Shown here: piece by piece, positions 1-64,000 of the stretch | Layout of the letters: each line of letters opens with the position of its first letter | How positions within the stretch are numbered: the stretch's first letter is position 1 | Made by a program: the position numbers and the translations under genes | DNA from: Fibrobacter succinogenes | GTDB taxonomy: Bacteria > Fibrobacterota > Fibrobacteria > Fibrobacterales > Fibrobacteraceae | Assembly (NCBI RefSeq): GCF_902779965.1 | Contig: NZ_CACZDK010000026.1 | Coordinates: 1 to 64,000 of the forward strand | Direction of reading: 5' to 3' | Length of the DNA stretch: 64,000 bases | The notes under the pieces: generated by a model | Databases searched by the model: none | What the model was told of the DNA's origin: nothing | What the model saw: the letters and a program-made list of their open reading frames with translations, nothing else

Positions 1-1613
1 TTCGTACTCGCTCCAGTTGCCTTCGAACCACACCACCTTGGAATCGCCTTCGTAAGCGAGGATGTGCGTGGCGATGCGGTCCAGGAACCAGCGGTCATGG
101 GAGATAATCACGGCGCAGCCTGCAAACTTGAGGATAGCCTGTTCCAAAGCCTGCAACGTTTCGATATCCAAGTCGTTCGTCGGTTCGTCGAGGAACAAAA
201 GGTTGCCCGGCTTCTGCAAGTTCTTTGCCATGAGCACGCGATTACGTTCACCACCAGAGAGCTGCGAAAGTTTCTTCTGCTGAGCCGCACCCGTGAAGTT
301 GAAGAGGCCGCAGTAAGCACGACCATTCATCTTGCGGTCGCCCACCAAGATTTCATCATTGCCACCCGTGATAGATTCCCAAACCGTCTTGGAATCGTCC
401 AGGCTTTCACGGCCCTGTTCCATGCTGATGATTTCCACGGTCTCACCAATCTTGAGCGTACCGCCATCGGGCTTTTCCTGGCCCATAATCATCTTGAACA
501 AAGTCGTCTTACCAGCACCGTTCGGACCGATAATACCCACGATACCCGAGCGCGGCAGGCTGAAGTTCAAATCGTCGAACAGCACCTTTTCACCAAAGGC
601 CTTCTGCAAATGTTCCGCCTGGATAACGATATCGCCCAAACGCTTGCCGTTTGCAATGTGGATTTGCGCCACCTTAATTTGTTCCTTAGAATCTTCGGCC
701 AAGAGTTCTTCGTAAGCCTTAAGACGGGCCTTGCTCTTCGCCTGGCGAGCCTTCGGACTCTGCTTGACCCATTCCTGTTCGCGAGCGAGGCGCTTCTGAC
801 GGTCAGATTCACCCTTTTCTTCGTTCTTCATGCGTTCAAGCTTTTGGTCAAGCCACTGGGCGTAATTGCCTTCCCAAGGAATGCCGCGACCGCGGTCGAT
901 TTCCAAAATCCAGTTCGTTACGTTGTCAAGGAAGTAACGGTCGTGCGTCACCAAAATCACGGAGCCCTTGTATTCGCGGAGGTGGCGTTCGAGCCAGGCG
1001 ACCGTTTCAGCATCCAAGTGGTTCGTCGGTTCGTCAAGGAGCAACAAATCCGGTTCTTCGAGGAGCAAGCGGCAGAGAGCCACGCGGCGCTTTTCACCAC
1101 CGGAAAGGTTTGTCACCGGCCAGTCGCCCGGCGGGCAACGGAGAGCGTCCATTGCAATTTCAATGTTGCGGTCGAGGCTCCACAAATCCTGAGCATCGAT
1201 GATGTCCTGAAGCTTTGCCTGTTCGTCGAGAAGCTTGTTCATCTCGTCGTCTTCCATCGGTTCAGCAAACTTCATGGAAATTTCGTTGAAGCGGTCAAGC
1301 ACGGCCTGCTTTTTCGCAACGGCCTGCATCACGTTTTCCTTGACAGTCAAGTTCGGGTCCAGCTGCGGTTCCTGCGGCAAGTAGCCTGCGGTGCGGCCCG
1401 GTTCAATCCAAGCTTCGCCCTGGAATTCCTTGTCAATACCCGCCATAATGCGGAGGAGCGTCGACTTACCGGCACCGTTCTGGCCGATAATACCAATCTT
1501 TGCGCCATAGTAGAAGCTCAAAGAAATGTCCTTCAGCACCTCTTTGTAGGCGGATAGGACTTGGTCATTTTGTACATGTAGAAAACGAATTTTTCTGCTT
1601 TATTTTCGGCCAT
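1..1613 (-). CDS. ettA: EttA-type ABC-F ATPase (translational throttle), partial at left edge, apparent 5' frameshift
   Basis: The minus strand encodes a two-domain ABC-F protein. The first ATPase has [17 protein letters not shown] and DEPTNHLD; the second has [17 protein letters not shown] and DEPTNDLD. No membrane domain is present, as expected for ABC-F proteins, which bind the ribosomal E site; overall similarity is to EttA. The C-terminus is cut by the window edge, probably by some 20-30 residues. The natural start is the ATG at 1613 (MAENKAEKF...), but that frame reaches a stop just after SYPP. The homologous continuation ([18 protein letters not shown]) is in another frame, so one base appears to be missing near 1546-1551. 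No start codon in the downstream frame explains the protein otherwise. It may be a sequencing error or a real lesion. Confidence 0.9.
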
Positions 1614-1795
1614 AATTTGCTCGCTTCGCTTCGAGGTATGAGGTCGGTCGCTTCGCTCCCTTTGAGCTATGAGCGCAGACCTTCGGTCCTTTTGGGTATG
1701 AGGTTTAAAGTTTTCAGGACGAAGTCATCCTGAACGAATGTGAAGGATCCAGTTATTTTTTCCTTATTTTCGTCAATTTGAATATAGAAATATTT
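1614..1795. repeat. Intergenic dispersed-repeat patchwork
   Basis: No gene is seen. The stretch holds imperfect copies of GCTTCGCT and GAGCTATGAG-like words, a GACCTTCGGTC mini-hairpin near 1678-1690, and a copy of the dispersed unit GTCATCCTGA...GAAGGATCCAGTTA at about 1726-1756. Similar words recur around 54.4 kb, 52.8 kb and 63.4 kb. Confidence 0.6.
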
Positions 1796-2233
1796 TTAGG
1801 CTTTCTTTGGGGGCCAACGCTTTTCAAACGCAATTCGGAAAGAAGTCAAAAACCCAGCAATCGTAAGGATACTACAGAAGCTTTTTTCAAACAAAGTTCC
1901 CCAAAACTGCTGAATAATCCCCATAAAAGCAAGCGGCAGCATCGCCACCAAAAACACCGTAAAGGCAATTCCACAAAAGCGATTAAATTTCACAGGAATA
2001 ATTTTTGCACCCACAAGCGTTATAATCATGCCAATTAGGGTCACCACAATACTTGAAGCAGAAATAGAACAAGCCATTTCAAAATTTTCGGTCCGTCCAC
2101 CATTCACCCACACATAAGGCAACAAACCCGCAATTACAGAAACATGGATAAGCACATTTATTCCACCAACAGCGAGATTTATCAAGCCCGCTTTTTTCAA
2201 GCCAAATACACTTACTTTATCAAAAACATTCAT
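1796..2233 (-). CDS. Small integral membrane protein, unknown function
   Basis: The predicted protein has 145 residues with about four hydrophobic segments: LINLAVGGINVLIHVSVIAG, the stretch around SIVVTLIGMIITLVGAK, FCGIAFTVFLVAMLPLAF, and FCSILTIAGFLTSF. I chose the ATG at 2233, which follows an AGGTG ribosome-binding site by about ten bases; a TTG at 2239 would add two residues but sits too close to that site. I do not recognise the family. It stands alone between ettA and an acetyltransferase gene, all on the minus strand, with repeat DNA downstream. The coding sequence is A/T-richer than ettA. Confidence 0.6.
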   Translation of the reverse strand: MNVFDKVSVFGLKKAGLINLAVGGINVLIHVSVIAGLLPYVWVNGGRTENFEMACSISASSIVVTLIGMIITLVGAKIIPVKFNRFCGIAFTVFLVAMLPLAFMGIIQQFWGTLFEKSFCSILTIAGFLTSFRIAFEKRWPPKKA

Positions 2234-2314
2234 TTTCAAGACACCTTTTTACGAATCACAACGACATGCGTTACACAACGAAACTCTAGCCTTTACTCAA
2301 ACAAATTACAAGCA

Positions 2315-2959
2315 TCAATCACCAGCGAGGAATTCTTTGATTTTCGCCTTGACAAAAGCCAAATCAGGATTCGTGAGAATCGGAATCAGCGCATTGATTT
2401 CTTCGACAGGCTTATCCCACCATTTCCACCGGAGCATCAGCGCCGTCAATTCTTCGTCGAAACGATTGCGTATAAACTGCGCAGGATTCCCCACTACAAC
2501 CGTATAAGGCTCCACATCGCTCCCGACAACCGCATTTGCACCGATGATTGCGCCATCGCCAATTTTCACCCCCGGCAAAATCACCGCATTCTGCCCGATC
2601 CACACATCGTTTCCAATCACCGTATCGCCCTTAAGTGGCAAATTTTCTTTGGCAGGAGGCTCCATATTCCAACCCTGCAATGTGTAGAACGGGAACGTCG
2701 AAACCGCATTCATCTGATGGTTCGCCCCATTCATCACGAACTCCACGCCTGCAGCAATCTGGCAGAACTTCCCGATGATTAGCTTGTCATCATTCCACGG
2801 ATACAGATGCGTCACGTGGCTCACAAAATCGCTATCGGCAATGTAGGTAAAATCCCCCACGACAATCTGCAGATTTTTGAGCGTCGGCTTCACGTAAATT
2901 TCCTTGTCATAACCCGCAATCGGGTGGACAGTCATCGGATCAGGGAGTGTGTTTGGCAT
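2315..2959 (-). CDS. Vat-like xenobiotic acetyltransferase (left-handed beta-helix)
   Basis: A 214-residue hexapeptide-repeat acyltransferase of the xenobiotic (XAT) class that includes streptogramin A acetyltransferases and CatB-type enzymes. Family marks are GKFCQIAAGVEFVMNGANHQ with the catalytic-type histidine, the hexapeptide coil GNDVWIGQNAVILPGVKIGD and the C-terminal VVGNPAQFIRNRF. These enzymes work as trimers and move acetyl from acetyl-CoA to a hydroxyl group. The start at 2959 follows a strong GGAGGT site. Known relatives include chromosomal enzymes with no proven drug substrate, so resistance should not be assumed. It is monocistronic, divergent from the SIMPL gene. Confidence 0.85.
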   Translation of the reverse strand: MPNTLPDPMTVHPIAGYDKEIYVKPTLKNLQIVVGDFTYIADSDFVSHVTHLYPWNDDKLIIGKFCQIAAGVEFVMNGANHQMNAVSTFPFYTLQGWNMEPPAKENLPLKGDTVIGNDVWIGQNAVILPGVKIGDGAIIGANAVVGSDVEPYTVVVGNPAQFIRNRFDEELTALMLRWKWWDKPVEEINALIPILTNPDLAFVKAKIKEFLAGD

Positions 2960-3142
2960 GGGGACCTCCGTAGGTGGGATATATGGAGAAAAGTAATAAA
3001 AAGCAAACAGACCTGTCAGCCCCGCCTCGCACAGTCATTCCAAACTTGATTGGAAGATCTTTTTTACGCACCATACACAAAACGTCATTTTATGACATTA
3101 AAGAAATATACATTAACAAAAAACAACCCAATGCAGGTCTTT

Positions 3143-3796
3143 ATGAGCCAAGAACAGAAAACAATCCGCGTCATGGGTACAGGATTCGTCAAAACCACCC
3201 CCGACACAACGAGACTCACTTTCGAAGTGGATTCCCTGCATGACACGTACGAAAAAGCGTACGCCGAAGCCGCAATCGGGAATAAAAACCTGCGAGAAAC
3301 GCTTGAGAAACTGAATATTCCGAAAGATTCGCTCAAAACCACGAACTTTTCTATAACCAAAGAAACGGAGTACAAGCACAAAGAAGACAAGTTCGTCTTT
3401 GTCGGATTCAAACTGCACCAAAATCTCGCTATCGAATTGCCGCTAGACAGCATCATCACCTCCAAAGTCATGTCCGCACTCGGCAAAGCATGGCCCGAAC
3501 TCGAAGTGAACATCGCATTCATCAAAAAAGACTCGCACGATGTCAAGCTGCAAATTTTGGAATCCGCCGTCAAAGACGCTCGCGAAAAAGCCGAAATCAT
3601 CGCAGCGACATTGGGGCATAAGCTCGGCGGCATTATCAGCGCAGATTACTCTAAGCGGAGCATCGACATCAACTACCATGAAGAACGGCTGGCCATATGC
3701 GACGGCGGCTTTGGCGACAAAAACTGCTCTATCGATTACACTCCCGACGATATCGAGGCCGGCGACACGATCGAAACCGTGTGGTATTTGGAGTAA
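3143..3796 (+). CDS. SIMPL (DUF541) domain protein
   Basis: About 217 residues matching the SIMPL/DUF541 pattern: an N-terminal strand with KTIRVMGTGFVKTTPDTTRL, a middle part NIPKDSLKTTNFSITKETEY, a helix rich in KDAREKAEIIAATLG, and a C-terminal end typical of the fold. Family members are mostly periplasmic or cytoplasmic proteins of unclear role, sometimes linked to oxidative stress. No signal peptide is seen from the chosen start. I chose the ATG at 3143, five bases after AGGT; in-frame ATGs at 3131 and upstream would add residues that do not belong to the domain. Confidence 0.8.
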   Translation: MSQEQKTIRVMGTGFVKTTPDTTRLTFEVDSLHDTYEKAYAEAAIGNKNLRETLEKLNIPKDSLKTTNFSITKETEYKHKEDKFVFVGFKLHQNLAIELPLDSIITSKVMSALGKAWPELEVNIAFIKKDSHDVKLQILESAVKDAREKAEIIAATLGHKLGGIISADYSKRSIDINYHEERLAICDGGFGDKNCSIDYTPDDIEAGDTIETVWYLE

Positions 3797-3889
3797 AACT
3801 AACACGCGATTTCAACGGATCAACAAGTTATAAACTAAAATTTCGTGATTCTACATTAAATTCGCTAATTATAACATTTTTCCGCGATT

Positions 3890-3909
3890 ATAACATTTTG
3901 AAATGTTAT
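3890..3909. promoter_or_regulatory. Perfect inverted repeat upstream of the radical SAM operon (possible operator)
   Basis: ATAACATTT-TG-AAATGTTAT is a perfect 9-bp inverted repeat. One half-site, ATAACATTTT, is also present at 3871-3880, and AAATGTTA recurs near 3920. Repeated half-sites 80-130 bases before the radical SAM gene fit a repressor-binding region, but no regulator gene is adjacent. Apart from this, 3797-4006 holds no gene. Confidence 0.35.
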
Positions 3910-3978
3910 GATTGAGGGGAAATGTTAAAGAGGGTAAGACAAAGCGAAAATTTTCCAAGCGCCTAAAAAAGTCATAAT

Positions 3979-4001
3979 TTGACATTTTTCGATTGTATAT
4001 T
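3979..4001 (+). promoter_or_regulatory. Promoter-like boxes abutting the radical SAM start
   Basis: TTGACA lies at 3979-3984 and TATATT at 3996-4001. The ATG at 4007 is only five bases after TATATT, and no ribosome-binding site fits between them. The 11-base spacing is too short for a classical sigma-70 pair, so TATATT alone may be the working box. The arrangement suggests a leaderless transcript. Confidence 0.35.
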
Positions 4002-4006
4002 TAGAG

Positions 4007-5110
4007 ATGATGAAAGATTTATACGCGACAAAACGAAAAAACATGCGCTCGTTGGCAGAATACCAGCGAAAATTGTGGAAAAGTCCGCAACTCGCATACT
4101 TGTTCCTTGAAGTGACCGATTGTTGCAATTTAAAATGCAAGCATTGCGGCAGCGGCTGCCTATCCACAAACCGTAACTACTTGCCTTTTGAGACCGCCCA
4201 AAAAGTGCTGGACGAAGTCGCCAAGGAATACGATGCATCACAGATATTCATTTGCATCACAGGCGGCGAACCACTTTTGAACAAAGAACTATTCAAAATC
4301 ATCGCCTATTCCAAGCATTTAAATTTTTCTTGCGGAATAACGACTAACGGAACCTTATTGTCCGAAACAGTCGGTGAAGAGTTCAAGAAAGCTGGACTGG
4401 ACACAATTTCTATTAGCTTGGATGGTCTGGAAGAGACTCATAACAACTTTCGATGTTCCCCAAATGCATTCCAACAAGCGCTGACAGGTATCCGAAATGC
4501 GAAAAAAGCAGGGTTATATCCCGAAGTTGTAACCGTTGTCCACAAAAACAATTTGAAAGAACTAGATATCCTATACGAATTCCTTTGCGATGAGAAAATC
4601 GAATCATGGAAAATTGCGAACATCGAACCCATCGGCAGAGCCAGGGACAATTCATCGATGTTCCTCGACGCTCACGAATACAAAATGCTGCTCGATTTCG
4701 TTAAACAGACCCGATTTAATCCAAGCAACAACATGGAAATTAATTTAGGTTGTTCGCACTATCTCGGAATGCAATACGAGTATATGGTTCGCGATTTTTA
4801 CTTTCAATGCGGAGCGGGAACTAAAATCGCAAGCGTCATGGCAAATGGCGATATCGGAGCATGTCTGGACATTGAACGGAACGATTTAACAATACAGGGA
4901 AACATTTATAAAGATTCTTTCGTAGATGTTTGGAAAAACCGGTTTGAAATTTTCCGTCAAGATAAGGCGGAATTAAATTCGCAATGCCAACAATGTAGCG
5001 AAAGGGAATTTTGCATGGGAGATTCAACCCATACCTGGAACTTCCAAAACAACGAACCCAATTACTGCGTTTTCAAAATGCTGGAGGATCATCATGGTCA
5101 AAATAAATAG
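4007..5110 (+). CDS. Radical SAM/SPASM protein, similar to the rSAM/lipoprotein-system family
   Basis: The 367-residue protein has the radical SAM cluster CNLKCKHC (about residues 44-51), the GGEP motif and the ISLDGLEETHN stretch. The C-terminus has a SPASM-like set of cysteines (CGAGTKIASVMANGDIGAC, then CQQCSEREFC). The sequence resembles TIGR04133-type enzymes, including IGRARDN, VRDFYFQC and GNIYKDSFVDVW. Such enzymes bind a SAM-cleaving 4Fe-4S cluster plus auxiliary clusters and usually modify peptides or proteins. No lipoprotein partner is nearby; instead its end overlaps the next gene by 17 bases. The ATG at 4007 has no clear ribosome-binding site; 4010 or 4043 are possible alternatives. 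The substrate is unknown. Confidence 0.85.
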   Translation: MMKDLYATKRKNMRSLAEYQRKLWKSPQLAYLFLEVTDCCNLKCKHCGSGCLSTNRNYLPFETAQKVLDEVAKEYDASQIFICITGGEPLLNKELFKIIAYSKHLNFSCGITTNGTLLSETVGEEFKKAGLDTISISLDGLEETHNNFRCSPNAFQQALTGIRNAKKAGLYPEVVTVVHKNNLKELDILYEFLCDEKIESWKIANIEPIGRARDNSSMFLDAHEYKMLLDFVKQTRFNPSNNMEINLGCSHYLGMQYEYMVRDFYFQCGAGTKIASVMANGDIGACLDIERNDLTIQGNIYKDSFVDVWKNRFEIFRQDKAELNSQCQQCSEREFCMGDSTHTWNFQNNEPNYCVFKMLEDHHGQNK

Positions 5111-5873
5111 AAAGCCAAAAGAATATCGTGGACGTTGCGGAAACTGCCAAGCGCCTCTGTTGAAGGGGGCCCGATATTGCGACCAATGTGGCACCAAAAG
5201 GGGCAATGGAGAATTTAAACCTTTTGAAAATACAATACGAATCCTTTACGGTCCACCCATTAAAATCATCCAGCATTGTGAAGCATGCAATCATAAATGG
5301 TTAAAAGCAGGGATTGGCGTAAAAAAATCTTCATACTGTCCCAAATGCAATTCACCCTCTATAGAAATGCTAGAATTTTCGCGTTGGCATTATGGAGAAG
5401 CCCTAGGTCACTATTTAGAAGACAACGAGCCACTGCAATTATTCACCGAAGACGAAGTGAATAAAATTCTGAGTTTGCGCGAAGAATACAAGAATTTTCA
5501 AAACCGTAACGAAGATTACAATGCAATACACAGGTTCATGAATCAAAATGGTTTCGAGGAACACGCGAAAGAATTGAAAGATACAATTTTGTCAAATCGT
5601 GAAGCGGAAAGAATAAATTTATCAAAAAAGATTTTAATGGTTGTCGGAAACGAAAACGCCTTAATAGCAGATTGCGTTTGCCCCAAATGCGAAGGTATAA
5701 TAGCTTGCCAAATAAAAATTGATAAAAAAACGAAATTCCCAAAAGCGAATACACTGAAAGACGGCGAAATTTATTCACTTTCAGAGGATTATGTCAATCA
5801 AAATGCCAGTAAAGACGATTTAATGTGCTTACAGTGCGGTCATGTATTCAAAAATCCTAAAAAAGAAAAATAA
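5094..5873 (+). CDS. Multi-zinc-ribbon protein, unknown function
   Basis: A 259-residue protein with four CxxC pairs consistent with two or more zinc ribbons: CGNCQAPLLKGARYCDQC near residue 15, CEACNHKW...YCPKC near 62-85, CVCPKC around 200, and CLQC near the C-terminus. The middle is a charged helical stretch (DEVNKILSLREEYKNFQ). It starts inside the radical SAM gene behind a GGAGGATC site and so should be translationally coupled to it. Codon use is AT-rich, as in its neighbours. The family is not recognised. Its position suggests a substrate, adaptor or nucleic-acid-binding partner of the radical SAM enzyme. Confidence 0.7.
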   Translation: MVKINRKPKEYRGRCGNCQAPLLKGARYCDQCGTKRGNGEFKPFENTIRILYGPPIKIIQHCEACNHKWLKAGIGVKKSSYCPKCNSPSIEMLEFSRWHYGEALGHYLEDNEPLQLFTEDEVNKILSLREEYKNFQNRNEDYNAIHRFMNQNGFEEHAKELKDTILSNREAERINLSKKILMVVGNENALIADCVCPKCEGIIACQIKIDKKTKFPKANTLKDGEIYSLSEDYVNQNASKDDLMCLQCGHVFKNPKKEK

Positions 5874-5883
5874 GGATATACAC

Positions 5884-6618
5884 ATGGGCGAAGAAAGAAA
5901 AACAAACAAGAAATATTGTTACCACTATTCCCCCTCCCAACAAAAATGCCCATACAAGACCGATTTTGAACGAATCGCGTGGGAATGCGAAAAGCAAGTC
6001 TGCGAAGCAAAAACATCTCCGCAAGACATCTCGGAGTTTCTGCATTTTGTAGCCAACACCATGAGCAATTATGACAAAAAAATCCTTGCTCGGTACATTG
6101 CAGAATATGCCTGTTATGACTCCGACGACAGCATCATAAACGCAAAGAAATTCATTTGTGAAACCCACAAACTGCAAGATATTCTTTTCTTTGAAAAGCC
6201 GCTAGGCCAAACAATCTACGAAACCATTGATGAAGGGACCTACGTACCTGAAAGCGAAGGGACTCTTCTTTACGATGACGGAAGAATATACACAATGTTC
6301 GGGAACAGCGATAGTAAAAAACGCTCTTATGTGCTAGAAGCAACAAGCAGGCCGTTCGCAGATAAAATAAAGGCATTCATAGAAAAAAATAGGGAAGTCA
6401 TTCAAAGTTTTCCTGACGAAACCACAGAAGCTCCATTTTGCGACGGAAGCTACCAATACTATAAATTTCTGAACAAAAAATGTCACGGCTATATGATGTA
6501 TTGTACTGATGACGGTCAAAAAATTATTTCCTTTGCAAAAAAGATTGACGCACGTTTCCGCAAGCACGCATTTCCGATAAGCAATAGTGCAAACTTTGCC
6601 GCAGTTGTATGTTTTTGA
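5884..6618 (+). CDS. Cys-rich protein of the radical SAM operon, unknown function
   Basis: A 244-residue soluble protein. The N-terminus carries a cysteine cluster (CYHYSPSQQKC, then WECEKQVC), and the last third has CHGYMMYC and a C-terminal VVCF. I chose the ATG at 5884 because it follows AAGGAT by a normal distance; an upstream in-frame start would lie inside the zinc-ribbon gene. The gap to that gene is ten bases, so the three genes form one operon. I do not recognise the family. The N-terminal cysteines could bind metal. The mcrB gene follows after 90 bases. Confidence 0.6.
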   Translation: MGEERKTNKKYCYHYSPSQQKCPYKTDFERIAWECEKQVCEAKTSPQDISEFLHFVANTMSNYDKKILARYIAEYACYDSDDSIINAKKFICETHKLQDILFFEKPLGQTIYETIDEGTYVPESEGTLLYDDGRIYTMFGNSDSKKRSYVLEATSRPFADKIKAFIEKNREVIQSFPDETTEAPFCDGSYQYYKFLNKKCHGYMMYCTDDGQKIISFAKKIDARFRKHAFPISNSANFAAVVCF

Positions 6619-6708
6619 AATACAATTATCCCCAATCAAGGTTTATTTTCGCAATAATTGAACGCATATCAAGCGACAAAATGTATAATTGAAGGTAGAG
6701 AGGCTAAT

Positions 6709-8748
6709 ATGGACGATAAACTTGAAAATTTGATAAGAAACAAAATTGCAACAGATAAAAAACTCGCTGCTAAAATAGCGTGTGAAGACTTTTGGCTTGC
6801 CAAAGGGCAAGAAGCCCTCAGAAAATATCAAGCATACTCTATAAATCCAGAGCTTCTAGATAACCTTATTGAAAAATCTTCTACCAGTGAGGGATTCCAA
6901 GAAATCAAGAATTCTCAAGACCCCGCACTTATTGAAATTAGAGAACTGATTTTCTCTATTGTCGCATATTGCGACATGAATGCCTGCGATAAAAAGAAAT
7001 ACAATAAATACGAAGATTACCGTGTCATTGCTAAAGCAGGCATTCGCCAAAACGACTGGTTACATCACTTTCTTACATATAAGAAAACAAGCAATGCTCC
7101 AGATTCTGTAATGAACGCCATTGAATATTTGGATCAACCTGCAACACATTTTGGAAATGTAAGTGAAAAGCATCGTAAACTGATTGCAGAAAAAATTTTC
7201 ATGGTTCCTTACGAAAGAAACTCTTTTTTTGATTCCGCAAAAAAATTCTTTGAACCATTTGATATTAAATGCAATAACTCAGGCAACCTCGGTACAGTTT
7301 TTGGACATATTTTATACGATGGAGAAATATCAAAATATTGGAAAGAAAGTGATCTTTCTCTAGACGATTCTGATACCGTTCGCTACTGGGTTTACTCTCC
7401 TGGTGCAAAAGCAACCAACTGGAATAACGACAAAAAGAATGAAGTTATGTCCATCGGCTACGATAACATTGTTGACTGGAGTACTTTAAAAACTAAAGAA
7501 GAATATCGAACAGCCTTGCAGAATTTCAACCACGACACATCATCTCATAAAAACGATGTTCTCGGTTTTTGGCAATTCGTAAACGAAATGAAAATTGGCG
7601 ATGTTGTTTATGCAAAAGATGGAATGTCAAAAGTTATTGGGCGCGGCATAGTCCAAGGCGATTACACCTACGATGCCAACAAAGATTCCTTTTATTGCAG
7701 TCGAAAAGTGCAATGGACACATACAAATTGCAACTACCAATTGAAAGAGGACGGAGCATTCTCTATGAAGATGCTCACCGACATCACAAAATATTCTGGT
7801 TTAAGAAACGAGCTTGAGGAATTTTTTGATAATCAGAAATCAACGCAAATCGGTGGTAAAACATCTATCGAGCCGAAACCACAAACACCATCCATTTACT
7901 CTAAAGAAAATTTCTTAAAAAAAGTCTTTATGGATGAATCAAGCTATGATTCACTTGTTGGTTTGCTAAAGAGAAAAAAGAATATTATTCTGCAAGGAGC
8001 TCCTGGAGTCGGGAAAACATTCATGGCAAAGCGCCTAGCTTACTCCATAATGGGGCAAATAGATAAATCAAGAGTAAAAATGATTCAATTCCACCAAAGT
8101 TACAGTTATGAAGATTTCATAATGGGCTACCGTCCTGATGGAAATGGATTCAAGCTAAAACGCGGTCCGTTCTATGAATTTTGTAATACAGCGGCAGAGG
8201 ATTCAGAAAACAACTATTTCTTTATCATCGACGAAATAAATCGTGGAAACATCAGCAAGATTTTCGGCGAACTATTCATGCTTATCGAAAACGATAAACG
8301 TGGCCAGCAAATACGTTTGCTATACGAAGATGAATTATTCTCCGTACCTCCCAATTTATACATCATTGGTCTCATGAATACAGCAGACCGCAGCATTGCA
8401 ATGATTGACTATGCTTTACGCCGTCGTTTTTCATTCTTTGAGGTTAAACCGGCATTTGATTCAGAGCAATTTGAAAGCAAGCGTGAAAATGCAGAAAATG
8501 AAAAATACGACAATCTTATTGAATGCGTAAAGAATCTCAATAAGGAAATCGCCGCCGATGATTCTCTTGGTGAAGGATTTTGCATAGGTCACAGCTACTT
8601 TTGCTTCGAAGAAAATGAAACCATTGATAATGAATGGCTCAAGTCGGTTGTTGAATATGATGTCATTCCGCTCCTGAAAGAATATTGGTTTGACGAGCCT
8701 GAAAAAGTAAAGAACTGGAGCGATAAACTCAGAGCATCGATTCAATGA
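6709..8748 (+). CDS. mcrB: McrB-family AAA+ GTPase of a McrBC-type restriction system
   Basis: A 679-residue protein with an N-terminal unassigned helical region, an EVE/YTH-like reader segment at about 295-345 (GDVVYAKDG...GRGIVQGDY...RKVQW), and a C-terminal AAA+ motor. The motor has Walker A GAPGVGKT at 430-437, Walker B FFIIDEINRG around 503-512, and the McrB signature NTADRS at 557-562. In McrBC, this subunit recognises modified DNA through its N-terminus and translocates using GTP, recruiting McrC to cut. The ATG at 6709 follows a GAGAGG site; an upstream TTG has none. The gene overlaps mcrC by four bases (ATGA). It is AT-rich, as expected for a transferred defence module. Confidence 0.9.
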   Translation: MDDKLENLIRNKIATDKKLAAKIACEDFWLAKGQEALRKYQAYSINPELLDNLIEKSSTSEGFQEIKNSQDPALIEIRELIFSIVAYCDMNACDKKKYNKYEDYRVIAKAGIRQNDWLHHFLTYKKTSNAPDSVMNAIEYLDQPATHFGNVSEKHRKLIAEKIFMVPYERNSFFDSAKKFFEPFDIKCNNSGNLGTVFGHILYDGEISKYWKESDLSLDDSDTVRYWVYSPGAKATNWNNDKKNEVMSIGYDNIVDWSTLKTKEEYRTALQNFNHDTSSHKNDVLGFWQFVNEMKIGDVVYAKDGMSKVIGRGIVQGDYTYDANKDSFYCSRKVQWTHTNCNYQLKEDGAFSMKMLTDITKYSGLRNELEEFFDNQKSTQIGGKTSIEPKPQTPSIYSKENFLKKVFMDESSYDSLVGLLKRKKNIILQGAPGVGKTFMAKRLAYSIMGQIDKSRVKMIQFHQSYSYEDFIMGYRPDGNGFKLKRGPFYEFCNTAAEDSENNYFFIIDEINRGNISKIFGELFMLIENDKRGQQIRLLYEDELFSVPPNLYIIGLMNTADRSIAMIDYALRRRFSFFEVKPAFDSEQFESKRENAENEKYDNLIECVKNLNKEIAADDSLGEGFCIGHSYFCFEENETIDNEWLKSVVEYDVIPLLKEYWFDEPEKVKNWSDKLRASIQ

Positions 8749-9779
8749 TTCTCGTAAAGAACATATATCACATGCTTTCGTACGCCTTTCGCTGTTTGAA
8801 GGAAGGCGCATTTAAAGCGTTATCCGATGAAACAGAATCTTTCGACAATATAGACAACCTATATGCAGAAATTCTGATTCTCGGAGTGACGGTTCAAATA
8901 AAGCGTGGATTGCTGAGGGATTATATTGATGCAACAGAATCCCTCAAATGCCCTCATGGAAAAATAGAGCTTTCGGAATCCATCAAAAACATATCTTCAC
9001 AAAAAAGAGAGCTAGTATGTTCTTTTCAAGAATATACTGTAAACGCCCTGTTGAATAGAATTCTAAAACAAACATTCGCGCTTCTTTTGAAAAGCAAGGA
9101 TGTATCCCATGAACGCAAGAAAAAAATTCATAAGCTACTGACCTACTTTTCTTGTGTAGAGCCGATAGATTTACGAATTGTGGATTGGAACATTCATTTT
9201 AATCGTTGCAACGCAACATACCAGATGTTGATCTACATTTGCCATTGGATATATGATGAGTGGCTCATAAACCATAATCAAGATACAGGCACAAAGCGAT
9301 CTTATGAAGACGATCAAAAAATGAGCCGTCTATACGAGAAATTTGTACTTGAATATTTTCGTCGTGAACATCCGGAATTGAGTGCAAATGCACCGCATTT
9401 AAATTGGCAACTGGATGACTCAATTGATAAAATGTTGCCTATTATGAAAACAGATGTGACGCTCGAAAAAGAAAACCGAATACTGATTATTGACACCAAA
9501 TACTACAATAGCATGTTGCAAAGCACCTACAATTCTAGCACCCAGCATTCACACAACATGTATCAAATCTTCACCTATGTAAAGAACTTGGCGTACGAAA
9601 CTCAATCAGCCAACAAAATCGTTTCGGGGATGCTTCTTTATGCCAAAACAAATGAGGCCATTTCACCAGACCAAGACTACAAAATGAGCGGTAACAGAAT
9701 CAGTGTAAAAAGTCTAGATTTGAACAAAGACTTTACTGAAATCCGTAGGCAATTAGACACAATCGCAAAGATTATATAG
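8745..9779 (+). CDS. mcrC: McrC-family nuclease subunit
   Basis: A 344-residue McrC homologue. The N-terminal half starts ILVKNIYHMLSYAFRCL, as in many McrC proteins (5-methylcytosine restriction system component). The C-terminal half has a PD-(D/E)xK nuclease core with D237 and D250-T-K252 (MKTDVTL...LIIDTKYY). In the family this subunit cuts DNA once docked on the McrB hexamer. The start overlaps the mcrB stop, so the two are coupled. The length is close to the usual 350 residues, and no lesion is seen. Confidence 0.88.
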   Translation: MILVKNIYHMLSYAFRCLKEGAFKALSDETESFDNIDNLYAEILILGVTVQIKRGLLRDYIDATESLKCPHGKIELSESIKNISSQKRELVCSFQEYTVNALLNRILKQTFALLLKSKDVSHERKKKIHKLLTYFSCVEPIDLRIVDWNIHFNRCNATYQMLIYICHWIYDEWLINHNQDTGTKRSYEDDQKMSRLYEKFVLEYFRREHPELSANAPHLNWQLDDSIDKMLPIMKTDVTLEKENRILIIDTKYYNSMLQSTYNSSTQHSHNMYQIFTYVKNLAYETQSANKIVSGMLLYAKTNEAISPDQDYKMSGNRISVKSLDLNKDFTEIRRQLDTIAKII

Positions 9780-9780
9780 T

Positions 9781-9810
9781 AACTTAGAACTAGCAACTCA
9801 ATTCTAAGTT
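9781..9810. terminator. Inverted repeat between convergent mcrC and skp
   Basis: AACTTAGAA and TTCTAAGTT form a perfect 9-bp stem with a 12-base loop exactly between the two convergent stop codons. It lacks a good T-run, so termination here is an inference. Confidence 0.4.
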
Positions 9811-9824
9811 CTACCAACTAACGA

Positions 9825-10340
9825 CTACCTATTATTCAAATAGTTCAGCACCTTGTTCGTAAGGTCGTTTTCCTTTTTCCAGAAGAGCACGGCGCCCGTA
9901 GCACGGTCAACAACCATGTCATAGCCTTCCTGGAGCGCAATTTCGTTCACGGCCTTGCGAATCAGCTGGATAATCGGGGCACTCACCTTTTCGTTTTCGG
10001 AAATGAGTTCGCCGTTACGTCCATAAACGCGGTCGATGAATGACTTGAGTTCCGTATCCTTCTTGTTGTATTCGGCTTCAAGTTCGCGTTTCTTTTCGTC
10101 CGAAAGCATCAAGACTTGCTTATCCAAACGTTCCTTGATGGCAGCAAGTTCCTTCTGCAAAAGGTTCGCCTGCTGTTCCCACTTTGCCACTTGGCGGTCG
10201 TATTCTTCTTGAGCTTTCCTAGTACCCTTATAACCGTCAAAGATAATCTTTGAATCCACATGGGCAATGCGAAGACCATCTTCGGCAAAGCTTGCACAGG
10301 CAAAAACTACCGAAAGTAAAACTATCAACTTGCGAATCAT
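9825..10340 (-). CDS. skp: OmpH/Skp-family periplasmic chaperone
   Basis: A 171-residue protein with a signal peptide (IRKLIVLLSVVFACASFA, cut before EDG), followed by the Skp start RIAHVDSKIIFDGYKGT and a long coiled coil rich in Lys, Glu and Gln (residues ~40-110). Skp trimers hold unfolded outer-membrane proteins in the periplasm and pass them to the BAM complex. The start at 10340 has a GGAGGAG site. It lies 18 bases after bamA in the same operon, the usual arrangement. Confidence 0.9.
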   Translation of the reverse strand: MIRKLIVLLSVVFACASFAEDGLRIAHVDSKIIFDGYKGTRKAQEEYDRQVAKWEQQANLLQKELAAIKERLDKQVLMLSDEKKRELEAEYNKKDTELKSFIDRVYGRNGELISENEKVSAPIIQLIRKAVNEIALQEGYDMVVDRATGAVLFWKKENDLTNKVLNYLNNR

Positions 10341-10358
10341 AGCGCTCCTCCAGTCAGG

Positions 10359-13145
10359 TTAGAAAGACTGACCAATGACAAAGTTGAATTCCATATCGCC
10401 AACCTTGCCGTACTGCGTACCCATGCTGGAAATTTCACCCGGGTCAAGCGGCCAAGCAAAGTCGAAACCGATAATACCAAGCATCGGCACCACAACGCGG
10501 AAACCAAAACCGATATCCTTCTTAAGCTTTGTCGGATCCCATTCGCTGAGCGGATTCTTCTTCGGCTTATCGATTCTCTTTTCCGAATCAATGCGATCAC
10601 CAAACACGTTACCAGCATCAAAGAAGAACGGCAAGAGGTAGAATGTCTGCGGCACAAGTCCAAGCTGAAGTTCAGCACCAATGTACTGGTAGCTACGGCC
10701 CAAGCGGCTATTACCAATAGAACCAGAGCTATAGCCACGGAGCATACCATCGTAACCAAGCACGCCACCCATTTTATACAGAGTGCGGTGTTGCAACTTG
10801 TCGCCGAAAATCACACCGTATTCGTTTGTAAGGGCAATCGTCAAACGGTCGCGGAAGAGCGGGAACCACCACTTGATAGAAAGATCAGCCTTTATGAATT
10901 CAAAGTCACTGCCAAAGTACTTATTGGCCCACTGCACATCAAGCACGTAGCGAGAACCTTCGGTCGGGAATTGCGGCAAATTCTTGTCGTCACGCTGGAT
11001 GCGGAAGTTGAACGCCGATTCAATACCTGTATAAACTACATAGCTATTGGGGATATTCGGGCCCTGATCGTTCATGAGCCAGCCATAACCAATTTGACCA
11101 TAGAAGTAGTCATCCGGCCACTTGAGGCGCTTACCGGCAAAGATGTTACCACCGTAGCGGGTAATGTCGTGGTCGTCATAGTCTTCCATGTTCCACCAAG
11201 AATAGCTGAGGCTTGCACCGAGCGTAATCGGCTTGTCGAGGAACCACGGTTCCGTAAAGCTAATCGTAGCGCTCTTCTTGTCGGCACCGTATTCGAGGTT
11301 CAATGCGGCTTGCTGACCATCGCCCATACAGCAGTTCGGGATGGAGATGCTAGCCGTACCGACAAAGCCATCGCTTTCGCTATAAGAAACACCCAAGCTG
11401 AACTGACCTGTACCGGCCTGCTTTTCTTGAACGGCAAAGTCGAGATCCACTTCCTGTTCGCCCACCACCTTGATATCTGGAACAACCATGTCAAAGTAGT
11501 TGAGCTGCATAATGTCGCGGAAGCTACGTTCCAAAGCAGACTGGCGGTACGTATCGCCCGGATACAAACGAACTTCGCGGCGGATGACCTTTTCGTTCGT
11601 CTTGGTATTGCCACGCACATGAACCTTATGGATCTGAGCCGGCAAGCCTTCGTTCATCTTGTAGGCGAGGTTCACGATAGAATCGTTTTCGAAAGTTCTT
11701 TCTTCGTCGAACTGGGCAAAGAGGTAGCCATCTTCGCGGTAAGAATCAAGCAAAGCCTTGCGAGAAGCTTCGTAAAGATACTGGTCAAACACGGCACCGC
11801 TATCCAAACGGAACACGTAACCAAGCATCGCATCGGTCTGGACTTCGTTACCGGTAAAGTGGAGCCCGCCCATGTAGTAACGGCGACCTTCAGTCACATC
11901 GATATGCACAATGATATCGCTAGAAGTCTTGATGTTATCGTACTTGTAGAGAGCCGGAATCAAGTCTTCGATCATGTAACGCACGAGGAGCTTACTTTCG
12001 TAAGCGGTACGCTTCTTGATTTTCAGGAGGGAATCAATCTTCGGGTTGCTCCACTTCTGGTCCTTGACCAAGTCCAGCCATTCATTGCGGGCATTTTCAT
12101 AACGAATAATGTCATTCAGAATTTTCCAGGCACCTTCTTCATCCTTGACCTGCTGCACACGTCTTGTCACAGGATTTTTGTCACTGGCCTTGCGCATGTG
12201 CCTATAATAGTGCGTCACTTCCATTGTCGGCTTGCCAGCCATCTTGAAGAACGGACTCGTAGAATCGGCCAAAGCATCGTTCAATTGCGTGTAAAGCGGA
12301 GCCAAGCGTTCTCCAACCGGCACCATGCGTCCAAGGTAGAACAAGCATGAAGAATCCGGGAGATACTCGGCATGATAATCATTGAGTTCAGCATCCAAGA
12401 AGCCGAAATGGCGGAACACATTCAGCACGGTATCGCGGTCGGCTTCAAAGATGTTTTCCTTGAATTCGCCGCCCCCCCACCACTGGTTTTCCTTGGAAAG
12501 CATGTGATCGGTGATTTCTTCGACCGGCACATGATCGTTGCCTTTCACTTCGACGCCACGGATACGCACCTTGGAACCTTCGCGAATCACGAAGGTCACC
12601 TTGTTCTGGTATTCGTCCACCGGTTCTTCGCGGTAGCCCACTTCGGCAAGAAGGAAGCCTTCGGAGCGGTAATGGTCGAGCAAAGCCTGGCGAGTGCGTT
12701 CCAGTTGAGCCTTACTGTAAACCTGGCCTGCAATCATGTGGATTTTCAAACGAAGATCATCTTCGGAAACTTCGTCGCAGCCATCCAAAATAGCGGTATC
12801 GAGAGCCGGGAGTTCCTTGACCTTGAAGACCAAGTCCACATAGGAACCATCATCACCCACATAGTCCACCCATGCAGTCACATCGTCAAACAAACCGGAA
12901 GCGTAAAGCGAACTTACCGAGTTTTGCACCTTTTCTGAAAGCGTAGACGGGGAAAAGCTCTGCCCCGTACGGATGCCGACACGCCCTAAAACCGAGCGTT
13001 CGTCCATGTGATGTGTACCTTCGACACGAATCTTGTTAATCTTATTCTCAACCATGTACTTGTCGGAAATTTGCGACATGTCCAACAACTGGGCATTCGA
13101 CATACCGACCAAAGCAAGAACGAATAAAAGCGAACGGGAACGCAG
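10359..13145 (-). CDS. bamA: BamA outer-membrane assembly protein, probable CTG start
   Basis: A BamA/YaeT protein of about 928 residues: several POTRA domains (e.g. KINKIRVEGTHHMDERSV, KVRIRGVEVKGNDHVP, AQIHKVHVRGNTKTNEKV) and a 16-strand barrel containing the LRGYSSGS loop (RGY at about 803-805). A region of roughly 130 residues (about 250-380) between POTRA domains is longer than usual and mostly helical. A signal peptide (RSRSLLFVLALVGMSNA) appears only if translation starts at CTG 13145 or the preceding ATT. AGGTAGGT sits five bases before the CTG, and stops lie just upstream. The TTG at 13112 or ATG at 13103 would cut the signal peptide. Confidence 0.92.
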   Translation of the reverse strand: MRSRSLLFVLALVGMSNAQLLDMSQISDKYMVENKINKIRVEGTHHMDERSVLGRVGIRTGQSFSPSTLSEKVQNSVSSLYASGLFDDVTAWVDYVGDDGSYVDLVFKVKELPALDTAILDGCDEVSEDDLRLKIHMIAGQVYSKAQLERTRQALLDHYRSEGFLLAEVGYREEPVDEYQNKVTFVIREGSKVRIRGVEVKGNDHVPVEEITDHMLSKENQWWGGGEFKENIFEADRDTVLNVFRHFGFLDAELNDYHAEYLPDSSCLFYLGRMVPVGERLAPLYTQLNDALADSTSPFFKMAGKPTMEVTHYYRHMRKASDKNPVTRRVQQVKDEEGAWKILNDIIRYENARNEWLDLVKDQKWSNPKIDSLLKIKKRTAYESKLLVRYMIEDLIPALYKYDNIKTSSDIIVHIDVTEGRRYYMGGLHFTGNEVQTDAMLGYVFRLDSGAVFDQYLYEASRKALLDSYREDGYLFAQFDEERTFENDSIVNLAYKMNEGLPAQIHKVHVRGNTKTNEKVIRREVRLYPGDTYRQSALERSFRDIMQLNYFDMVVPDIKVVGEQEVDLDFAVQEKQAGTGQFSLGVSYSESDGFVGTASISIPNCCMGDGQQAALNLEYGADKKSATISFTEPWFLDKPITLGASLSYSWWNMEDYDDHDITRYGGNIFAGKRLKWPDDYFYGQIGYGWLMNDQGPNIPNSYVVYTGIESAFNFRIQRDDKNLPQFPTEGSRYVLDVQWANKYFGSDFEFIKADLSIKWWFPLFRDRLTIALTNEYGVIFGDKLQHRTLYKMGGVLGYDGMLRGYSSGSIGNSRLGRSYQYIGAELQLGLVPQTFYLLPFFFDAGNVFGDRIDSEKRIDKPKKNPLSEWDPTKLKKDIGFGFRVVVPMLGIIGFDFAWPLDPGEISSMGTQYGKVGDMEFNFVIGQSF

Positions 13146-13580
13146 AATAGACCTACCTATAAAAGCAGTTTATTAAAATTTCTTGCCAAAAATACAAAAA
13201 ATATACGCTCCCGCCCACTCAACATTTTTAAAAAAGGGCAATCAGCCGACAATCCATAATTCTTGTAAGTGCTGTTAGAACCGTATGGATCCTTCTGACG
13301 GAGGATGACGCGACTGAAGGGAGTCTCCTACCTATCTGACGACAGACGAAACGGAGGATGATGCGGCGCTCTTTTAAAGAGTACTTTACATTTTTTGAAA
13401 GTGTTACATAAACCATCCACAAACAAGTCGGGATGACATCATCGCCCATATATATGGGCAAGGATTGCGCCGTTTTTTTTCGCAAAGAAAAAGAAACTCT
13501 CTTTATTTAGTCGGAACGCAAGCGCATTATTTATATTTAAGTCGAAAAAATTTAACTCACACCCTCTATTGAAGGATACT
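13146..13580. other. Intergenic region, divergent promoters and repeat words
   Basis: I see no credible gene. The stretch has a reversed copy of the dispersed unit (GGATCCTTCTGACGGAGGATGAC near 13289, described here in parts) and a second GGAGGATGATGC at about 13352. TATATTTA at about 13530-13538 is a candidate promoter box for paaK. A minus-strand open frame at 13228-13485 runs through repeat DNA and is not believed. Confidence 0.5.
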
Positions 13581-14918
13581 ATGCGATCTACAGCTTGGAA
13601 CGACGAAGAAAACAAAGTCTTGCCCGAAATGGCTCTTGACTTTATGCCCGAAGAAAAATTACGCGAATTGCAGTTGCAGCGTTTGCGCGCAACCGTGAAG
13701 CTCGCCTACGAGAAGGTCCCGCTGTTCCATGAACGCATGGTCGAAAAAGGTGTCAAGCCCGAAGACATCAAGACTCTGAAGGACATCGTGAAGATTCCGT
13801 TCTCCATGAAGAAGGACCTTCGCGACACTTATCCGTACGGTCTTTTCGCTGTTGATATGAGCGAAGTCGTGCGTTTGCATGCAAGCTCCGGCACCACCGG
13901 TAAGCCGATTGTCGTCGGTTACACCAAGGAAGACATGGAAGTCTGGGCACAGGTTGTCAAGCGCGGCCTCCTCGCTTGCGGTTTCCGCAGCACGGACATT
14001 GTGCAGAACTTCTACGGCTACGGCCTCTTCACTGGCGGCCTTGGCATTCACGGCGGTTTCGAAGCACTCGGCGCCACAGTCGTGCCGATTAGCGGCGGCA
14101 ATACCGAACGCCAGGTGATGCTCATGAAAGACTTTGGCGTGACCGCTGTCGGTGGCACTCCGAGTTATTTTGTCCGCATTATCGACGTTGCCGAAAAGAT
14201 GGGCGTCGACATTTCCAAGCTCAACGTGAAGCGCGGTATCTTCGGTGCAGAACCGTGGAGCGATGGCATGCGCGACTACATCGAAGAAAAGACGGGCATC
14301 AAGGCTTACGACATTTACGGTCTTTCTGAAATTGTTGGCCCGGGCGTTGGTTGCGAATGCGAATGCCGCGACGGCATCCACATTTTCGAAGATCACTTCT
14401 ACCCCGAAATTGTCGATCCGGAAACGCTCGAACCGCTTCCGGACGGCGAAGAAGGCGAACTCGTCATCAGCACGCTCAGCAAGCGCGCTATGCCGATTTT
14501 GCGCTACCGCACCCGCGACATCACCGCTATCGAAAAGACCAAGTGCGCCTGCGGCCGTACCATCCGCCGTATCCGCCGCATTGGCCGCCGTAGCGATGAC
14601 ATGATTATCATGCGCGGCGTGAACGTGTTCCCGAGCCAGATCGAAACGGCACTCCTCCGCGCCGAAAAGGCATTGCCGCACTACCAGATTGTTCTCGACA
14701 CCAAGAACAACATGGACACGCTCGAAGTCAAGGTCGAAGTTTCTCGCGACATGGTGAGCGACTCCATGAGCGATATGGAACAGCTCTCCAAGAAGTTCAA
14801 GCACTCCATCGAACAGATTCTTGGCATCTCTGTGATTGTCACGCTCTGCGAACCGGATTCTCTGCCGCGCAGCGAAGGCAAGGCAAAGAGAGTTGTTGAC
14901 AACAGAAAGAAGATTTAA
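13581..14918 (+). CDS. paaK: Phenylacetate-CoA ligase family (adenylate-forming)
   Basis: A 445-residue AMP-forming acyl-CoA ligase of the PaaK type. The P-loop-like SSGTTGKP is near residue 100, and the AMP-binding signature DIYGLSEIVGPG is in the middle. RYRTRDI and the C-terminal RSDDMIIMRGVNVFPSQIE close the enzyme. It activates phenylacetate or a related aryl acid to the CoA thioester. The ATG at 13581 follows GAAGGA; a TTG at 13569 would overlap that site. An ACT-domain gene follows after 17 bases. In anaerobes this pair often accompanies aryl-acid recycling into aromatic amino acids, so the physiological substrate may be any aryl acetate. Confidence 0.9.
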   Translation: MRSTAWNDEENKVLPEMALDFMPEEKLRELQLQRLRATVKLAYEKVPLFHERMVEKGVKPEDIKTLKDIVKIPFSMKKDLRDTYPYGLFAVDMSEVVRLHASSGTTGKPIVVGYTKEDMEVWAQVVKRGLLACGFRSTDIVQNFYGYGLFTGGLGIHGGFEALGATVVPISGGNTERQVMLMKDFGVTAVGGTPSYFVRIIDVAEKMGVDISKLNVKRGIFGAEPWSDGMRDYIEEKTGIKAYDIYGLSEIVGPGVGCECECRDGIHIFEDHFYPEIVDPETLEPLPDGEEGELVISTLSKRAMPILRYRTRDITAIEKTKCACGRTIRRIRRIGRRSDDMIIMRGVNVFPSQIETALLRAEKALPHYQIVLDTKNNMDTLEVKVEVSRDMVSDSMSDMEQLSKKFKHSIEQILGISVIVTLCEPDSLPRSEGKAKRVVDNRKKI

Positions 14919-14935
14919 GAAGAAAGGAGAAAAAA

Positions 14936-15361
14936 ATGAAAATTCCACAGGTTTCCGTTTTTGTTCAGAACCGTCCGGGTCGTCTCCAGGCTGTTTGCCG
15001 TTCACTCGCTGACGCAGGCATCAACCTTCTCTCGCTCACGCTCGCCGATTCCGGCGAATTCGGCCTTATCCGCCTGATTGTGAACGACTCCGAAAAAGCT
15101 GTTGCTGTGCTCGAAAAGTCCGGCCTCAGCGCCACGATTACCGACGTTGTCGCTTGCCCTGTCGAAGACAGAGTCGGCGGGCTCGCCGATCTTTTGGACG
15201 TTCTTGGCGACTTGCAGATTGACTACATGTACGCATACCCGTCCGAATGCAAGGCTGCAACGAACATCATGATTCTTCGCTTTAGCGATACCGAAAAGGC
15301 GCTCAAGGTCTTGGAAGCAAAGAACTTCAAGACTCTCAGCACTCAAGAAATGCTCGGATAG
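14936..15361 (+). CDS. Tandem ACT-domain protein
   Basis: A 141-residue protein made of two ACT domains: PQVSVFVQNRPGRLQAVC at residues 3-20, with the second half starting near DRVGGLADLLDVLGDL at about 79. ACT domains bind amino acids or related ligands. Proteins of this build are commonly encoded directly after paaK-like ligases, as here, and probably sense an aromatic amino acid or aryl acid. AAAGGAG precedes the ATG. A clear terminator follows. Confidence 0.85.
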   Translation: MKIPQVSVFVQNRPGRLQAVCRSLADAGINLLSLTLADSGEFGLIRLIVNDSEKAVAVLEKSGLSATITDVVACPVEDRVGGLADLLDVLGDLQIDYMYAYPSECKAATNIMILRFSDTEKALKVLEAKNFKTLSTQEMLG

Positions 15362-15426
15362 TTGAGATTGGCGAGATTCATCGAATCCCGCCAAAGTTAC
15401 TGGTTCTAATTACTAGTTAAAGAACA

Positions 15427-15459
15427 GCTAAACGGAACAACCGTTTAGCCGTTTTTTTT
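15427..15459 (+). terminator. Intrinsic terminator of the paaK-ACT operon
   Basis: GCTAAACGG and CCGTTTAGC form a 9-bp stem with a five-base loop, followed by CG and a run of eight T. Confidence 0.9.
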
Positions 15460-15465
15460 ATTCAG

Positions 15466-15490
15466 AAAAAATGCCCGGCAGAGCCGAGCA
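15466..15490 (-). terminator. Intrinsic terminator of the CotH lipoprotein gene
   Basis: On the minus strand TGCTCGGC-TCTG-CCGGGCA folds into a hairpin (one G-T pair) followed by a T-run. It starts 20 bases after the stop codon. Confidence 0.8.
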
Positions 15491-15509
15491 CTTACAACAT
15501 TCATCTAGC

Positions 15510-18500
15510 TTATCTAAACACAGCGCTCAACGAGGTCACTTCGCCTGGGTTCACCTTGCGGGTCACATCGGTCACGCCATCGCTCCAGCCCGTGAACACT
15601 GCGCCAGATTTTGCCTGAGCCGTAAGCGTTACCGGCACGCCCGTGTAGAACGTCAATCTCATCGAAGACTGATCCAAAGCGAGGCCATCCACAAGAATTG
15701 TGCCCGAGCCCTGCGAGGCAAGTGTCATTTCGACAGGCGAGCCCAGCGAGAAGAACGATACCATCTGCTCACGAACCGTAGCCTGGCGCGACTGTGCAAA
15801 CGACTTAATCGTCTGCAAGTTATTGCTCATCGAAGAAGCGTTGTAGTTCCAGAACTGCTGATCGCGAGTCATTTCGGATTCCACCTGAGACTGCAAATCG
15901 TTAATTCGCTTCAAAAGCCTGTCGGCAGAGAAGTTCATCGAAAGGAGCACGCTAAAGCGGTTGATAAACGCATTCTTGAAGTTTGCATTTTCAAGCAAGC
16001 GACTGATAAGAATTGTATGTTCCGAAATACCGCCATTTGCTGCAGCCATTTGCGGTTGCTGCCCGCCGAAGCCACCGCCCCAGTTGCCGCCGCCGAAGTC
16101 GCCACCCATACCAGGGAAATTCATGCCACCCATGCCCTGTGTACCGCTAGCGTTTGTCACGTAGCTAAACACGTTGCCATTCTGGGTATTGTAAGACACG
16201 CCAAAGCCAAAGTCCACATCGTACATGAACCATTTCCACTTGGTCTTCTGGCTTGCAACACGCCATTTCTTCAAGTTGTTATGCGGCCAGTCACTGTTAT
16301 TCACAAACATTTCCGCCTGCATGTAATTCATGAAGTTGTCAACATCAATCTGGTCTGCAATTTTTTTATAGTTCGCATCAGAGGTCAAATTATTACTTTG
16401 TAACCAATCTATCATAGCCTTATAATCAGCGGCAGAACCGGCGGCAGCTTCATTGGTGCCGCTCGACGTGGTCGCGACGAGGTCTATATCGTTCGGGTCA
16501 TAGCCGTACTTGGTTTCGTAATAATATTCATTGTTACGTTCGCGCAAGTCATGGATACCATAATACTTGCCATTGTAATACACGACAACATAACGGCCGC
16601 GCTGATAATCAACGCCGAGACCTTCCGTCATCGAAGTTCCCAAGCGGTCGCGCAAATAATCGTCACCGCTGTTGTTACCGAAGTTTCTGAACGAGAAAGC
16701 CTTGAACTTCTTGAGTTCCGGATAATCCGGGAACAAGGTGTATTTCAAGCGTTTGTCGCCATATTCTTCGCGCAAGGTAATTGCAAACGATTTCTTTTCT
16801 TTTGCACGGCTATACTGCCCTGTAATCTTGTAATCGCCCTTGATGCCAAACGCAGGCGTTTTCGGCTTACCTGGTTCAAACATTTCGACATACACGGGGA
16901 GTTCACGGTTGCTCCAGAAGTTCGCACCCTTTTTCGGGTCCATCATTGCAGCGCCATTACCCGTCATGTAAAGACCGGAATCGGGGCTGAACATCGAAAG
17001 CGGATCGGTCGTCACAAAGATTGCAGCGAGCGACGGTTGCTGTTCAAAAACATAAGTACGATTGATTTCTTCACTCGGGTAAGAGCCCGTAGCATAAGTA
17101 CGGCAACGCAAAACGGTTGTGGCGTTAATCGTCAACGTTGTCTGTACCACCGGAGAATTTGCAGTCGGTTCAGCACCGCCCTGTTCGCAACGCGTGCCCG
17201 TTGGGAACGTAGCCGACACCGCAGAAGAATAGAATCCAGAAGGCGGAATATTCACTTCGGCCACTTGCACTTGTTCCGTAAAGACTTCGCCAAGCGTATT
17301 GCCATAAGGCGACGGAAGAGCAAAGCCCCACTTGCCAGCGCCATCACGAGACCAAGAAGCATTCGTCGGAACAGCACCAAAACGCACAGAGTCAAGCATT
17401 GCATTTTCGGCATTTATAAAGTACAATGCACCGCCATCCTTATCGACCTTGAACGACGCATGCGGTTCGTGTCCGCGATTGCGAGCAATCACCGATGTAA
17501 TCTGGATAGTCGTTGATTCGCTGCCCTGAGTTTCAGTAGCAAAAGTCATTGCCGTAATTTGATTGCGATTCAAATCCTTTGCATTGTCATCCAAACGAAC
17601 GTAATACACCGACGACAAATCGCCCGTACCGCGAAGATTCTTGCCAGTCCAATTGCTAATGTTTTCGCCTTCCTTAAAGTTCACGCGAATCTTGTGATTC
17701 TTGGTAATGAACCCACGGACCACAATCTGATTAGCCTTGCTTAGTTTCGATGCGTTATTAGACTTGACCACAACGCGGGAATAAGAACCGCCCTGAGCCA
17801 CCTTCATCACAGCACCGATTTGCTGAGCTCCGCCTTCGCTAAAGCAAAGAGAAGACTTGCCTTGAAGATTTTGAACATTGTTGCCAGTATTTCCACCAGC
17901 ACCAGGATTACCACCCATGCCGGGCATGCCGCCGCCCCAATCACCGCCCATTCCCGGGAAGTTGAAACCGCCAGCGCTACCGGCTGCAGATTCTGAACTA
18001 CAATCGGAGCCCACCAAGTTGAGGGAATCAGAAGGCAAAACATAATCCGCATAGTCCTTGCCCGAAAGGAACACCACCATGAAACTCTTGGCCGGAACAG
18101 TTACGTTTCCAAAGACCCAACGACGCGGATTTGTCAAATCATCCGTAAGAGAATAGCCCTTCAAACTCACAGGAGCATCGGACGAGTTATAGAATTCGAC
18201 CCATCCCGGATCATTACCGTCATTGTCCTTGAGATTCGCATTTGTTGGAGAAATTTCAGAGAAGAAAACCGGGCTGTTCCCCAGGAACTGAGGAATCACT
18301 TCTTGAACGCTAGAACTCTGCGGAATCGCAAAAGAACTCGAGGAATTCACAATAACAGGCGATGAATTCGTCGAAACCATCTGGGATGATGACGATGCTG
18401 ACACGCCCGGAATTCCAGACGAAGAAATGCCTGGTAAAACACCAGCCGAACTCGAAAGCCCAAGTCCAAAACCTGAATTAGCATCGGAGCTAACTTCACC

Positions 18501-18608
18501 AGCATCAGGTCCCATCGGGCTCAAATTTGAATCGTTCGAGTCTCCACATGCGGAGAGCATCAAGCCAAAACCAATCCCACAAAGCGCTATTTTCGAAAAA
18601 TGATTCAT
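15510..18608 (-). CDS. CotH-kinase lipoprotein with lamin-tail, HEX_C-like and InlB-like repeat domains
   Basis: A 1032-residue lipoprotein. A lipobox (LMLSAC, Cys21) is followed by a Ser-rich linker of the Fibrobacter type. At about 110-190 is a lamin-tail domain (ISPTNANLKDNDGNDPGWVEF). Gly/Met-rich inserts (GGMPGMGGNPGAGG) follow. A chitobiase/beta-hexosaminidase C-terminal-like segment lies around 465-540. The CotH module runs from about 560 to 800, with FRNFGNNSGDDYLRDR, YGIHDLRERN, NNSDWPHNNLKKWR and FMYDVDFGFG. The end is a divergent InlB-like repeat (TFYTGVPVTLTAQAKSGAVF). CotH proteins are atypical kinases in spore coats; their role in Gram-negative cell surfaces is unclear. The ATG at 18608 follows AGGGA and gives a proper signal peptide; the longer upstream frame does not. 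Confidence 0.88.
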   Translation of the reverse strand: MNHFSKIALCGIGFGLMLSACGDSNDSNLSPMGPDAGEVSSDANSGFGLGLSSSAGVLPGISSSGIPGVSASSSSQMVSTNSSPVIVNSSSSFAIPQSSSVQEVIPQFLGNSPVFFSEISPTNANLKDNDGNDPGWVEFYNSSDAPVSLKGYSLTDDLTNPRRWVFGNVTVPAKSFMVVFLSGKDYADYVLPSDSLNLVGSDCSSESAAGSAGGFNFPGMGGDWGGGMPGMGGNPGAGGNTGNNVQNLQGKSSLCFSEGGAQQIGAVMKVAQGGSYSRVVVKSNNASKLSKANQIVVRGFITKNHKIRVNFKEGENISNWTGKNLRGTGDLSSVYYVRLDDNAKDLNRNQITAMTFATETQGSESTTIQITSVIARNRGHEPHASFKVDKDGGALYFINAENAMLDSVRFGAVPTNASWSRDGAGKWGFALPSPYGNTLGEVFTEQVQVAEVNIPPSGFYSSAVSATFPTGTRCEQGGAEPTANSPVVQTTLTINATTVLRCRTYATGSYPSEEINRTYVFEQQPSLAAIFVTTDPLSMFSPDSGLYMTGNGAAMMDPKKGANFWSNRELPVYVEMFEPGKPKTPAFGIKGDYKITGQYSRAKEKKSFAITLREEYGDKRLKYTLFPDYPELKKFKAFSFRNFGNNSGDDYLRDRLGTSMTEGLGVDYQRGRYVVVYYNGKYYGIHDLRERNNEYYYETKYGYDPNDIDLVATTSSGTNEAAAGSAADYKAMIDWLQSNNLTSDANYKKIADQIDVDNFMNYMQAEMFVNNSDWPHNNLKKWRVASQKTKWKWFMYDVDFGFGVSYNTQNGNVFSYVTNASGTQGMGGMNFPGMGGDFGGGNWGGGFGGQQPQMAAANGGISEHTILISRLLENANFKNAFINRFSVLLSMNFSADRLLKRINDLQSQVESEMTRDQQFWNYNASSMSNNLQTIKSFAQSRQATVREQMVSFFSLGSPVEMTLASQGSGTILVDGLALDQSSMRLTFYTGVPVTLTAQAKSGAVFTGWSDGVTDVTRKVNPGEVTSLSAVFR

Positions 18609-18810
18609 TTCGATTCCCTTGATTTTTTTAGCGATACACCACAATCCAATCCATTGCTTAATTATACATTGATGAACAAAGCACGTCATTCTTTTTTTAG
18701 ATACGCGTTGTAAAAGGATTGAGCATTTGACAACACAGAAAAAAGCGGAACAAGACGTTCCATTTTACTAAATTTTGTGAAAATTTTTCGTTGCACAAAA
18801 AGGAAATTTC

Positions 18811-20268
18811 ATGAATTTCAGCGATTTTAGTAAGGCGAGTCAACAGTTCAATCAGTTCAGCCCCGAAATGAAAGAGCAAATGATGAAAATGGCAAAAGCT
18901 CGCATTAAAGAAAAGTTACTCAAGTGGCTCGCCACGCCGACATTCGTCGTGATTGGAATCACACTCGGAGCCGTCATCGGTGCACTCACAGCATGCTTCG
19001 GCGACATCAGCGACAGACTCTCTGCAATTCGTGACGCAAACCCGTTATACTTTATCCCGGCACTCGCGCTTGGCGGAGCTGCAATCGCATTCGCGTACAA
19101 GAAATGGGGACGCTGGACGGAACGCGGCATGGACCAAGTCTTTGCCGTCGGCCTCAACAAAGAAACGGACTTTCCGCTGGTCGCCATCCCCATGGCAGCC
19201 GTGAGCACTTGGATTACGCAACTCTTTGGCGGAAGCGCAGGCCGCGAAGGCGCCGCCATGCAAATCGGCTCTGCACTTTCGTACAACATAAGTAAAAAGT
19301 TACCATTCGAAAACGCAGCGCACATCATGCTCGTCACAGGCATGGCCGCTGGCTTCGCCGGAATTTTCCAAGCCCCCATGGCTGCGACCGCATTCGCATT
19401 AGAAGTTCTGTTAGTTGGACATTTGGAACTTTCCGCATTGTTCCCCGCTGCAGCCGCAGCATTTACCGCCTGCAAAGTTTCGAGCAAGCTCGGATTCCAC
19501 AAGTTCAGCGTTGACTTGAGTTCGCTTCTTGATGCGAGCGGATTTTCAGCAAACATTTTCACGAACGAAGGTGCGCTCGACGGCAAGTTCCTCGTGAAGC
19601 TCGCGCTGATGGGCGTGCTCTTCGGAATTGTCGGTGGCGGTTTTGCAAAGCTCCTCGGACTCTCGCAAAACTTTTTCGCAAAGAAGTTTCCGAACAACAT
19701 AAAAAGAATCGCAATTATGGGCGTTGGGATAAGCGCTTTGCTGCTCGTATTTTTCCAGGGACGTTACGCCGGACTTGGAACAAACTTGTTGGACATGTGT
19801 TTTGGAATCACCGGAAATGCAGACTTGATTGGGGATGCCGCGAATGTTGTAGGAACAGCCGATGCTGTTGGAACTGCCGCCGGGAATGCTACGGGGAGTG
19901 CCGCCGGAACCGCCGACTTAATTGGGAACGTCACCGGGTATGATTGGGTTATAAAATTCGCGCTCACGATACTCACACTCTCCGCCGGATTCGTAGGCGG
20001 TGTCGTGACCCCGCTTTTCGCCATCGGCGCTACGTTTGGCGTATTCGTTGCGGGAATGTTCGGAATGCCCGTTGCACTCGCCGCAGCACTCGGCCTTGCC
20101 GCCGTTTTCGCGAGCGCAAGCAACACGCTTTGGGCGCCCATCCTCATCGCAGGCGAAATCTTCGGATTCGATTGCCTCCCCGCATTTTTCATCGTCTGCA
20201 CGGTCGCCTACATCTGCAATGGCGGACAATCGATTTATAAGCAGAAGAAGATTAGGATAAAGATTTAA
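18811..20268 (+). CDS. ClC-family chloride channel/transporter
   Basis: A 485-residue multi-pass membrane protein of the ClC family. The selectivity-filter region reads GGSAGREGAAMQIG (usual GREGP, here GREGA). Other marks are MAAGFAGIFQAPMAATAFALE and GGVVTPLFAIGATFGVF. ClC proteins are homodimers that conduct or exchange chloride or fluoride. An unusual low-complexity segment of Gly, Ala, Thr, Asp and Val (about residues 332-373: GNADLIGDAANVVGTADAVG and a near-copy) interrupts a loop and looks like repeat expansion. AAGGAAATTTC precedes the ATG. The gene is divergent from the CotH lipoprotein. Confidence 0.85.
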   Translation: MNFSDFSKASQQFNQFSPEMKEQMMKMAKARIKEKLLKWLATPTFVVIGITLGAVIGALTACFGDISDRLSAIRDANPLYFIPALALGGAAIAFAYKKWGRWTERGMDQVFAVGLNKETDFPLVAIPMAAVSTWITQLFGGSAGREGAAMQIGSALSYNISKKLPFENAAHIMLVTGMAAGFAGIFQAPMAATAFALEVLLVGHLELSALFPAAAAAFTACKVSSKLGFHKFSVDLSSLLDASGFSANIFTNEGALDGKFLVKLALMGVLFGIVGGGFAKLLGLSQNFFAKKFPNNIKRIAIMGVGISALLLVFFQGRYAGLGTNLLDMCFGITGNADLIGDAANVVGTADAVGTAAGNATGSAAGTADLIGNVTGYDWVIKFALTILTLSAGFVGGVVTPLFAIGATFGVFVAGMFGMPVALAAALGLAAVFASASNTLWAPILIAGEIFGFDCLPAFFIVCTVAYICNGGQSIYKQKKIRIKI

Positions 20269-20290
20269 AAAGCGAAGTCTTTTCATTACA

Positions 20291-20321
20291 AAAAGTCGTC
20301 CGCACAGCGGGCGACTTTTTT
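20291..20321. terminator. Bidirectional terminator between ClC gene and ORF6N gene
   Basis: AAAAGTCGTCCGC-ACA-GCGGGCGACTTTTTT folds into a long stem with one mismatch. The A-run on one side and T-run on the other allow use in both directions. Confidence 0.85.
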
Positions 20322-20365
20322 GCTTATCAAATCCGATTAAGCATTCTTCACAACTGTGTACTTTT

Positions 20366-21628
20366 CTATGTACTTTTCTGTGAACTTTTCTGTGTACTAG
20401 CATTAAAATTGGCATTTTCACCAATTAAAGTTCTTTTATCGAGCGAAGAAGTTTTCGTGTTTTTGGCAGTTTCCTTTAGCATAGCAATGATGTTGTGATA
20501 CGCTTCCGTGTATTCAATTTGCATAATCGTAGTGATTTTATTGCCAGCATCTTTACTCGATGCCCCGCAGTGAAATAATTTCTCGCTTTTTAATCCATAA
20601 TCCAAGAAAATATAGCGGTCGTGAAATTTTCCGTTCGTTTCATACACATTTAACGAGATGTCGGGGCGTACCTTTAAGAAATCCTTCTGCATCCGATCCG
20701 TTAACGTTTCAAAGCCACATTCATCACTATAAATCGTTACAGCTACTCCCTTGGCAATTTCACGCAACAAGTCCAGAGTCTTCACGCCAATGTAATCATC
20801 GACAATCGTAATTGACTTTTTTGCCAAGCCATAAATCTGCATATAGGCGACATCCGCTTCCAGCTTACGCCCGTTCAAAATCAAGAAATGTTTGAAAGTG
20901 CTTGGATCAATGAAATTTTCCATAACTTTTTGAAGGTCCGACTTCATCACTGAAACATCTTCACGCGTCTCGGCAAGACCGTCACGAATCTCGGCAATAT
21001 CCTTCGCATTCTGAACCGTATGGGAAGCAATTTGAGCTATACCATCAGACCCCAGCAAACTTTGATTTTCAGCAACAATGTAGTCCTTCATCTGCTTAAA
21101 AAGGCGGATAAGAGCCTTGCTTTGAGCCGTAGCACGCTCGCCCTTGAGAACCGTCATGAGCATATAAATGCCCTGCTCGGTAAATGCATAAGGTGCATAC
21201 CTAACACCGCCCCAACTTGAGGTGCAATTTTTGCACCTCAAGATATCTTGCAACTCAAATTTACTCCCGTCACTTGAGGTCAATTTTTTTGACCTCAAGT
21301 TGTCTTTTGGCTCAAAATTGGCTAATTTCAAAGAATTTTGAGGTTCTAAAATCAAATTTTTTGACCTTGAAAGTTCTTCAATTTCGCTGTTTGATAACTG
21401 AAAGCGAAAATCCTCGTCAAATTTTTCAATATTATTCTTGACCTGTCGATTGAATGCTTTAGTGCTATACCCGTAAATCTCAGCCAAATCGGCATCAAGC
21501 ATTACCTTGAGCCCACGAATCGTATAGATTCGAGACTTGAGCATATTCTCATCAATCAGGGAAAATTCAGACTTTGCCGAAACTTCAACTTCGCCAACAC
21601 TTGTGGCAGCGGCAATAACTTTTTTCAT
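20366..21628 (-). CDS. ORF6N-domain protein with C-terminal phospholipase-D-like module
   Basis: A 420-residue protein. The N-terminal ORF6N domain (SRIYTIRGLKVMLDADLAEI, AFNRQVKNN, YAFTEQGIYMLMTVL) is a DNA-binding-type module of phage and accessory loci. A coiled coil follows (VQNAKDIAEIRDGLAETRED). The C-terminal half has a PLD-like core: KKSITIVDDYIG, then KFHDRYIFLDYG near residue 335 and HCGASSKDAGNK. Between the ORF6N halves lies a triplicated insert with two perfect DNA palindromes. The start at 21628 follows AAGGAG. Related genes are often accessory and sit near mobile or defence genes; a nuclease or toxin role is an inference only. Confidence 0.8.
   Translation of the reverse strand: MKKVIAAATSVGEVEVSAKSEFSLIDENMLKSRIYTIRGLKVMLDADLAEIYGYSTKAFNRQVKNNIEKFDEDFRFQLSNSEIEELSRSKNLILEPQNSLKLANFEPKDNLRSKKLTSSDGSKFELQDILRCKNCTSSWGGVRYAPYAFTEQGIYMLMTVLKGERATAQSKALIRLFKQMKDYIVAENQSLLGSDGIAQIASHTVQNAKDIAEIRDGLAETREDVSVMKSDLQKVMENFIDPSTFKHFLILNGRKLEADVAYMQIYGLAKKSITIVDDYIGVKTLDLLREIAKGVAVTIYSDECGFETLTDRMQKDFLKVRPDISLNVYETNGKFHDRYIFLDYGLKSEKLFHCGASSKDAGNKITTIMQIEYTEAYHNIIAMLKETAKNTKTSSLDKRTLIGENANFNASTQKSSQKST
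21216..21300. repeat. Two perfect hairpins inside the ORF6N coding sequence
   Basis: CTTGAGGTGCAA-TTT-TTGCACCTCAAG (21216-21242) and ACTTGAGGTCAA-TTTTT-TTGACCTCAAGT (21272-21300) are both 12-bp perfect stems. They encode the peptide repeats LRCKNCTSS and LRSKKLTSS. A third, decayed copy (SRSKNLILEP) lies near 21340-21370. Confidence 0.85.
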
Positions 21629-21802
21629 TTTTCACTCCTTTGCGGAACAAGCAAAAAATCCGCAAATACAAATTCTACGTTTATAAAATACACAAACGTA
21701 CACCATTCGTCAAGAGGTGGGATATTTTTTCTCATTCATTTTAAACTTGATCTATTATTTTGACTTTCTTTCAATTTAAAAGTTATGTTTCCATTTTTAG
21801 TT

Positions 21803-24274
21803 TTAGTCCACATTTCTTTTAAATTCGCATTTTACACAACCTATAAAAGGACCATTCTGTTTTTTTAAACGACCACCACATCTAGGACATGTCCATATTT
21901 CAGTATTTAGATCCATGCCGTAATCATCTTTAATTTCTTTGAAGAAACAAGACGCATTTTCATTTTTTGTTGGAGTAACAAAAATCACTTTTTTCTTTGC
22001 ACGAGTCATTGCCACATAAAAAAGACGTCGTTCTTCCGCAAATGGATACCTCTCAGAATTTTCTGCAAACAACTTCATTATAGGAGCATCTTCAATTTTA
22101 CTCGGAAAACCATACCTGCCGTTCTTAGTATTCAAAATGAAAACATAATCGGCCTGCAACCCCTTTGATGCATGAATCGTTAAAAAACTAATAGACAAAT
22201 CCTCACGAGCAAGAATTTTATAAACTCCATCATTATTTTTCACTACAAAATCTTTCAAAAGTTTTTTCATAATTTTTTCATCATCTTTATAACGACCTAG
22301 AAAGAACACTTTACTATCACGAGGCAGTTCTAGCAATCTCCATTTCCACAATTCTTCACCCAATACATAACCATCATCTTTTAATGGCGTTCTCAATAGT
22401 TTATTAATCTGAGCAGGATTTTTCATTATAAAGCGACTACTAACTTCAATGAGGCGTTTTGGAAATCTATAAGTAGTTTCTATTTTTTTCTTTTCCGTCG
22501 GTCCCCAATACTTTTCAAATTCTAGAATGTAATTAACATCACTACCATCAAATCGATAAATGCTCTGCCAATCATCACCAACACAAAACAATCTAAAATC
22601 AGAAGAATCACGAAGTACTTTTAATAAGTTATATCTTGACTTCGACATATCCTGATATTCATCAACAATCACCATTTTGTACGGATTATTATATTTTCCA
22701 TTTTTAATATAATTTATAGCTCCGTTAATCATATCGCTAAAATCTATTTGATTCGTCGTCAAGAGCATATCAACATACGCTCTATAAATCGGTTCAAACA
22801 GATGCAATAAATCGTTATTATAGATACGCTCTAATCTATTGCGATAAAGCCTGTTTTTTTCATAAAGTTTTTCAATTGACAATCCATTTGTTTTAGCCTT
22901 ATTCAGCATTGATCTAAAAAGCAAAGAAATCCTTTCGAGCATCATATTACTTTCATATACACTTTTTAAGATTTCCCATATTTCTTTTGCAGAGCGCGGC
23001 TTAAACACAACCCCTTGATTAACAAGCTTTTGTTTCAAACTATCAAGAAGATTTCCTTCAAACTTTTCGAAAGCAAAGCATTCTACAAATTTGGTATTAT
23101 ATTCTCTATGAATTTTTCTCTTCCATGCAATCCCATCCAAATATGTTTGACATGCATTTTTCCCATTCTTTCCAGTAAAAAAATCCGCCACTCGTTTTTG
23201 CCGATTGATTCCCAAATATTCAATGTAAATATTGTATTGTGGTAAATAGAAATCAGGTTGATATTGTCGATAATTTTCGGTAGCAGTTGAAAATTTATAA
23301 GGCTTTTCATATTCATATGCAATTTGATTTTGCCATAGAAAATTAGCAATATCCATTTCGCCATAGCTCTTAACAGAAATTCCATCAATCGTTTTCGGCG
23401 GATTATCTTTTATGTATTGATCGTATTCCTCAAGGTTTTTAAAACAATCTATACTTTTTGATTTTTCTTTATCATATAGCAAAAAATCACATAATAGACT
23501 TAAATAGTCTATACTCCCCATTACCTTTTGAAGTTGTCCACTAATAAACCTATAAAGATTTTTGCCATCATATACAGCTCGTTTGCCTTCATATTTAGCA
23601 AGAACCTTATCATAACCCAAAGAATGAAAAGTACAAACATCTATCGGAACACCAATATTAGCATCAAGCTGTTTTCTCATATCCTCAACTGTTCTATTTG
23701 TAAAAGACAATACCAATATTTCGTTAGGCTTATACATTCCTTTCTTGAGCAAATACTTAACTTTTCCCACAATAGTTGTTGTTTTTCCCGTCCCTGCACC
23801 AGCAATGACTAGTTGATTACGAGCATCAGAAACAACGCACTGCAATTGTTGGTCATCTAAACAGAATCCATTGATGTTGCCAATTACTTTTTTAGCATCA
23901 GCTATACGAATAGCAACGACATTATCGTTATGAGATTTCTGCCGTTGAAACAACGATTTTAGCAACAAAAAGAACTGTTCCCAAGATTCCTTGTAAGACG
24001 AATAAAATGATATTTTTTCAAATATTTTTGGGGATCTTTTTTTCAGCAAATTAACAAAAGCTTGATTTTGCTTTTTCCACAAATCAATTTTTTCATCTGA
24101 AATATATTCATCAGAATTCGAAAAAATTGCATCCATACCATTTTGGCAGGTCTTTATTTTTTGAATCAAATCACAACATTCTTGTTCTAACACAACCATC
24201 TTAGTTCTTTGATGATCAACATAATCTTTTATAAAAGAAGAACACAATGTCGTTGAATTTAAATGGGATTTCAT
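21803..24274 (-). CDS. SF1 (UvrD/HelD-like) helicase with embedded nuclease-like insert and C-terminal zinc finger
   Basis: An 823-residue SF1 helicase: Walker A AGAGTGKTTT near residue 155, LSFTNRTVEDM, Walker B VDEYQDMS near 535, GDDWQSIYRFDGS, TIHASKGLQADYVF and VAMTRAKKKV. Between motifs (about 305-350) lies an insert, SYGEMDIANFL...YQPDFYLP...IYIEYLG, resembling the restriction-endonuclease-like fold seen in some HelD-type helicases. The C-terminus has a CPRCGGRLKK...GCVKC zinc finger. The N-terminal 120 residues are helical. The gene is markedly AT-rich, consistent with acquisition. It is monocistronic; a role in defence or repair is possible. Confidence 0.85.
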   Translation of the reverse strand: MKSHLNSTTLCSSFIKDYVDHQRTKMVVLEQECCDLIQKIKTCQNGMDAIFSNSDEYISDEKIDLWKKQNQAFVNLLKKRSPKIFEKISFYSSYKESWEQFFLLLKSLFQRQKSHNDNVVAIRIADAKKVIGNINGFCLDDQQLQCVVSDARNQLVIAGAGTGKTTTIVGKVKYLLKKGMYKPNEILVLSFTNRTVEDMRKQLDANIGVPIDVCTFHSLGYDKVLAKYEGKRAVYDGKNLYRFISGQLQKVMGSIDYLSLLCDFLLYDKEKSKSIDCFKNLEEYDQYIKDNPPKTIDGISVKSYGEMDIANFLWQNQIAYEYEKPYKFSTATENYRQYQPDFYLPQYNIYIEYLGINRQKRVADFFTGKNGKNACQTYLDGIAWKRKIHREYNTKFVECFAFEKFEGNLLDSLKQKLVNQGVVFKPRSAKEIWEILKSVYESNMMLERISLLFRSMLNKAKTNGLSIEKLYEKNRLYRNRLERIYNNDLLHLFEPIYRAYVDMLLTTNQIDFSDMINGAINYIKNGKYNNPYKMVIVDEYQDMSKSRYNLLKVLRDSSDFRLFCVGDDWQSIYRFDGSDVNYILEFEKYWGPTEKKKIETTYRFPKRLIEVSSRFIMKNPAQINKLLRTPLKDDGYVLGEELWKWRLLELPRDSKVFFLGRYKDDEKIMKKLLKDFVVKNNDGVYKILAREDLSISFLTIHASKGLQADYVFILNTKNGRYGFPSKIEDAPIMKLFAENSERYPFAEERRLFYVAMTRAKKKVIFVTPTKNENASCFFKEIKDDYGMDLNTEIWTCPRCGGRLKKQNGPFIGCVKCEFKRNVD

Positions 24275-24344
24275 ATTCAGGAATATAATTTAAAAAGAAC
24301 ATCTATAAACACCCTTTTCCATCAACATTTACAATAAATACAAG

Positions 24345-24437
24345 CCCGGGGCGTTGCGGGGCGCGGCGACTGAGCGCCCCGCTCGAAGGGGTGCGCGGAT
24401 GAATCGGCTAGGTTCCGGCTCGGAGGCCGGAATGACG
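24345..24437. repeat. GC-rich hairpin element
   Basis: This stretch is far more GC-rich than its surroundings. GCGGGGCGC (24356-24364) pairs with GCGCCCCGC (24374-24382). A second hairpin, CCGG-CTCGGAGG-CCGG, is followed by AATGACG, the same hairpin-plus-ATGAC layout found at 31.25, 32.87 and 38.41 kb. The open frames across it are not believed. Confidence 0.6.
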
Positions 24438-24450
24438 ACGAATAAGAAGC

Positions 24451-24560
24451 GAGGGGACAACTGTATAAGGCGAGCGTTGCGACAGATTGCTCGCAAGCTG
24501 TCATAACCGAGCCGAACAGTTGAGACTTGAGCGTAGCGAAAGTCTAACGCTTTTCCCCTC
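24451..24560 (+). ncRNA. Structured repeat element, copy A (possible pseudoknotted RNA)
   Basis: GAGGGGA (24451) pairs with TCCCCTC (24554), and CAACTGT (24458) with ACAGTTG (24516). AGACTT and AAGTCT (24523-24545) close a hairpin whose loop reads GAGCGTAGCGA. Inside, GCGAGC (24470) can pair with GCTCGC (24489) and GACAG (24481) with CTGTC (24498), an H-type pseudoknot. Core words GGCGAG, TTGCG and AACCGAG match copies B, C and D. The strand is assumed from the orientation of the shared words; transcription is not shown. Confidence 0.5.
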
Positions 24561-24643
24561 CAATCAAAAAAAATTTCAAATTGATATTGACAAACAGCTT
24601 CTTTTTGATTTATTTTTAGTGCACAAATGTTCAAATTTCAAGA

Positions 24644-24669
24644 CCCGCAATTTCATGCATGTTTGCGGG
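24644..24669 (+). promoter_or_regulatory. Hairpin directly before the ribosome-binding site of the DUF4160 operon
   Basis: CCCGCAA and TTGCGGG form a 7-bp stem around a loop that contains the palindrome ATGCAT. The stem ends right next to AAGGAG and could hide the site or bind an autoregulator. Confidence 0.4.
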
Positions 24670-24680
24670 AAGGAGTAAAT

Positions 24681-25004
24681 ATGACTACTAGCCAAGATAG
24701 GCCGAAAAATGTTATATTGCCCGTAAGCAATATGATGTACCCATTCATGACACTTGACGATAACGCCGAAATAGTCCATTCCGAAATGGGAAAGGACGGT
24801 CGCGTCAAGGTATACATTGAGAAGCCCGACGCAAAGGATGGCTTCCACCGGGCAACATGCTACTTACCCTCCTATACATGGGAAGATATATTCGGATTTT
24901 CAGATGAGGAAATCGATCGCTATAAGAAAGTGATTGAGTCTACGGCTCATTTGATAATGGAATTTTCTCAGAAAGGCGGGTTTAGCAATGCCGCAAATCT
25001 TTAA
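24681..25004 (+). CDS. Small partner protein of the DUF4160 gene, unknown function
   Basis: A 107-residue acidic protein (TTSQDRPKNVILPVSNMMY..., ending GGFSNAANL). AAGGAG lies seven bases before the ATG at 24681. Its 3' end overlaps the next gene by 17 bases, so the pair is coupled. DUF4160 proteins are usually encoded with a DUF2442 partner. This protein sits in that position, but I could not see the DUF2442 pattern with confidence. A toxin-antitoxin-like pair is an inference from size and layout only. Confidence 0.65.
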   Translation: MTTSQDRPKNVILPVSNMMYPFMTLDDNAEIVHSEMGKDGRVKVYIEKPDAKDGFHRATCYLPSYTWEDIFGFSDEEIDRYKKVIESTAHLIMEFSQKGGFSNAANL

Positions 25005-25266
25005 GATCGGATCGTTTTGGGTTTATTTCTGGTCTAACGAGAATAATCCATTAGAACCAATTCACATCCATGTGTCGGAAGGCTTGCCATCTGCAAACGC
25101 AACTAAAATTTGGGTTACGAAGGCCGGGAAATGTCTCTTGGCTCATAATAATTCGCATATCAACCCACATGTTTTGCAGAACATTCTCCGAATTATCGAG
25201 GCACGTAATGAAGAGGTTGTAAAAAAATGGACGGAATTCTTTAACGAGATATCGTATTTCTGCTAA
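24988..25266 (+). CDS. DUF4160 family protein
   Basis: A 92-residue protein with the DUF4160 pattern: an opening PQIFKIGSFWVYFWSNE, then PIHIHVSEG, and a C-terminal helix ending WTEFFNE. The function of the family is unknown, and it is common next to small partner genes in accessory DNA. It overlaps the preceding gene by 17 bases and is followed by repeat DNA and then valS. Confidence 0.8.
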   Translation: MPQIFKIGSFWVYFWSNENNPLEPIHIHVSEGLPSANATKIWVTKAGKCLLAHNNSHINPHVLQNILRIIEARNEEVVKKWTEFFNEISYFC

Positions 25267-25355
25267 AGACATGTAAATCGCATAATATCCGCATTCACAT
25301 AGAAAAGCGACGCATTCCTTCCTGCATTTTTCATCGCATTTCCCGCTACATTCCT

Positions 25356-25388
25356 AACCACTAACCACTAACCACCAACCACTTTTTC
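25356..25388. repeat. AACCACT tandem repeat directly upstream of the valS promoter
   Basis: The 7-base word AACCACT (with AACCACC) is repeated about four times and runs up to the TACATTTG box of valS. A near-identical tract lies in the same position before thrC. Confidence 0.7.
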
Positions 25389-25396
25389 TACATTTG
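25389..25396 (+). promoter_or_regulatory. TACATTTG box of valS
   Basis: TACATTTG matches the TAnnTTTG box known from the Bacteroidota promoter type. It ends eight bases before the valS ATG, with no ribosome-binding site between, which suggests a leaderless mRNA. Confidence 0.4.
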
Positions 25397-25404
25397 TGCC
25401 CACT

Positions 25405-28167
25405 ATGGAAATGGAAACACGTTACAACCCGAAAATTGTAGAAGACCGTTGGCACGACCAATGGGAAAAGAATAATGATTTTGCCCCGAGCGGAAAGGGT
25501 GAACCTTTCTCCGTCGTCATTCCGCCCCCGAACGTAACCGGTGCATTGCACCTGGGTCACGCCCTGAACGACACGCTTCAGGATATCCTCGTCCGCTATC
25601 GCCGCAAGACTGGCCGCGACACGCTCTGGATTCCGGGCACGGACCACGCTGGTATCGCCACGCAGGCTGTCGTCGAAAAGAGACTTTTCCAGGACGAGCA
25701 CAAGACCCGCCACGATATCGGCCGCGAAGCTCTCGTCGAACGCATCTGGAAGTGGAAGGACGAATACGAAGCCCGTATTACCAAGCAGTTGAAGAGCCTC
25801 GGTGTGAGCTGCGACTGGAGCCGCCAGCGCTTTACGCTCGACCCGGTTTGCGCAAAGGCTGTCCGCCACGCATTCTTCAACCTTTTCAAGAAGGGTCTTA
25901 TCTACCGCGGTAAGCGTCTCGTGAACTGGGACACCAAGCTCCAGACCGCTGTTGCCGACGATGAAATTTATTACGAAACTGTGAAGGGGCACTTCTGGAC
26001 GTTCAAGTATCCGTTGGCCGACGGTTCGGGCTTTATCCCGGTTTCGACGACGCGTCCGGAAACGATCATGGGCGATACGGCTCTCGCTGTGCACCCGAAC
26101 GACGAACGCTACAAGCAGTTCATCGGCAAGATGCTCAAGGTTCCGTTCGTGAACCGCGAAATTCCGGTGATTGCAGATGCCATTCTCGTGGATATGGAAT
26201 TCGGTACGGGTTCCGTGAAGGTGACTCCGGCTCATGACCCGAACGACTATGCAACGGGCCTCCGCCACAAGCTCCCGATGATCAACATCATGAACGACGA
26301 CGGCAGCCTCAACGAGAACGCCGGTCCGTTCCAGGGCATGAAGGGTCAGGCCGCACGCGACGCTGTGGTGAAGGGTCTCGAAGATCTCGGCCTCCTCATC
26401 AAGGTCGAAGACCACGAAATGCAGGTGGGTCATTCCGACCGTTCCAAGACTGTGATTGAACCGTACTTGAGCGACCAGTGGTTCGTGAAGATGGACGTTC
26501 TCGCCGACAACGCCATGAAGGCTGTCACGAGCGGCGAAATCAAGATTATTCCGGAACGTTATGCGAACAAGTACCTCGACTGGCTCAAGGAAAAGCGCGA
26601 CTGGTGCATCAGCCGTCAGCTCTGGTGGGGCCACCGCATTCCTATTTGGCACGCCGACGAAACGACGACCGAAGAGGACTTGAGCAAGGCATTCGCAGGC
26701 CGTAACGACATTTACTATTACAAGGCACAGAACGGCATCTGGCTCATCTGCTCCGAAGAAGAAAACCTCTCCGAAGACGCTGTTGCCTGTCACAAGATTG
26801 TACAGGAAGAAGACGTGCTTGACACGTGGTTCTCCAGTGGCCTTTGGCCGCACTCCACGATGGGCTGGCCGGAACAGACGGACACGCTCAAGAAGTACTA
26901 TCCGACTTCTGTGCTCGTGACGAGCCGCGACATCATCACGCTCTGGGTCGCCCGCATGGTGCTCTTCAGCCAGGAGAACATGGGCACGGTTCCGTTCCAC
27001 ACGGTGTACATCCACCCGAAGATTTTGGACGGCAATGGCATGACCATGAGCAAGTCCAAGGGCAATGGCGTGGACCCGATGGATATCGAAAAGAAGTACG
27101 GCACGGACGCTCTCCGCTTCGTGATGGCAAGCCTCTGCACCGACAACCAGGACGTTCGTCTCCCGGTGAAGAAGGAAAAGCAGGAAGATGGCTCCGTCAT
27201 CAACACGAGCGAAAAGTTCGAAATTGGTCGTAATTTCTCGAACAAGCTCTGGAACGCTTGCCGCTTCTTGTTCCCGCACTTGGAACAGGCAGGCGCACTT
27301 TCCAAGGAAATGCTCCCGATGGATTCTTCGATCTTCGCACTCGAAGACCGCTGGATTCTCTCTCGCTTGAACTCCACCATCCAGGACGCAACGAAGATGC
27401 TCGAAGAGTTCCACTTTGCTGAACTCGCCGGCTTCCTCTACCGCTTTGTGTGGGACGATGTCTGCTCAAGCTACTTGGAAATCAAGAAGGCCGTGATCAA
27501 CAGCGAAACGCTCACCGCCGAAAAGAAGAACGCTATGGCAATCCTCAGCCACGTGCTCCGCGGCGTGATTGACCTGTTGCATCCGGTGATGCCGTTCATC
27601 ACGGAAGAACTGAACGCAACGCTCTTCCCGGGTTCTGAACGCGTGATCAACAGCGCATGGCCGAAGGCTAACACAAGCCTCATCGACGCCAAGATCGAAG
27701 CCGCTTTCAACCAGGCATTCGCCGTCGTGGAAAGTGTGCGTGGCGTGCGCGGTCGCTACAACGTAAGCCCGGCTACCAAGCTCAAGGCTGTCGTGAGCGT
27801 CGACACCGCCGAAACCGAAGCTAGCGTGAAGGACTGCCAGGCAATCATCACCGAACTCGGTGGACTTGAATCGTTCTCTGTAGCTGTTAAGGCTGCAAAG
27901 CCGAAGTTCAGCGCAAGCTCCGTGGTGCCGGGTGGCGAACTCTACATCCCGCTCGAAGGTATCCTTGACCCGGCTGCAGAAATCGCACGCCTCGAAAAGG
28001 AAATCGAAAAGGCAAAGGCATTCGCCGCTTCTATCGAGAAAAAACTTTCTAACCAAAAGTTTGTCTCAGGAGCACCGGAGGCCGTTGTCAATGCTGAACG
28101 TGTAAAGTTGGCTACTCAGCAGGATATCATCGCCAAAAACGAAGCGGCATTGAAAGAACTAAAGTAG
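25405..28167 (+). CDS. valS: Valyl-tRNA synthetase
   Basis: A 920-residue class I aminoacyl-tRNA synthetase. PPPNVTGALHLGHAL carries the HIGH-type motif, and MTMSKSKGNGVDP the KMSKS motif. An editing (CP1) domain sits between them, and a C-terminal coiled-coil arm ends the protein (EIARLEKEIEKAKAFAASIE). It charges tRNA-Val and clears mischarged threonine. From about 28038 the codon use changes abruptly: Lys AAA, Leu CTT/TTG/CTA, Gly GGA, Ser TCA and Val GTA appear, although the first 2.6 kb rarely use them. The final ~40 codons therefore look like a recoded replacement. The ATG at 25405 is chosen; ATG 25411 or GTG 25396 are possible. Confidence 0.97.
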   Translation: MEMETRYNPKIVEDRWHDQWEKNNDFAPSGKGEPFSVVIPPPNVTGALHLGHALNDTLQDILVRYRRKTGRDTLWIPGTDHAGIATQAVVEKRLFQDEHKTRHDIGREALVERIWKWKDEYEARITKQLKSLGVSCDWSRQRFTLDPVCAKAVRHAFFNLFKKGLIYRGKRLVNWDTKLQTAVADDEIYYETVKGHFWTFKYPLADGSGFIPVSTTRPETIMGDTALAVHPNDERYKQFIGKMLKVPFVNREIPVIADAILVDMEFGTGSVKVTPAHDPNDYATGLRHKLPMINIMNDDGSLNENAGPFQGMKGQAARDAVVKGLEDLGLLIKVEDHEMQVGHSDRSKTVIEPYLSDQWFVKMDVLADNAMKAVTSGEIKIIPERYANKYLDWLKEKRDWCISRQLWWGHRIPIWHADETTTEEDLSKAFAGRNDIYYYKAQNGIWLICSEEENLSEDAVACHKIVQEEDVLDTWFSSGLWPHSTMGWPEQTDTLKKYYPTSVLVTSRDIITLWVARMVLFSQENMGTVPFHTVYIHPKILDGNGMTMSKSKGNGVDPMDIEKKYGTDALRFVMASLCTDNQDVRLPVKKEKQEDGSVINTSEKFEIGRNFSNKLWNACRFLFPHLEQAGALSKEMLPMDSSIFALEDRWILSRLNSTIQDATKMLEEFHFAELAGFLYRFVWDDVCSSYLEIKKAVINSETLTAEKKNAMAILSHVLRGVIDLLHPVMPFITEELNATLFPGSERVINSAWPKANTSLIDAKIEAAFNQAFAVVESVRGVRGRYNVSPATKLKAVVSVDTAETEASVKDCQAIITELGGLESFSVAVKAAKPKFSASSVVPGGELYIPLEGILDPAAEIARLEKEIEKAKAFAASIEKKLSNQKFVSGAPEAVVNAERVKLATQQDIIAKNEAALKELK

Positions 28168-28177
28168 CTCTCCAATG

Positions 28178-28262
28178 ACAAATGCGTAGGGCGAGAGTCG
28201 CGGGCAAATTTATTTGCACATGACCGAGCCCAGCATTTGGTACTTAAGCGAAGCGAAAGTAC
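28178..28262 (+). ncRNA. Structured repeat element, copy B
   Basis: CAAATGC (28179) pairs with GCATTTG (28233). GTACTT and AAGTAC (28240-28262) form a hairpin with loop AAGCGAAGCGA. The core has GGCGAGAGTCGCGGG, a small hairpin GCAAA-TTTA-TTTGC, and CACATGACCGAG. It differs from copy C at four of 86 positions by eye; one T/C and A/G pair keeps the GTACTT/AAGTAC stem intact. It starts about ten bases after the valS stop. Confidence 0.6.
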
Positions 28263-28375
28263 AGAAGTTCGTCAATGGCGCTCCGGAAGCTGTCGTGAAC
28301 GCCGAACGCACCAAGCTCGCTACACAGAGAGAAATTATCGCCAAGGACGAAGCAGCCCTGAAGGATCTGCGATAA
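28262..28375 (+). pseudogene. Displaced copy of the valS C-terminus (remnant 1)
   Basis: This 38-codon stretch reads QKFVNGAPEAVVNAERTKLA, continues TQREIIAKDEAALKDLR, and ends in TAA. It is homologous to the last residues of the live ValS but differs at many silent positions. Its codons (AAG, TTC, CTC, CCG, GAA) match the body of valS better than the live tail does, so it may be the original gene end. No start codon or upstream frame would express it on its own. Confidence 0.85.
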
Positions 28376-28387
28376 TTTCTCAGCAAG

Positions 28388-28473
28388 ACAAATGCGTAGG
28401 GCGAGAGTCGCGGGCAAATTTATTTGCACATGACCGAGGCCAGCATTTGGCACTTGAGCGAAGCGAAAGTGCC
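28388..28473 (+). ncRNA. Structured repeat element, copy C
   Basis: The layout is as in copy B: CAAATGC (28389) pairs with GCATTTG (28443), and GGCACTT with AAGTGCC (28449-28473) around loop GAGCGAAGCGA. The GCACTT/AAGTGC stem shows the compensating changes relative to copy B. It follows remnant 1 by 12 bases and runs straight into remnant 2. Confidence 0.6.
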
Positions 28474-28474
28474 C

Positions 28475-28516
28475 ATCATTGCCAAAAACGAAGCGGCATT
28501 GAAAGAACTGAAGTAG
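28475..28516 (+). pseudogene. Second displaced copy of the valS 3' end (remnant 2)
   Basis: Fourteen codons read IIAKNEAALKELK and stop. They differ from the live valS end at only two silent positions, unlike remnant 1. The copy begins one base after element C. Confidence 0.85.
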
Positions 28517-28527
28517 ATAGCAGTTCA

Positions 28528-28573
28528 CTTCGACTAGGCTCAGTGAACTTGAAGGTCCCTGAGCCTGCCGAAG
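28528..28573. repeat. Inverted repeat of the AGGCTCAG/CTGAGCCT type
   Basis: CTTCG...AGGCTCAG and CTGAGCCT...CGAAG form a long imperfect stem with a 15-base loop. Words of this kind are widespread intergenic repeats in many bacteria and could be a miniature transposable element. Confidence 0.6.
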
Positions 28574-28624
28574 GGCCGTAGAGTATTGCAATCCGTAAGC
28601 ATTGCATTTCATCTTGTGAAACGC

Positions 28625-28652
28625 AAGCTCCGTCAGTGAACGGAGCTTTCTT
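28625..28652 (+). terminator. Terminator downstream of valS region
   Basis: AAGCTCCGT-CAGTGA-ACGGAGCTT is followed by TCTTTGTTTT, a 9-bp stem with a T-rich tail. Confidence 0.8.
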
Positions 28653-28692
28653 TGTTTTCCTCAAAACGTTCATTTAGTATATTGCAATTGTT

Positions 28693-29268
28693 ATGAGTTC
28701 TATCAAAAGAATACTATGCCTTTTATTCGTAATTACGTCAACAATACCCTTAACGGGCTGCGTAACGTTGCTCATGCTTGCAGATCAAAGGCAATCAATA
28801 ACGATTGAAGCATCCGATGGCGAAAAATACGACTTTTACATAAACGAAGGCCTTGTATGTTCCTATACGGACAAATGCATATTCAAGCACAATGTGAACA
28901 GCAGATGCAACTTGATGAACATCTCCGCAAGGCGCGATTCTACAATCTACGGTTCAAAAGAATACGGTTATAAAGAAGTTCCATTCCTCATTTCGGTTCT
29001 TGATAAAAATGACGATGAAAAATACAACAGATGCCCAGAAGGATTCCTTGGAGCCGATGTTGTAGTTCCAATCAATGAGTATCTTAGCGCACGCAATAAA
29101 AGGATCCAAAGCCAGAAAAACGCCGCACGATGGGACATTTCGCCATTTGCATCAAGTTCCAGCAGCAAGACTGCTTCTAGCTCAAGCCGCCAAAAAGCAA
29201 AAAAGACTTCCGATGAAGACTACATTTCGGCATACAAGCGATATAAAACCAGCCAAACCAGCTATTAA
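28693..29268 (+). CDS. Small lipoprotein, unknown function
   Basis: A 191-residue lipoprotein: signal peptide KRILCLLFVITSTIPLTGC with lipobox LTGC, a beta-type middle (DGEKYDFYINEGLVCSYTDK), and a C-terminal Ser-rich then Lys-rich tail (FASSSSSKTASSSSRQKAKK). The family is not recognised. TATATT at 28678-28683 lies nine bases before the ATG with no ribosome-binding site between. The next gene, also a lipoprotein, is more than 200 bases away. Confidence 0.7.
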   Translation: MSSIKRILCLLFVITSTIPLTGCVTLLMLADQRQSITIEASDGEKYDFYINEGLVCSYTDKCIFKHNVNSRCNLMNISARRDSTIYGSKEYGYKEVPFLISVLDKNDDEKYNRCPEGFLGADVVVPINEYLSARNKRIQSQKNAARWDISPFASSSSSKTASSSSRQKAKKTSDEDYISAYKRYKTSQTSY

Positions 29269-29357
29269 TCCGTAGTGTAAGTTTTTTAACATAAAAAAGT
29301 AATAATCGTATTCTATACGAACATAACGTGTATTATAAAGACATTTCATTAAACTTT

Positions 29358-29390
29358 TGTATTATATGATACGAAGTGTAGTATAATACA
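29358..29390. promoter_or_regulatory. AT-rich inverted repeat upstream of the duplicated-domain lipoprotein
   Basis: TGTATTATA (29358-29366) and TATAATACA (29382-29390) are perfect inverted repeats 15 bases apart. The right arm contains a consensus TATAAT. The site could be a promoter with an overlapping operator. The rest of 29269-29499 is AT-rich without a gene. Confidence 0.4.
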
Positions 29391-29499
29391 GAAGTGTGTT
29401 TTATATACAAAGTAATTACACAAAGTAACAAACTGTAACGCATTTGTCCAAGGTTATTTATATTCTTAGCATCAGACAATCAAACAGGAGGATACTCTG

Positions 29500-31080
29500 A
29501 TGATAAGAACAAAAAAATTCTCTAAAGCTTCGATTTTGGGCGTAGCCGCTGTGTCAACACTCTTCACAGCATGTGACCTCATCAACGACTTCATCCCCGC
29601 AGATCCCAATCCAGGAGATCCGAAACCACAGATAAGTTCATCAAGCAATGTTGTACCAACACCGGTATCATCATCCAGCGCCATTTTGCCGGACTCTTCT
29701 AACAGCGAGCACTCTGCATTCCAGACTTGGCGCGGAACAGACGGCGATCAGCGTATCATCACAGGTGCAGACAACGGAACCGAAACTTCCGGCTACTGGT
29801 TTAGCTATGCCGATAAAGCTGACGGTGGCGAATCCAAAATCATTTGGCCTGTGGAAATAGGAGATGTATACAGCGATGAATCTCTACAGCCAGTCGTTGA
29901 ACACTGCAATGGTATTTGCGGTACAGCCACCTTAAGAAAGGGTAACTTACCATACCCACCTTTTGTAGGCGTTGGATTCACAATTGCCGGAGAAACAGAA
30001 TTCGGTGAACCCGCTGCCGCTGATGTTTCAAGCATGGGTGGCGTATGCGTATCTTACGCATCCGAAGTTCCTGTAGTTCTCGAAATGAGCTTTACCGATG
30101 ACATTGACGCTAGACTCGGTTACGCCAATCCCATGGTCACTCTTCCCAAAGCCACCTCGGGCATAACAAAGTTCATTCCATGGTCTAACTTCAAGCAACC
30201 TTCTTGGTACACTGGAGCATTTACAATGTCTGGCGACCAAGGAGCAACGCAGCTCGCTCTTTTACGTTTCCGCTTCCAAGCTAATCAGGGTGACTACCGT
30301 TTCAACATTACAGAAGTCGGGAGCTTAGATGGTTGCACGGGCGTTCCAGCATCGCTTGACTTTACTTCCCAAGAAATTCCGCCGATTGATCCGCCAAAGC
30401 CACCAGTTCCGCAACCGAACAACTTTGAAACTTGGTTCGGCACGTCTGGTTCCGCACAAATCATTACCGGATACGACAACGGCACCGAAACCTCCGGCTA
30501 CTGGTTCACCTATAGTGACAATGTTGATGGTGGCATGTCTACAATCATTTGGCCTGTGGAAATAGGCAATGAATACGATCCAGAAGCTAAGGATCCCGTT
30601 ATTGAACACTGCGGCGGTCTTTGCGGAAAAGCAGTCCTCGATCAGGGTTCACTGGTATATCAGCCGTATGTAGCTGTAGGCTTCAATTTGGCAGGAGAAT
30701 CGTATGACGGGGGTAAAGCTGATATAGTTGATGCCTCTGCCATGGGCGGCGTCTGCATCACATACACATCCAGTACACAACCGGTTCTCGAAATGGGCCT
30801 TGGCGAAGAAATGGACGCAGCAATCGGCTATGCCAATCCTGCCATAATACTTCCCAAGAGCATCTCAGGCACAACAAAGTTCATTCCGTGGTCTAGCTTC
30901 AAGCAGCCGTCTTGGTACAGTGGCAAAAAAACGCTTACCGGTGAAGAAGCAGCAAAGAATCTCGCAAATCTCAAATTCAAAATACAGGCACAATCAGGCG
31001 AATACGACTTCAACATTCAAGCAATCGGTCCGTACAACAGCGGAACCTGCGCACCTCAAGTTATCGCTCAGTCAAAATAA
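29500..31080 (+). CDS. Lipoprotein with two tandem copies of a carbohydrate-binding-like domain
   Basis: A 526-residue lipoprotein (lipobox LFTAC), with a Pro/Ser linker (PQISSSSNVVP, SSSSAILPDSS). Two repeats follow, at about residues 70-285 and 310-515. Shared landmarks are DNGTETSGYWF, KIIWPVEIG or TIIWPVEIG, EHC.G.CG, MGGVCV or MGGVCI, GYANP and KFIPWS.FKQPSWY. The GYWFSYAD-type segment recalls CBM11/CBM30-like modules of Fibrobacter cellulases, but the match is by eye. It is probably displayed on the outer membrane and may bind plant polysaccharide. AGGAGGATACTCTG precedes the ATG, and a strong terminator follows. Confidence 0.75.
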   Translation: MIRTKKFSKASILGVAAVSTLFTACDLINDFIPADPNPGDPKPQISSSSNVVPTPVSSSSAILPDSSNSEHSAFQTWRGTDGDQRIITGADNGTETSGYWFSYADKADGGESKIIWPVEIGDVYSDESLQPVVEHCNGICGTATLRKGNLPYPPFVGVGFTIAGETEFGEPAAADVSSMGGVCVSYASEVPVVLEMSFTDDIDARLGYANPMVTLPKATSGITKFIPWSNFKQPSWYTGAFTMSGDQGATQLALLRFRFQANQGDYRFNITEVGSLDGCTGVPASLDFTSQEIPPIDPPKPPVPQPNNFETWFGTSGSAQIITGYDNGTETSGYWFTYSDNVDGGMSTIIWPVEIGNEYDPEAKDPVIEHCGGLCGKAVLDQGSLVYQPYVAVGFNLAGESYDGGKADIVDASAMGGVCITYTSSTQPVLEMGLGEEMDAAIGYANPAIILPKSISGTTKFIPWSSFKQPSWYSGKKTLTGEEAAKNLANLKFKIQAQSGEYDFNIQAIGPYNSGTCAPQVIAQSK

Positions 31081-31107
31081 AAAAATCATAGCAATCTCCT
31101 TATGTAG

Positions 31108-31137
31108 AAAGTCCCGCACAGAGTGCGGGACTTTTCT
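31108..31137 (+). terminator. Terminator of the duplicated-domain lipoprotein gene
   Basis: AAAGTCCCGCAC-AGA-GTGCGGGACTTT has a perfect 12-bp stem followed by TCTGTTT. Confidence 0.9.
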
Positions 31138-31144
31138 GTTTAAC

Positions 31145-31176
31145 AAAAATCCGGCCTCACATGAGGTCGGATTTTT
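31145..31176. terminator. Second hairpin, possibly bidirectional
   Basis: AAAAATCCG.CCTCA-CAT-TGAGG.CGGATTTTT has runs of A and T on its two sides, so it may stop transcription from both directions. The purF gene converges from the right. Confidence 0.75.
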
Positions 31177-31187
31177 CAATTCTCTAC

Positions 31188-31276
31188 CGTCATTCTGAAA
31201 GGCGAAGCCTTGAAGAATCCAGTTAAAGTTCTAATGTAATTATGTTACTGGATGGGGCAAGCCCCATGACGAGATG
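31188..31276. repeat. Dispersed repeat with CCGTCAT...ATGACGG ends
   Basis: CCGTCAT at the left and ATGACGG at the right are inverted. TCCAGT/ACTGGA and GGGGCAAGCCCC lie between. This is the most complete copy of the unit seen in part at 1.73, 13.29, 47.08 and 54.41 kb, and looks like a miniature element. Confidence 0.6.
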
Positions 31277-31281
31277 ACGGA

Positions 31282-32763
31282 TTATTCCTTATCCTTTTCC
31301 TTGTCGTGGCATTCACTGCAATGGCACGGGCAATGATAGCAGTCACCCGTTTCGGCGTAGTCCTTGCCAGTCCAGCAGTAAGTGCAAAGGTCTTCTTCCG
31401 GGAGGCCGATAGCCTGGATCAAGTCGTCAATGCGCTGGAACGCAAGCGACGTGAGGTTCAGCTTATTGCGGATGTATTCGACCATGTCCTTGTACGGCTG
31501 GCCATTCGGATCGGTGTACTTGTCGAGATCGGCGTTTTCACCTTCCTGGTCGCGAATGTAACGGCGCGTGATGAGGTCGTATTCATTCTTGGAGCGAGAG
31601 AAGTTGATGAACTTGCACGGATAAACGAGCGGCGGGCAAGCAATACGCATGTGCGTTTCCTTGCAGCCCATCGAATAAAGTTTCTGGGCTTGCTTACCGA
31701 GCTGTGTTCCGCGAACGATGGAGTCATCGCAGAAAACGAGGCGACGGTCCTTGATGAGTTCCGGAATCGGGATGAGCTTCATCGAGGCGACATGTTCGCG
31801 CTGGCGCTGGTCCTGCGGCATAAAGGAACGTGCCCAAGTCGGAGTGTACTTCACGAACGGGCGAGCAAACTTGATGCCAGCTTCATGAGCATAACCCAAA
31901 GCGTGAGACGTGCCGGAATCCGGAATACCGCAAGCGGCATCGGCTTCGGTCGGGGTGCGCTTGGCAAGAGCAGAACCGCAACGGTAGCGAGTCATTTCAA
32001 CATTGCGTCCTTCGTAACTGGAGGCCGGGTAACCGTAATACACCCAAAGGAACGAACAAATTGCCTTTTTCTTGCGCGGTTCAACAAGCGTTGTATCGCC
32101 ATCCGGCGTGAGTTCAACCACTTCACCTGGACCAAGATCGCGAACGTATTCGTAACCAAGGTTCGGAAGAGCGCAGCTTTCTTGCAAGGCAATCATAGCG
32201 CCATTCTTCTTGCCGAGGATAATTGCCGTACGGCCCCACTTGTCGCGGCAAGCGTAGAAGCGGCCCTGGCTATCCATGATGAGCACGGAGCAGCTGCCCT
32301 TGACTTTGTCCTGAACGTACTTGAGACCATCGATGATGGAATCCTGAGTAGCAATAAGGGCCGACACCACTTCGGTCGGTCCTACCATTCCACTCGTCGT
32401 CGAGAACTGGAGCTGCATGCAATTGTTGCGGAAGAGTTCTTCCTTGATTTCTTCAATGTTCGTAATGAGACCAACAGTCACAATCGCGAACGTTCCCAGC
32501 TTGGAGGTCATGACGAGCGGCTGCGGATCCGTGTCGGAGATGACGCCTAAGCCAACCTTGCCGGAAAAATGTGAAAGATCGTGCTCGAACTTGCTGCGGA
32601 ACGGAGTGTTCTGGATGTTGTGAATCGAGCGATGGAAAACTCCATCTGATTTCAAAACAGCCATACCGCCGCGATGGGTTCCGAGGTGAGAATGGTAGTC
32701 GGTTCCGTAAAAGAGATCACAAACGCAATCTTCTTTGGAAATAACACCACAAAAGCCGCCCAT
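31282..32763 (-). CDS. purF: Amidophosphoribosyltransferase (purine biosynthesis)
   Basis: A 493-residue PurF. The glutaminase nucleophile is Cys5 in MGGFCGVIS, so a four-residue propeptide must be removed. THRGGMAV and CRDKWGRT belong to the N-terminal domain. The PRPP-binding loop is LVFCDDSIVRGTQ. It makes phosphoribosylamine, the first step of purine synthesis. The C-terminus is Cys-rich (CTYCWTGKD, CYHCPCHCSECH) and may hold metal or an iron-sulfur cluster, as in the clustered class of PurF. TAGGAGTCTTAT precedes the ATG. It is monocistronic, with a long leader. Confidence 0.93.
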   Translation of the reverse strand: MGGFCGVISKEDCVCDLFYGTDYHSHLGTHRGGMAVLKSDGVFHRSIHNIQNTPFRSKFEHDLSHFSGKVGLGVISDTDPQPLVMTSKLGTFAIVTVGLITNIEEIKEELFRNNCMQLQFSTTSGMVGPTEVVSALIATQDSIIDGLKYVQDKVKGSCSVLIMDSQGRFYACRDKWGRTAIILGKKNGAMIALQESCALPNLGYEYVRDLGPGEVVELTPDGDTTLVEPRKKKAICSFLWVYYGYPASSYEGRNVEMTRYRCGSALAKRTPTEADAACGIPDSGTSHALGYAHEAGIKFARPFVKYTPTWARSFMPQDQRQREHVASMKLIPIPELIKDRRLVFCDDSIVRGTQLGKQAQKLYSMGCKETHMRIACPPLVYPCKFINFSRSKNEYDLITRRYIRDQEGENADLDKYTDPNGQPYKDMVEYIRNKLNLTSLAFQRIDDLIQAIGLPEEDLCTYCWTGKDYAETGDCYHCPCHCSECHDKEKDKE

Positions 32764-32990
32764 ATAAGACTCCTAGATGAAAAGGATTTTTCCAGCGAAA
32801 AAATAGAAATCTTGCGCCATATGCAAAGACATCAACGCAAAAAAAATATTTCTGTAAGCTAGAAAGATGGCGGATCTAGTCCGCCATGACGTGATAGGAA
32901 AGCAACGTTTTAAAACTGTATCACTGGAGTGAACCCACACATTGTGCAACCTGTCACCCTGGAGGGGCGTGGCCCTGATAGGGTCCATCA
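32764..32990 (-). promoter_or_regulatory. purF leader, candidate cis-regulatory RNA
   Basis: About 225 bases upstream of purF have no gene. On the minus strand the order is GGACCCTATCAGGGCCACG, a GGGTGACAGGTTGCAC segment, and then the hairpin ATGGCGGA-CTAGA-TCCGCCAT (32867-32887). An RNA motif named fibro-purF has been described upstream of purF in Fibrobacter. I recall the name and position but not the consensus, so the assignment is by location. The hairpin itself also belongs to the dispersed hairpin-ATGAC family. Confidence 0.45.
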
Positions 32991-33014
32991 TTTTTCATGT
33001 AACAAAAATATAAA

Positions 33015-34060
33015 TTATAGATTTCCGCTTTGGGGGCCGTATTCTATTGAACCGTCATGGCGGATGATGAGGTAGTCACAGAATTGAGGGAACCTATACG
33101 GAACATCCGTTTTTGAAAACGGATTTTGGCATTTTTCGTTAGAATTTATTGAATAATAGCAATCAAATGGAATGCCAACTTTTTTCGGTTCTTTACATCG
33201 TTCTATATGTGAATAGCCTCCATTGAGAACGGATGCTAAAAAATGTTCATCACTCACAAAAAAAAGCTTTGAAACAAGAATATCACCGTTATCACTCAGC
33301 ATAAATTCATACTGAAAAGAAAAACGATAACCCCACCTATGACCACATTGAATCAGACGACCACGATATTCGCTTTCAAACCCCATTTGCAATGTCCCCA
33401 CATATTTTCCTGACAAACCAATATTTTTCCATACATAATCTATAGAAGAGCCCCAAGCTCCATCATTTATATGTTTATCATAACTGATTTTAGCGACATA
33501 CGATTTTTCAGATTCTCCCTTGTACCTTAGGCTCTCTTGCTGTAGCCATTTTGCAAATGAAGGATTTTTATAAATAGTTTTTTTAATTTTTTCGTACAAT
33601 TTAACTTCATCTATCGGCGATTCATTAAACGACTTCGTATTAGCCGCAATTCCTACATTAGTGTGAATTAAACTTTCTATATTAGTGGAAATTAAACATC
33701 CTATTTTTTTTCCTGAAAACGCCAATCAAATCTAAAACTCAAATTTTCAAAAAACTTATCCACTTTAGGTGTTGCGTAAACCGAATAATCTTCAGCAATT
33801 ACACAGCAAGGATTATCACCACCCAGCTCATAGACTGGTCGAGTTATCACATTTGTAACATTAAAAGATTTTTCAAATACAACAAATCTCGAATCTTGGC
33901 GAGCTTTGTTCAACGCATAGGAATCCCCGGCATACAACGTGGACCAAGGCTTAGTTTTAGCTAAGGGTTTGAGAATACCAACAGAAGAAGATTGTTCTTT
34001 AGCACAAACCGAGGCAGCACATACAAACAAAATAATAAATAAAATTTTTCCAAGTTTCAT
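33015..34060 (-). pseudogene. Array paralogue 5, split by a frameshift in an A8 run
   Basis: The N-terminal part (33701-34060) has a signal peptide (KLGKILFIILFVCAASVCA) and the family motifs DSRFVVFEKSF and YSVYATPKVDKFF. The C-terminal part (from 33703 down) has KNPSFAKWL, KNIGLSGKYVGTLQ, LSDNGDILV and the end CDYLIIRHDGSIEYGPQSG. The two frames meet at eight A residues on the coding strand (33704-33711) followed at once by TAG. A ninth A would restore a single frame of about 345 codons. A -1 slip on A-AAA-AAA would do the same. It is the last gene of the array. Confidence 0.75.
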
Positions 34061-34144
34061 TCCAATTCCAGCAACATGAATTTATCCTATTCTAAAATAG
34101 AAATCTGAATTATGGCAATGTTGTAAAAGCGTGAAAAATAAATT

Positions 34145-35124
34145 TCACAGGCAAAGGGACTCGATTAATTTTTGCATATTCCCTGATTTCGGGCCGTATT
34201 CGATTGTGCCGTCATTGCGAATGATAAGGTAGTCACAGTATTCAGTCTTATAGTATTTTGAACGCCATTCCGTGCAACGTTTTTCTGAGACTAGAGAATG
34301 ATTGCACAGAAAGTCTTCAACGTATGATAAAATTCCTTTAGAAGATTTTTGAACCTTGCATTGTTTCAATCTAATATATTTTCTTTTTTAGAATTCCATA
34401 ACGATATCCTTATTTCAGGAACGAAAACATCCCCATTATCACCTAACAAGAATTCAGGTGATCCACAATGTTCAACTTTAGACCTATGTCCAACATTAGA
34501 CTTACGATTCGGAGCCTTGCAAAAAGCTAACGTACCAATATATTCACTAGACATTACTACTTTATTCCAAATATTTTCGATAGGTTCATGCCAAGATTTG
34601 CCCATAATACGCACATCTTCTTGTTTTTCTATCACTGCAATATTTTCATAAACTAATAATTGATTAGACTCTTTTTCCTCTGCACGACGTTCCTTAGCAT
34701 TTTTTTCCAACCATTTTTCGAAAGATGGATTCTTATGGATTGCATCCGTCATTGTCTTAAAAGATTCTACAGCATCTATTGGAGATTTCAGAAACGAACT
34801 ATGTCCAAAAGTCATTTCGAATTTAAAAATTATACTTTCAAGCGGTATTTTAGCTTTGGGCGTTACATAAAAGGTAAAATACTTTCCGCCTTCTTCACAA
34901 TGACTATCTAACCGTCTATCTGTTCTTACTTTTTCAATATCAAAAAAATTTTCAAAATCCTTAAATTTAGGATCGAGTCGCGCACAATCCATATCACCAC
35001 GGACGCCTGGACAAATATTTAAATTTATTATGACTTTATTAGAACAAGGACCTGGCTTGTATTTAAAAGCATAAGCATTCCAAACAAGTAATAAGCAAAC
35101 AACAAAACTAATTTTATTTATCAT
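34145..35124 (-). pseudogene. Array paralogue 4, frame-broken near 34370 and with a lost stop
   Basis: The first part (34366-35124) carries a signal peptide (INKISFVVCLLLVWNAYA) and RLDPKFKDFENFFDIEKV, FYVTPKAKIPLE, KNPSFEKWL and LGDNGDVFVPEI. The frame ends after SKKENILD. The second part (34145-34369) continues the homology, KQCKVQKSSKGILSYVEDF, to the family end CDYLIIRNDGTIEYGPKSG. Compared with paralogue 2 the length differs by one codon fraction near 34370-34378. The usual stop TAA after GNM is CAA here, adding QKLIESLCL. The chosen start (35124) follows GAGGGTGG. Confidence 0.75.
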
Positions 35125-35145
35125 CAAAACCACCCTCATAAAAAC

Positions 35146-36069
35146 TTACATATTCCCTGATTTCGGGCCGTATTCGATTGAACCGTCATTACGGATGATG
35201 ATGTAATCGCAGAATTCAGACATATTATACTTCGAAAGAGATTCAACGCAATAATCTTTGGATATTATCGAATAATCACAGAACATGTGTTCAACGTAAG
35301 ACGAAACTCTTTTGGATTTAGGTTCTCTACATTCTTGCATGCGAAAAGAAGAATAACTATCTTCCAAAACAACATCTAAAAGTTTTTTTTCGTTAGGTCT
35401 ATAAATACTTGAAACAAGTACATCGCCGTCGTCACTTAACATAAAATTATAATGATCAAAAAACAAGATATCACAACTACTGCCACCACTCCACCTATTC
35501 GGTCCGCAAAATTGCATTTCCGTGCTAATTTTTAATGTTCCCATATATTCTCCAAACATCCCTACTTTTTTCCATACATTTTCATCTCTATTGAATTCAA
35601 CACTAGTCACCTCATTATTTTTCAGTTGCAGATTCTTATTTTCAAGCCATTTTTCAAATGAAGGATTTTTACGAACCGCTTTATAAATTTCATTCACAAG
35701 ATTAACCGCATGAAGCGGATTTTCATTTAACGTTTTAGATTCTTTTTTTAAAACAAATTCAAAAAATAATTTTCCAAACGGCATTTTTGCTTTGGGATTT
35801 GCATAAATTTTATATTTATAGCCCGTAACTGTACAAACTTTACTTACACTACCCCCCAAAAAAGATTGTCTTTTAAATTCTTCCTCACGCCCTCTCCGAT
35901 CCGAAGTGCAAAAAAGAATATTTTCTTTTTGTATTTTTTCAATATCAAAAAATTTTTCAAATTCAACAAATCTCGAATCCTGGCGAACAAGCTCTAAATC
36001 ATACGCACTTGGCTCAGCATGCACCAAAGCCGCACAAACAAAAACAACAAATAAAATTTTTCTATGCAT
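35146..36069 (-). CDS. Array paralogue 3, secreted protein of unknown function
   Basis: A 307-residue protein with a signal peptide (HRKILFVVFVCAALVHA). Family landmarks in order: VRQDSRFVEFEKFFDIEKI, YKIYANPKAKMPFGKLFFEF, KNPSFEKWLENK, WKKVGMFGEYMGTLK, FMLSDDGDVLV, and the end CDYIIIRNDGSIEYGPKSGN. Cysteines are frequent, suggesting disulfides in an extracytoplasmic fold. It starts two bases after the stop of paralogue 2, so the array is one operon. The family is not recognised. The frame is intact. Confidence 0.75.
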   Translation of the reverse strand: MHRKILFVVFVCAALVHAEPSAYDLELVRQDSRFVEFEKFFDIEKIQKENILFCTSDRRGREEEFKRQSFLGGSVSKVCTVTGYKYKIYANPKAKMPFGKLFFEFVLKKESKTLNENPLHAVNLVNEIYKAVRKNPSFEKWLENKNLQLKNNEVTSVEFNRDENVWKKVGMFGEYMGTLKISTEMQFCGPNRWSGGSSCDILFFDHYNFMLSDDGDVLVSSIYRPNEKKLLDVVLEDSYSSFRMQECREPKSKRVSSYVEHMFCDYSIISKDYCVESLSKYNMSEFCDYIIIRNDGSIEYGPKSGNM

Positions 36070-36071
36070 GA

Positions 36072-36953
36072 TTACAAATCCCTCGATTTCGGGCCGTATT
36101 CGATTGTACCATCATTGCGGATGATAAGGTAGTCGCAATATTCAGTCTTATAATATTTTGAACGCCATTCTGCGCAACGTTTTTCTGAGACTAGAGAATG
36201 ATTGCACAGAAAGTCTTCAACGTATGATAAAATTCCTTTAGAAGATTTTTGAACCTTGCATTGTTTCAATCTTATCTTTTCTTTTTTAGAATTCCACAAC
36301 CATATTTCTGGAACGAAAACGTCCCCATTATCACCCAACAAAAAATCTGGAGTTCCACAGCTTTCAACAACTTCGCAAAAATCTGGAGCTTCACAAAAAG
36401 ATAACGTACCAACATATTTACCAGACATTCCTATTTTATTCCAAACATTTTCTATAGGCTCGTTCCACCAAGATTTACCCTTAACATATATCTCTTTTTG
36501 ATTGTATATCTTTGCAATATTTTCATAAACTAATAATTGATGGGGCATTTTTTTCTCTACTCGTTCCCTAGCATTTCTTTCCAACCATTTTTCGAAAGAT
36601 GGATTTTTATGGATAGCAGCCGCCATTGTCTTAAAAGACTCTACAACATCTAATGGAGATTTTTTAAACGAACTATCTGCAAACGCCATATTGAATTTAA
36701 AAATTATATTTTCAAACGGTATTTTAACTTTAGGCGTTACATAAAAAGTAAAACTTTCTCCGCATAAATGGCGAACTTTTTTAACATCAAAAAAATTTTC
36801 AAAATCCTTAAATTTCGGATCGAGTCGTGCACAACCCATATCGCCAAAGCCCGGACATCTAATGAGCAAACAAGGAGGACTAGGCATGGATTTACATGCA
36901 AAAGCATCCCCAAAAAGTAACAAGCAAACAACAAAACTAATTTTCTTTATCAT
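36072..36953 (-). CDS. Array paralogue 2, secreted protein of unknown function
   Basis: A 293-residue secreted protein (signal peptide IKKISFVVCLLLFGDAFA). It is the closest relative of paralogue 4: both have RLDPKFKDFENFFD, KQCKVQKSSKGILSYVEDF and RSKYYKTEYCDYLIIRNDG, nearly identical at DNA level. The C-terminus ends GPKSRDL instead of GPKSGNM. The ATG at 36953 has AAGGGTAG at a good distance and matches the start of paralogue 4. The gap to paralogue 1 is small, consistent with an operon. Confidence 0.75.
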   Translation of the reverse strand: MIKKISFVVCLLLFGDAFACKSMPSPPCLLIRCPGFGDMGCARLDPKFKDFENFFDVKKVRHLCGESFTFYVTPKVKIPFENIIFKFNMAFADSSFKKSPLDVVESFKTMAAAIHKNPSFEKWLERNARERVEKKMPHQLLVYENIAKIYNQKEIYVKGKSWWNEPIENVWNKIGMSGKYVGTLSFCEAPDFCEVVESCGTPDFLLGDNGDVFVPEIWLWNSKKEKIRLKQCKVQKSSKGILSYVEDFLCNHSLVSEKRCAEWRSKYYKTEYCDYLIIRNDGTIEYGPKSRDL

Positions 36954-36974
36954 CAAAACTACCCTTGTCAAAAA

Positions 36975-38360
36975 TTACCACCTTCCCGATTTCGGGCCGT
37001 ATTCGATTGAACCATCGTTGCGGATAATGATGTAATCATAGAAATGGTCGTACATTTCAGCTATTTCCGCCTGACGTTTAAAACCTCTAAAATAAGGTCT
37101 ATCATCTTCGATATTAAGCAATTTATCACCTTCAGACTCCCAAGCCGTAGGCACAAGGACATCACCACTATCGCTCAAAGCGAATTCATAATAATCTCCA
37201 TATTGCAGCGATCCAACATATCCTCCTCTCATCCCCACATTTTTCCAAGCAGCGTCTTTTGGAATAGGGCGGAAAAGGCCCAATGAATCTCGATAAGTCA
37301 AAGTCACCTCTGTGTAATTCATCAAAGAATTTTTATATCGCAACCATTTTTCAAAAGTCGGATTTTTACGAATCGCAATCAAGGTCTTTAAGAAAAGCTT
37401 GACTGATTCAATCGGGTCCTCATAAAACTTTTCATACTTTTCAAGACGGAAAACGAGCTCATTAAAAGGAGTTTCCCCTTTCAGCGATACATAAACAGAA
37501 TACTCAACATCATCTTCAGTACGAGTGCGACCGACTACAGCTTTGATATTAAAGAAATCCTCAAATCGTTTAAATCTTGAGTCTTCACGGAATGTTTCAA
37601 GAATCGACTCATTGCCCACATCATCAAGCTCTTGGCGAAGGCTATCTAAAACTTTGTAATAAGCGATAAAAGGAGATGCAGTCTCTTGGTACATCTCAAG
37701 TTTTTTTTCATATTGTTCTTCTTTATACCCTAGAGGATCAAAAAATCCATAATTCAAATTATTCTGAGGATAACGCTTTATATTAGACAAATTGTGTTTA
37801 GGCAATGATAAAATACGACCATTTTTGACTACGAATTCATAATTTTTCTTTTCACATGTAAAGCCTATAGTATCACTGACAAAATCCGCAAATAACGGTT
37901 CGCTTTTCTGTCTGAAAATTCGTTTTTCAGCGGATGTATTCAAAACAATTTCTTGCGGAGGGATGCTTACCGAAACAATTCTAGGGTCTTCCCCTGTTTT
38001 TTCTGGAAATCCCTTAGGAACATGAATTGAACGCGAATACGATTTTACAAATACACTATCCAAGTAAAGCGAAGAATCGTGAATACTCCAGTACGCTGAA
38101 TAACCACCACCTTTTTCAGGACCATAATACATATACATCGGAGCGTAATGCCATTCCCGAATCCAGGGTCTAAAAGGCCACTGCGAATAATGCTTGGCGA
38201 TATATTCGTTAAGCGGATACGTCAAAATGCGGCATTGTTCGCCATTGAAATAGAAATGGTCCGATCCGCCTTCAAGATAAGCACGCTCAGGAACACTGAA
38301 AATAATTGCGCAAGCGGCACTCGCAAACGCAACAACAATAAGCAATAATCGTTTTATCAT
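36975..38360 (-). CDS. Array paralogue 1, longer founder-like member
   Basis: A 461-residue protein. The signal peptide (IKRLLLIVVAFASAACA) may be lipoprotein-like. About 240 residues unique to this member follow (YLEGGSDHFYFNGEQC, RPWIREWHYAPMYMYYGPEK). The shared C-terminal domain runs from about residue 255: FREDSRFKRFEDFFNIKAV, KNPTFEKWLRYKN, WKNVGMRGGYVGSLQ, LSDSGDVLVP, YDYIIIRNDGSIEYGPKSG. The extra N-terminal domain and first place in the operon suggest that the shorter copies arose from its C-terminal module. Function unknown; a surface or periplasmic location is likely. Confidence 0.75.
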   Translation of the reverse strand: MIKRLLLIVVAFASAACAIIFSVPERAYLEGGSDHFYFNGEQCRILTYPLNEYIAKHYSQWPFRPWIREWHYAPMYMYYGPEKGGGYSAYWSIHDSSLYLDSVFVKSYSRSIHVPKGFPEKTGEDPRIVSVSIPPQEIVLNTSAEKRIFRQKSEPLFADFVSDTIGFTCEKKNYEFVVKNGRILSLPKHNLSNIKRYPQNNLNYGFFDPLGYKEEQYEKKLEMYQETASPFIAYYKVLDSLRQELDDVGNESILETFREDSRFKRFEDFFNIKAVVGRTRTEDDVEYSVYVSLKGETPFNELVFRLEKYEKFYEDPIESVKLFLKTLIAIRKNPTFEKWLRYKNSLMNYTEVTLTYRDSLGLFRPIPKDAAWKNVGMRGGYVGSLQYGDYYEFALSDSGDVLVPTAWESEGDKLLNIEDDRPYFRGFKRQAEIAEMYDHFYDYIIIRNDGSIEYGPKSGRW

Positions 38361-38404
38361 AATTATAAACTACAAAAAATAACAGGATAAATTTTTAGCA
38401 AATT

Positions 38405-38433
38405 GGAGATGCCCGCTCAAGGCGGGCATGACA
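38405..38433. repeat. Dispersed hairpin followed by ATGAC
   Basis: ATGCCCGC-TCAAG-GCGGGCAT is a perfect 8-bp stem followed by GACA. The same layout (hairpin, then ATGAC) occurs at 24.41, 31.25 and 32.87 kb. Confidence 0.7.
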
Positions 38434-38468
38434 AACGCAGAACGGCTCAGAAAATATTTTTTACAAAT

Positions 38469-39413
38469 TCACTTAAAAACTTTCTTGAGGAGGCGCCACC
38501 AGTTGCCTAGTGTTCCCGGTTTTGCCATGCGATTCAGCGGAACGTCCTTGAACGGCGATTGCATATAGCGGCGCCACCATTCGTGCGCCAAGAGCACATC
38601 GTAATATTTCCATGGCTTGCCCGCACCCGTCCAATGAATCACGGACGGATCGTCAAACGCTTCGCGAACTTCTTTTGCAGAATACAGCGCCGTCATTCGC
38701 TTAGCATGCTTGATATTGCTCATGGTCACATTGTAGCGGCAAGGCACAAAACCGATTTTTCCGTAGCACACGTAATTCAGAATCAGCTGATCAGCAGGGT
38801 CGAGCGGAGCAAATTCCTTTTTGCCCACAAGCGCTAAGCACTTGCTTTCCACATCGTCTTCGCGCATGGCCTTGAGGTTCATCAAAAGCACACCGCTGTT
38901 CACGTAAAAGTCCATGCCAGGAATCCCGCTTTGCTTGAGCCAGCGATTGCGATCGCTCTTTTTGATTTGCGCCCAAACGACAGGCACGCCCGCCATGTAA
39001 ACATTGTCCATCGGCGTTTCAAAAAGTTCACGCAAATCCGTACGCACCATCGTATCGGTATCGAGATACAAAACTTTATCCAAATGCGAAAGCACCGACG
39101 GAGCTTTCAAACGATAAAGCGCAGGCGTTGTCACAGAATGCACCATCCCGACTTTGCCACTGTACTGGATGGCATTATTGTCAAAATACTTAGACATGTC
39201 CACCAGCGTCACGGAACAATTCTTGCGAGAGTTTTCGCGGCACTTTAACAAACGTTCGCGATTTTCTTCGGTTACGTTGTCCGACAAAAAGCAATAAAAA
39301 TCGTAGTACGATCCTTCGCTCGCCGTTTCAATGGCAGACGTCATCACAACAGCCATGGCATTCACCTGGTTATTGTCGCTCGAAAGGATTACCGGGATGT
39401 GAATTTGTTCCAT
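38469..39413 (-). CDS. Glycosyltransferase family 8
   Basis: About 314 residues of the GT8 family (retaining, GT-A fold). The metal-binding DxD is in KVLYLDTDTMVRTDL, the substrate loop is FYVNSGVLLMNL, and HWTGAGKPWKYYD is the typical end. Family members move galactose or glucose onto lipopolysaccharide cores or other glycans. The start is uncertain: ATG 39413 is given, and ATG 39419 is two codons longer. It is the last gene of a four-gene operon (flippase, GT32, GT-A, GT8). Confidence 0.88.
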   Translation of the reverse strand: MEQIHIPVILSSDNNQVNAMAVVMTSAIETASEGSYYDFYCFLSDNVTEENRERLLKCRENSRKNCSVTLVDMSKYFDNNAIQYSGKVGMVHSVTTPALYRLKAPSVLSHLDKVLYLDTDTMVRTDLRELFETPMDNVYMAGVPVVWAQIKKSDRNRWLKQSGIPGMDFYVNSGVLLMNLKAMREDDVESKCLALVGKKEFAPLDPADQLILNYVCYGKIGFVPCRYNVTMSNIKHAKRMTALYSAKEVREAFDDPSVIHWTGAGKPWKYYDVLLAHEWWRRYMQSPFKDVPLNRMAKPGTLGNWWRLLKKVFK

Positions 39414-39428
39414 AGCCATTACCAATGT

Positions 39429-40448
39429 TTACTTAAAAAGTTTTCCAAGCCATTCAAGCGGCTTCACGAGAATCGGTGCTTTCTTGTACAGCCAGGCGAG
39501 CGATTTTGCAAACGCGTAAGAGCGGATGATGTAAGCGCCAGCAGCACCGACCTTTCTCGTTTGGAATTCAAACGCCTCCTTGGCATGCAAAATCACGTCA
39601 TCGTAATACTCGTTGATGTGAATGGACTTGTCTGCGTTCACGGTCACAGGGAGATTCTTCAAGTTCGTGTAAAAATCCTTGCGCAAAATTTTCGGCAAGA
39701 ACAAGTTCATCGATTCCGGAACTTTGTGACCGCGCGTATCGATAATGCGCGAGCCGAAGAAATGCAACACCTTTGCCGTCGGCAAGAATCGGTTGCCATA
39801 AGCAAGCTGGCAATTCCAACCGCCATCCATCTTCTTCGTGATATAACCGAACTTATAGTTCGTCTCGGCAAGCGAAGCCATGTCGTACGGGAAATTCTTG
39901 GAAACGCAGTAAAGCCACAGTTCGTGCCAAGTCTTGAAGAACTCGCGGGCTTCCGGCGTATCGGCGGCAAACATCACGCCCCCGTTGAAAATTTCATCGT
40001 TCAGAATCGGCGAAAAGCCCATCATCTTGGCGTTATTCAAGACCTTCTTGCGGTTAATGGCTTTCGAAAGATTCGTATGGAAGTCGAGCACCGCGTAAAT
40101 GCCACCGCGCCATTCGTCCGGAATCGAGAGGTCATCGACAATCGCGATGTCCGAATCCATGTACAAGAAGTCGCCATCGACCACATTACGCATCACCGTC
40201 TTGAGATAACGAGAGCGGAGCATCGGCGTAAACTTTTCATCAAGCGTCAAAACCTTGAGTTCATCGACAGCTTCTTTCAATGCAGCACGAGAGCCCGTGA
40301 GCGTTGCCGCTGTTTTATCGTCAGTCAAAAGCGTTACAAAGGCATTCGGGTTGTGGTCGCGAAGCGATGCAATCGCCACAAGCGTCTGCTCGCAAAAGAA
40401 ATCCTTCGGGGAACTTGTCAAAACAAAAAGATACTTGACAGAAGGCAT
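39429..40448 (-). CDS. GT-A-fold glycosyltransferase
   Basis: A 339-residue glycosyltransferase with DxD in FLYMDSDIAIVDDL and a late DGGWNCQLAYGNRF motif, similar to nucleotide-sugar transferases near GT8. It opens PSVKYLFVLTSSPKDFFCEQ. The ATG at 40448 has AGGA at proper spacing; the ATG at 40454 overlaps the preceding stop. The C-terminus is basic and aromatic (YIIRSYAFAKSLAWLYKKAP), possibly for membrane association. The acceptor is unknown; it belongs to the surface-glycan operon. Confidence 0.8.
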   Translation of the reverse strand: MPSVKYLFVLTSSPKDFFCEQTLVAIASLRDHNPNAFVTLLTDDKTAATLTGSRAALKEAVDELKVLTLDEKFTPMLRSRYLKTVMRNVVDGDFLYMDSDIAIVDDLSIPDEWRGGIYAVLDFHTNLSKAINRKKVLNNAKMMGFSPILNDEIFNGGVMFAADTPEAREFFKTWHELWLYCVSKNFPYDMASLAETNYKFGYITKKMDGGWNCQLAYGNRFLPTAKVLHFFGSRIIDTRGHKVPESMNLFLPKILRKDFYTNLKNLPVTVNADKSIHINEYYDDVILHAKEAFEFQTRKVGAAGAYIIRSYAFAKSLAWLYKKAPILVKPLEWLGKLFK

Positions 40449-40450
40449 AA

Positions 40451-41287
40451 TCATTCCTGAATACTTATAGCTTTTTTAGATTCATAGCTATTCAAGACAT
40501 CATCAATCGTAATTTTTTTCTTAAAGGCTTTCACCAAAATAAGCGGCAAACGTCTAAAGAAACGCACAATGCGATGCGAGAACGGTCTCCAGCTCCCACT
40601 TGTCACGTGAATAGCAAGCGGCTTGTAGTCAACTTCATCACAACTTGGCAAAAAGATTTTGCTCGAATAGATGGTCATTCCCTCGTCCAAGTGCTGTAAC
40701 TGATTTTTATAGACAAAGCCAAAACCTATTGCCGTATGGGCATAAACGCAAGGCGAAATATTGTCTATATTCAACTTGCCATTCGGCAATATGAACTTTT
40801 GATTTTCGTAATAAGACATGCACTTTTTAAGGAACGGATGATTCGCTTCGCCGCCAAAAATTGCCGCCTGCAAAGCAAGTCCCGGAATCGGAATCAAATC
40901 CTTATTCTTTTTCGTGCCATCTTCATTCAGCAATTTCCAAGACTTATTTCTCTTGAAATGTGATGTAAACTCAATATTCGTAAAATAGCGATTGTCCAAA
41001 AGCTCGTCAAAACTGCGGTACAGATAAACATCACTATCTAAATAAATTCCACCTTCCGTGGCTACTGCGTAAAGACGGATATAATCGCTTGCAAACGCCC
41101 ACTTCGATTGTTCCACCGCTTCACGCACAAAGGGAACCGTGTCGATAATCTTTTGGCATTTCGCCATATCCCAATGGATAATTTCGTAATCGGGACAATG
41201 ACGTTTCCAGCTTTCTATGCAAAGCTGAGCCAAATGCGGAAGTGGATCATTGGAAAGCCAAATGTAATGTATTTTCTTAGGTATCAT
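40451..41287 (-). CDS. Glycosyltransferase family 32
   Basis: A 278-residue GT32-type enzyme. The opening IPKKIHYIWLSNDPLPHLAQ, the block WAFASDYIRLYAVATEGGIY, and DxD in YLDSDVYLYRSF are diagnostic. Members transfer mannose or other hexoses in capsule or O-antigen synthesis. It follows the flippase by 28 bases and its stop overlaps the next start. Confidence 0.9.
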   Translation of the reverse strand: MIPKKIHYIWLSNDPLPHLAQLCIESWKRHCPDYEIIHWDMAKCQKIIDTVPFVREAVEQSKWAFASDYIRLYAVATEGGIYLDSDVYLYRSFDELLDNRYFTNIEFTSHFKRNKSWKLLNEDGTKKNKDLIPIPGLALQAAIFGGEANHPFLKKCMSYYENQKFILPNGKLNIDNISPCVYAHTAIGFGFVYKNQLQHLDEGMTIYSSKIFLPSCDEVDYKPLAIHVTSGSWRPFSHRIVRFFRRLPLILVKAFKKKITIDDVLNSYESKKAISIQE

Positions 41288-41315
41288 ATCTTATAATCTA
41301 TTAAAAAATTCAAAG

Positions 41316-42791
41316 CTAATTTTTTTCCGAAGATAAATTCTTTTTTGCAAGGCCCTGTTTCCAGAAAGTCAACAGAAGCAGAAGTATTACAACTCCATAA
41401 AAGACACCTTTGGACAAAAGCGTTGCAGAAAACACCGTATTCAAAACAATATAAACAGTCACTAACGAAACAATCCAAATGCCCTGAATGATAAGACTCT
41501 TTTGATACGGCCAGTAACCCATTCGACGAAGATACGCATTCATCCAGATACACTGCAACACCTGATACGACATGCAAGAAAGAGCCGCCCCCGCAATGCC
41601 AAAGATCGGGATACAAATACGGTTCATCGTCACCGCAAATACAAGCGAAACGATGTTCATCATGAGCATAAACTTACTCTTGCCAAGCCCAGTCACCACC
41701 GCACCCGACAAGCCAAAGAAACCGTTAATCAAGTTGCCGATAATCAAAATTCCAAAAACAGCCACCGGATTTTCCTTAGTAATAAAGGACTTACCGGCAA
41801 TCATCATCGTCTGTTCAGGGAACAACACAATAAAGAAGCCAATTGCCAATTGGATAATCGTCACCATAGAAACGCAATACGAAAAGACCGGTTTCAAATC
41901 CGTTTTTAAACGCTCCCTAGACATTCCCGCCACAACGGGCTGCAAAATCGGGTCATAGCTGCTGCGAATTGTTTTTAGCCCGTTCGAAACAGTGACCATC
42001 ACTGCGTATATGCCAACAGCCTCAGGGCCAAGCAAAGCAAGCACCATCCACATATCCACGCGGAGCAAGAACGAAGCAATAATTTCAGTAAAACCGATAG
42101 GAATCGAAAAGTTCAACAGTTCCTTCGGCACAAATTTATTTGTAAACCACTCAATTTCGGGAAACTGTTTATTAATCAAGAAGATATAGACGAAAATACC
42201 CAGCATGTTCGAAGCAAAAAAGCCCACTGGGAGCGCCAATTTATCATCAAAACCTGTATAGTGGAGGCTAAGAGCGATAACCGGTGCCAGCGTCATCACC
42301 ACAAATTCATTGATAAAAATCTTGTACTGCGGATGCCTATTGCCGTCCGAAGCGCCAGCAAACAAAAGCAATATGGTATAAGGAACAATCGAAAGTGCAT
42401 ACAAAGAAATTTCTATCGACGAAAGCATCGCAAGCCCGGTAGAAATACTCTGCAAGCCAAAATACGCGCCCACCCAGATAATGCTCGAAATAACAAGCGC
42501 AATCACAAACGCCAACCTGAGCGATTCAATGATTCCTTCATGAGCAGGGCGGCCACACACCTTATTTTGCGGCAAATGGCGCAGCAAGCCTTTGTCTAGA
42601 CCTATCACCGAAACGCGGGCAAGCGTCAGCACCAAAAGCTGCGTTGAAACATATATACCAAAGATTTCCTTGCCAAATACACGCGCAATAACAATCGTAA
42701 GAACCGGAGCAATCACCTTGAGTCCCGTTCCCACTAACGTAATTAAGGTACTTTTCTGTAAATATTTTTTATCTGCTTGTATAGAATCCAT
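41316..42791 (-). CDS. Wzx-like polysaccharide flippase (MOP superfamily)
   Basis: A 491-residue membrane protein with about 12-14 hydrophobic segments. The opening LQKSTLITLVGTGLKVIAPV fits oligosaccharide-repeat-unit flippases. In a Wzx pathway it would move lipid-linked glycan units across the inner membrane for the transferases encoded downstream. No polymerase (Wzy) or ligase is seen within the window. It is the first gene of the operon. Confidence 0.85.
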   Translation of the reverse strand: MDSIQADKKYLQKSTLITLVGTGLKVIAPVLTIVIARVFGKEIFGIYVSTQLLVLTLARVSVIGLDKGLLRHLPQNKVCGRPAHEGIIESLRLAFVIALVISSIIWVGAYFGLQSISTGLAMLSSIEISLYALSIVPYTILLLFAGASDGNRHPQYKIFINEFVVMTLAPVIALSLHYTGFDDKLALPVGFFASNMLGIFVYIFLINKQFPEIEWFTNKFVPKELLNFSIPIGFTEIIASFLLRVDMWMVLALLGPEAVGIYAVMVTVSNGLKTIRSSYDPILQPVVAGMSRERLKTDLKPVFSYCVSMVTIIQLAIGFFIVLFPEQTMMIAGKSFITKENPVAVFGILIIGNLINGFFGLSGAVVTGLGKSKFMLMMNIVSLVFAVTMNRICIPIFGIAGAALSCMSYQVLQCIWMNAYLRRMGYWPYQKSLIIQGIWIVSLVTVYIVLNTVFSATLLSKGVFYGVVILLLLLTFWKQGLAKKNLSSEKN

Positions 42792-42936
42792 AAGGTCAAC
42801 AACAAAAAAAAGTAGAACTCCAATTTAGAAAATACTATTTAAAAAGGGAACCCGCACAAAATGCACATTCCGATGAATAGACCTAAAATTTCGACAAAAT
42901 GCGTAAATAACAAAAAAATTTACTACATTATACGTC

Positions 42937-43449
42937 ATGGTTCAATTCAGTCAAACTTCTTGGCAACACGGCTCTCTTTCCGATACGCTTGATATCATGC
43001 GCTATGCGCCAATGACCTTGTCCGTTGGGAAAAACGCCGTACTCTATTACACATTGCCAAAAAGCATTGAACCGGGCGAATTTATCCGCTACACTATCGT
43101 TGCTGGCTTCAGAAAATTAAGTTGGACCGGCATCATTGGAGCGGTCACTCCAGGCAAGACCGAAAACGTAATCGAGATTGCAGCACGCCTTGGCGAAGGC
43201 CCATTCCGCGGTTTTACCGCCAATCACAAGTTCGATTCCGTCAAGGGAATCACGACTTGCTACGACAGCATGACTTTCCAGGGATGCAAGGACTTTGCCG
43301 AAGACACGTTCTCGATTGTCATGGCAAGCGCAAGCATGGTCTACGCCATCCCCGCTAGAGAAATGGCTCGCGAACAAATTGCATTTGTAGAAGCAAAGAA
43401 AAAGACGCAGGCATTCGAAGCCTTAGACCAATCCGCAACAGCCGGATAG
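42937..43449 (+). CDS. SRPBCC-like protein
   Basis: A 170-residue protein. An opening strand HGSLSDTLDIMRYAPMTL, the block RYTIVAGFRKLSWTGIIGAV and a long C-terminal helix fit the SRPBCC (START-like) ligand-binding fold, although identity is low. TACATT at 42924-42929 lies seven bases before the ATG with no ribosome-binding site. The stop is four bases before the UbiD gene, so both are co-transcribed; it may handle the same hydrophobic substrate. Confidence 0.6.
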   Translation: MVQFSQTSWQHGSLSDTLDIMRYAPMTLSVGKNAVLYYTLPKSIEPGEFIRYTIVAGFRKLSWTGIIGAVTPGKTENVIEIAARLGEGPFRGFTANHKFDSVKGITTCYDSMTFQGCKDFAEDTFSIVMASASMVYAIPAREMAREQIAFVEAKKKTQAFEALDQSATAG

Positions 43450-43453
43450 CATC

Positions 43454-45340
43454 ATGTACAAGTCCCTCGAACAGGCCCTGCTGGATTTAGAAAAGGCGGG
43501 AATGCTCAAACGTGTTCACGCCGAGGTCGATCCGCATTTAGAAATGGCCGAAATCGCGAGGGAAAATTTTAGACAAGGCGGGCCGGCGCTGCTTTTTGAA
43601 CATGTCAAAGGGAGCAAGTTCCGCGCAGCCTGTAACATTTTCGGAAGCGACGAACGATTCAATTTTTTGTTCCGTGACGGATTCGAGCAGACAAAAGCGG
43701 CTGTAAATTTCAAGGCAAATCCGGTCGAATTTTTTAAAAACGCGTTAAAATCGCCGAAAACGCTTTTCAAGGCCGCTCGCGCAGGGCTAGCATCGCTTCC
43801 AATGCGTTCGGGAAGCATCAAGGATTTTGAAGAATGCAGCTTGCAGGACTTGCCGCAGTTGGTCAGCTGGCCGCTAGACGGCGGAGCGTTCATCACGCTC
43901 CCGCAAGTCGCCACACGCCCAAGCGAAAGCGCAAGCATCATGCAAACGAACGTGGGCATGTACCGCATTCAAATTTCCGGGAACGAATACATTCCAAACG
44001 AAGAATGCGGACTGCATTACCAAATCAAGCGCGACATCGCCCGCCATCACCAAAAAGCCATTGAAGAAGGCCGACCGCTCAAGGTGAGCATTTTTATTGG
44101 CGGGCCTCCATCGCACACTTTTGCAGCCGTGATGCCCATGCCCGAAAACCTTTCGGAACTTTTGTTCGCAGGAATGCTCGGTAATCGCCGTTTCCGTTAC
44201 TTTGAATACAATGGTTACCTTGTCTCTAGCGATGCTGATTTTTGTATTTTAGGAGAACTCGAACCCGGTTTAAAACCCGAAGGCCCCTTTGGAGACCACA
44301 TCGGCTATTACTCCGGCAAACACGATTTTCCCTGCATGAGAGTCCAAAAAGTGCTCTGTAAAAAGAATGCCATTTTTCCGTTCACGGTTGTCGGGCGCCC
44401 GCCTCAAGAAGACACGCTGTTTGGGAAATTCATTCATAAAATCACGAAGCCAATGGTTCCCGCTTCGCTCCCGGGTGTTTACGGGCTCCATGCGGTCGAT
44501 GATGCAGGCGTCCACCCGCTCTGCCTAGCGCTTGGTTCGGAAGCATTCCGCCCCTACGCAGGCCCAGAAGAACGCGAGCCGATGGAACTTTTAAAGACGG
44601 CTAATGCGTTGCTCGGATTCAACCAGGCAAGCCTCACCAAGTACCTGCTAATAGCAGCAAAAGAGGACGTTGAAGGGAATGCCGTTAATAAAGCAGCTAA
44701 TAAAGCAGCAAATAATGCCGCAGGCCTCGATGTAAACAACGTACCCGCATTTTTTACGCACATTCTCGAACGCATCCATTTCGACCGCGATTTGCATTTC
44801 CAGACTGCAACAACCATTGACACGCTCGATTACACCGGCACAAGCCTCAACCACGGTTCCAAAGTCGTGATGGCCGCGGCAGGCTTGAAGTGCCGCGAAC
44901 TCCGCAACAATCCAGAAGATTTAAAATCGCTCGAACTTCCACAGGAATTCTCAAAGGCAACAATCGTGATGCCAGGCGTTATCTTACTCGAAAGTTCCGC
45001 GACTTTCGACGCAAGCAGCAAAGCAGAACATTTCGCAAACCTCAAGGCGGCCCTCGCCCGCTGGGAATTCCGCGAAAACTACCCTTGGATTTCCATCATC
45101 GACGAAGGTGCGTTAAACGCAGACAACATATTGAGCGATTTTCTGTGGCTTACATTCACGCGTTCCGATCCGGCACAAGACATTTACGGATTAGACGAAT
45201 CCATTTGCGACAAGCACTGGAAATGCAAAGCCCCATTGATTATTGATGCACGAGTCAAACCGCAGCATCAAAAACAATTGACTGTACCAGCCGAAATTAA
45301 AGCAAGAGCCAAACAAATTCTTAAAGATATTGGAGACTAA
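43454..45340 (+). CDS. UbiD-family decarboxylase
   Basis: A 628-residue prenylated-FMN-dependent decarboxylase. The active-site block is EPGLKPEGPFGDHIGYYSG, and SIFIGGPPSHTFAAVMPMPE and FTVVGRPPQEDTLFGKF belong to the fold. In many anaerobes long UbiD proteins of this type act in menaquinone synthesis, but other aryl or polyprenyl substrates are possible. A short repeat insert (NAVNKAANKAANNAA, around residue 415) is encoded by near-perfect 12-base repeats. It needs a UbiX partner, which is not in the window. It overlaps closely with its neighbours on both sides (operon). Confidence 0.88.
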   Translation: MYKSLEQALLDLEKAGMLKRVHAEVDPHLEMAEIARENFRQGGPALLFEHVKGSKFRAACNIFGSDERFNFLFRDGFEQTKAAVNFKANPVEFFKNALKSPKTLFKAARAGLASLPMRSGSIKDFEECSLQDLPQLVSWPLDGGAFITLPQVATRPSESASIMQTNVGMYRIQISGNEYIPNEECGLHYQIKRDIARHHQKAIEEGRPLKVSIFIGGPPSHTFAAVMPMPENLSELLFAGMLGNRRFRYFEYNGYLVSSDADFCILGELEPGLKPEGPFGDHIGYYSGKHDFPCMRVQKVLCKKNAIFPFTVVGRPPQEDTLFGKFIHKITKPMVPASLPGVYGLHAVDDAGVHPLCLALGSEAFRPYAGPEEREPMELLKTANALLGFNQASLTKYLLIAAKEDVEGNAVNKAANKAANNAAGLDVNNVPAFFTHILERIHFDRDLHFQTATTIDTLDYTGTSLNHGSKVVMAAAGLKCRELRNNPEDLKSLELPQEFSKATIVMPGVILLESSATFDASSKAEHFANLKAALARWEFRENYPWISIIDEGALNADNILSDFLWLTFTRSDPAQDIYGLDESICDKHWKCKAPLIIDARVKPQHQKQLTVPAEIKARAKQILKDIGD

Positions 45341-45342
45341 TA

Positions 45343-47034
45343 ATGCGCCAAGAACATTTACGTTGTTTTTCACCTTTACAATTAATCATTCTTGTTGCAT
45401 TATGTTTTTTTGTGGCAGCCACTTATACGCACGCCTACGGAGGCGAATGCGGTACAATGCACGCTTTGGAGTTCATCAAAAATCAAAAGCAATTAAAAGA
45501 CAAAGGCCAAGCAAGCGTCAAACACGAGCCCCAATACGAGGAGTCCAAAGAAAAATGCAAAGTCGAAGATTTTTACGACTCCGTCTACACTATTGAAACA
45601 CTGCACTTTCAAGTGATGTATGTATTAACAGGGCCCCACGCCACCACAAAGCCATTCGCAGATAGCACCGCCGCCATTTTAGAAAGCGCATGGAACTTTT
45701 ACATCAACCAACATAAAATGCACCAGCCCAAAGGCAAAAGCATTAGTTATCATTTCCAGCAAGCTGTCAAGCAAGGTTTGTACCCGGTTGAAATCGTCGA
45801 CATCAATCAAATTAGAGCCGCGGACACCTTATTCGGAGACTCAGGATGCGACAAAAACTTCGCCATCACCATGCCATTTGGCAACACCTCGGAAATTTTC
45901 ATGGAAAACGATTTCTACTGGACATGTTCACGCTATAACTATAACGACACCATCTTCGTTCATGGCAACACCTGCACTTATCCCAAAACAAAAAATCCGT
46001 TATTCAATCTTTCATACAATTTCAGTTATACAGATGAATGGGCAAAAGGACTTCGTGTAACAATTTTCCACGAATTCTACCATGCTATACAACTCACCTA
46101 TCTCGACTTAAATGTAAATTTCTCATTTTGGTTCGAAGCCTCCGCCACAGGATTTGAAGAAATAACCAATCCAAAAATTGACGATTATATTCGTTACATA
46201 CCTGAATTACTCGACAGCATGGGTGTTCCGCTGTCAGAAGATACAAGTAACTATGGAGCATCAACGCTATTCCTTTATCTATACCTGCATGTTTCTAAAG
46301 ATTTGGACAGACTTATTTGGGAAAGTTATTACGCAAATCCAACAAAAAATTTCGAATACCAACTTGAATCGGCACTAAAAACATTCAAGTATGACGCCGA
46401 CAGCATTTTCCACGATTACACAGTCCGGCTTTCATTCTCGGGCTCCCGCACCGCAGCCATCGACAAGAAAAATTGGATTAATGAAGATCAGCCAAGATGG
46501 CGCGATGCCAATTTCTACTATCAAGATTCCATCAAACCGAATCTCGAAAGCCTTGTGTTCGAATTTTATGGTATTCCGAAAAATTACTCCGTTCCATACT
46601 CTGTTGATTTTGCAAACTTTATCGGTAAAGCATCCGTTGTTGTGTATAACGACGGCAAAGCTTCCATTTACAAAATCTCAAGCAATAAAACGCTCGATAG
46701 CCTTACAGCAACTTTGGCAACCAGCGATTCCTCGACATGGATTTTCAGTCGCTTGGGCAAATCCGAAAACATCCCGATTTCAAACAGCAATTCCGCTCCG
46801 CACGCATTCCCAGTTCCATGGAGAAATGGTCCTCTCTGCTTCGCGCCGCTTCCTAAGGACAAAAAGTTTATCGAGCTCCGCACCAGGCGTGGCGATTTAA
46901 TCTCGCAAGAAAAATACGAAGGAACTTCTTTCTGCTTGCAAGAAGATCAAGTCAAATCGATGATGGCTCCGGGAATCTATCGCTTCCGTGTCGTCAACAA
47001 AGGCAAGACAACTAGTTTTATAGTGATTTATTAG
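45343..47034 (+). CDS. Secreted zinc-metalloprotease-like protein
   Basis: A 563-residue exported protein (hydrophobic LIILVALCFFVAATYTHA). VTIFHEFYHAIQ carries an HExxH motif, and WFEASATGFEE 25 residues later supplies the third ligand typical of gluzincins. The layout recalls MXAN_6640-like peptidases. The C-terminus (GIYRFRVVNKGKTTSFIVIY) looks like the last strands of a type IX secretion sorting domain, which is plausible in Fibrobacter but unproven here. The ribosome-binding site GGAG overlaps the end of the UbiD gene. Confidence 0.7.
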   Translation: MRQEHLRCFSPLQLIILVALCFFVAATYTHAYGGECGTMHALEFIKNQKQLKDKGQASVKHEPQYEESKEKCKVEDFYDSVYTIETLHFQVMYVLTGPHATTKPFADSTAAILESAWNFYINQHKMHQPKGKSISYHFQQAVKQGLYPVEIVDINQIRAADTLFGDSGCDKNFAITMPFGNTSEIFMENDFYWTCSRYNYNDTIFVHGNTCTYPKTKNPLFNLSYNFSYTDEWAKGLRVTIFHEFYHAIQLTYLDLNVNFSFWFEASATGFEEITNPKIDDYIRYIPELLDSMGVPLSEDTSNYGASTLFLYLYLHVSKDLDRLIWESYYANPTKNFEYQLESALKTFKYDADSIFHDYTVRLSFSGSRTAAIDKKNWINEDQPRWRDANFYYQDSIKPNLESLVFEFYGIPKNYSVPYSVDFANFIGKASVVVYNDGKASIYKISSNKTLDSLTATLATSDSSTWIFSRLGKSENIPISNSNSAPHAFPVPWRNGPLCFAPLPKDKKFIELRTRRGDLISQEKYEGTSFCLQEDQVKSMMAPGIYRFRVVNKGKTTSFIVIY

Positions 47035-47130
47035 TAGGAAGTAGACAGTAGGAAGTTAGAAGTGGTTAGTGATTAGGGATCGTCATCCTCGAAGCGAAGC
47101 GTAGGGGATCCATAATTTCTAGTCTTACAA
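47035..47130. repeat. Short repeat tract between convergent genes
   Basis: GTAGGAAGT words, GTGGTTAGTGATTAGGG (the reverse of the AACCACT tract) and a degenerate CGTCATCC...GGATCC unit. No gene or clear terminator is seen. Confidence 0.5.
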
Positions 47131-48744
47131 CTACGACGTAAAACATTCCCCGATCCACGGGAACAAGTTATTCTTTTGTTCTAACGTTTTAAGCAATTGC
47201 AAATTCGGCTTTGCCTTGACAGCCTCGGCATAAAGCGCACAGACATTTTCATAATGTCCGTTCAAACGGTTACGCGCGTAATCCGCAGCCGAATTATTAT
47301 GAATCATGAACGCCCAGTCAGATGCTTGGAATAACACGAGTTCGCGCGCCATCTGCGCTAAGAATCGTTTCACGGTTGCAACCTTTGAACCGCGCACTGC
47401 CCCATGAATACGCTTTTTCAAATCGTTCATCATCGCGCGCATTCTAAAGAACAGCGGGTATTCAAAAGTCACGGCATCGTTCATCCAAACTTCGCCAAAA
47501 CCGCCCTCGCCCCACGACGAGAAAATCGGCGCATGAACATCAGGATCTGCGACTTTACCCGCAACATTCAACGACGGCACAGAATCTTCGAGCGAAGCCA
47601 TCTCGACAACATTCGAGCTTGCCGCCCGTTCAAACATCTTTTCGATGAACAGCGGACCTTCAAACCACCAGTGTCCAAAAAGTTCCGCATCGTACGGGCA
47701 AAGTATCGAGACCTTGTTGCCATCCATATTCGGGAGCAAATTCGAAACAGTCTCTTCGCGGTTCGCAACAAACAAACGCGCATGGTCTTCGACCAACCGC
47801 AGTGCATTCCACGGGCGATAAATCTTCTTGTCTTCGCTTCCCGTGATGCGGTAATACTTGAGTCCCGTCTCGATGTGCGTTCCTGCCGCCAAGAAATAAT
47901 CGCCTAAATACTCATCTTCGCGTTCGTGCGCAATGTCCTTGAAGAACTCGCGATACTCTGGATGCCCCGGGTACCCAGTCTTGCGGCTCCAGACTTCCAT
48001 GGAACTGCTCTGTTCACGTCCAAAGCAATAAAGCCCTGCGGGCGTCTTAATCGGCGCAAAAACGCCATACTTCGGCGCCGGTTTTGCAAGCAGTACGCCA
48101 TGCGTTTCCAAGAAGAAATACTTGAATCCGTATTCTGCAAGGATGGCGTCCAGGCCTTCAAAATAGCCACATTCCGGCAGCCACAAGCCACGCGGCTTTT
48201 TGCCAAAAGCCTCTTCGAAAGCGCGAACTGTAATTTCTAATTGGAGCCGAATCGCTTCGACATCGTTCTGGTACGCAGGCAAAAATGGATGCGTCCCAAC
48301 GCAAGTGAGCAGGTTGATTTTTCCAATCTGCACCAAGCGTTTAAGCGCAGGAACAATTTCGCAATTGCAATCCCGCTCCCACGTATTGATTAAAGCAATT
48401 TGACGGCGGTAGTAAAAATTCACCACCTCCATCTTTTCGGAATCATTCTGCAATCGGACCTTCTCACGCTCCAACAACTCAAGTTGTTTATGCAAATGAC
48501 GCGAGAATTTGTCCAAAAGCGAACAATCCGTAAGCATCGCCAAAAGTGCTGACGATACACTAAAATTCAAAGTGCCCGGCACGCCCTTTTCTTCCAGGCG
48601 GTTAAGCATCTGGATAATCGGCAAGTACGTCTCTGCCATAGCCTCAAAAAACCAGTTCTCTTCCAAGAACCGGTCGTAAGAGGGTTCACGCACAAAAGGC
48701 AAATGTGCGTGAAGCAAAAGATGAACTTTACCGGGCTTCGCCAT
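47131..48744 (-). CDS. GH57 1,4-alpha-glucan branching enzyme
   Basis: A 537-residue GH57 enzyme. The catalytic glutamate is in GLWLPECGYFEG, the acid aspartate in CPYDAELFGHWWFEGP, and the opening is LLLHAHLPFVREP. GH57 branching enzymes make alpha-1,6 branches in glycogen; the 500-550 residue length and C-terminal helical domain fit. The ATG overlaps the stop of the upstream DUF4912 gene. Fibrobacter stores glycogen, so this is a likely role. Confidence 0.9.
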   Translation of the reverse strand: MAKPGKVHLLLHAHLPFVREPSYDRFLEENWFFEAMAETYLPIIQMLNRLEEKGVPGTLNFSVSSALLAMLTDCSLLDKFSRHLHKQLELLEREKVRLQNDSEKMEVVNFYYRRQIALINTWERDCNCEIVPALKRLVQIGKINLLTCVGTHPFLPAYQNDVEAIRLQLEITVRAFEEAFGKKPRGLWLPECGYFEGLDAILAEYGFKYFFLETHGVLLAKPAPKYGVFAPIKTPAGLYCFGREQSSSMEVWSRKTGYPGHPEYREFFKDIAHEREDEYLGDYFLAAGTHIETGLKYYRITGSEDKKIYRPWNALRLVEDHARLFVANREETVSNLLPNMDGNKVSILCPYDAELFGHWWFEGPLFIEKMFERAASSNVVEMASLEDSVPSLNVAGKVADPDVHAPIFSSWGEGGFGEVWMNDAVTFEYPLFFRMRAMMNDLKKRIHGAVRGSKVATVKRFLAQMARELVLFQASDWAFMIHNNSAADYARNRLNGHYENVCALYAEAVKAKPNLQLLKTLEQKNNLFPWIGECFTS

Positions 48745-50024
48745 TATTCCGTGCGTTTCACGACAATCGGAACGATTGTAGTCGGGAAATCGCCATCCTT
48801 GTCAGTTGCAAAGACAGGAATGATCTTTGTGACATCCGGGAGGTCTTCTTCAAAGCTGAAAGTGCCATCCGGATTCAGCGGGAACGGTTCGCCGCGCACT
48901 TGCAAATGAGCGTCCGGACGCGTGCCACCGTAAACAATCAAGCGAGTCTTCACCCACAAGAAGAAGTCCTTGCCGTAATTCACTGTATCCTTCGGGAGTT
49001 CAAGCTTGTTGCTCTTGAGAGCTGCACTGGAAAGTGCGCCCGAGAACATGGAGCCCGAGGAACTCGAAAGCGATTCAAGCCAGTTCTTTGCAGACATCGA
49101 GGAAAGTCCAGAACTGCCGAAGCCGCCAATAGCAGCACCGCCAAGCGAAGCACGAACAAATATGTTATCCGTATTCACTTCGGAACCTTCGAGCGTAAAC
49201 GTCTGCATTGGACCAGCTTCAACGAGCGGTTCGAACTTGCCAGCAGAAACAACGCCAATTGCAGCCGAACAATTTTGCGTTACCTTGTTTTCGACATACC
49301 AGCTACGTGCATCTGCCGGAACTTCGATATCGTGGAACTTGAGTTTCTTTTTACGCTTAACCGTGAGGTCGTTCGAAATGTCAAACAAGCGCAAAACAAG
49401 CTTGCCCTTGCCTTTCTTTGCGGCATTGATTCTCTTTTCAGAAACGTCCCAGAAGGCTTGCATCCAGTTCGGATCCTTTTGCATGAGCACGAGGTATTCG
49501 GCATCAAAAGATTGCGGAAGAGCTTCCGGAGCGGCGGCCTTGGCGGCCTTCTTTGCAGCCGGAGTTTCTACAACTTCAACATCGACCTTCTTAGCCTTCG
49601 TTACGGCCTTCACCACTTTCTTCACAGCTTTCACATAGGTTGCTGAGCTTGCCGAAGCAGCGGTCTTTTCAGAAACCTTCGCAGCAGTTTTCGAAACTTT
49701 TGCAGTCTTGGTCGAAGCTTCGGCTTTGTCAGCAGCCTTAGCGGTCTTCACGGTCTTCTTTGCAGGAGCAGCCTTTGCTGCAACCTTTTCAGCCACAGCA
49801 GTAGGCTTCTTTGCCACCTTAGCAATAACCTTCTGTTCGGCGGCCTTTGTAGCCGTCTTCTTTTCTGCCTTTGCAGCAGGCTTCTTTGCGGCCTTATCTT
49901 CAGCACTTGCCGAAGCTTCTGCAACAGGCTTTGCAGTCTTCGCTGTTGCCTTCGTAGCCTTTTTGGCCGGAGCAGCCTTCGTTGCGGCCTTCTTTACAAT
50001 TTCATCATTCTTCTTAGTAGTCAT
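48744..50024 (-). CDS. DUF4912 protein with histone-H1-like Lys/Ala tail
   Basis: A 426-residue protein. Residues 1-160 are a low-complexity Lys/Ala/Thr tail (KKAATKAAPAKKATKATAK and similar) like bacterial H1-type proteins. The rest is a DUF4912 domain (YLVLMQKDPNWMQAFWDVS, LRLFDI, ASLGG) with a Gly/Ser loop (GGFGSSGLSSMSA). DUF4912 genes are often next to GH57 or glycogen genes, as here (one-base overlap). The tail may bind nucleic acid or a polyanion; that is an inference. Confidence 0.8.
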   Translation of the reverse strand: MTTKKNDEIVKKAATKAAPAKKATKATAKTAKPVAEASASAEDKAAKKPAAKAEKKTATKAAEQKVIAKVAKKPTAVAEKVAAKAAPAKKTVKTAKAADKAEASTKTAKVSKTAAKVSEKTAASASSATYVKAVKKVVKAVTKAKKVDVEVVETPAAKKAAKAAAPEALPQSFDAEYLVLMQKDPNWMQAFWDVSEKRINAAKKGKGKLVLRLFDISNDLTVKRKKKLKFHDIEVPADARSWYVENKVTQNCSAAIGVVSAGKFEPLVEAGPMQTFTLEGSEVNTDNIFVRASLGGAAIGGFGSSGLSSMSAKNWLESLSSSSGSMFSGALSSAALKSNKLELPKDTVNYGKDFFLWVKTRLIVYGGTRPDAHLQVRGEPFPLNPDGTFSFEEDLPDVTKIIPVFATDKDGDFPTTIVPIVVKRTE

Positions 50025-50047
50025 CTCGATCTCCTTCTAATTGAATC

Positions 50048-51289
50048 TTACTGACCACGGGTCTTGCCCCAATTTCCGACACCCACTAAACCCAAGCGAA
50101 TACCAATAAACGATTCACTCCAGTTGCGGTCGTCGTCCGTCAGGCGCACCCCACCTTGAATAGCGAGATCCAGCATAGTGCCCTTTCTCCCAAGCGGGAA
50201 ACCAGCACCAATGGATCCTCCAATTTCAGATACATCCTCTACATACCAGTTTTTGTACCAGAGACCAGCGCGATATGCAATGCGATCCCAGTAGGAATCA
50301 TAAAAGACATCGCTTCCATCACGCTGATATCCAATGGATATATTAAAATCATTTTGCGTTTTTGTCACCTGTGACATGTTCCAACTACCTGCAACATTCT
50401 CGATATCGCGGGTCCAAGCGCGCCAGGCAACATCGGCCATCACGTTATGACGTTTGTTCAAACGATAATTGACACCCGTAGCAAACATGGCCGGCACCTT
50501 GATAGAACGAGAATCACAAGTCGGAGCAAGCGTATCCAATTCGCTAAATCTGAAGTTGTATTCAAGATCATTCTTGAGCGTGTAAGGCGTCGAGAACGAG
50601 AAGTAATACGAAGCCATGCGACCACGGAACTGAGCCGCTATAGTAAAGTAAGCCGAACTCTTGATATCCCAATCGCCACTCACATGATCCGTAACATCGG
50701 AATTGCTCGTAGCCCAAACATCGGCACTGTCAATTTTGCTATTGTCCGGCCCAAGCGTAAGATTACGAGTAAAACTACCCATCACAAAATGCGCCGAGGC
50801 ACCGAGTGAGATTGCGCGGAAAAACGGAAGTCTAATAGCATAAGACGGAACCAGTTCATAAACGCTGCTCTGGTACTCTATTTCGGCATTCCAGTTTTCT
50901 TCTTCGTTATTGATGCTTTCGCGCATCGAAGTAGAATAATGCTGCCACAACGAAAAGCCGAGCGTACCAAAATCAGTCATCGGGAACGTCAAGTTCATCG
51001 AAGGAATTGCAATACTCGTCTTCGTAAAATGAGAATTCGAACGATCCGCCGTCGAAACATCGAGCAAGAAGTTCAAGTTAAACGAAACTTTAGAATCAAA
51101 AGCCTGACGAGCCGGGTTCACAACAGAAGTCCCTTCGGCATCGCCCGTCTTTGCATTACCCGCAAAGCCACGACCAGCCATCGCCGCAGAACCACCCGCA
51201 ATCTGTTCTTGACCAAGAGCATCAGCGCCAATCATCGACGCAAAGGAAAAACTGGAAACACAAAGCAATGCGCTAATAAACTTTTTCAT
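50048..51289 (-). CDS. Outer-membrane beta-barrel protein (FadL/PorV-like)
   Basis: A 413-residue exported protein (signal peptide KKFISALLCVSSFSFA). GGSAAMAGRGFAG...GTSVVNPA is the plug motif of the FadL/OmpP1-like class. Alternating hydrophobic strands run to the end (FIGIRLGLVGVGNWG). Members transport hydrophobic compounds or serve type IX secretion. It shares one base with the upstream lipoprotein gene. Confidence 0.8.
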   Translation of the reverse strand: MKKFISALLCVSSFSFASMIGADALGQEQIAGGSAAMAGRGFAGNAKTGDAEGTSVVNPARQAFDSKVSFNLNFLLDVSTADRSNSHFTKTSIAIPSMNLTFPMTDFGTLGFSLWQHYSTSMRESINNEEENWNAEIEYQSSVYELVPSYAIRLPFFRAISLGASAHFVMGSFTRNLTLGPDNSKIDSADVWATSNSDVTDHVSGDWDIKSSAYFTIAAQFRGRMASYYFSFSTPYTLKNDLEYNFRFSELDTLAPTCDSRSIKVPAMFATGVNYRLNKRHNVMADVAWRAWTRDIENVAGSWNMSQVTKTQNDFNISIGYQRDGSDVFYDSYWDRIAYRAGLWYKNWYVEDVSEIGGSIGAGFPLGRKGTMLDLAIQGGVRLTDDDRNWSESFIGIRLGLVGVGNWGKTRGQ

Positions 51290-52746
51290 TATTCCTCCCC
51301 ACGCTTAGAAGCAAGCCAGAGCTTAAGCGTAGCGGGTTTGCTCTTGATGGTACTAAAATCGTAACGAGCGTAATCCACATCAGACTTGATCACCTGGAGC
51401 GAATCTCCTTTTGCAACGATGATTGAATCCCCATTGGCCAATTTAATCGTATCCGCCTGATCCACAGAATGATCATAAAGACTCGTTTCCTTATCAAAGA
51501 TAAGGGAATGATTAAATCGAATTGCCATCTTGAACGTACGGCCATCGCTAGCCCTGTTGATGAAGTCGCGCATGCCATAAGTCACCTGCAAAGACAAGGA
51601 ATCGCCAGGATAGAACACCACATTCGGATGTCCAACCAATTCAATTTTTGACTTGTTCATCTTCGACGTAAAACTTTCCCAATACAGAACAGATGTATCA
51701 GCACTATCCAAATAGGTACCAGCCTGCATAAAAATCGGCAAACTTATTTCTTGGCTTCCCTTGGAATCGTCCCTAGAGAACGTTATAATAGCCATCACGA
51801 CGGCCTGACGCACATCGTTGCTGTCTCCCACGGTATAAGGGAATTCATCGCCATAAAAATCAGACAAAGCCTTCAATATCGGCTTAGACGGGAACTCAAC
51901 CAACAAGGAATCATAACCGCCACCATGCATTACAAGGCAATCAGAACAAGTCTCGTGACTCGAATAAATATTCACAGCACGCGTCGGTTGATAGCTTTTC
52001 GGATAATCTTTCTTACCCTGCGCAACCAAAACCAATTGCGGATATAACGTGGCAGAGCCAGCACCATAGAAACGATAAATACGCTTAGCATTCGGAGCTG
52101 ACAAACGCAATTGCAAACGACGATTGCCCTTGGTTTTGTGAAGTTCATCGACAAGCGCCTTCGGCATACCAAGCGTTAGGAGAAGAGTATCCTTCTTGTC
52201 TAAAGAAACAGAAATCATGGTATCCGCAGAACTCTTCGCGTTCCACGATTCAAGTTCATGAGACCAAGCGGAATCACTGGATGCATTACCCAAAGTATCA
52301 AATTCGCTCTTGCTCAATTTTTCCGAAAGAATCCAACTCACATTGAGTTGCAAGTCTTCTTTGATTGGGAAAAAGTTCGAGGGTACATAATAGTCATCAT
52401 AATACGAATCCAAAAGTACCAGACTCAGAGAAGATTTTGCAGAATCCGAAGACGTCAAGGTATCGAGATAAGCACTATCCAACGCAAAGTCAAGAACAGC
52501 ATCATAAGAAATGCTGTTTGCGGCACCAAACACACCACGTCTCCAAGCGCTTTTCGGAAGCGTATCACGATAAACTTCGGCAGACAAGGGATTCAAGTCA
52601 CTAACAGTCACCGTTTGGACCTTATAGCTGCTAGGCATCCCCTGATCAGAAAGCCAGTTAGACAAGCCTTCGTCATCCGTATCGAACAGGCAGGACGACA
52701 AAACGAACGCTAAAAGCGGGAATAGAATAAATTTTTTCTTGTTCAC
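51289..52746 (-). CDS. Lipoprotein, unknown function
   Basis: A 485-residue lipoprotein (lipobox LSSC at about residue 19). The middle is beta-rich with several DSL-type strands and a CSDC pair (SSHETCSDCLVMHGGGYDS). It is translated together with the outer-membrane barrel gene (TAATG junction), so the two probably work at the same membrane. I do not recognise the family. DUF4270-like proteins have similar length and lipobox but I cannot confirm a match. Confidence 0.7.
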   Translation of the reverse strand: MNKKKFILFPLLAFVLSSCLFDTDDEGLSNWLSDQGMPSSYKVQTVTVSDLNPLSAEVYRDTLPKSAWRRGVFGAANSISYDAVLDFALDSAYLDTLTSSDSAKSSLSLVLLDSYYDDYYVPSNFFPIKEDLQLNVSWILSEKLSKSEFDTLGNASSDSAWSHELESWNAKSSADTMISVSLDKKDTLLLTLGMPKALVDELHKTKGNRRLQLRLSAPNAKRIYRFYGAGSATLYPQLVLVAQGKKDYPKSYQPTRAVNIYSSHETCSDCLVMHGGGYDSLLVEFPSKPILKALSDFYGDEFPYTVGDSNDVRQAVVMAIITFSRDDSKGSQEISLPIFMQAGTYLDSADTSVLYWESFTSKMNKSKIELVGHPNVVFYPGDSLSLQVTYGMRDFINRASDGRTFKMAIRFNHSLIFDKETSLYDHSVDQADTIKLANGDSIIVAKGDSLQVIKSDVDYARYDFSTIKSKPATLKLWLASKRGEE

Positions 52747-52986
52747 TCAGAACTCCGAGTATTTACTTGTAACAAATTTCGCCCATAATATAGCAAAATC
52801 GCTGTAGGGAGATTAGACGAAAGAACGGACCTTCGGTCCTACAGACGAGAGATAGACGGTAGGAAGTAGGCAGTGGTTAGTAAGCAGGAAAGTCAAAAGA
52901 ATGTTCTAATTGCAATCCTAACCACCAACCACTAATCACTAACCACTAAATTGCTATATTTGCGGTCGAAAAACAAAGAGGAAATT
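52747..52986. promoter_or_regulatory. Intergenic region with AACCACT tract and TATATTTG box before thrC
   Basis: The stretch has a GGACC-TTC-GGTCC mini-hairpin (52838-52850), GTAGGAAGTAGGCAGTGG words, then an AACCACT/AATCACT tract (about 52917-52948) ending at TATATTTG (52955-52962). The thrC ATG lies 24 bases on, behind AAAGAGGAAATT. Confidence 0.5.
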
Positions 52987-54327
52987 ATGTCTCAGTTTAA
53001 CGCTCATTTCAGAAACATCAACGGCGACGATACCTACCCGCTGACCGACGTCATTTACCGCAGCAAGGTGGACGGTAGCCTGCTCGAAGTCGAACACGAC
53101 CGCGCAGCGCTCGCCAGCCGCAGCCCCGAAGAATGGAAGAAGCTCTTTGCCGAACGCCGCATGAGCTTTAAGCCCGAAGACATGAGCGGTATCTGGAGCA
53201 AGCGTGAAATGGTGCTCCCGGACATTCCGGTCGAAGACATCGTCACCATGCGCGAAGGCTGGAGCCCGCTCTTTGATGCCGCTCCGCTCGCAAAAGATCT
53301 TGGCATCGGAAGCCTCAAGGTAAAACTCTGCGGCAACTCCCATACAGGTAGCTTCAAGGACCTCGGCATGACAGTTCTCGTCAGCCAAGTGAACCACATC
53401 ATCAAGAAGAATATCCACCCGATCGACGCTGTTGCTTGCGCTTCTACCGGCGACACCTCTGCAGCCCTCAGCGCCTACTGCGCCAAGGCAGGCATCCCGT
53501 CTATCGTGTTCCTCCCGGCCGGCAAGACCAGCACCGCTCAGCTCATCCAGCCGATTTCTAACGGCAGCATCGTGCTCGCACTCGACACCGACTTTGACGG
53601 TTGCATGAAGATTGTCCAGGAAGTCACGAAGGACAACCGCATTTACCTCGCCAACTCCATGAACAGCCTCCGCGTTGAAGGCCAGAAGACGATTTCTCCG
53701 GAAATCTGCCAGGAACTCGGCTGGACCGTTCCTGACACAGTGATTATCCCGGGCGGAAACCTCGGTAACGTGAGCGCACTCGCCAAAGGCTTCGAAGACT
53801 GCAAGGCCATGGGCCTCATCGACCGCATCCCGCGCATCATCGTCGCTCAAGCCGAAAACGCAAACCCGTTCTACCGCGCCTATACACGCGGTTTTGACAA
53901 GCTCGAACCGGTTCAGGCCAAGAAGACCCTCGCATCTGCCATTCAGATCGGTAACCCCGTCAGCTACCCGAAGGCTGTTCGCGCAATCCAGAAGACAAAC
54001 GGCATGGTCGTAAGCGTCACTGAAGAAGAACTCGCAAACGCCGCTCACCGCGGCGACCGCATCGGTCTTTACTGCTGCCCGCACACGGGTGTCGCTCTCG
54101 GCGCACTCGAAAAACTTTGTGCAGAAGGCAAGATTGCAAAGGACGAAAACGTTGTCGTTATCAGCACGGCACACGGTCTCAAGTTCACAGAATTCAAGGT
54201 CGCCTATCACGAACAAAAGCTCGAAAACATCGCTAGCAAATATGCAAACCCGGTGTTCAAAGCCCCTGCTGAAATCGGCGCCGTCATGGACATCTTGAAG
54301 AAAGAAATGGCCGCCCGCCGTCGCTAA
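52987..54327 (+). CDS. thrC: Threonine synthase
   Basis: A 446-residue PLP enzyme. The Schiff-base lysine is K124 in HTGSFKDLGM. ASTGDTSAALSAYCAKAG and PGGNLGNVSAL are PLP phosphate contacts. It converts O-phosphohomoserine to threonine. The ATG at 52987 follows AGAGGAAATT. The TAA stop lies inside the stem of a hairpin that is repeated downstream. Confidence 0.92.
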   Translation: MSQFNAHFRNINGDDTYPLTDVIYRSKVDGSLLEVEHDRAALASRSPEEWKKLFAERRMSFKPEDMSGIWSKREMVLPDIPVEDIVTMREGWSPLFDAAPLAKDLGIGSLKVKLCGNSHTGSFKDLGMTVLVSQVNHIIKKNIHPIDAVACASTGDTSAALSAYCAKAGIPSIVFLPAGKTSTAQLIQPISNGSIVLALDTDFDGCMKIVQEVTKDNRIYLANSMNSLRVEGQKTISPEICQELGWTVPDTVIIPGGNLGNVSALAKGFEDCKAMGLIDRIPRIIVAQAENANPFYRAYTRGFDKLEPVQAKKTLASAIQIGNPVSYPKAVRAIQKTNGMVVSVTEEELANAAHRGDRIGLYCCPHTGVALGALEKLCAEGKIAKDENVVVISTAHGLKFTEFKVAYHEQKLENIASKYANPVFKAPAEIGAVMDILKKEMAARRR

Positions 54328-54407
54328 TGCGCAAGCATTAGCTCAATGGCCTTGAGCCGTCGCTAATGCATAAGCATTAGCCAATGGCATTAAGCTATTG
54401 CTAATGC
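54317..54407. repeat. Tandem hairpin repeat of the thrC end
   Basis: GCCGTCGCTAATGC, the last thrC codons plus stop, recurs at 54356 and as GCTATTGCTAATGC at 54394 (period 38-39). Each of the first two copies forms GCTAATGC-(GCAA or ATAA)-GCATTAGC. Confidence 0.8.
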
Positions 54408-54453
54408 GTCATCCTGAGCGGTCATAGACCGCGAAGGATCCAGTTACAATTCA

Positions 54454-54480
54454 CCCTCGACATCAGTCGAGGGTATTTTT
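54454..54480 (+). terminator. Terminator of thrC
   Basis: CCCTCGAC-ATCA-GTCGAGGG is followed by TATTTTT, a perfect 8-bp stem. Confidence 0.85.
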
Positions 54481-54504
54481 ATGCTTCAAAAAGCCTTCGC
54501 AGTA

Positions 54505-54665
54505 GCGTGCAAAACGAGAGTCGCGGGCGACTGGTTGACGCTTACAGCGTCAGTTCTTCGGCTCACAAATAGAAAACATAATGTTTTCTGCTTGCTTCGC
54601 CTTGTAGACTATGCAGGCGCACATGACCGAGTGAAGCCGCTGACGCCGTAGGCGTCCACTCCGAG
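54505..54665 (+). ncRNA. Structured repeat element, copy D (diverged, longer)
   Basis: It shares ACGAGAGTCGCGGGC (54513) and GCACATGACCGAG (54619) with copies B and C. Added hairpins are GACGCT-TAC-AGCGTC (54537), AGAAAACA-TAA-TGTTTTCT (54571) and GACGCC-GTA-GGCGTC (54642). GCGTCAG (54547) can pair with CTGACGC (54640), enclosing the middle. Transcription is not shown. Confidence 0.5.
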
Positions 54666-54715
54666 CTGGGACCCCTCCAGCATAAATTTTTAAAAATCTT
54701 TTTTATACAAAAAGA

Positions 54716-54740
54716 GAAAGGGCTCTAAAAGAGCCCTTTC
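54716..54740 (-). terminator. Strong hairpin, likely minus-strand terminator
   Basis: GAAAGGGCTCT-AAA-AGAGCCCTTTC is a perfect 11-bp stem. On the minus strand it is followed by TCTTTTTG, but it lies about 250 bases beyond the nearest minus-strand stop. Confidence 0.6.
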
Positions 54741-54757
54741 CTAAGAAGGAGAAAATA

Positions 54758-54832
54758 TTGAGCGGTTTCCAGAACCTTGAACCTATCAGGAGGGGAGCAA
54801 TGATAAAGTCGTTTCAGGATTTACCTTTCTAA
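54758..54832 (+). CDS. Possible small ORF of 24 residues
   Basis: A TTG start seven bases after AAGGAG opens a 24-codon frame (SGFQNLEPIRRGAMIKSFQ, ending DLPF). An internal ATG at 54800 in the same frame has its own AGGAGGGG. Two good ribosome-binding sites on one short frame are unusual, but no homologue is known to me. The rest of 54833-54990 shows nothing. Confidence 0.25.
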   Translation: MSGFQNLEPIRRGAMIKSFQDLPF

Positions 54833-54990
54833 CCATTCTCAACGCTCTAAATATACCAATTTGATAAGGGCTCGGTTCTTTCCTTTTTCTTATTTCTTCA
54901 CTCAATAAAATTTACCTTTTCAACTTCCATGCTCAATGTTAATTTTTTTTATCCTAACATTGGAACAACCGAAGTTAGTACAAAGTAATT

Positions 54991-56298
54991 CTATTCTTCT
55001 CTGAAGACGATTTTGCACTTCGGAACAAAGCGGAAACCACCACGACGGTGACGTTCAATTTCGAAGTACTTCTTTACGCCTTCGCTCGGATGATCCGGAT
55101 CGTCGGAGCCATTGATATGGGCTATGACGCGGTTCAACCTGCTCTCGAAGTTCGGGCGAAGCGGGTCCATGCAAATAGCCGGATCGCGCTTGAACTCGCG
55201 GTTCTCGTATTCTTCACGGCCAGTCACCGTGTATTCACGGAGAAGGTTGCGGAGGATACGTGCCGGAACGTTACGCATAAGGTGTTTGCTGTTCACAGAA
55301 ATCGAGTCATCACTCTTATAATAAACTATCGTAACAGAATCGTTCATGGCATCGAGCAACTGTTCATGAGCCTTCTGGATCGGAGCCCATGCAGCAAATT
55401 CCTGCTTCACCACAGAGCTCATGAGCTTGAGGAACGGTTCAGAAGCATTCACATTTGCCTTGAAGTTGAATTCAAGAATATAAGCCGGGGCACCGTAGAA
55501 ACAATCCTTTTCGATAAGGAGCGCACCGGTCTTCGGGTCGCGGATGTCCACCAGAGAGCGGACGCAACCAATGCTCTTTTCGACTTCATTCTTCCATTCA
55601 AGGTTGTGTTCCTTGATGCAATCGTTAAACGTTGCATGGCGGCCCACCAATTCACCCTTGATATAGACCCCACCGTCATCCTTCATTTCAGCGGGAACTC
55701 TGTTTTCAAGAGCTTCGATAAACGACGTCTGTGTGGCTAGGTAGCTAATGTTTTCATATGCCGGAGTGTTCAAGAGAAGAGGTCCGATGTTGATCATGCT
55801 GCGAATCCAACGCATGGGGTTCGCGGCAAGCACACCCGGAGTCTCGAACTGGAAGGTGAAGTCCACCCTGCGATTTCCGTCAATAATTTCGTTACGAAGA
55901 ATGTTGGATTTCGTAAGGAAAGGATAACGTTTTGGAATGATTTCAAGGCAGAGTTCACGGGCATCTTCAGCCGAGTAGAACGAAGAGACAAACGGCAAGT
56001 AAGAGCGGAGCACGCTACGAGCAGGAACTGCTTCAAATGCGGCACAACGCTTTACGATACGATCGATAAAATCATCTGGATTTTCGCCGCGTTCGTACAA
56101 CCATGCGACGATGTTGTCCATTATGAATCGGTAAGCGCTTTCATCTACGTAAGAATCTTCGAAGTACAAATCATTTAGAAGTTTCACGTTGAATCGCGAA
56201 TCTCGTTTGACCAAGGTCAAAATGTCCTTGACCGGGTAAGACATCAGTAATTCAATGTGTGCTAGCTGAAGGAATAGATTTGAAACCATTTCACTCAC
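54991..56298 (-). CDS. Conserved-looking protein, unknown function
   Basis: A 435-residue soluble protein without signal peptide. It is charged, with helical stretches (KDILTLVKRDSRFNVKLLND) and a C-terminal basic part (ERHRRGGFRFVPKCKIVF). I recognise no motif. The GTG at 56298 is taken as given; the ATG at 56289 is nearer to normal spacing after GAGG and equally possible. It is divergent from mutL. Codon use is like the housekeeping genes, so it is probably core rather than acquired. Confidence 0.7.
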   Translation of the reverse strand: MSEMVSNLFLQLAHIELLMSYPVKDILTLVKRDSRFNVKLLNDLYFEDSYVDESAYRFIMDNIVAWLYERGENPDDFIDRIVKRCAAFEAVPARSVLRSYLPFVSSFYSAEDARELCLEIIPKRYPFLTKSNILRNEIIDGNRRVDFTFQFETPGVLAANPMRWIRSMINIGPLLLNTPAYENISYLATQTSFIEALENRVPAEMKDDGGVYIKGELVGRHATFNDCIKEHNLEWKNEVEKSIGCVRSLVDIRDPKTGALLIEKDCFYGAPAYILEFNFKANVNASEPFLKLMSSVVKQEFAAWAPIQKAHEQLLDAMNDSVTIVYYKSDDSISVNSKHLMRNVPARILRNLLREYTVTGREEYENREFKRDPAICMDPLRPNFESRLNRVIAHINGSDDPDHPSEGVKKYFEIERHRRGGFRFVPKCKIVFREE

Positions 56299-56389
56299 CT
56301 CACTTGTTCATAAAAATTCATTAGCTATATTTATAATATAGCAATCAATTATTAAATAACTACGAAAAAGCTACATATAAAAGCGAAAA
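56299..56389. promoter_or_regulatory. Divergent promoter region with palindrome GCTATAT...ATATAGC
   Basis: GCTATAT-TTATA-ATATAGC (about 56324-56342) is a perfect inverted repeat containing TATAAT. TACATATA lies at 56372, close to the mutL ATG, which has no ribosome-binding site. Confidence 0.4.
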
Positions 56390-58372
56390 ATGGCTGAAAT
56401 TCACCTTTTATCCGATGAAATCATCAATAAAATTGCTGCTGGCGAGGTCATAGAACGTCCAGCATCGGCTGTCAAAGAGCTTATTGAGAACGCAATCGAC
56501 GCCGGAGCAACCCGAATTCAAGTCCAAATCGAACAAGGTGGAAAGAAAAAAATCCAGGTCACTGACAATGGAAAAGGCATGGGAAATGCCGATCTGGAAC
56601 TTTGTTTTTTGCGCCATACTACATCCAAACTAACAAGCGCAGATGACTTATTCCACCTCCAGACAAACGGTTTCCGTGGTGAAGCTGTCGCCTCTATCGC
56701 CGCAGTTTCTAAGCTGACAATTACAAGCGCCACGCAAGATGGCGAAAGCGGCCGCATTGTCGTCAAGGGCGGAGAAGTCATCGAAAAAGAAGATATCCAG
56801 GCAAGCCGCGGCACGACATTCCTCGTCGAAGACCTTTTTTATAACACGCCCGTGCGTCGCACATTCCTCGGTAGCGAAACATCGGAATGTTCTCGTATAT
56901 TAGATATAGTCATCAAGACCGCCATTTCGCATCCGGAAATCCGCTTTGACTATAAAGTCGGCGATAGAACCGTTTTCACAGGCGTTCCAGGCGAGCTCCG
57001 CAGCCGCATTGCCGAAGCCATCGGCTCCAAAGTCGCCAAAGGCTTATTGCCCGTCGATTACACCGAAGCGGGCGTCCATGTTTCGGGCTACATTTCCCCG
57101 ACAACAGAGACAAACGGTAAACGCAATCACCAATTTTTATTCATGCGAAACCGCCCCATCGAAAACAAGATGGTAAGCAAGGCGGTCTCGCAAGCTTACG
57201 AGCCGTACGGAGCGCAGTGCAAGCCCGTTACCGTGTTGTTCCTCGACATGCCCGACATGGAATTCGATATTAACGTACACCCGGCCAAACGCGAAGTCCG
57301 ATTCGCAAACGGCAACTTGGTATTCCTCGTCGTGACGCATGCTATCCGCGATACATTCACCAAAGATTTAGAAGCGAACTCGCCATTCATCGACTTGAGC
57401 GATGAATTTATGGGAAAACCGACGCAGTCCACGTCAACACAGCAGGCGCCATTCGCACAGTCTAGTTTTGCGCAGCCATCAACGCAGCCTTCCTTTGCGC
57501 AATCGTCAAACGCAGAAAACGATTTGTCTTGGGAATCGCAACCGAGCGCCGCGGCACATACCTCCGCGCCATCCTCGTTTACACAACCAAGCTTTGCTCA
57601 GCCGAACTTCGCTAGCACAGTGCCTACAAGCAAGCCTTACTCACAACCGCCCAAAGCGACAAGTTCTCTTTCGGATAAAAAATCCAAGTACAACGTGAGC
57701 GACGACGTTCAGGACTTGTTTTCGCTCCCCGAGTACGGCAAGATTATTTCGCTGGAACCGGACCTCACGAAGCCCACGCCACCGCGCGAAACGCCTTGGG
57801 CGCCGCCATCATTCTTCCAAATTGCAAACACATACATTGCAGGAGAAGATTCCAACGGCCTCTTGATTATCGACCAGCACGCCGCCCACACGCGAGTGCT
57901 CTTTGAACAAGCGATGGAATCGCTCCAGAACAATATTTCTCAAGATAGCCAAGAGCTCTTGTTTCCGGAACTGATCGATCTCTCTAAGCAAGAAAAAGAA
58001 ATTTTCCGAAACGTCGATGAACAACTCCGCAAGCTGGGATTTTTCGTCGAACCGTTTGGCGGCGACACGTACCAAATCCGCTCCATTCCGAGTGCGCTCC
58101 CGCTTTCGCGTGCGGCAAAAGCAGTTCACGACTTCTTGAACGATGTCGATGAAAACGATACCAAGAACGACATGGTCAAATTCCAAGAAGCCATTGCAAA
58201 ATCTTGGGCCAAGACAAACGCTTACCAAGCCGGCGACAAACTCAAGCCCGAAGAAATTACAGCGCTTGTAAGTCAGTTGATGATTACGCAGGACCCGCTC
58301 AAGTCACCCTTCGGAAGTCCCACGCTCATGCGTTTAACGCTTGACGAACTGAGCAAGAAATTCAGACACTAG
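56390..58372 (+). CDS. mutL: DNA mismatch repair protein MutL
   Basis: A 660-residue MutL. The GHKL ATPase motifs are KELIENAIDAGA, DNGKGM and TNGFRGEAVASI. FRNRPIENK-like FMRNRPIENKM and HPAKREVRF close the N-terminal half. The linker (about 345-440) is rich in Ser, Gln and Pro with FAQPS repeats. In the C-terminal domain, where endonuclease-active MutL proteins have DQHA(x)2E, this one reads DQHAAHTR, so the key glutamate is Thr. Its 3' end overlaps lpxB by 39 bases, tail to tail. Confidence 0.95.
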   Translation: MAEIHLLSDEIINKIAAGEVIERPASAVKELIENAIDAGATRIQVQIEQGGKKKIQVTDNGKGMGNADLELCFLRHTTSKLTSADDLFHLQTNGFRGEAVASIAAVSKLTITSATQDGESGRIVVKGGEVIEKEDIQASRGTTFLVEDLFYNTPVRRTFLGSETSECSRILDIVIKTAISHPEIRFDYKVGDRTVFTGVPGELRSRIAEAIGSKVAKGLLPVDYTEAGVHVSGYISPTTETNGKRNHQFLFMRNRPIENKMVSKAVSQAYEPYGAQCKPVTVLFLDMPDMEFDINVHPAKREVRFANGNLVFLVVTHAIRDTFTKDLEANSPFIDLSDEFMGKPTQSTSTQQAPFAQSSFAQPSTQPSFAQSSNAENDLSWESQPSAAAHTSAPSSFTQPSFAQPNFASTVPTSKPYSQPPKATSSLSDKKSKYNVSDDVQDLFSLPEYGKIISLEPDLTKPTPPRETPWAPPSFFQIANTYIAGEDSNGLLIIDQHAAHTRVLFEQAMESLQNNISQDSQELLFPELIDLSKQEKEIFRNVDEQLRKLGFFVEPFGGDTYQIRSIPSALPLSRAAKAVHDFLNDVDENDTKNDMVKFQEAIAKSWAKTNAYQAGDKLKPEEITALVSQLMITQDPLKSPFGSPTLMRLTLDELSKKFRH

Positions 58373-59500
58373 TTCACTAGAGGTCTTGCCGACATCTAGA
58401 ATTTTACGGAGACGGAAAGCTATTTCGTCAACGGTTCCGATATCTTGCTGGAACAAGGCATCGACAATAGCTGTAGCCATTCGATCGTTCATCTTATGGC
58501 GAATAATAAATTCCGGTGTCACGCCACAGCCAAAGATGGCATTCGGTAACGACAGATATTCGGACTTGACCAACAGCTTTCCCATTGCATAAGTCAAAAA
58601 GTCCGGTACAACGCATGCCGCAAACGGAATCGCGGCACAAGCCATTTCAAGCGTACTTGTACCAAACGAGGTAATCGCCGCCGCATATGCCGAATAGAAA
58701 TTCATGCGGTCACTCAAACGTTTGGGCGCAACCACAACCTTTAACCAACTCGGTAAACGCCCATTATAAAGTTTTTCAAGAGCGACCAAAAGCGGAACTT
58801 CCAAATGTTCACGCGATGCAACAACCGCGACATCTGGAAGCGGGCCAAAATTGTATTCTGCGCATATATTGCGGTATTTTTCGGCAACCTTGACAAAAGA
58901 CGGCAGATTGCGCAAAGCGCTTGTACGGCGGCTTCCCGGCAAAAGTAACATATCGGACTTGGGCTCGACACGATCAAACGCCCAGCCCGTTATAGGGTGC
59001 TTGAGTCGAATCGTATCGCAGCCCATTCGCTTGTACGCATAAGCTTCGATGTCAAAGAACACGGCCAAACGAATATTGCTAGCCTGCTTGAACAAACTCG
59101 CCCGCTTGGATTTCCAGGCCCACACTTGCGGAGGCGCCACGTAAAGCATGGGTTTGCCCCACTTTTTGGCAAGGGCCGCAAGCCGCATATTAAAACCCGG
59201 ATAATCAATAGCTATTATACCCAGGCACTTTTTCGATTCCGCCGCATCGCTCAAAACTTCAAAAACATTCTTTAACGAGAAATATTTGGGGACTACATCG
59301 CCGACGCCCGACACCGGGAGTTCGTTGTAATCCCACAAGGGATGAAGCCCTTTCTCCTGCATCAACGGGCCACCAAGACCAATGACCTTGAAGCCAAGAT
59401 TGACCGCCGTCGAGACCATCTCGGCGCCAATCATGTCACCGGAATCCTCTCCTGCGCAGAAGAGGATGTAAGGAGAGTTTTCTTCGTTAACGTTTTGCAC
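58334..59500 (-). CDS. lpxB: Lipid-A-disaccharide synthase
   Basis: A 388-residue GT19 enzyme: LFCAGEDSGDMIGAEM at the start, GIIAIDYPGFNMRLA, VAPPQVWAWKSKRA, and LLLPGSRRTSALRN. It joins UDP-2,3-diacylglucosamine and lipid X into the lipid A disaccharide, confirming a Gram-negative envelope with lipid A. The start lies inside the end of dnaE (14-base overlap), so it is translationally coupled to dnaE. No other lpx gene is in the window. Confidence 0.93.
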   Translation of the reverse strand: MQNVNEENSPYILFCAGEDSGDMIGAEMVSTAVNLGFKVIGLGGPLMQEKGLHPLWDYNELPVSGVGDVVPKYFSLKNVFEVLSDAAESKKCLGIIAIDYPGFNMRLAALAKKWGKPMLYVAPPQVWAWKSKRASLFKQASNIRLAVFFDIEAYAYKRMGCDTIRLKHPITGWAFDRVEPKSDMLLLPGSRRTSALRNLPSFVKVAEKYRNICAEYNFGPLPDVAVVASREHLEVPLLVALEKLYNGRLPSWLKVVVAPKRLSDRMNFYSAYAAAITSFGTSTLEMACAAIPFAACVVPDFLTYAMGKLLVKSEYLSLPNAIFGCGVTPEFIIRHKMNDRMATAIVDALFQQDIGTVDEIAFRLRKILDVGKTSSELVSEFLAQFVKR

Positions 59501-62500
59501 GATTCGATACCCAAACCTTCAGTGCGCCCAAATCGGTTCTGAGCCACTGCAACAAATCCTGAGTATATACAACTTTATATTTTTTTAAGAGAACGACATG
59601 TTCAAAACCAGATTCTGTCTCCAAATGGAACACAAATTCGCACCCACGGGAGTATTCGTCGGCCAAATTGGCCTTCATTTCGACCTCAAGCTTATCCAAA
59701 AACTCGTCCGTTAGCATTCCCGAGTATAGCGAAACATGAATATGGCTCACCATATCGCAACGGACTCTGTCTAGCTGGATGACTTCTTCGACGATAATTT
59801 GATAGCCATCGCGGTCGCGTTGCTGCTCCAAAACGCCCTTCACAAGAACGCGGTCATCAATCGAAACGGAATCGCGCAAACGCTCCCACACATCCTTCTT
59901 GAAGAACATTTCAACTTCGCCATGGAAGTCCTGGATAGCGCCAGAGCCAATCGTATCACCGCGCTTTGTTTCGATGGAGCGCATGCGAATAACGACACCA
60001 CCCACAACGACCGTATCGCCCACATAGCGAGTTATTTCATCTTCCGAAAGCGAGCAGCTCGTAAATCCCTGCAATTCCGGGCGGAACTCGTCCAGCGGAT
60101 GCCCAGAAAGGAACAAGCCTAGCACGCTGCGTTCCTTGTTGAGCATTTCCATCGCCGTCCATTCTTCGGCTTCTTCCAAGACTTCAGCAGTATTCGGCAT
60201 GGCAGCAGGGCCACCCAAGTCAAACAAGGAGACCTGGCCCTTCACCTTGTCTTCTTGACTGCGCATCGCAACTTCGAGAGCGCGGTCCACCGTTGCGCAT
60301 TGCACGGCACGGCTTCCCGGCAGGTCGTCCAAAGCGCCAGCCATGATCAAGCATTCCAAAACCTTTTTATTGAGCGGCGGACGCTTTTCCGGTTGCGCGG
60401 CCTGGTATTCCGTCACGCGTTTGCAGAAATCAAAGATGTCTTTGTAGATGCCACGGCGTTCACGTTCCGCGACCACATCTTCGACAACAGCAATACCCAC
60501 GTTGCGGATGCCCGCAAGGCCGTAAAGAATTTGACCTTTGGTATTGGCAGAGAATACACCCAACGACGTGTTGATGTTCGGCGACAAGACTTCAATGCCC
60601 AAGCGCTTGCATTCCAAAATGATGGTCACCGTATCTTCGGTCTTGCCCATCTTAGAGGTCATGGATGCGGCCATGTATTCCGGACCGTAATGCGTCTTGA
60701 GGTACGCCGTCTGGTAAGCAACGTAAGCGTAAGCAGCAGCGTGGCTCTTGTTAAATGCGTATCCGCAGAACGGGAGCACAGCGTCCCAGACTTTCTGGAT
60801 CATCGCCTTGTCGTAGCCCTTGTCCAAGCACTTCTGGAAGAACTCCGGTTCGAGCTTTGCCATCTTTTCCGGCATCTTCTTTGCCATGATACGGCGGATG
60901 TTGTCAGCACCACCCAGCGAATAACCACCCAGAATCTGGGCCAGTTTCATCACCTGTTCCTGATAAACGATAACGCCGTACGTTTCGCCAAGCACCTGCT
61001 CCAAGTCCGGATGGTAGCAGTCGATTTCTTCCTTACCGTTTTTACGCGCAATAAAGTGCGGAATCTGGTCAATCGGCCCCGGTCGGTACAGGGCATTCAT
61101 AGCGATAAGGTCAAAGATTCGCGTCGGCTTCAGTTCGCGCAGGTACTTCTGCATACCCGGAGATTCGAACTGGAACACCGTTGTGGTAAGACCCTTGCCC
61201 AAAAGATCGAACGTTGCCTTGTCATCAATCGGGATCTTATTCATCACCAGCTTGATGTTGCGGTTCTGTTCGACCATCTTCACCGTATCTTGAATGATGG
61301 ACAAGTTGATAAGCCCAAGGAAGTCCATCTTCAAAAGCCCGATGTCTTCGGCGTAGTGCTTATCGTACATCACCACCGGAGTATCTTCGGGCGCGGCACG
61401 ATACAAAGGCGCAAGGTTGTAAATCGGAGTCGGCGTAATCACCACGCCGCAAGCATGCACGCCCGTCTGGCGCGGCAAATCTTCAAGTCTTTTAGCAACG
61501 TCCCAAAGGTTCTGGTAGCTTGCGCGGCTGCCAATCATCGCCTGCAACGGTTCCGGGCTGTAACCATCTTCCAGGTTATTGCCCTTCTTGTCTTTACCCG
61601 TCCAGGCCTGCTTTAAGCTAAAGTTCAACGTGCGCTGCGGGAAGAGCTTCGTAATGGCCTTCGCTTCGGCAGGCGGAATCCCGAGCACGCGGGCCACGTC
61701 CGTAATCACCGCCTTCGACTTGAGCATGCCGTAGGTAATAATCTGGCCCACGCACTCCTTGCCGTACTTATCCGTCACGTACTGGATCACGCGGCCGCGG
61801 TCACGGTCTGCAAAGTCCGTATCGATATCCGGCATGGACACACGTTCCGGGTTCAGGAATCGTTCAAAAAGGAGATCGAATGTAAGCGGGTCAATGTCGG
61901 TAATACCGATGATGTAAGTGACCAGGGAACCAGCGGCAGAACCACGCCCCGGACCCACGGGAATACCGTGTTCACGAGACCAGTTGATGAAGTCCCAAAC
62001 AATGAGCAAGTAGCCTGCGACGTTCATGTTGCGGATACAGTTCAGTTCCTTGTACATGCGCTTGCCCACATCTGTTTCGTGAGCCGGGAACTTAAAATCT
62101 TCGTCGGGGAATCGCCACTTGAGGCGTTCATTGCAAAGGTGTGTGATATAGATATCGGCATCGCCACCCGGTTTGCACCAGCGATGCACATTTTTCTTCA
62201 AAGCCTTCTGGTCATCTTCATCAAAAAATTCCGGCTGCGACAAACGATCGATTTCGGCATTGTCTTCGTCGGTCAGCGCATCTTCGGCAACGCCTTTTTC
62301 GGCACAGTAATTTGCCTTGACCTTCTTTTTGCGGTCCTTGATAACGCCCTTGAGTTCGCGTTCACGCACAACCGGATATTCTGCATCGTATTCCGCCTTC
62401 ATGATGGATTTGATGCTCTGGTATTCATCCGAAGCAAGGAACTCATCAGGAATCTTGAAACGCGGCCAGAACTCGTCACCGATACCGGTTTTCACAGTAA

Positions 62501-63344
62501 AGTTACAGCGTTCGGCTATCTTGACCGTATTTTCGATGGCGCCCGGAATATGCCCGAACAATTCCACCATTTCTTTCTCGGTGCGGAAATAGAATTTTTC
62601 CGTCGGGAAACGTTTGTCCTCAAAACCGTTGAGCGTCACCTTGAGCGAAATACAGCGCAAGATCTTGTGAGCCGTAGCGTCTTCAGGCTTGATATAATGG
62701 ACATCGCCTACCGCCACCACTTCTCGCCCATACTTCTTTGCCAGTTCTACGTTAAATTCATTGACGCGCTTTTGCTGCGGAATCCCGTTGTCGCAAACAG
62801 AAATGTACAGATGGTCGTGATCAAAAATCTGATTCAGGCGGTCCATGTATTCAAGCGCCAAGGAATCGCGCCCTGCAGCCACATTCTGCCCATAGCGGCT
62901 AAAGAAGTCACCTGCAATCGCAATAACGCCTTCCTTGAACTGTTCAATCGTATCGAGCGGAACAGACGGAATTTCAGCCCAGCGGTCCCCATCTTCGTAA
63001 CGGTAACTCACGATGCGGAGCAGGTTGTAATAGCCTTTTTCGTTTTCGACAAGGAGCGTCAAACGTTCAAAAGTCGTTGGATCTTTCTGGCTTGCGCTCG
63101 GCGTATCCACGTAAATGTGGCAACCGTAAACGGTTTTGACCGGCGGGAGACCCTGTTCCTTACGCTTTTTGTTCAAATCTTTTCCGCGTGTCTGGATTTC
63201 CAAAATCCCAAACATGGCACCATGGTCCGTCAACGCAACGGCAGGTGCATTTTCTGCTGCGGCAGCCGCCAAAATATCATCAAGTCGGGCCGAAGCCTGC
63301 AAAATCGAAAATTCGGAATGAGTCTGTAAATGAACGAACGCCAT
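59487..63344 (-). CDS. dnaE: DNA polymerase III alpha subunit
   Basis: A 1285-residue replicative polymerase: PHP domain (HLQTHSEFSILQASARL, VALTDHGAMFG), polymerase core (GPGRGSAAGSLVTYI; catalytic PDIDTDFADRDR near 505), tandem HhH and an OB fold (GDTVVVGGVVIRMR). An insert of about 90 residues (about 325-415, rich in Lys, Asp and Glu) extends the region before the palm. No 3'-5' exonuclease is fused. The ATG at 63344 has no ribosome-binding site, and TAAATT lies six bases upstream. Confidence 0.95.
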   Translation of the reverse strand: MAFVHLQTHSEFSILQASARLDDILAAAAAENAPAVALTDHGAMFGILEIQTRGKDLNKKRKEQGLPPVKTVYGCHIYVDTPSASQKDPTTFERLTLLVENEKGYYNLLRIVSYRYEDGDRWAEIPSVPLDTIEQFKEGVIAIAGDFFSRYGQNVAAGRDSLALEYMDRLNQIFDHDHLYISVCDNGIPQQKRVNEFNVELAKKYGREVVAVGDVHYIKPEDATAHKILRCISLKVTLNGFEDKRFPTEKFYFRTEKEMVELFGHIPGAIENTVKIAERCNFTVKTGIGDEFWPRFKIPDEFLASDEYQSIKSIMKAEYDAEYPVVRERELKGVIKDRKKKVKANYCAEKGVAEDALTDEDNAEIDRLSQPEFFDEDDQKALKKNVHRWCKPGGDADIYITHLCNERLKWRFPDEDFKFPAHETDVGKRMYKELNCIRNMNVAGYLLIVWDFINWSREHGIPVGPGRGSAAGSLVTYIIGITDIDPLTFDLLFERFLNPERVSMPDIDTDFADRDRGRVIQYVTDKYGKECVGQIITYGMLKSKAVITDVARVLGIPPAEAKAITKLFPQRTLNFSLKQAWTGKDKKGNNLEDGYSPEPLQAMIGSRASYQNLWDVAKRLEDLPRQTGVHACGVVITPTPIYNLAPLYRAAPEDTPVVMYDKHYAEDIGLLKMDFLGLINLSIIQDTVKMVEQNRNIKLVMNKIPIDDKATFDLLGKGLTTTVFQFESPGMQKYLRELKPTRIFDLIAMNALYRPGPIDQIPHFIARKNGKEEIDCYHPDLEQVLGETYGVIVYQEQVMKLAQILGGYSLGGADNIRRIMAKKMPEKMAKLEPEFFQKCLDKGYDKAMIQKVWDAVLPFCGYAFNKSHAAAYAYVAYQTAYLKTHYGPEYMAASMTSKMGKTEDTVTIILECKRLGIEVLSPNINTSLGVFSANTKGQILYGLAGIRNVGIAVVEDVVAERERRGIYKDIFDFCKRVTEYQAAQPEKRPPLNKKVLECLIMAGALDDLPGSRAVQCATVDRALEVAMRSQEDKVKGQVSLFDLGGPAAMPNTAEVLEEAEEWTAMEMLNKERSVLGLFLSGHPLDEFRPELQGFTSCSLSEDEITRYVGDTVVVGGVVIRMRSIETKRGDTIGSGAIQDFHGEVEMFFKKDVWERLRDSVSIDDRVLVKGVLEQQRDRDGYQIIVEEVIQLDRVRCDMVSHIHVSLYSGMLTDEFLDKLEVEMKANLADEYSRGCEFVFHLETESGFEHVVLLKKYKVVYTQDLLQWLRTDLGALKVWVSNRAKR

Positions 63345-63501
63345 GCTAGCAATTTAGTAAATAGCTATGGGCGCGCTTCGCTTTGGGCTATGGGCACGCT
63401 TCGCTCTGGGGCACTTTGAGCTTTTCTAATTACAACAACCTCATACCCCATACCTGAAAGAGAGCCGTAGGCGACCGTGCCCATCACCAACATCTAATGT
63501 T
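63345..63501. repeat. Tandem and dispersed repeat upstream of dnaE
   Basis: GCTATGGGCGCGCTTCGCT and GCTATGGGCACGCTTCGCT are adjacent near-copies (about 24-base period). GGTATGAGG-type words on the other strand link it to the 1.6-kb tract. No gene is seen. Confidence 0.6.
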
Positions 63502-64000
63502 CTACTTCTCTTGCAAGGGATATGCAGCAAGGAGTTCGCGAACCTTTCCCGTCACGTTCCCATACTTGCGTTCGTACTGTTTTCGAACAGCCCATTCCTT
63601 CGGAAACGCAAGCATCGCCTGCAACCAAGACGCAGCAAGAGCCTTGCAAATTGCGACTTTCGAAAGTTTTTTCCCATCGCCAGATTGCCCAGGAACGCCT
63701 CCCTTCGCCATATTCAAATAGCGCACAAAACCGCGAACCGGAAGTTTTAAAATTTCAACAAAAGGCAAGAGCCGAATTGCCGAGCGCAAACGATTACGTT
63801 CTGAATAAAATAATTTCAACGGAGAATAGCGCACCGTTGTCATCGAGCGTTCATGATAAACTCTAGCCTCTGGGCAAAAGACGGTTTTGAACCCAGCCAA
63901 ATTATGACGGAAATACCATTCCGTTTCTTCAAAGAACAAGAAGAAACTCGCATCCATTTGGCCCACCGCCTGCGCCGCCGCCTTGCGGAAACTCATCACG
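63502..64000 (-). CDS. Glycosyltransferase family 2, C-terminal part, cut by the window edge
   Basis: About 166 residues of the C-terminal part of a GT2 enzyme: MDASFFLFFEETEW, FCPEARVYHERS and a basic membrane-proximal helix (RNRLRSAIRLLPFVEILK). These marks fit rhamnosyltransferase-like or similar surface-glycan transferases. The N-terminal catalytic half lies beyond the right edge. Confidence 0.8.
   Translation of the reverse strand, partial: VMSFRKAAAQAVGQMDASFFLFFEETEWYFRHNLAGFKTVFCPEARVYHERSMTTVRYSPLKLFYSERNRLRSAIRLLPFVEILKLPVRGFVRYLNMAKGGVPGQSGDGKKLSKVAICKALAASWLQAMLAFPKEWAVRKQYERKYGNVTGKVRELLAAYPLQEK

Follow-up and report, generated by a model that had tools for sequence, protein, structure and literature searches.

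Two near-identical repeats beside valS in Fibrobacter succinogenes belong to a dispersed family of elements of about 85 nt (84–85 nt) with two hairpins, and the evidence as a whole is probably best explained by a non-autonomous mobile element whose fold is recognised in trans and whose copies were involved in recombination at valS. The fold of this element is clearly kept by natural selection. The window analysed was a stretch of 64,000 nt (positions 1 to 64,000 of contig NZ_CACZDK010000026.1, forward strand), to which the positions below refer.

Two copies of the element downstream of valS

The open reading frame at 25,396–28,167 (plus strand, 923 aa), which we take to be an intact valS (valyl-tRNA synthetase) from its characteristic ValRS sequence, lies directly upstream of the first of these repeats, copy B. 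This copy of 84 nt (28,179–28,262, plus strand), delimited by its fold and by its match to the covariance model R1 (28,177–28,264; 106.1 bits, E 1e-24), comprises the helix P1 (28,179–28,185 paired with 28,233–28,239), a CGAG...CGAG core (28,192–28,228) and a terminal hairpin (28,240–28,262), and is immediately preceded by GA at 28,177–28,178. It is followed by a displaced and diverged valS 3′ end (type b; 28,263–28,375, plus strand) that ends in TAA and was recognised by nucleotide and tblastn comparison, with 69% identity to the intact 3′ end over 136 nt and 81% over 37 aa in tblastn. Copy C, also of 84 nt (28,389–28,472, plus strand; fold and R1 match at 28,387–28,474, 101 bits, E 2e-23), presents GA at 28,387–28,388 immediately 5′, P1 at 28,389–28,395 and 28,443–28,449, and a terminal hairpin at 28,450–28,472, and behind it lies a second displaced valS 3′ remnant (type c; 28,473–28,516, plus strand), ending in TAG and 95% identical to the intact end over 42 nt. 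A third clear copy, with P1 CAACTGT/ACAGTTG and a longer inner hairpin, was located at 24,456–24,547 (plus strand; R1 83.6 bits, E 5e-19). Moreover, a structural pattern scan revealed a degenerate or variant core with the triplet CAA/TTG on the minus strand (54,562–54,599), which had no R1 match and is followed 3′ by a GACGCTGTAAGCGTC hairpin. Two other repeats were observed in this part of the window: a further palindromic repeat, TTCACTTCGACTAGGCTCAGTGAACTTGAAGGTCCCTGAGCCTGCCGAAGGGCC, at 28,530–28,585, 3′ of the displaced valS end, and a two-fold internal repeat (30,076–30,965) in a lipoprotein-like gene at 29,500–31,080.

A repeat search of the window aligned 28,177–28,260 with 28,387–28,470 at 96% identity. 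The initial annotation had counted four differences between copies B and C, which were located at 28,229/28,439, 28,241/28,451, 28,246/28,456 and 28,261/28,471, and it had described two of them as mutually compensating. Indeed, T 28,241 (C at 28,451) stands opposite A 28,261 (G at 28,471), turning GTACTT/AAGTAC into GCACTT/AAGTGC with pairing intact (U-A to C-G), and the loop of the terminal hairpin, GCGAAGCGA, is the same in both copies, as had been stated. Of the remaining differences, C 28,229 (G at 28,439), which that annotation had not mentioned, faces G 28,191/28,401 in P2, so that this pair is broken in copy C, and A 28,246 (G at 28,456) is unpaired, in the GA of the terminal hairpin. 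The fold of copy C gave a z score of –3.2 against dinucleotide shuffles. A single compensated pair between two copies is weak proof of selection; the proof is supplied by the family.

Conservation and covariation of the fold

The plus-strand fold of the element consists of two hairpins in succession, the first of them long and interrupted and composed of P1, P2 and an inner hairpin. The conserved core around the inner hairpin, CGAG.nnnGC / ATnnn'CGAG, consists of CGAG, one base, a triplet, GC, the inner hairpin, AT, the complementary triplet and CGAG. This pattern was matched 247 times in 1.04 Mb of fetched loci, which had been picked for holding the core, so that the count does not represent a genome-wide rate, and it was never matched in mononucleotide shuffles. 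The triplets of P2b occurred in 14 pairings among the core matches, such as GTC/GAC, GCC/GGC and AAA/TTT.

An alignment of 39 copies (A1) was made with MAFFT and its consensus fold obtained with RNAalifold, which predicted 29 pairs; both partners had changed in 25 of these, compared with a mean of 9.8 in shuffles. Standard pairs made up 97.1% of the paired cells in A1, the covariation score was 0.358 against 0.131 in shuffled alignments, and none of 500 shuffles equalled any of these measures; when the partner was slid by one to three columns, pairing fell from 97% to 28–39%. In addition, a tree-aware null was built in imitation of R-scape, in which substitutions were re-placed at random along a FastTree tree. 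Applied to 105 copies, this test revealed 11 significant pairs, nine of them in the predicted fold and two extending its helices, one by lengthening P2 and the other by a G.A/A.G exchange between two pairs of the inner helix. Only two pairs were significant in 69 ungapped copies with mixed terminal hairpins, because their hairpin columns were not comparable; this was cured in the subset of 51 ungapped copies with a common terminal loop, in which three pairs reached significance and the fold accounted for 15 of the 20 top-scoring pairs. The third best of these was the pair 63/83 in element positions, equivalent to the compensated pair 28,451/28,471 in the terminal hairpin of copy C (E 0.03, 8 co-changes on the tree), found as U-A in 31 copies, G-C in nine, C-G in five and A-U in one. 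Copies sharing a common P1 and terminal hairpin are kin, and the covariation counts are therefore not independent events. Wobble cells in the 105-copy analysis were G-U in 135 cases and A-C in 19, and the plus strand as shown in the window is therefore the strand whose fold is kept.

The selection on structure that the initial annotation had suggested was thus borne out by the A1 statistics, by the tree-aware test, in which covariation was significant and the stems were largely retained, and by the family-wide covariance model R1, which recovered the family across the genus and the taxonomic family. That the pairing arose by chance or reflects recent common descent of two copies could be argued from the 96% identity of B and C and from the one difference in four that breaks a pair. 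This reading is refuted by the A1 and tree-aware tests, pair-type changes extend across many genomes and phyla, and its probability is practically negligible.

Distribution of the family

The element was found at 31 places in the source genome (4.09 Mb, 76 contigs). R1 matches were present in all 61 Fibrobacter genomes searched, with 3–71 in each among up to 72 candidates scored per genome. Of 151 genomes across the phylum, 76 held matches, 67 of them in the genus and nine in four sister genera, whereas genomes outside this family had none. In an exact core scan of named GTDB genomes, most of the matches listed came from Fibrobacter records. Fibrobacter sp. RGIG5926 (locus L102) and a same-genus relative (G006, locus L039) carried one and the same copy between the same flanks. 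Outside the phylum, the core was found in termite-gut MAGs, repeatedly in one labelled Spirochaetes, with 36 R1 matches, and a few times in others labelled Clostridiales (seven) and Oscillospiraceae (three); a Fibrobacterales termite MAG likewise had 36 matches, and one Aeriscardovia MAG gave a lone match that may reflect a binning error. No match to the exact core pattern was obtained in IMG/VR, and a phage or virus carrier was dropped on that ground. The window had no Rfam match, and the element region gave only chance matches up to E 10. A literature search covering few subscription papers found no description of the element in Fibrobacter.

Insertion sites

Copies B and C belong to the CAA-type (E-type), whose P1 is CAAATGC or CAACTGC. 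GA precedes 71 of 94 such copies and is lacking in 23, and this GA may partly be element sequence. Comparison of the junctions shows that E-type copies enter between two A residues, in most cases at GA^A, and leave no clear duplication of the target. At several sites the joined flanks form uninterrupted sequence, as in thrS (GTTGGTGA(el)AAAAGG, with (el) standing for the element), in an intergenic heptad repeat (AGTAGGA(el)AGTAGG), in another intergenic repeat (AGACGA(el)AAGACGAGAG) and in the CRISPR repeats of Fibrobacterales Fibro_02 (locus L060; GTCTTA(el)ATCC). In thrS, the site at the FYGPK stretch was occupied at locus L113 and empty at L092. Right-hand junctions varied by one or two A, and duplication amounts to at most one base. 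A general rule by which X', the 3′ strand of P1, would be an exact complement of the target, with true target duplication, was not retained, since tandem units in which the following copy starts with X (L077, L100, L119, L150) account for part of the pattern; for copies at terminators it may hold.

Two additional observations concern the position of copies. Two copies lay within the CRISPR repeats of L060 at the same position, GTCTTA^ATCC, and at six loci (L059, L072, L106, L114, L116, L137) tRNA-Arg(TCT) genes had copies behind them, set within partial duplications of the 3′ end of the tRNA.

Copies at gene ends and displaced 3′ ends

Copies were placed by means of a hexamer coding score. Just behind genes, 33 copies (20 independent) were in sense and three in antisense orientation; inside genes, eight (six independent) were in sense and one in antisense. 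This sense bias could result from selection and not from mechanism. A coding signal was lacking on either side of 98 of the 160 placed copies. The stop codon of the upstream gene often fell between P1 and P2, with P1 using the last codons (L064, L088, L119, L150).

An intact gene accompanied by a displaced older 3′ end was found for valS in the window, for thrS in the source genome and in F. intestinalis, and for carB at locus L135. The displaced end lies directly behind the intact gene or 2.8–6 kb from it, and holds further copies of the element. The intact C-terminus of thrS in the source genome was unlike both displaced ends (L192, contig C26, 1814–3109, minus strand), which indicates that an essential gene has had its end exchanged there. 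Recombination between copies, or the horizontal gain of a gene end together with an element, would explain these displaced ends. In F. intestinalis, the two largest proteins encoded between the intact and the displaced thrS had no Pfam match. For annotation, the duplicated 3′ ends of valS, thrS and carB should not be counted as independent genes. As a separate observation, displaced thrS and valS 3′ pieces (L092, L113, L135, L167) start right after a ATATAGCCCGACC-hairpin-GGGGAACGCCCAA motif, also present near carB in L135, which may mark where a larger island ends.

Copies inside genes

In the source genome, an SNF2 helicase gene carries an in-frame copy between the domains SNF2-rel_dom and Helicase_C (L030). 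In-frame copies were also found in the SNF2 helicase gene of other genomes (L057, L062, L124), and four other genomes had a short, empty SNF2 allele at that linker, for example ICNHPATFLKGLDDNAASQKSSKLESGKM. Other in-frame hosts encode UvrB (L027), an FAD-dependent protein (L126), TruB (L178), RlmL-like methyltransferases (L032, L143) and a peptidase-like protein (L189). Such copies lie between or within Pfam domains; to either side of them the frame is open and Pfam domains are recognised, from which the insert is predicted to be translated in the host protein. The sense frame GA-C was open in 38 of 56 distinct elements, against about 25% of composition shuffles, and the three antisense frames in 34–47 of 56, against about 36%; the element is therefore poor in stop codons. 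Some linkers of Fibrobacter proteins would accordingly be element-derived, which matters for the annotation of rumen genomes.

Proposed explanation and alternatives

That the element is mobile and carries a selected fold is considered probable. Copies B and C would be members of a short non-autonomous mobile element whose plus strand folds, and the folded single strand, either RNA or single-stranded DNA, would be recognised by trans-acting mobilisation machinery; we infer that the fold is kept because of this recognition. Its members collect in intergenic DNA, behind genes in the sense orientation and in frame within genes, and at valS recombination would have left two displaced 3′ ends, one behind each copy. 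As a candidate variant, a structured RNA might move by copying its own transcript. An element at a gene 3′ end would then take upstream gene sequence along, and its insertion into the same gene would swap the 3′ end and leave the old end stranded past the element, the arrangement observed at valS and thrS in the source genome, although this variant is judged distinctly unlikely.

The hairpin anatomy, together with insertion beside a short fixed motif without clear target duplication, would also suit a REP-like element moved on single-stranded DNA hairpins by an IS200/IS605-type Y1 (REP-associated) transposase, and Y1_Tnp was indeed present in 20 of the 61 genomes. However, it was absent from the source genome and from several of the richest genomes (G006, G052, G059, G065), copy number was nearly equal with and without it (about 35 and 29 per genome), the core was absent from all six Y1 loci examined, and the element itself has no GTAG tag, so that such an origin appears rather unlikely. 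Being missing from several rich genomes and not linked to the core, the Y1 transposase was not retained as the mobiliser; a reverse transcriptase was likewise rejected as a general mobiliser, with RVT_1 found in 17 of the 61 genomes only. A functional RNA acting in cis, such as an attenuator or a 3′ UTR stabiliser, would account for the sense bias at gene 3′ ends, the conservation of the unpaired core and the many P1 helices that take in the final codons of the upstream gene together with its stop codon. It would also fit the tandem units, as in some riboswitches, and the X-core-X'-hairpin-X'' layout beside terminators (L094, L097, L107, L109), where at some terminators X' could pair with X, forming P1, or with X'', an anti-terminator. 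Against this, the majority of placed copies are without a coding signal on either side, near-identical copies occur in repeat-rich DNA and inside genes, no common downstream gene was seen, and copy number differs widely among congeneric genomes within the candidates scored; a cis-acting role is consequently held to be unlikely as the explanation. Finally, copies in coding pieces of thrS, valS and carB, where a stop directly follows the last codon, could recall a translational bypassing element or a tiny intron removed from the host gene product. At thrS and carB this was refuted by intact copies in the same genomes, namely, in F. intestinalis, a thrS of 677 aa at a distance of 6 kb, an intact thrS in the source genome and an intact carB 2.8 kb away in L135; other in-gene copies are simply read through, and the idea is very improbable.

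Comparison with known systems

As a kind, the element most closely resembles the Rickettsia palindromic element (RPE). RPEs insert in frame and have no known transposase (PMC10969869, PMC3733652); they are described there as short palindromic repeats found between genes and in frame in unrelated genes, and translated (Ogata et al. 2000 via PMC10969869), and those of R. conorii carry a CGTC tag at one end (PMC3733652). The Fibrobacter element is similarly palindromic, is present in many copies between and inside genes, and keeps the host frame open. Unlike RPEs, which are about 150 bp long and found in Rickettsia, it measures 84–85 nt and belongs to another phylum, and it differs by its bipartite fold, conserved internal core, noncanonical G.A/A.G covariation, tandem arrays and P1 pairing with gene ends. 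In contrast to the CGTC tag, copies B and C start with CAAATGC and end with GTAC or GTGC, although some relatives end with GCGTC. An exact core-pattern scan of 84,980 genomes showed no Rickettsiales among the matches listed. The element is covered by no Rfam family and differs from RPEs in size, fold, end tag and host range. To our knowledge, mobile palindromes dwelling in genes have so far been seen as largely a Rickettsia oddity. A strongly covarying family across Fibrobacter, whose core also occurs in gut bacteria that carry other phylum labels, opens comparative and experimental study of how such palindromes move and why their fold is kept.

Like REP/BIME sequences associated with RAYT (PMC3733652, PMC2817692), the element consists of hairpin repeats, present in dozens per genome and often near gene ends, but it is longer, shows internal covariation, has no linkage to a Y1 transposase and lacks GTAG at the hairpin foot, GTAG occurring only before copies in AGTAGGA heptads. 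It shares with MITEs (PMC10969869) a small size, non-autonomy and dispersal; unlike them, it showed no terminal inverted repeats that correspond to a transposase of the host genome, its GA^A junctions are without target-site duplication, at most one A, and P1, its inverted repeat, encloses the element only in part. A hairpin with a complementary segment is also found in palindromes derived from IS200/IS605, as is insertion at a short motif without duplication, whereas P1 and P1' vary here between subfamilies and no Y1 link exists.

Other inserts in the element

The element itself is interrupted in some copies. A second element of about 52 bp (TATACGAAACTCGGCAATTTATTGCCTTAGTTGAGTTATCCTCTGTGGGGA) was observed in the apical loop of the terminal hairpin at four loci (L061, L063, L075, L089), and F. 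intestinalis carries the same sequence within the loop of a different hairpin (L092, minus strand, near 6860). Similarly, an insert of about 78 bp (AACGCC..GGCGTTCGTGGCTGCGGTTATG...) splits the 3′ strand of P1 at six loci (L022, L069, L073, L079, L083, L110).
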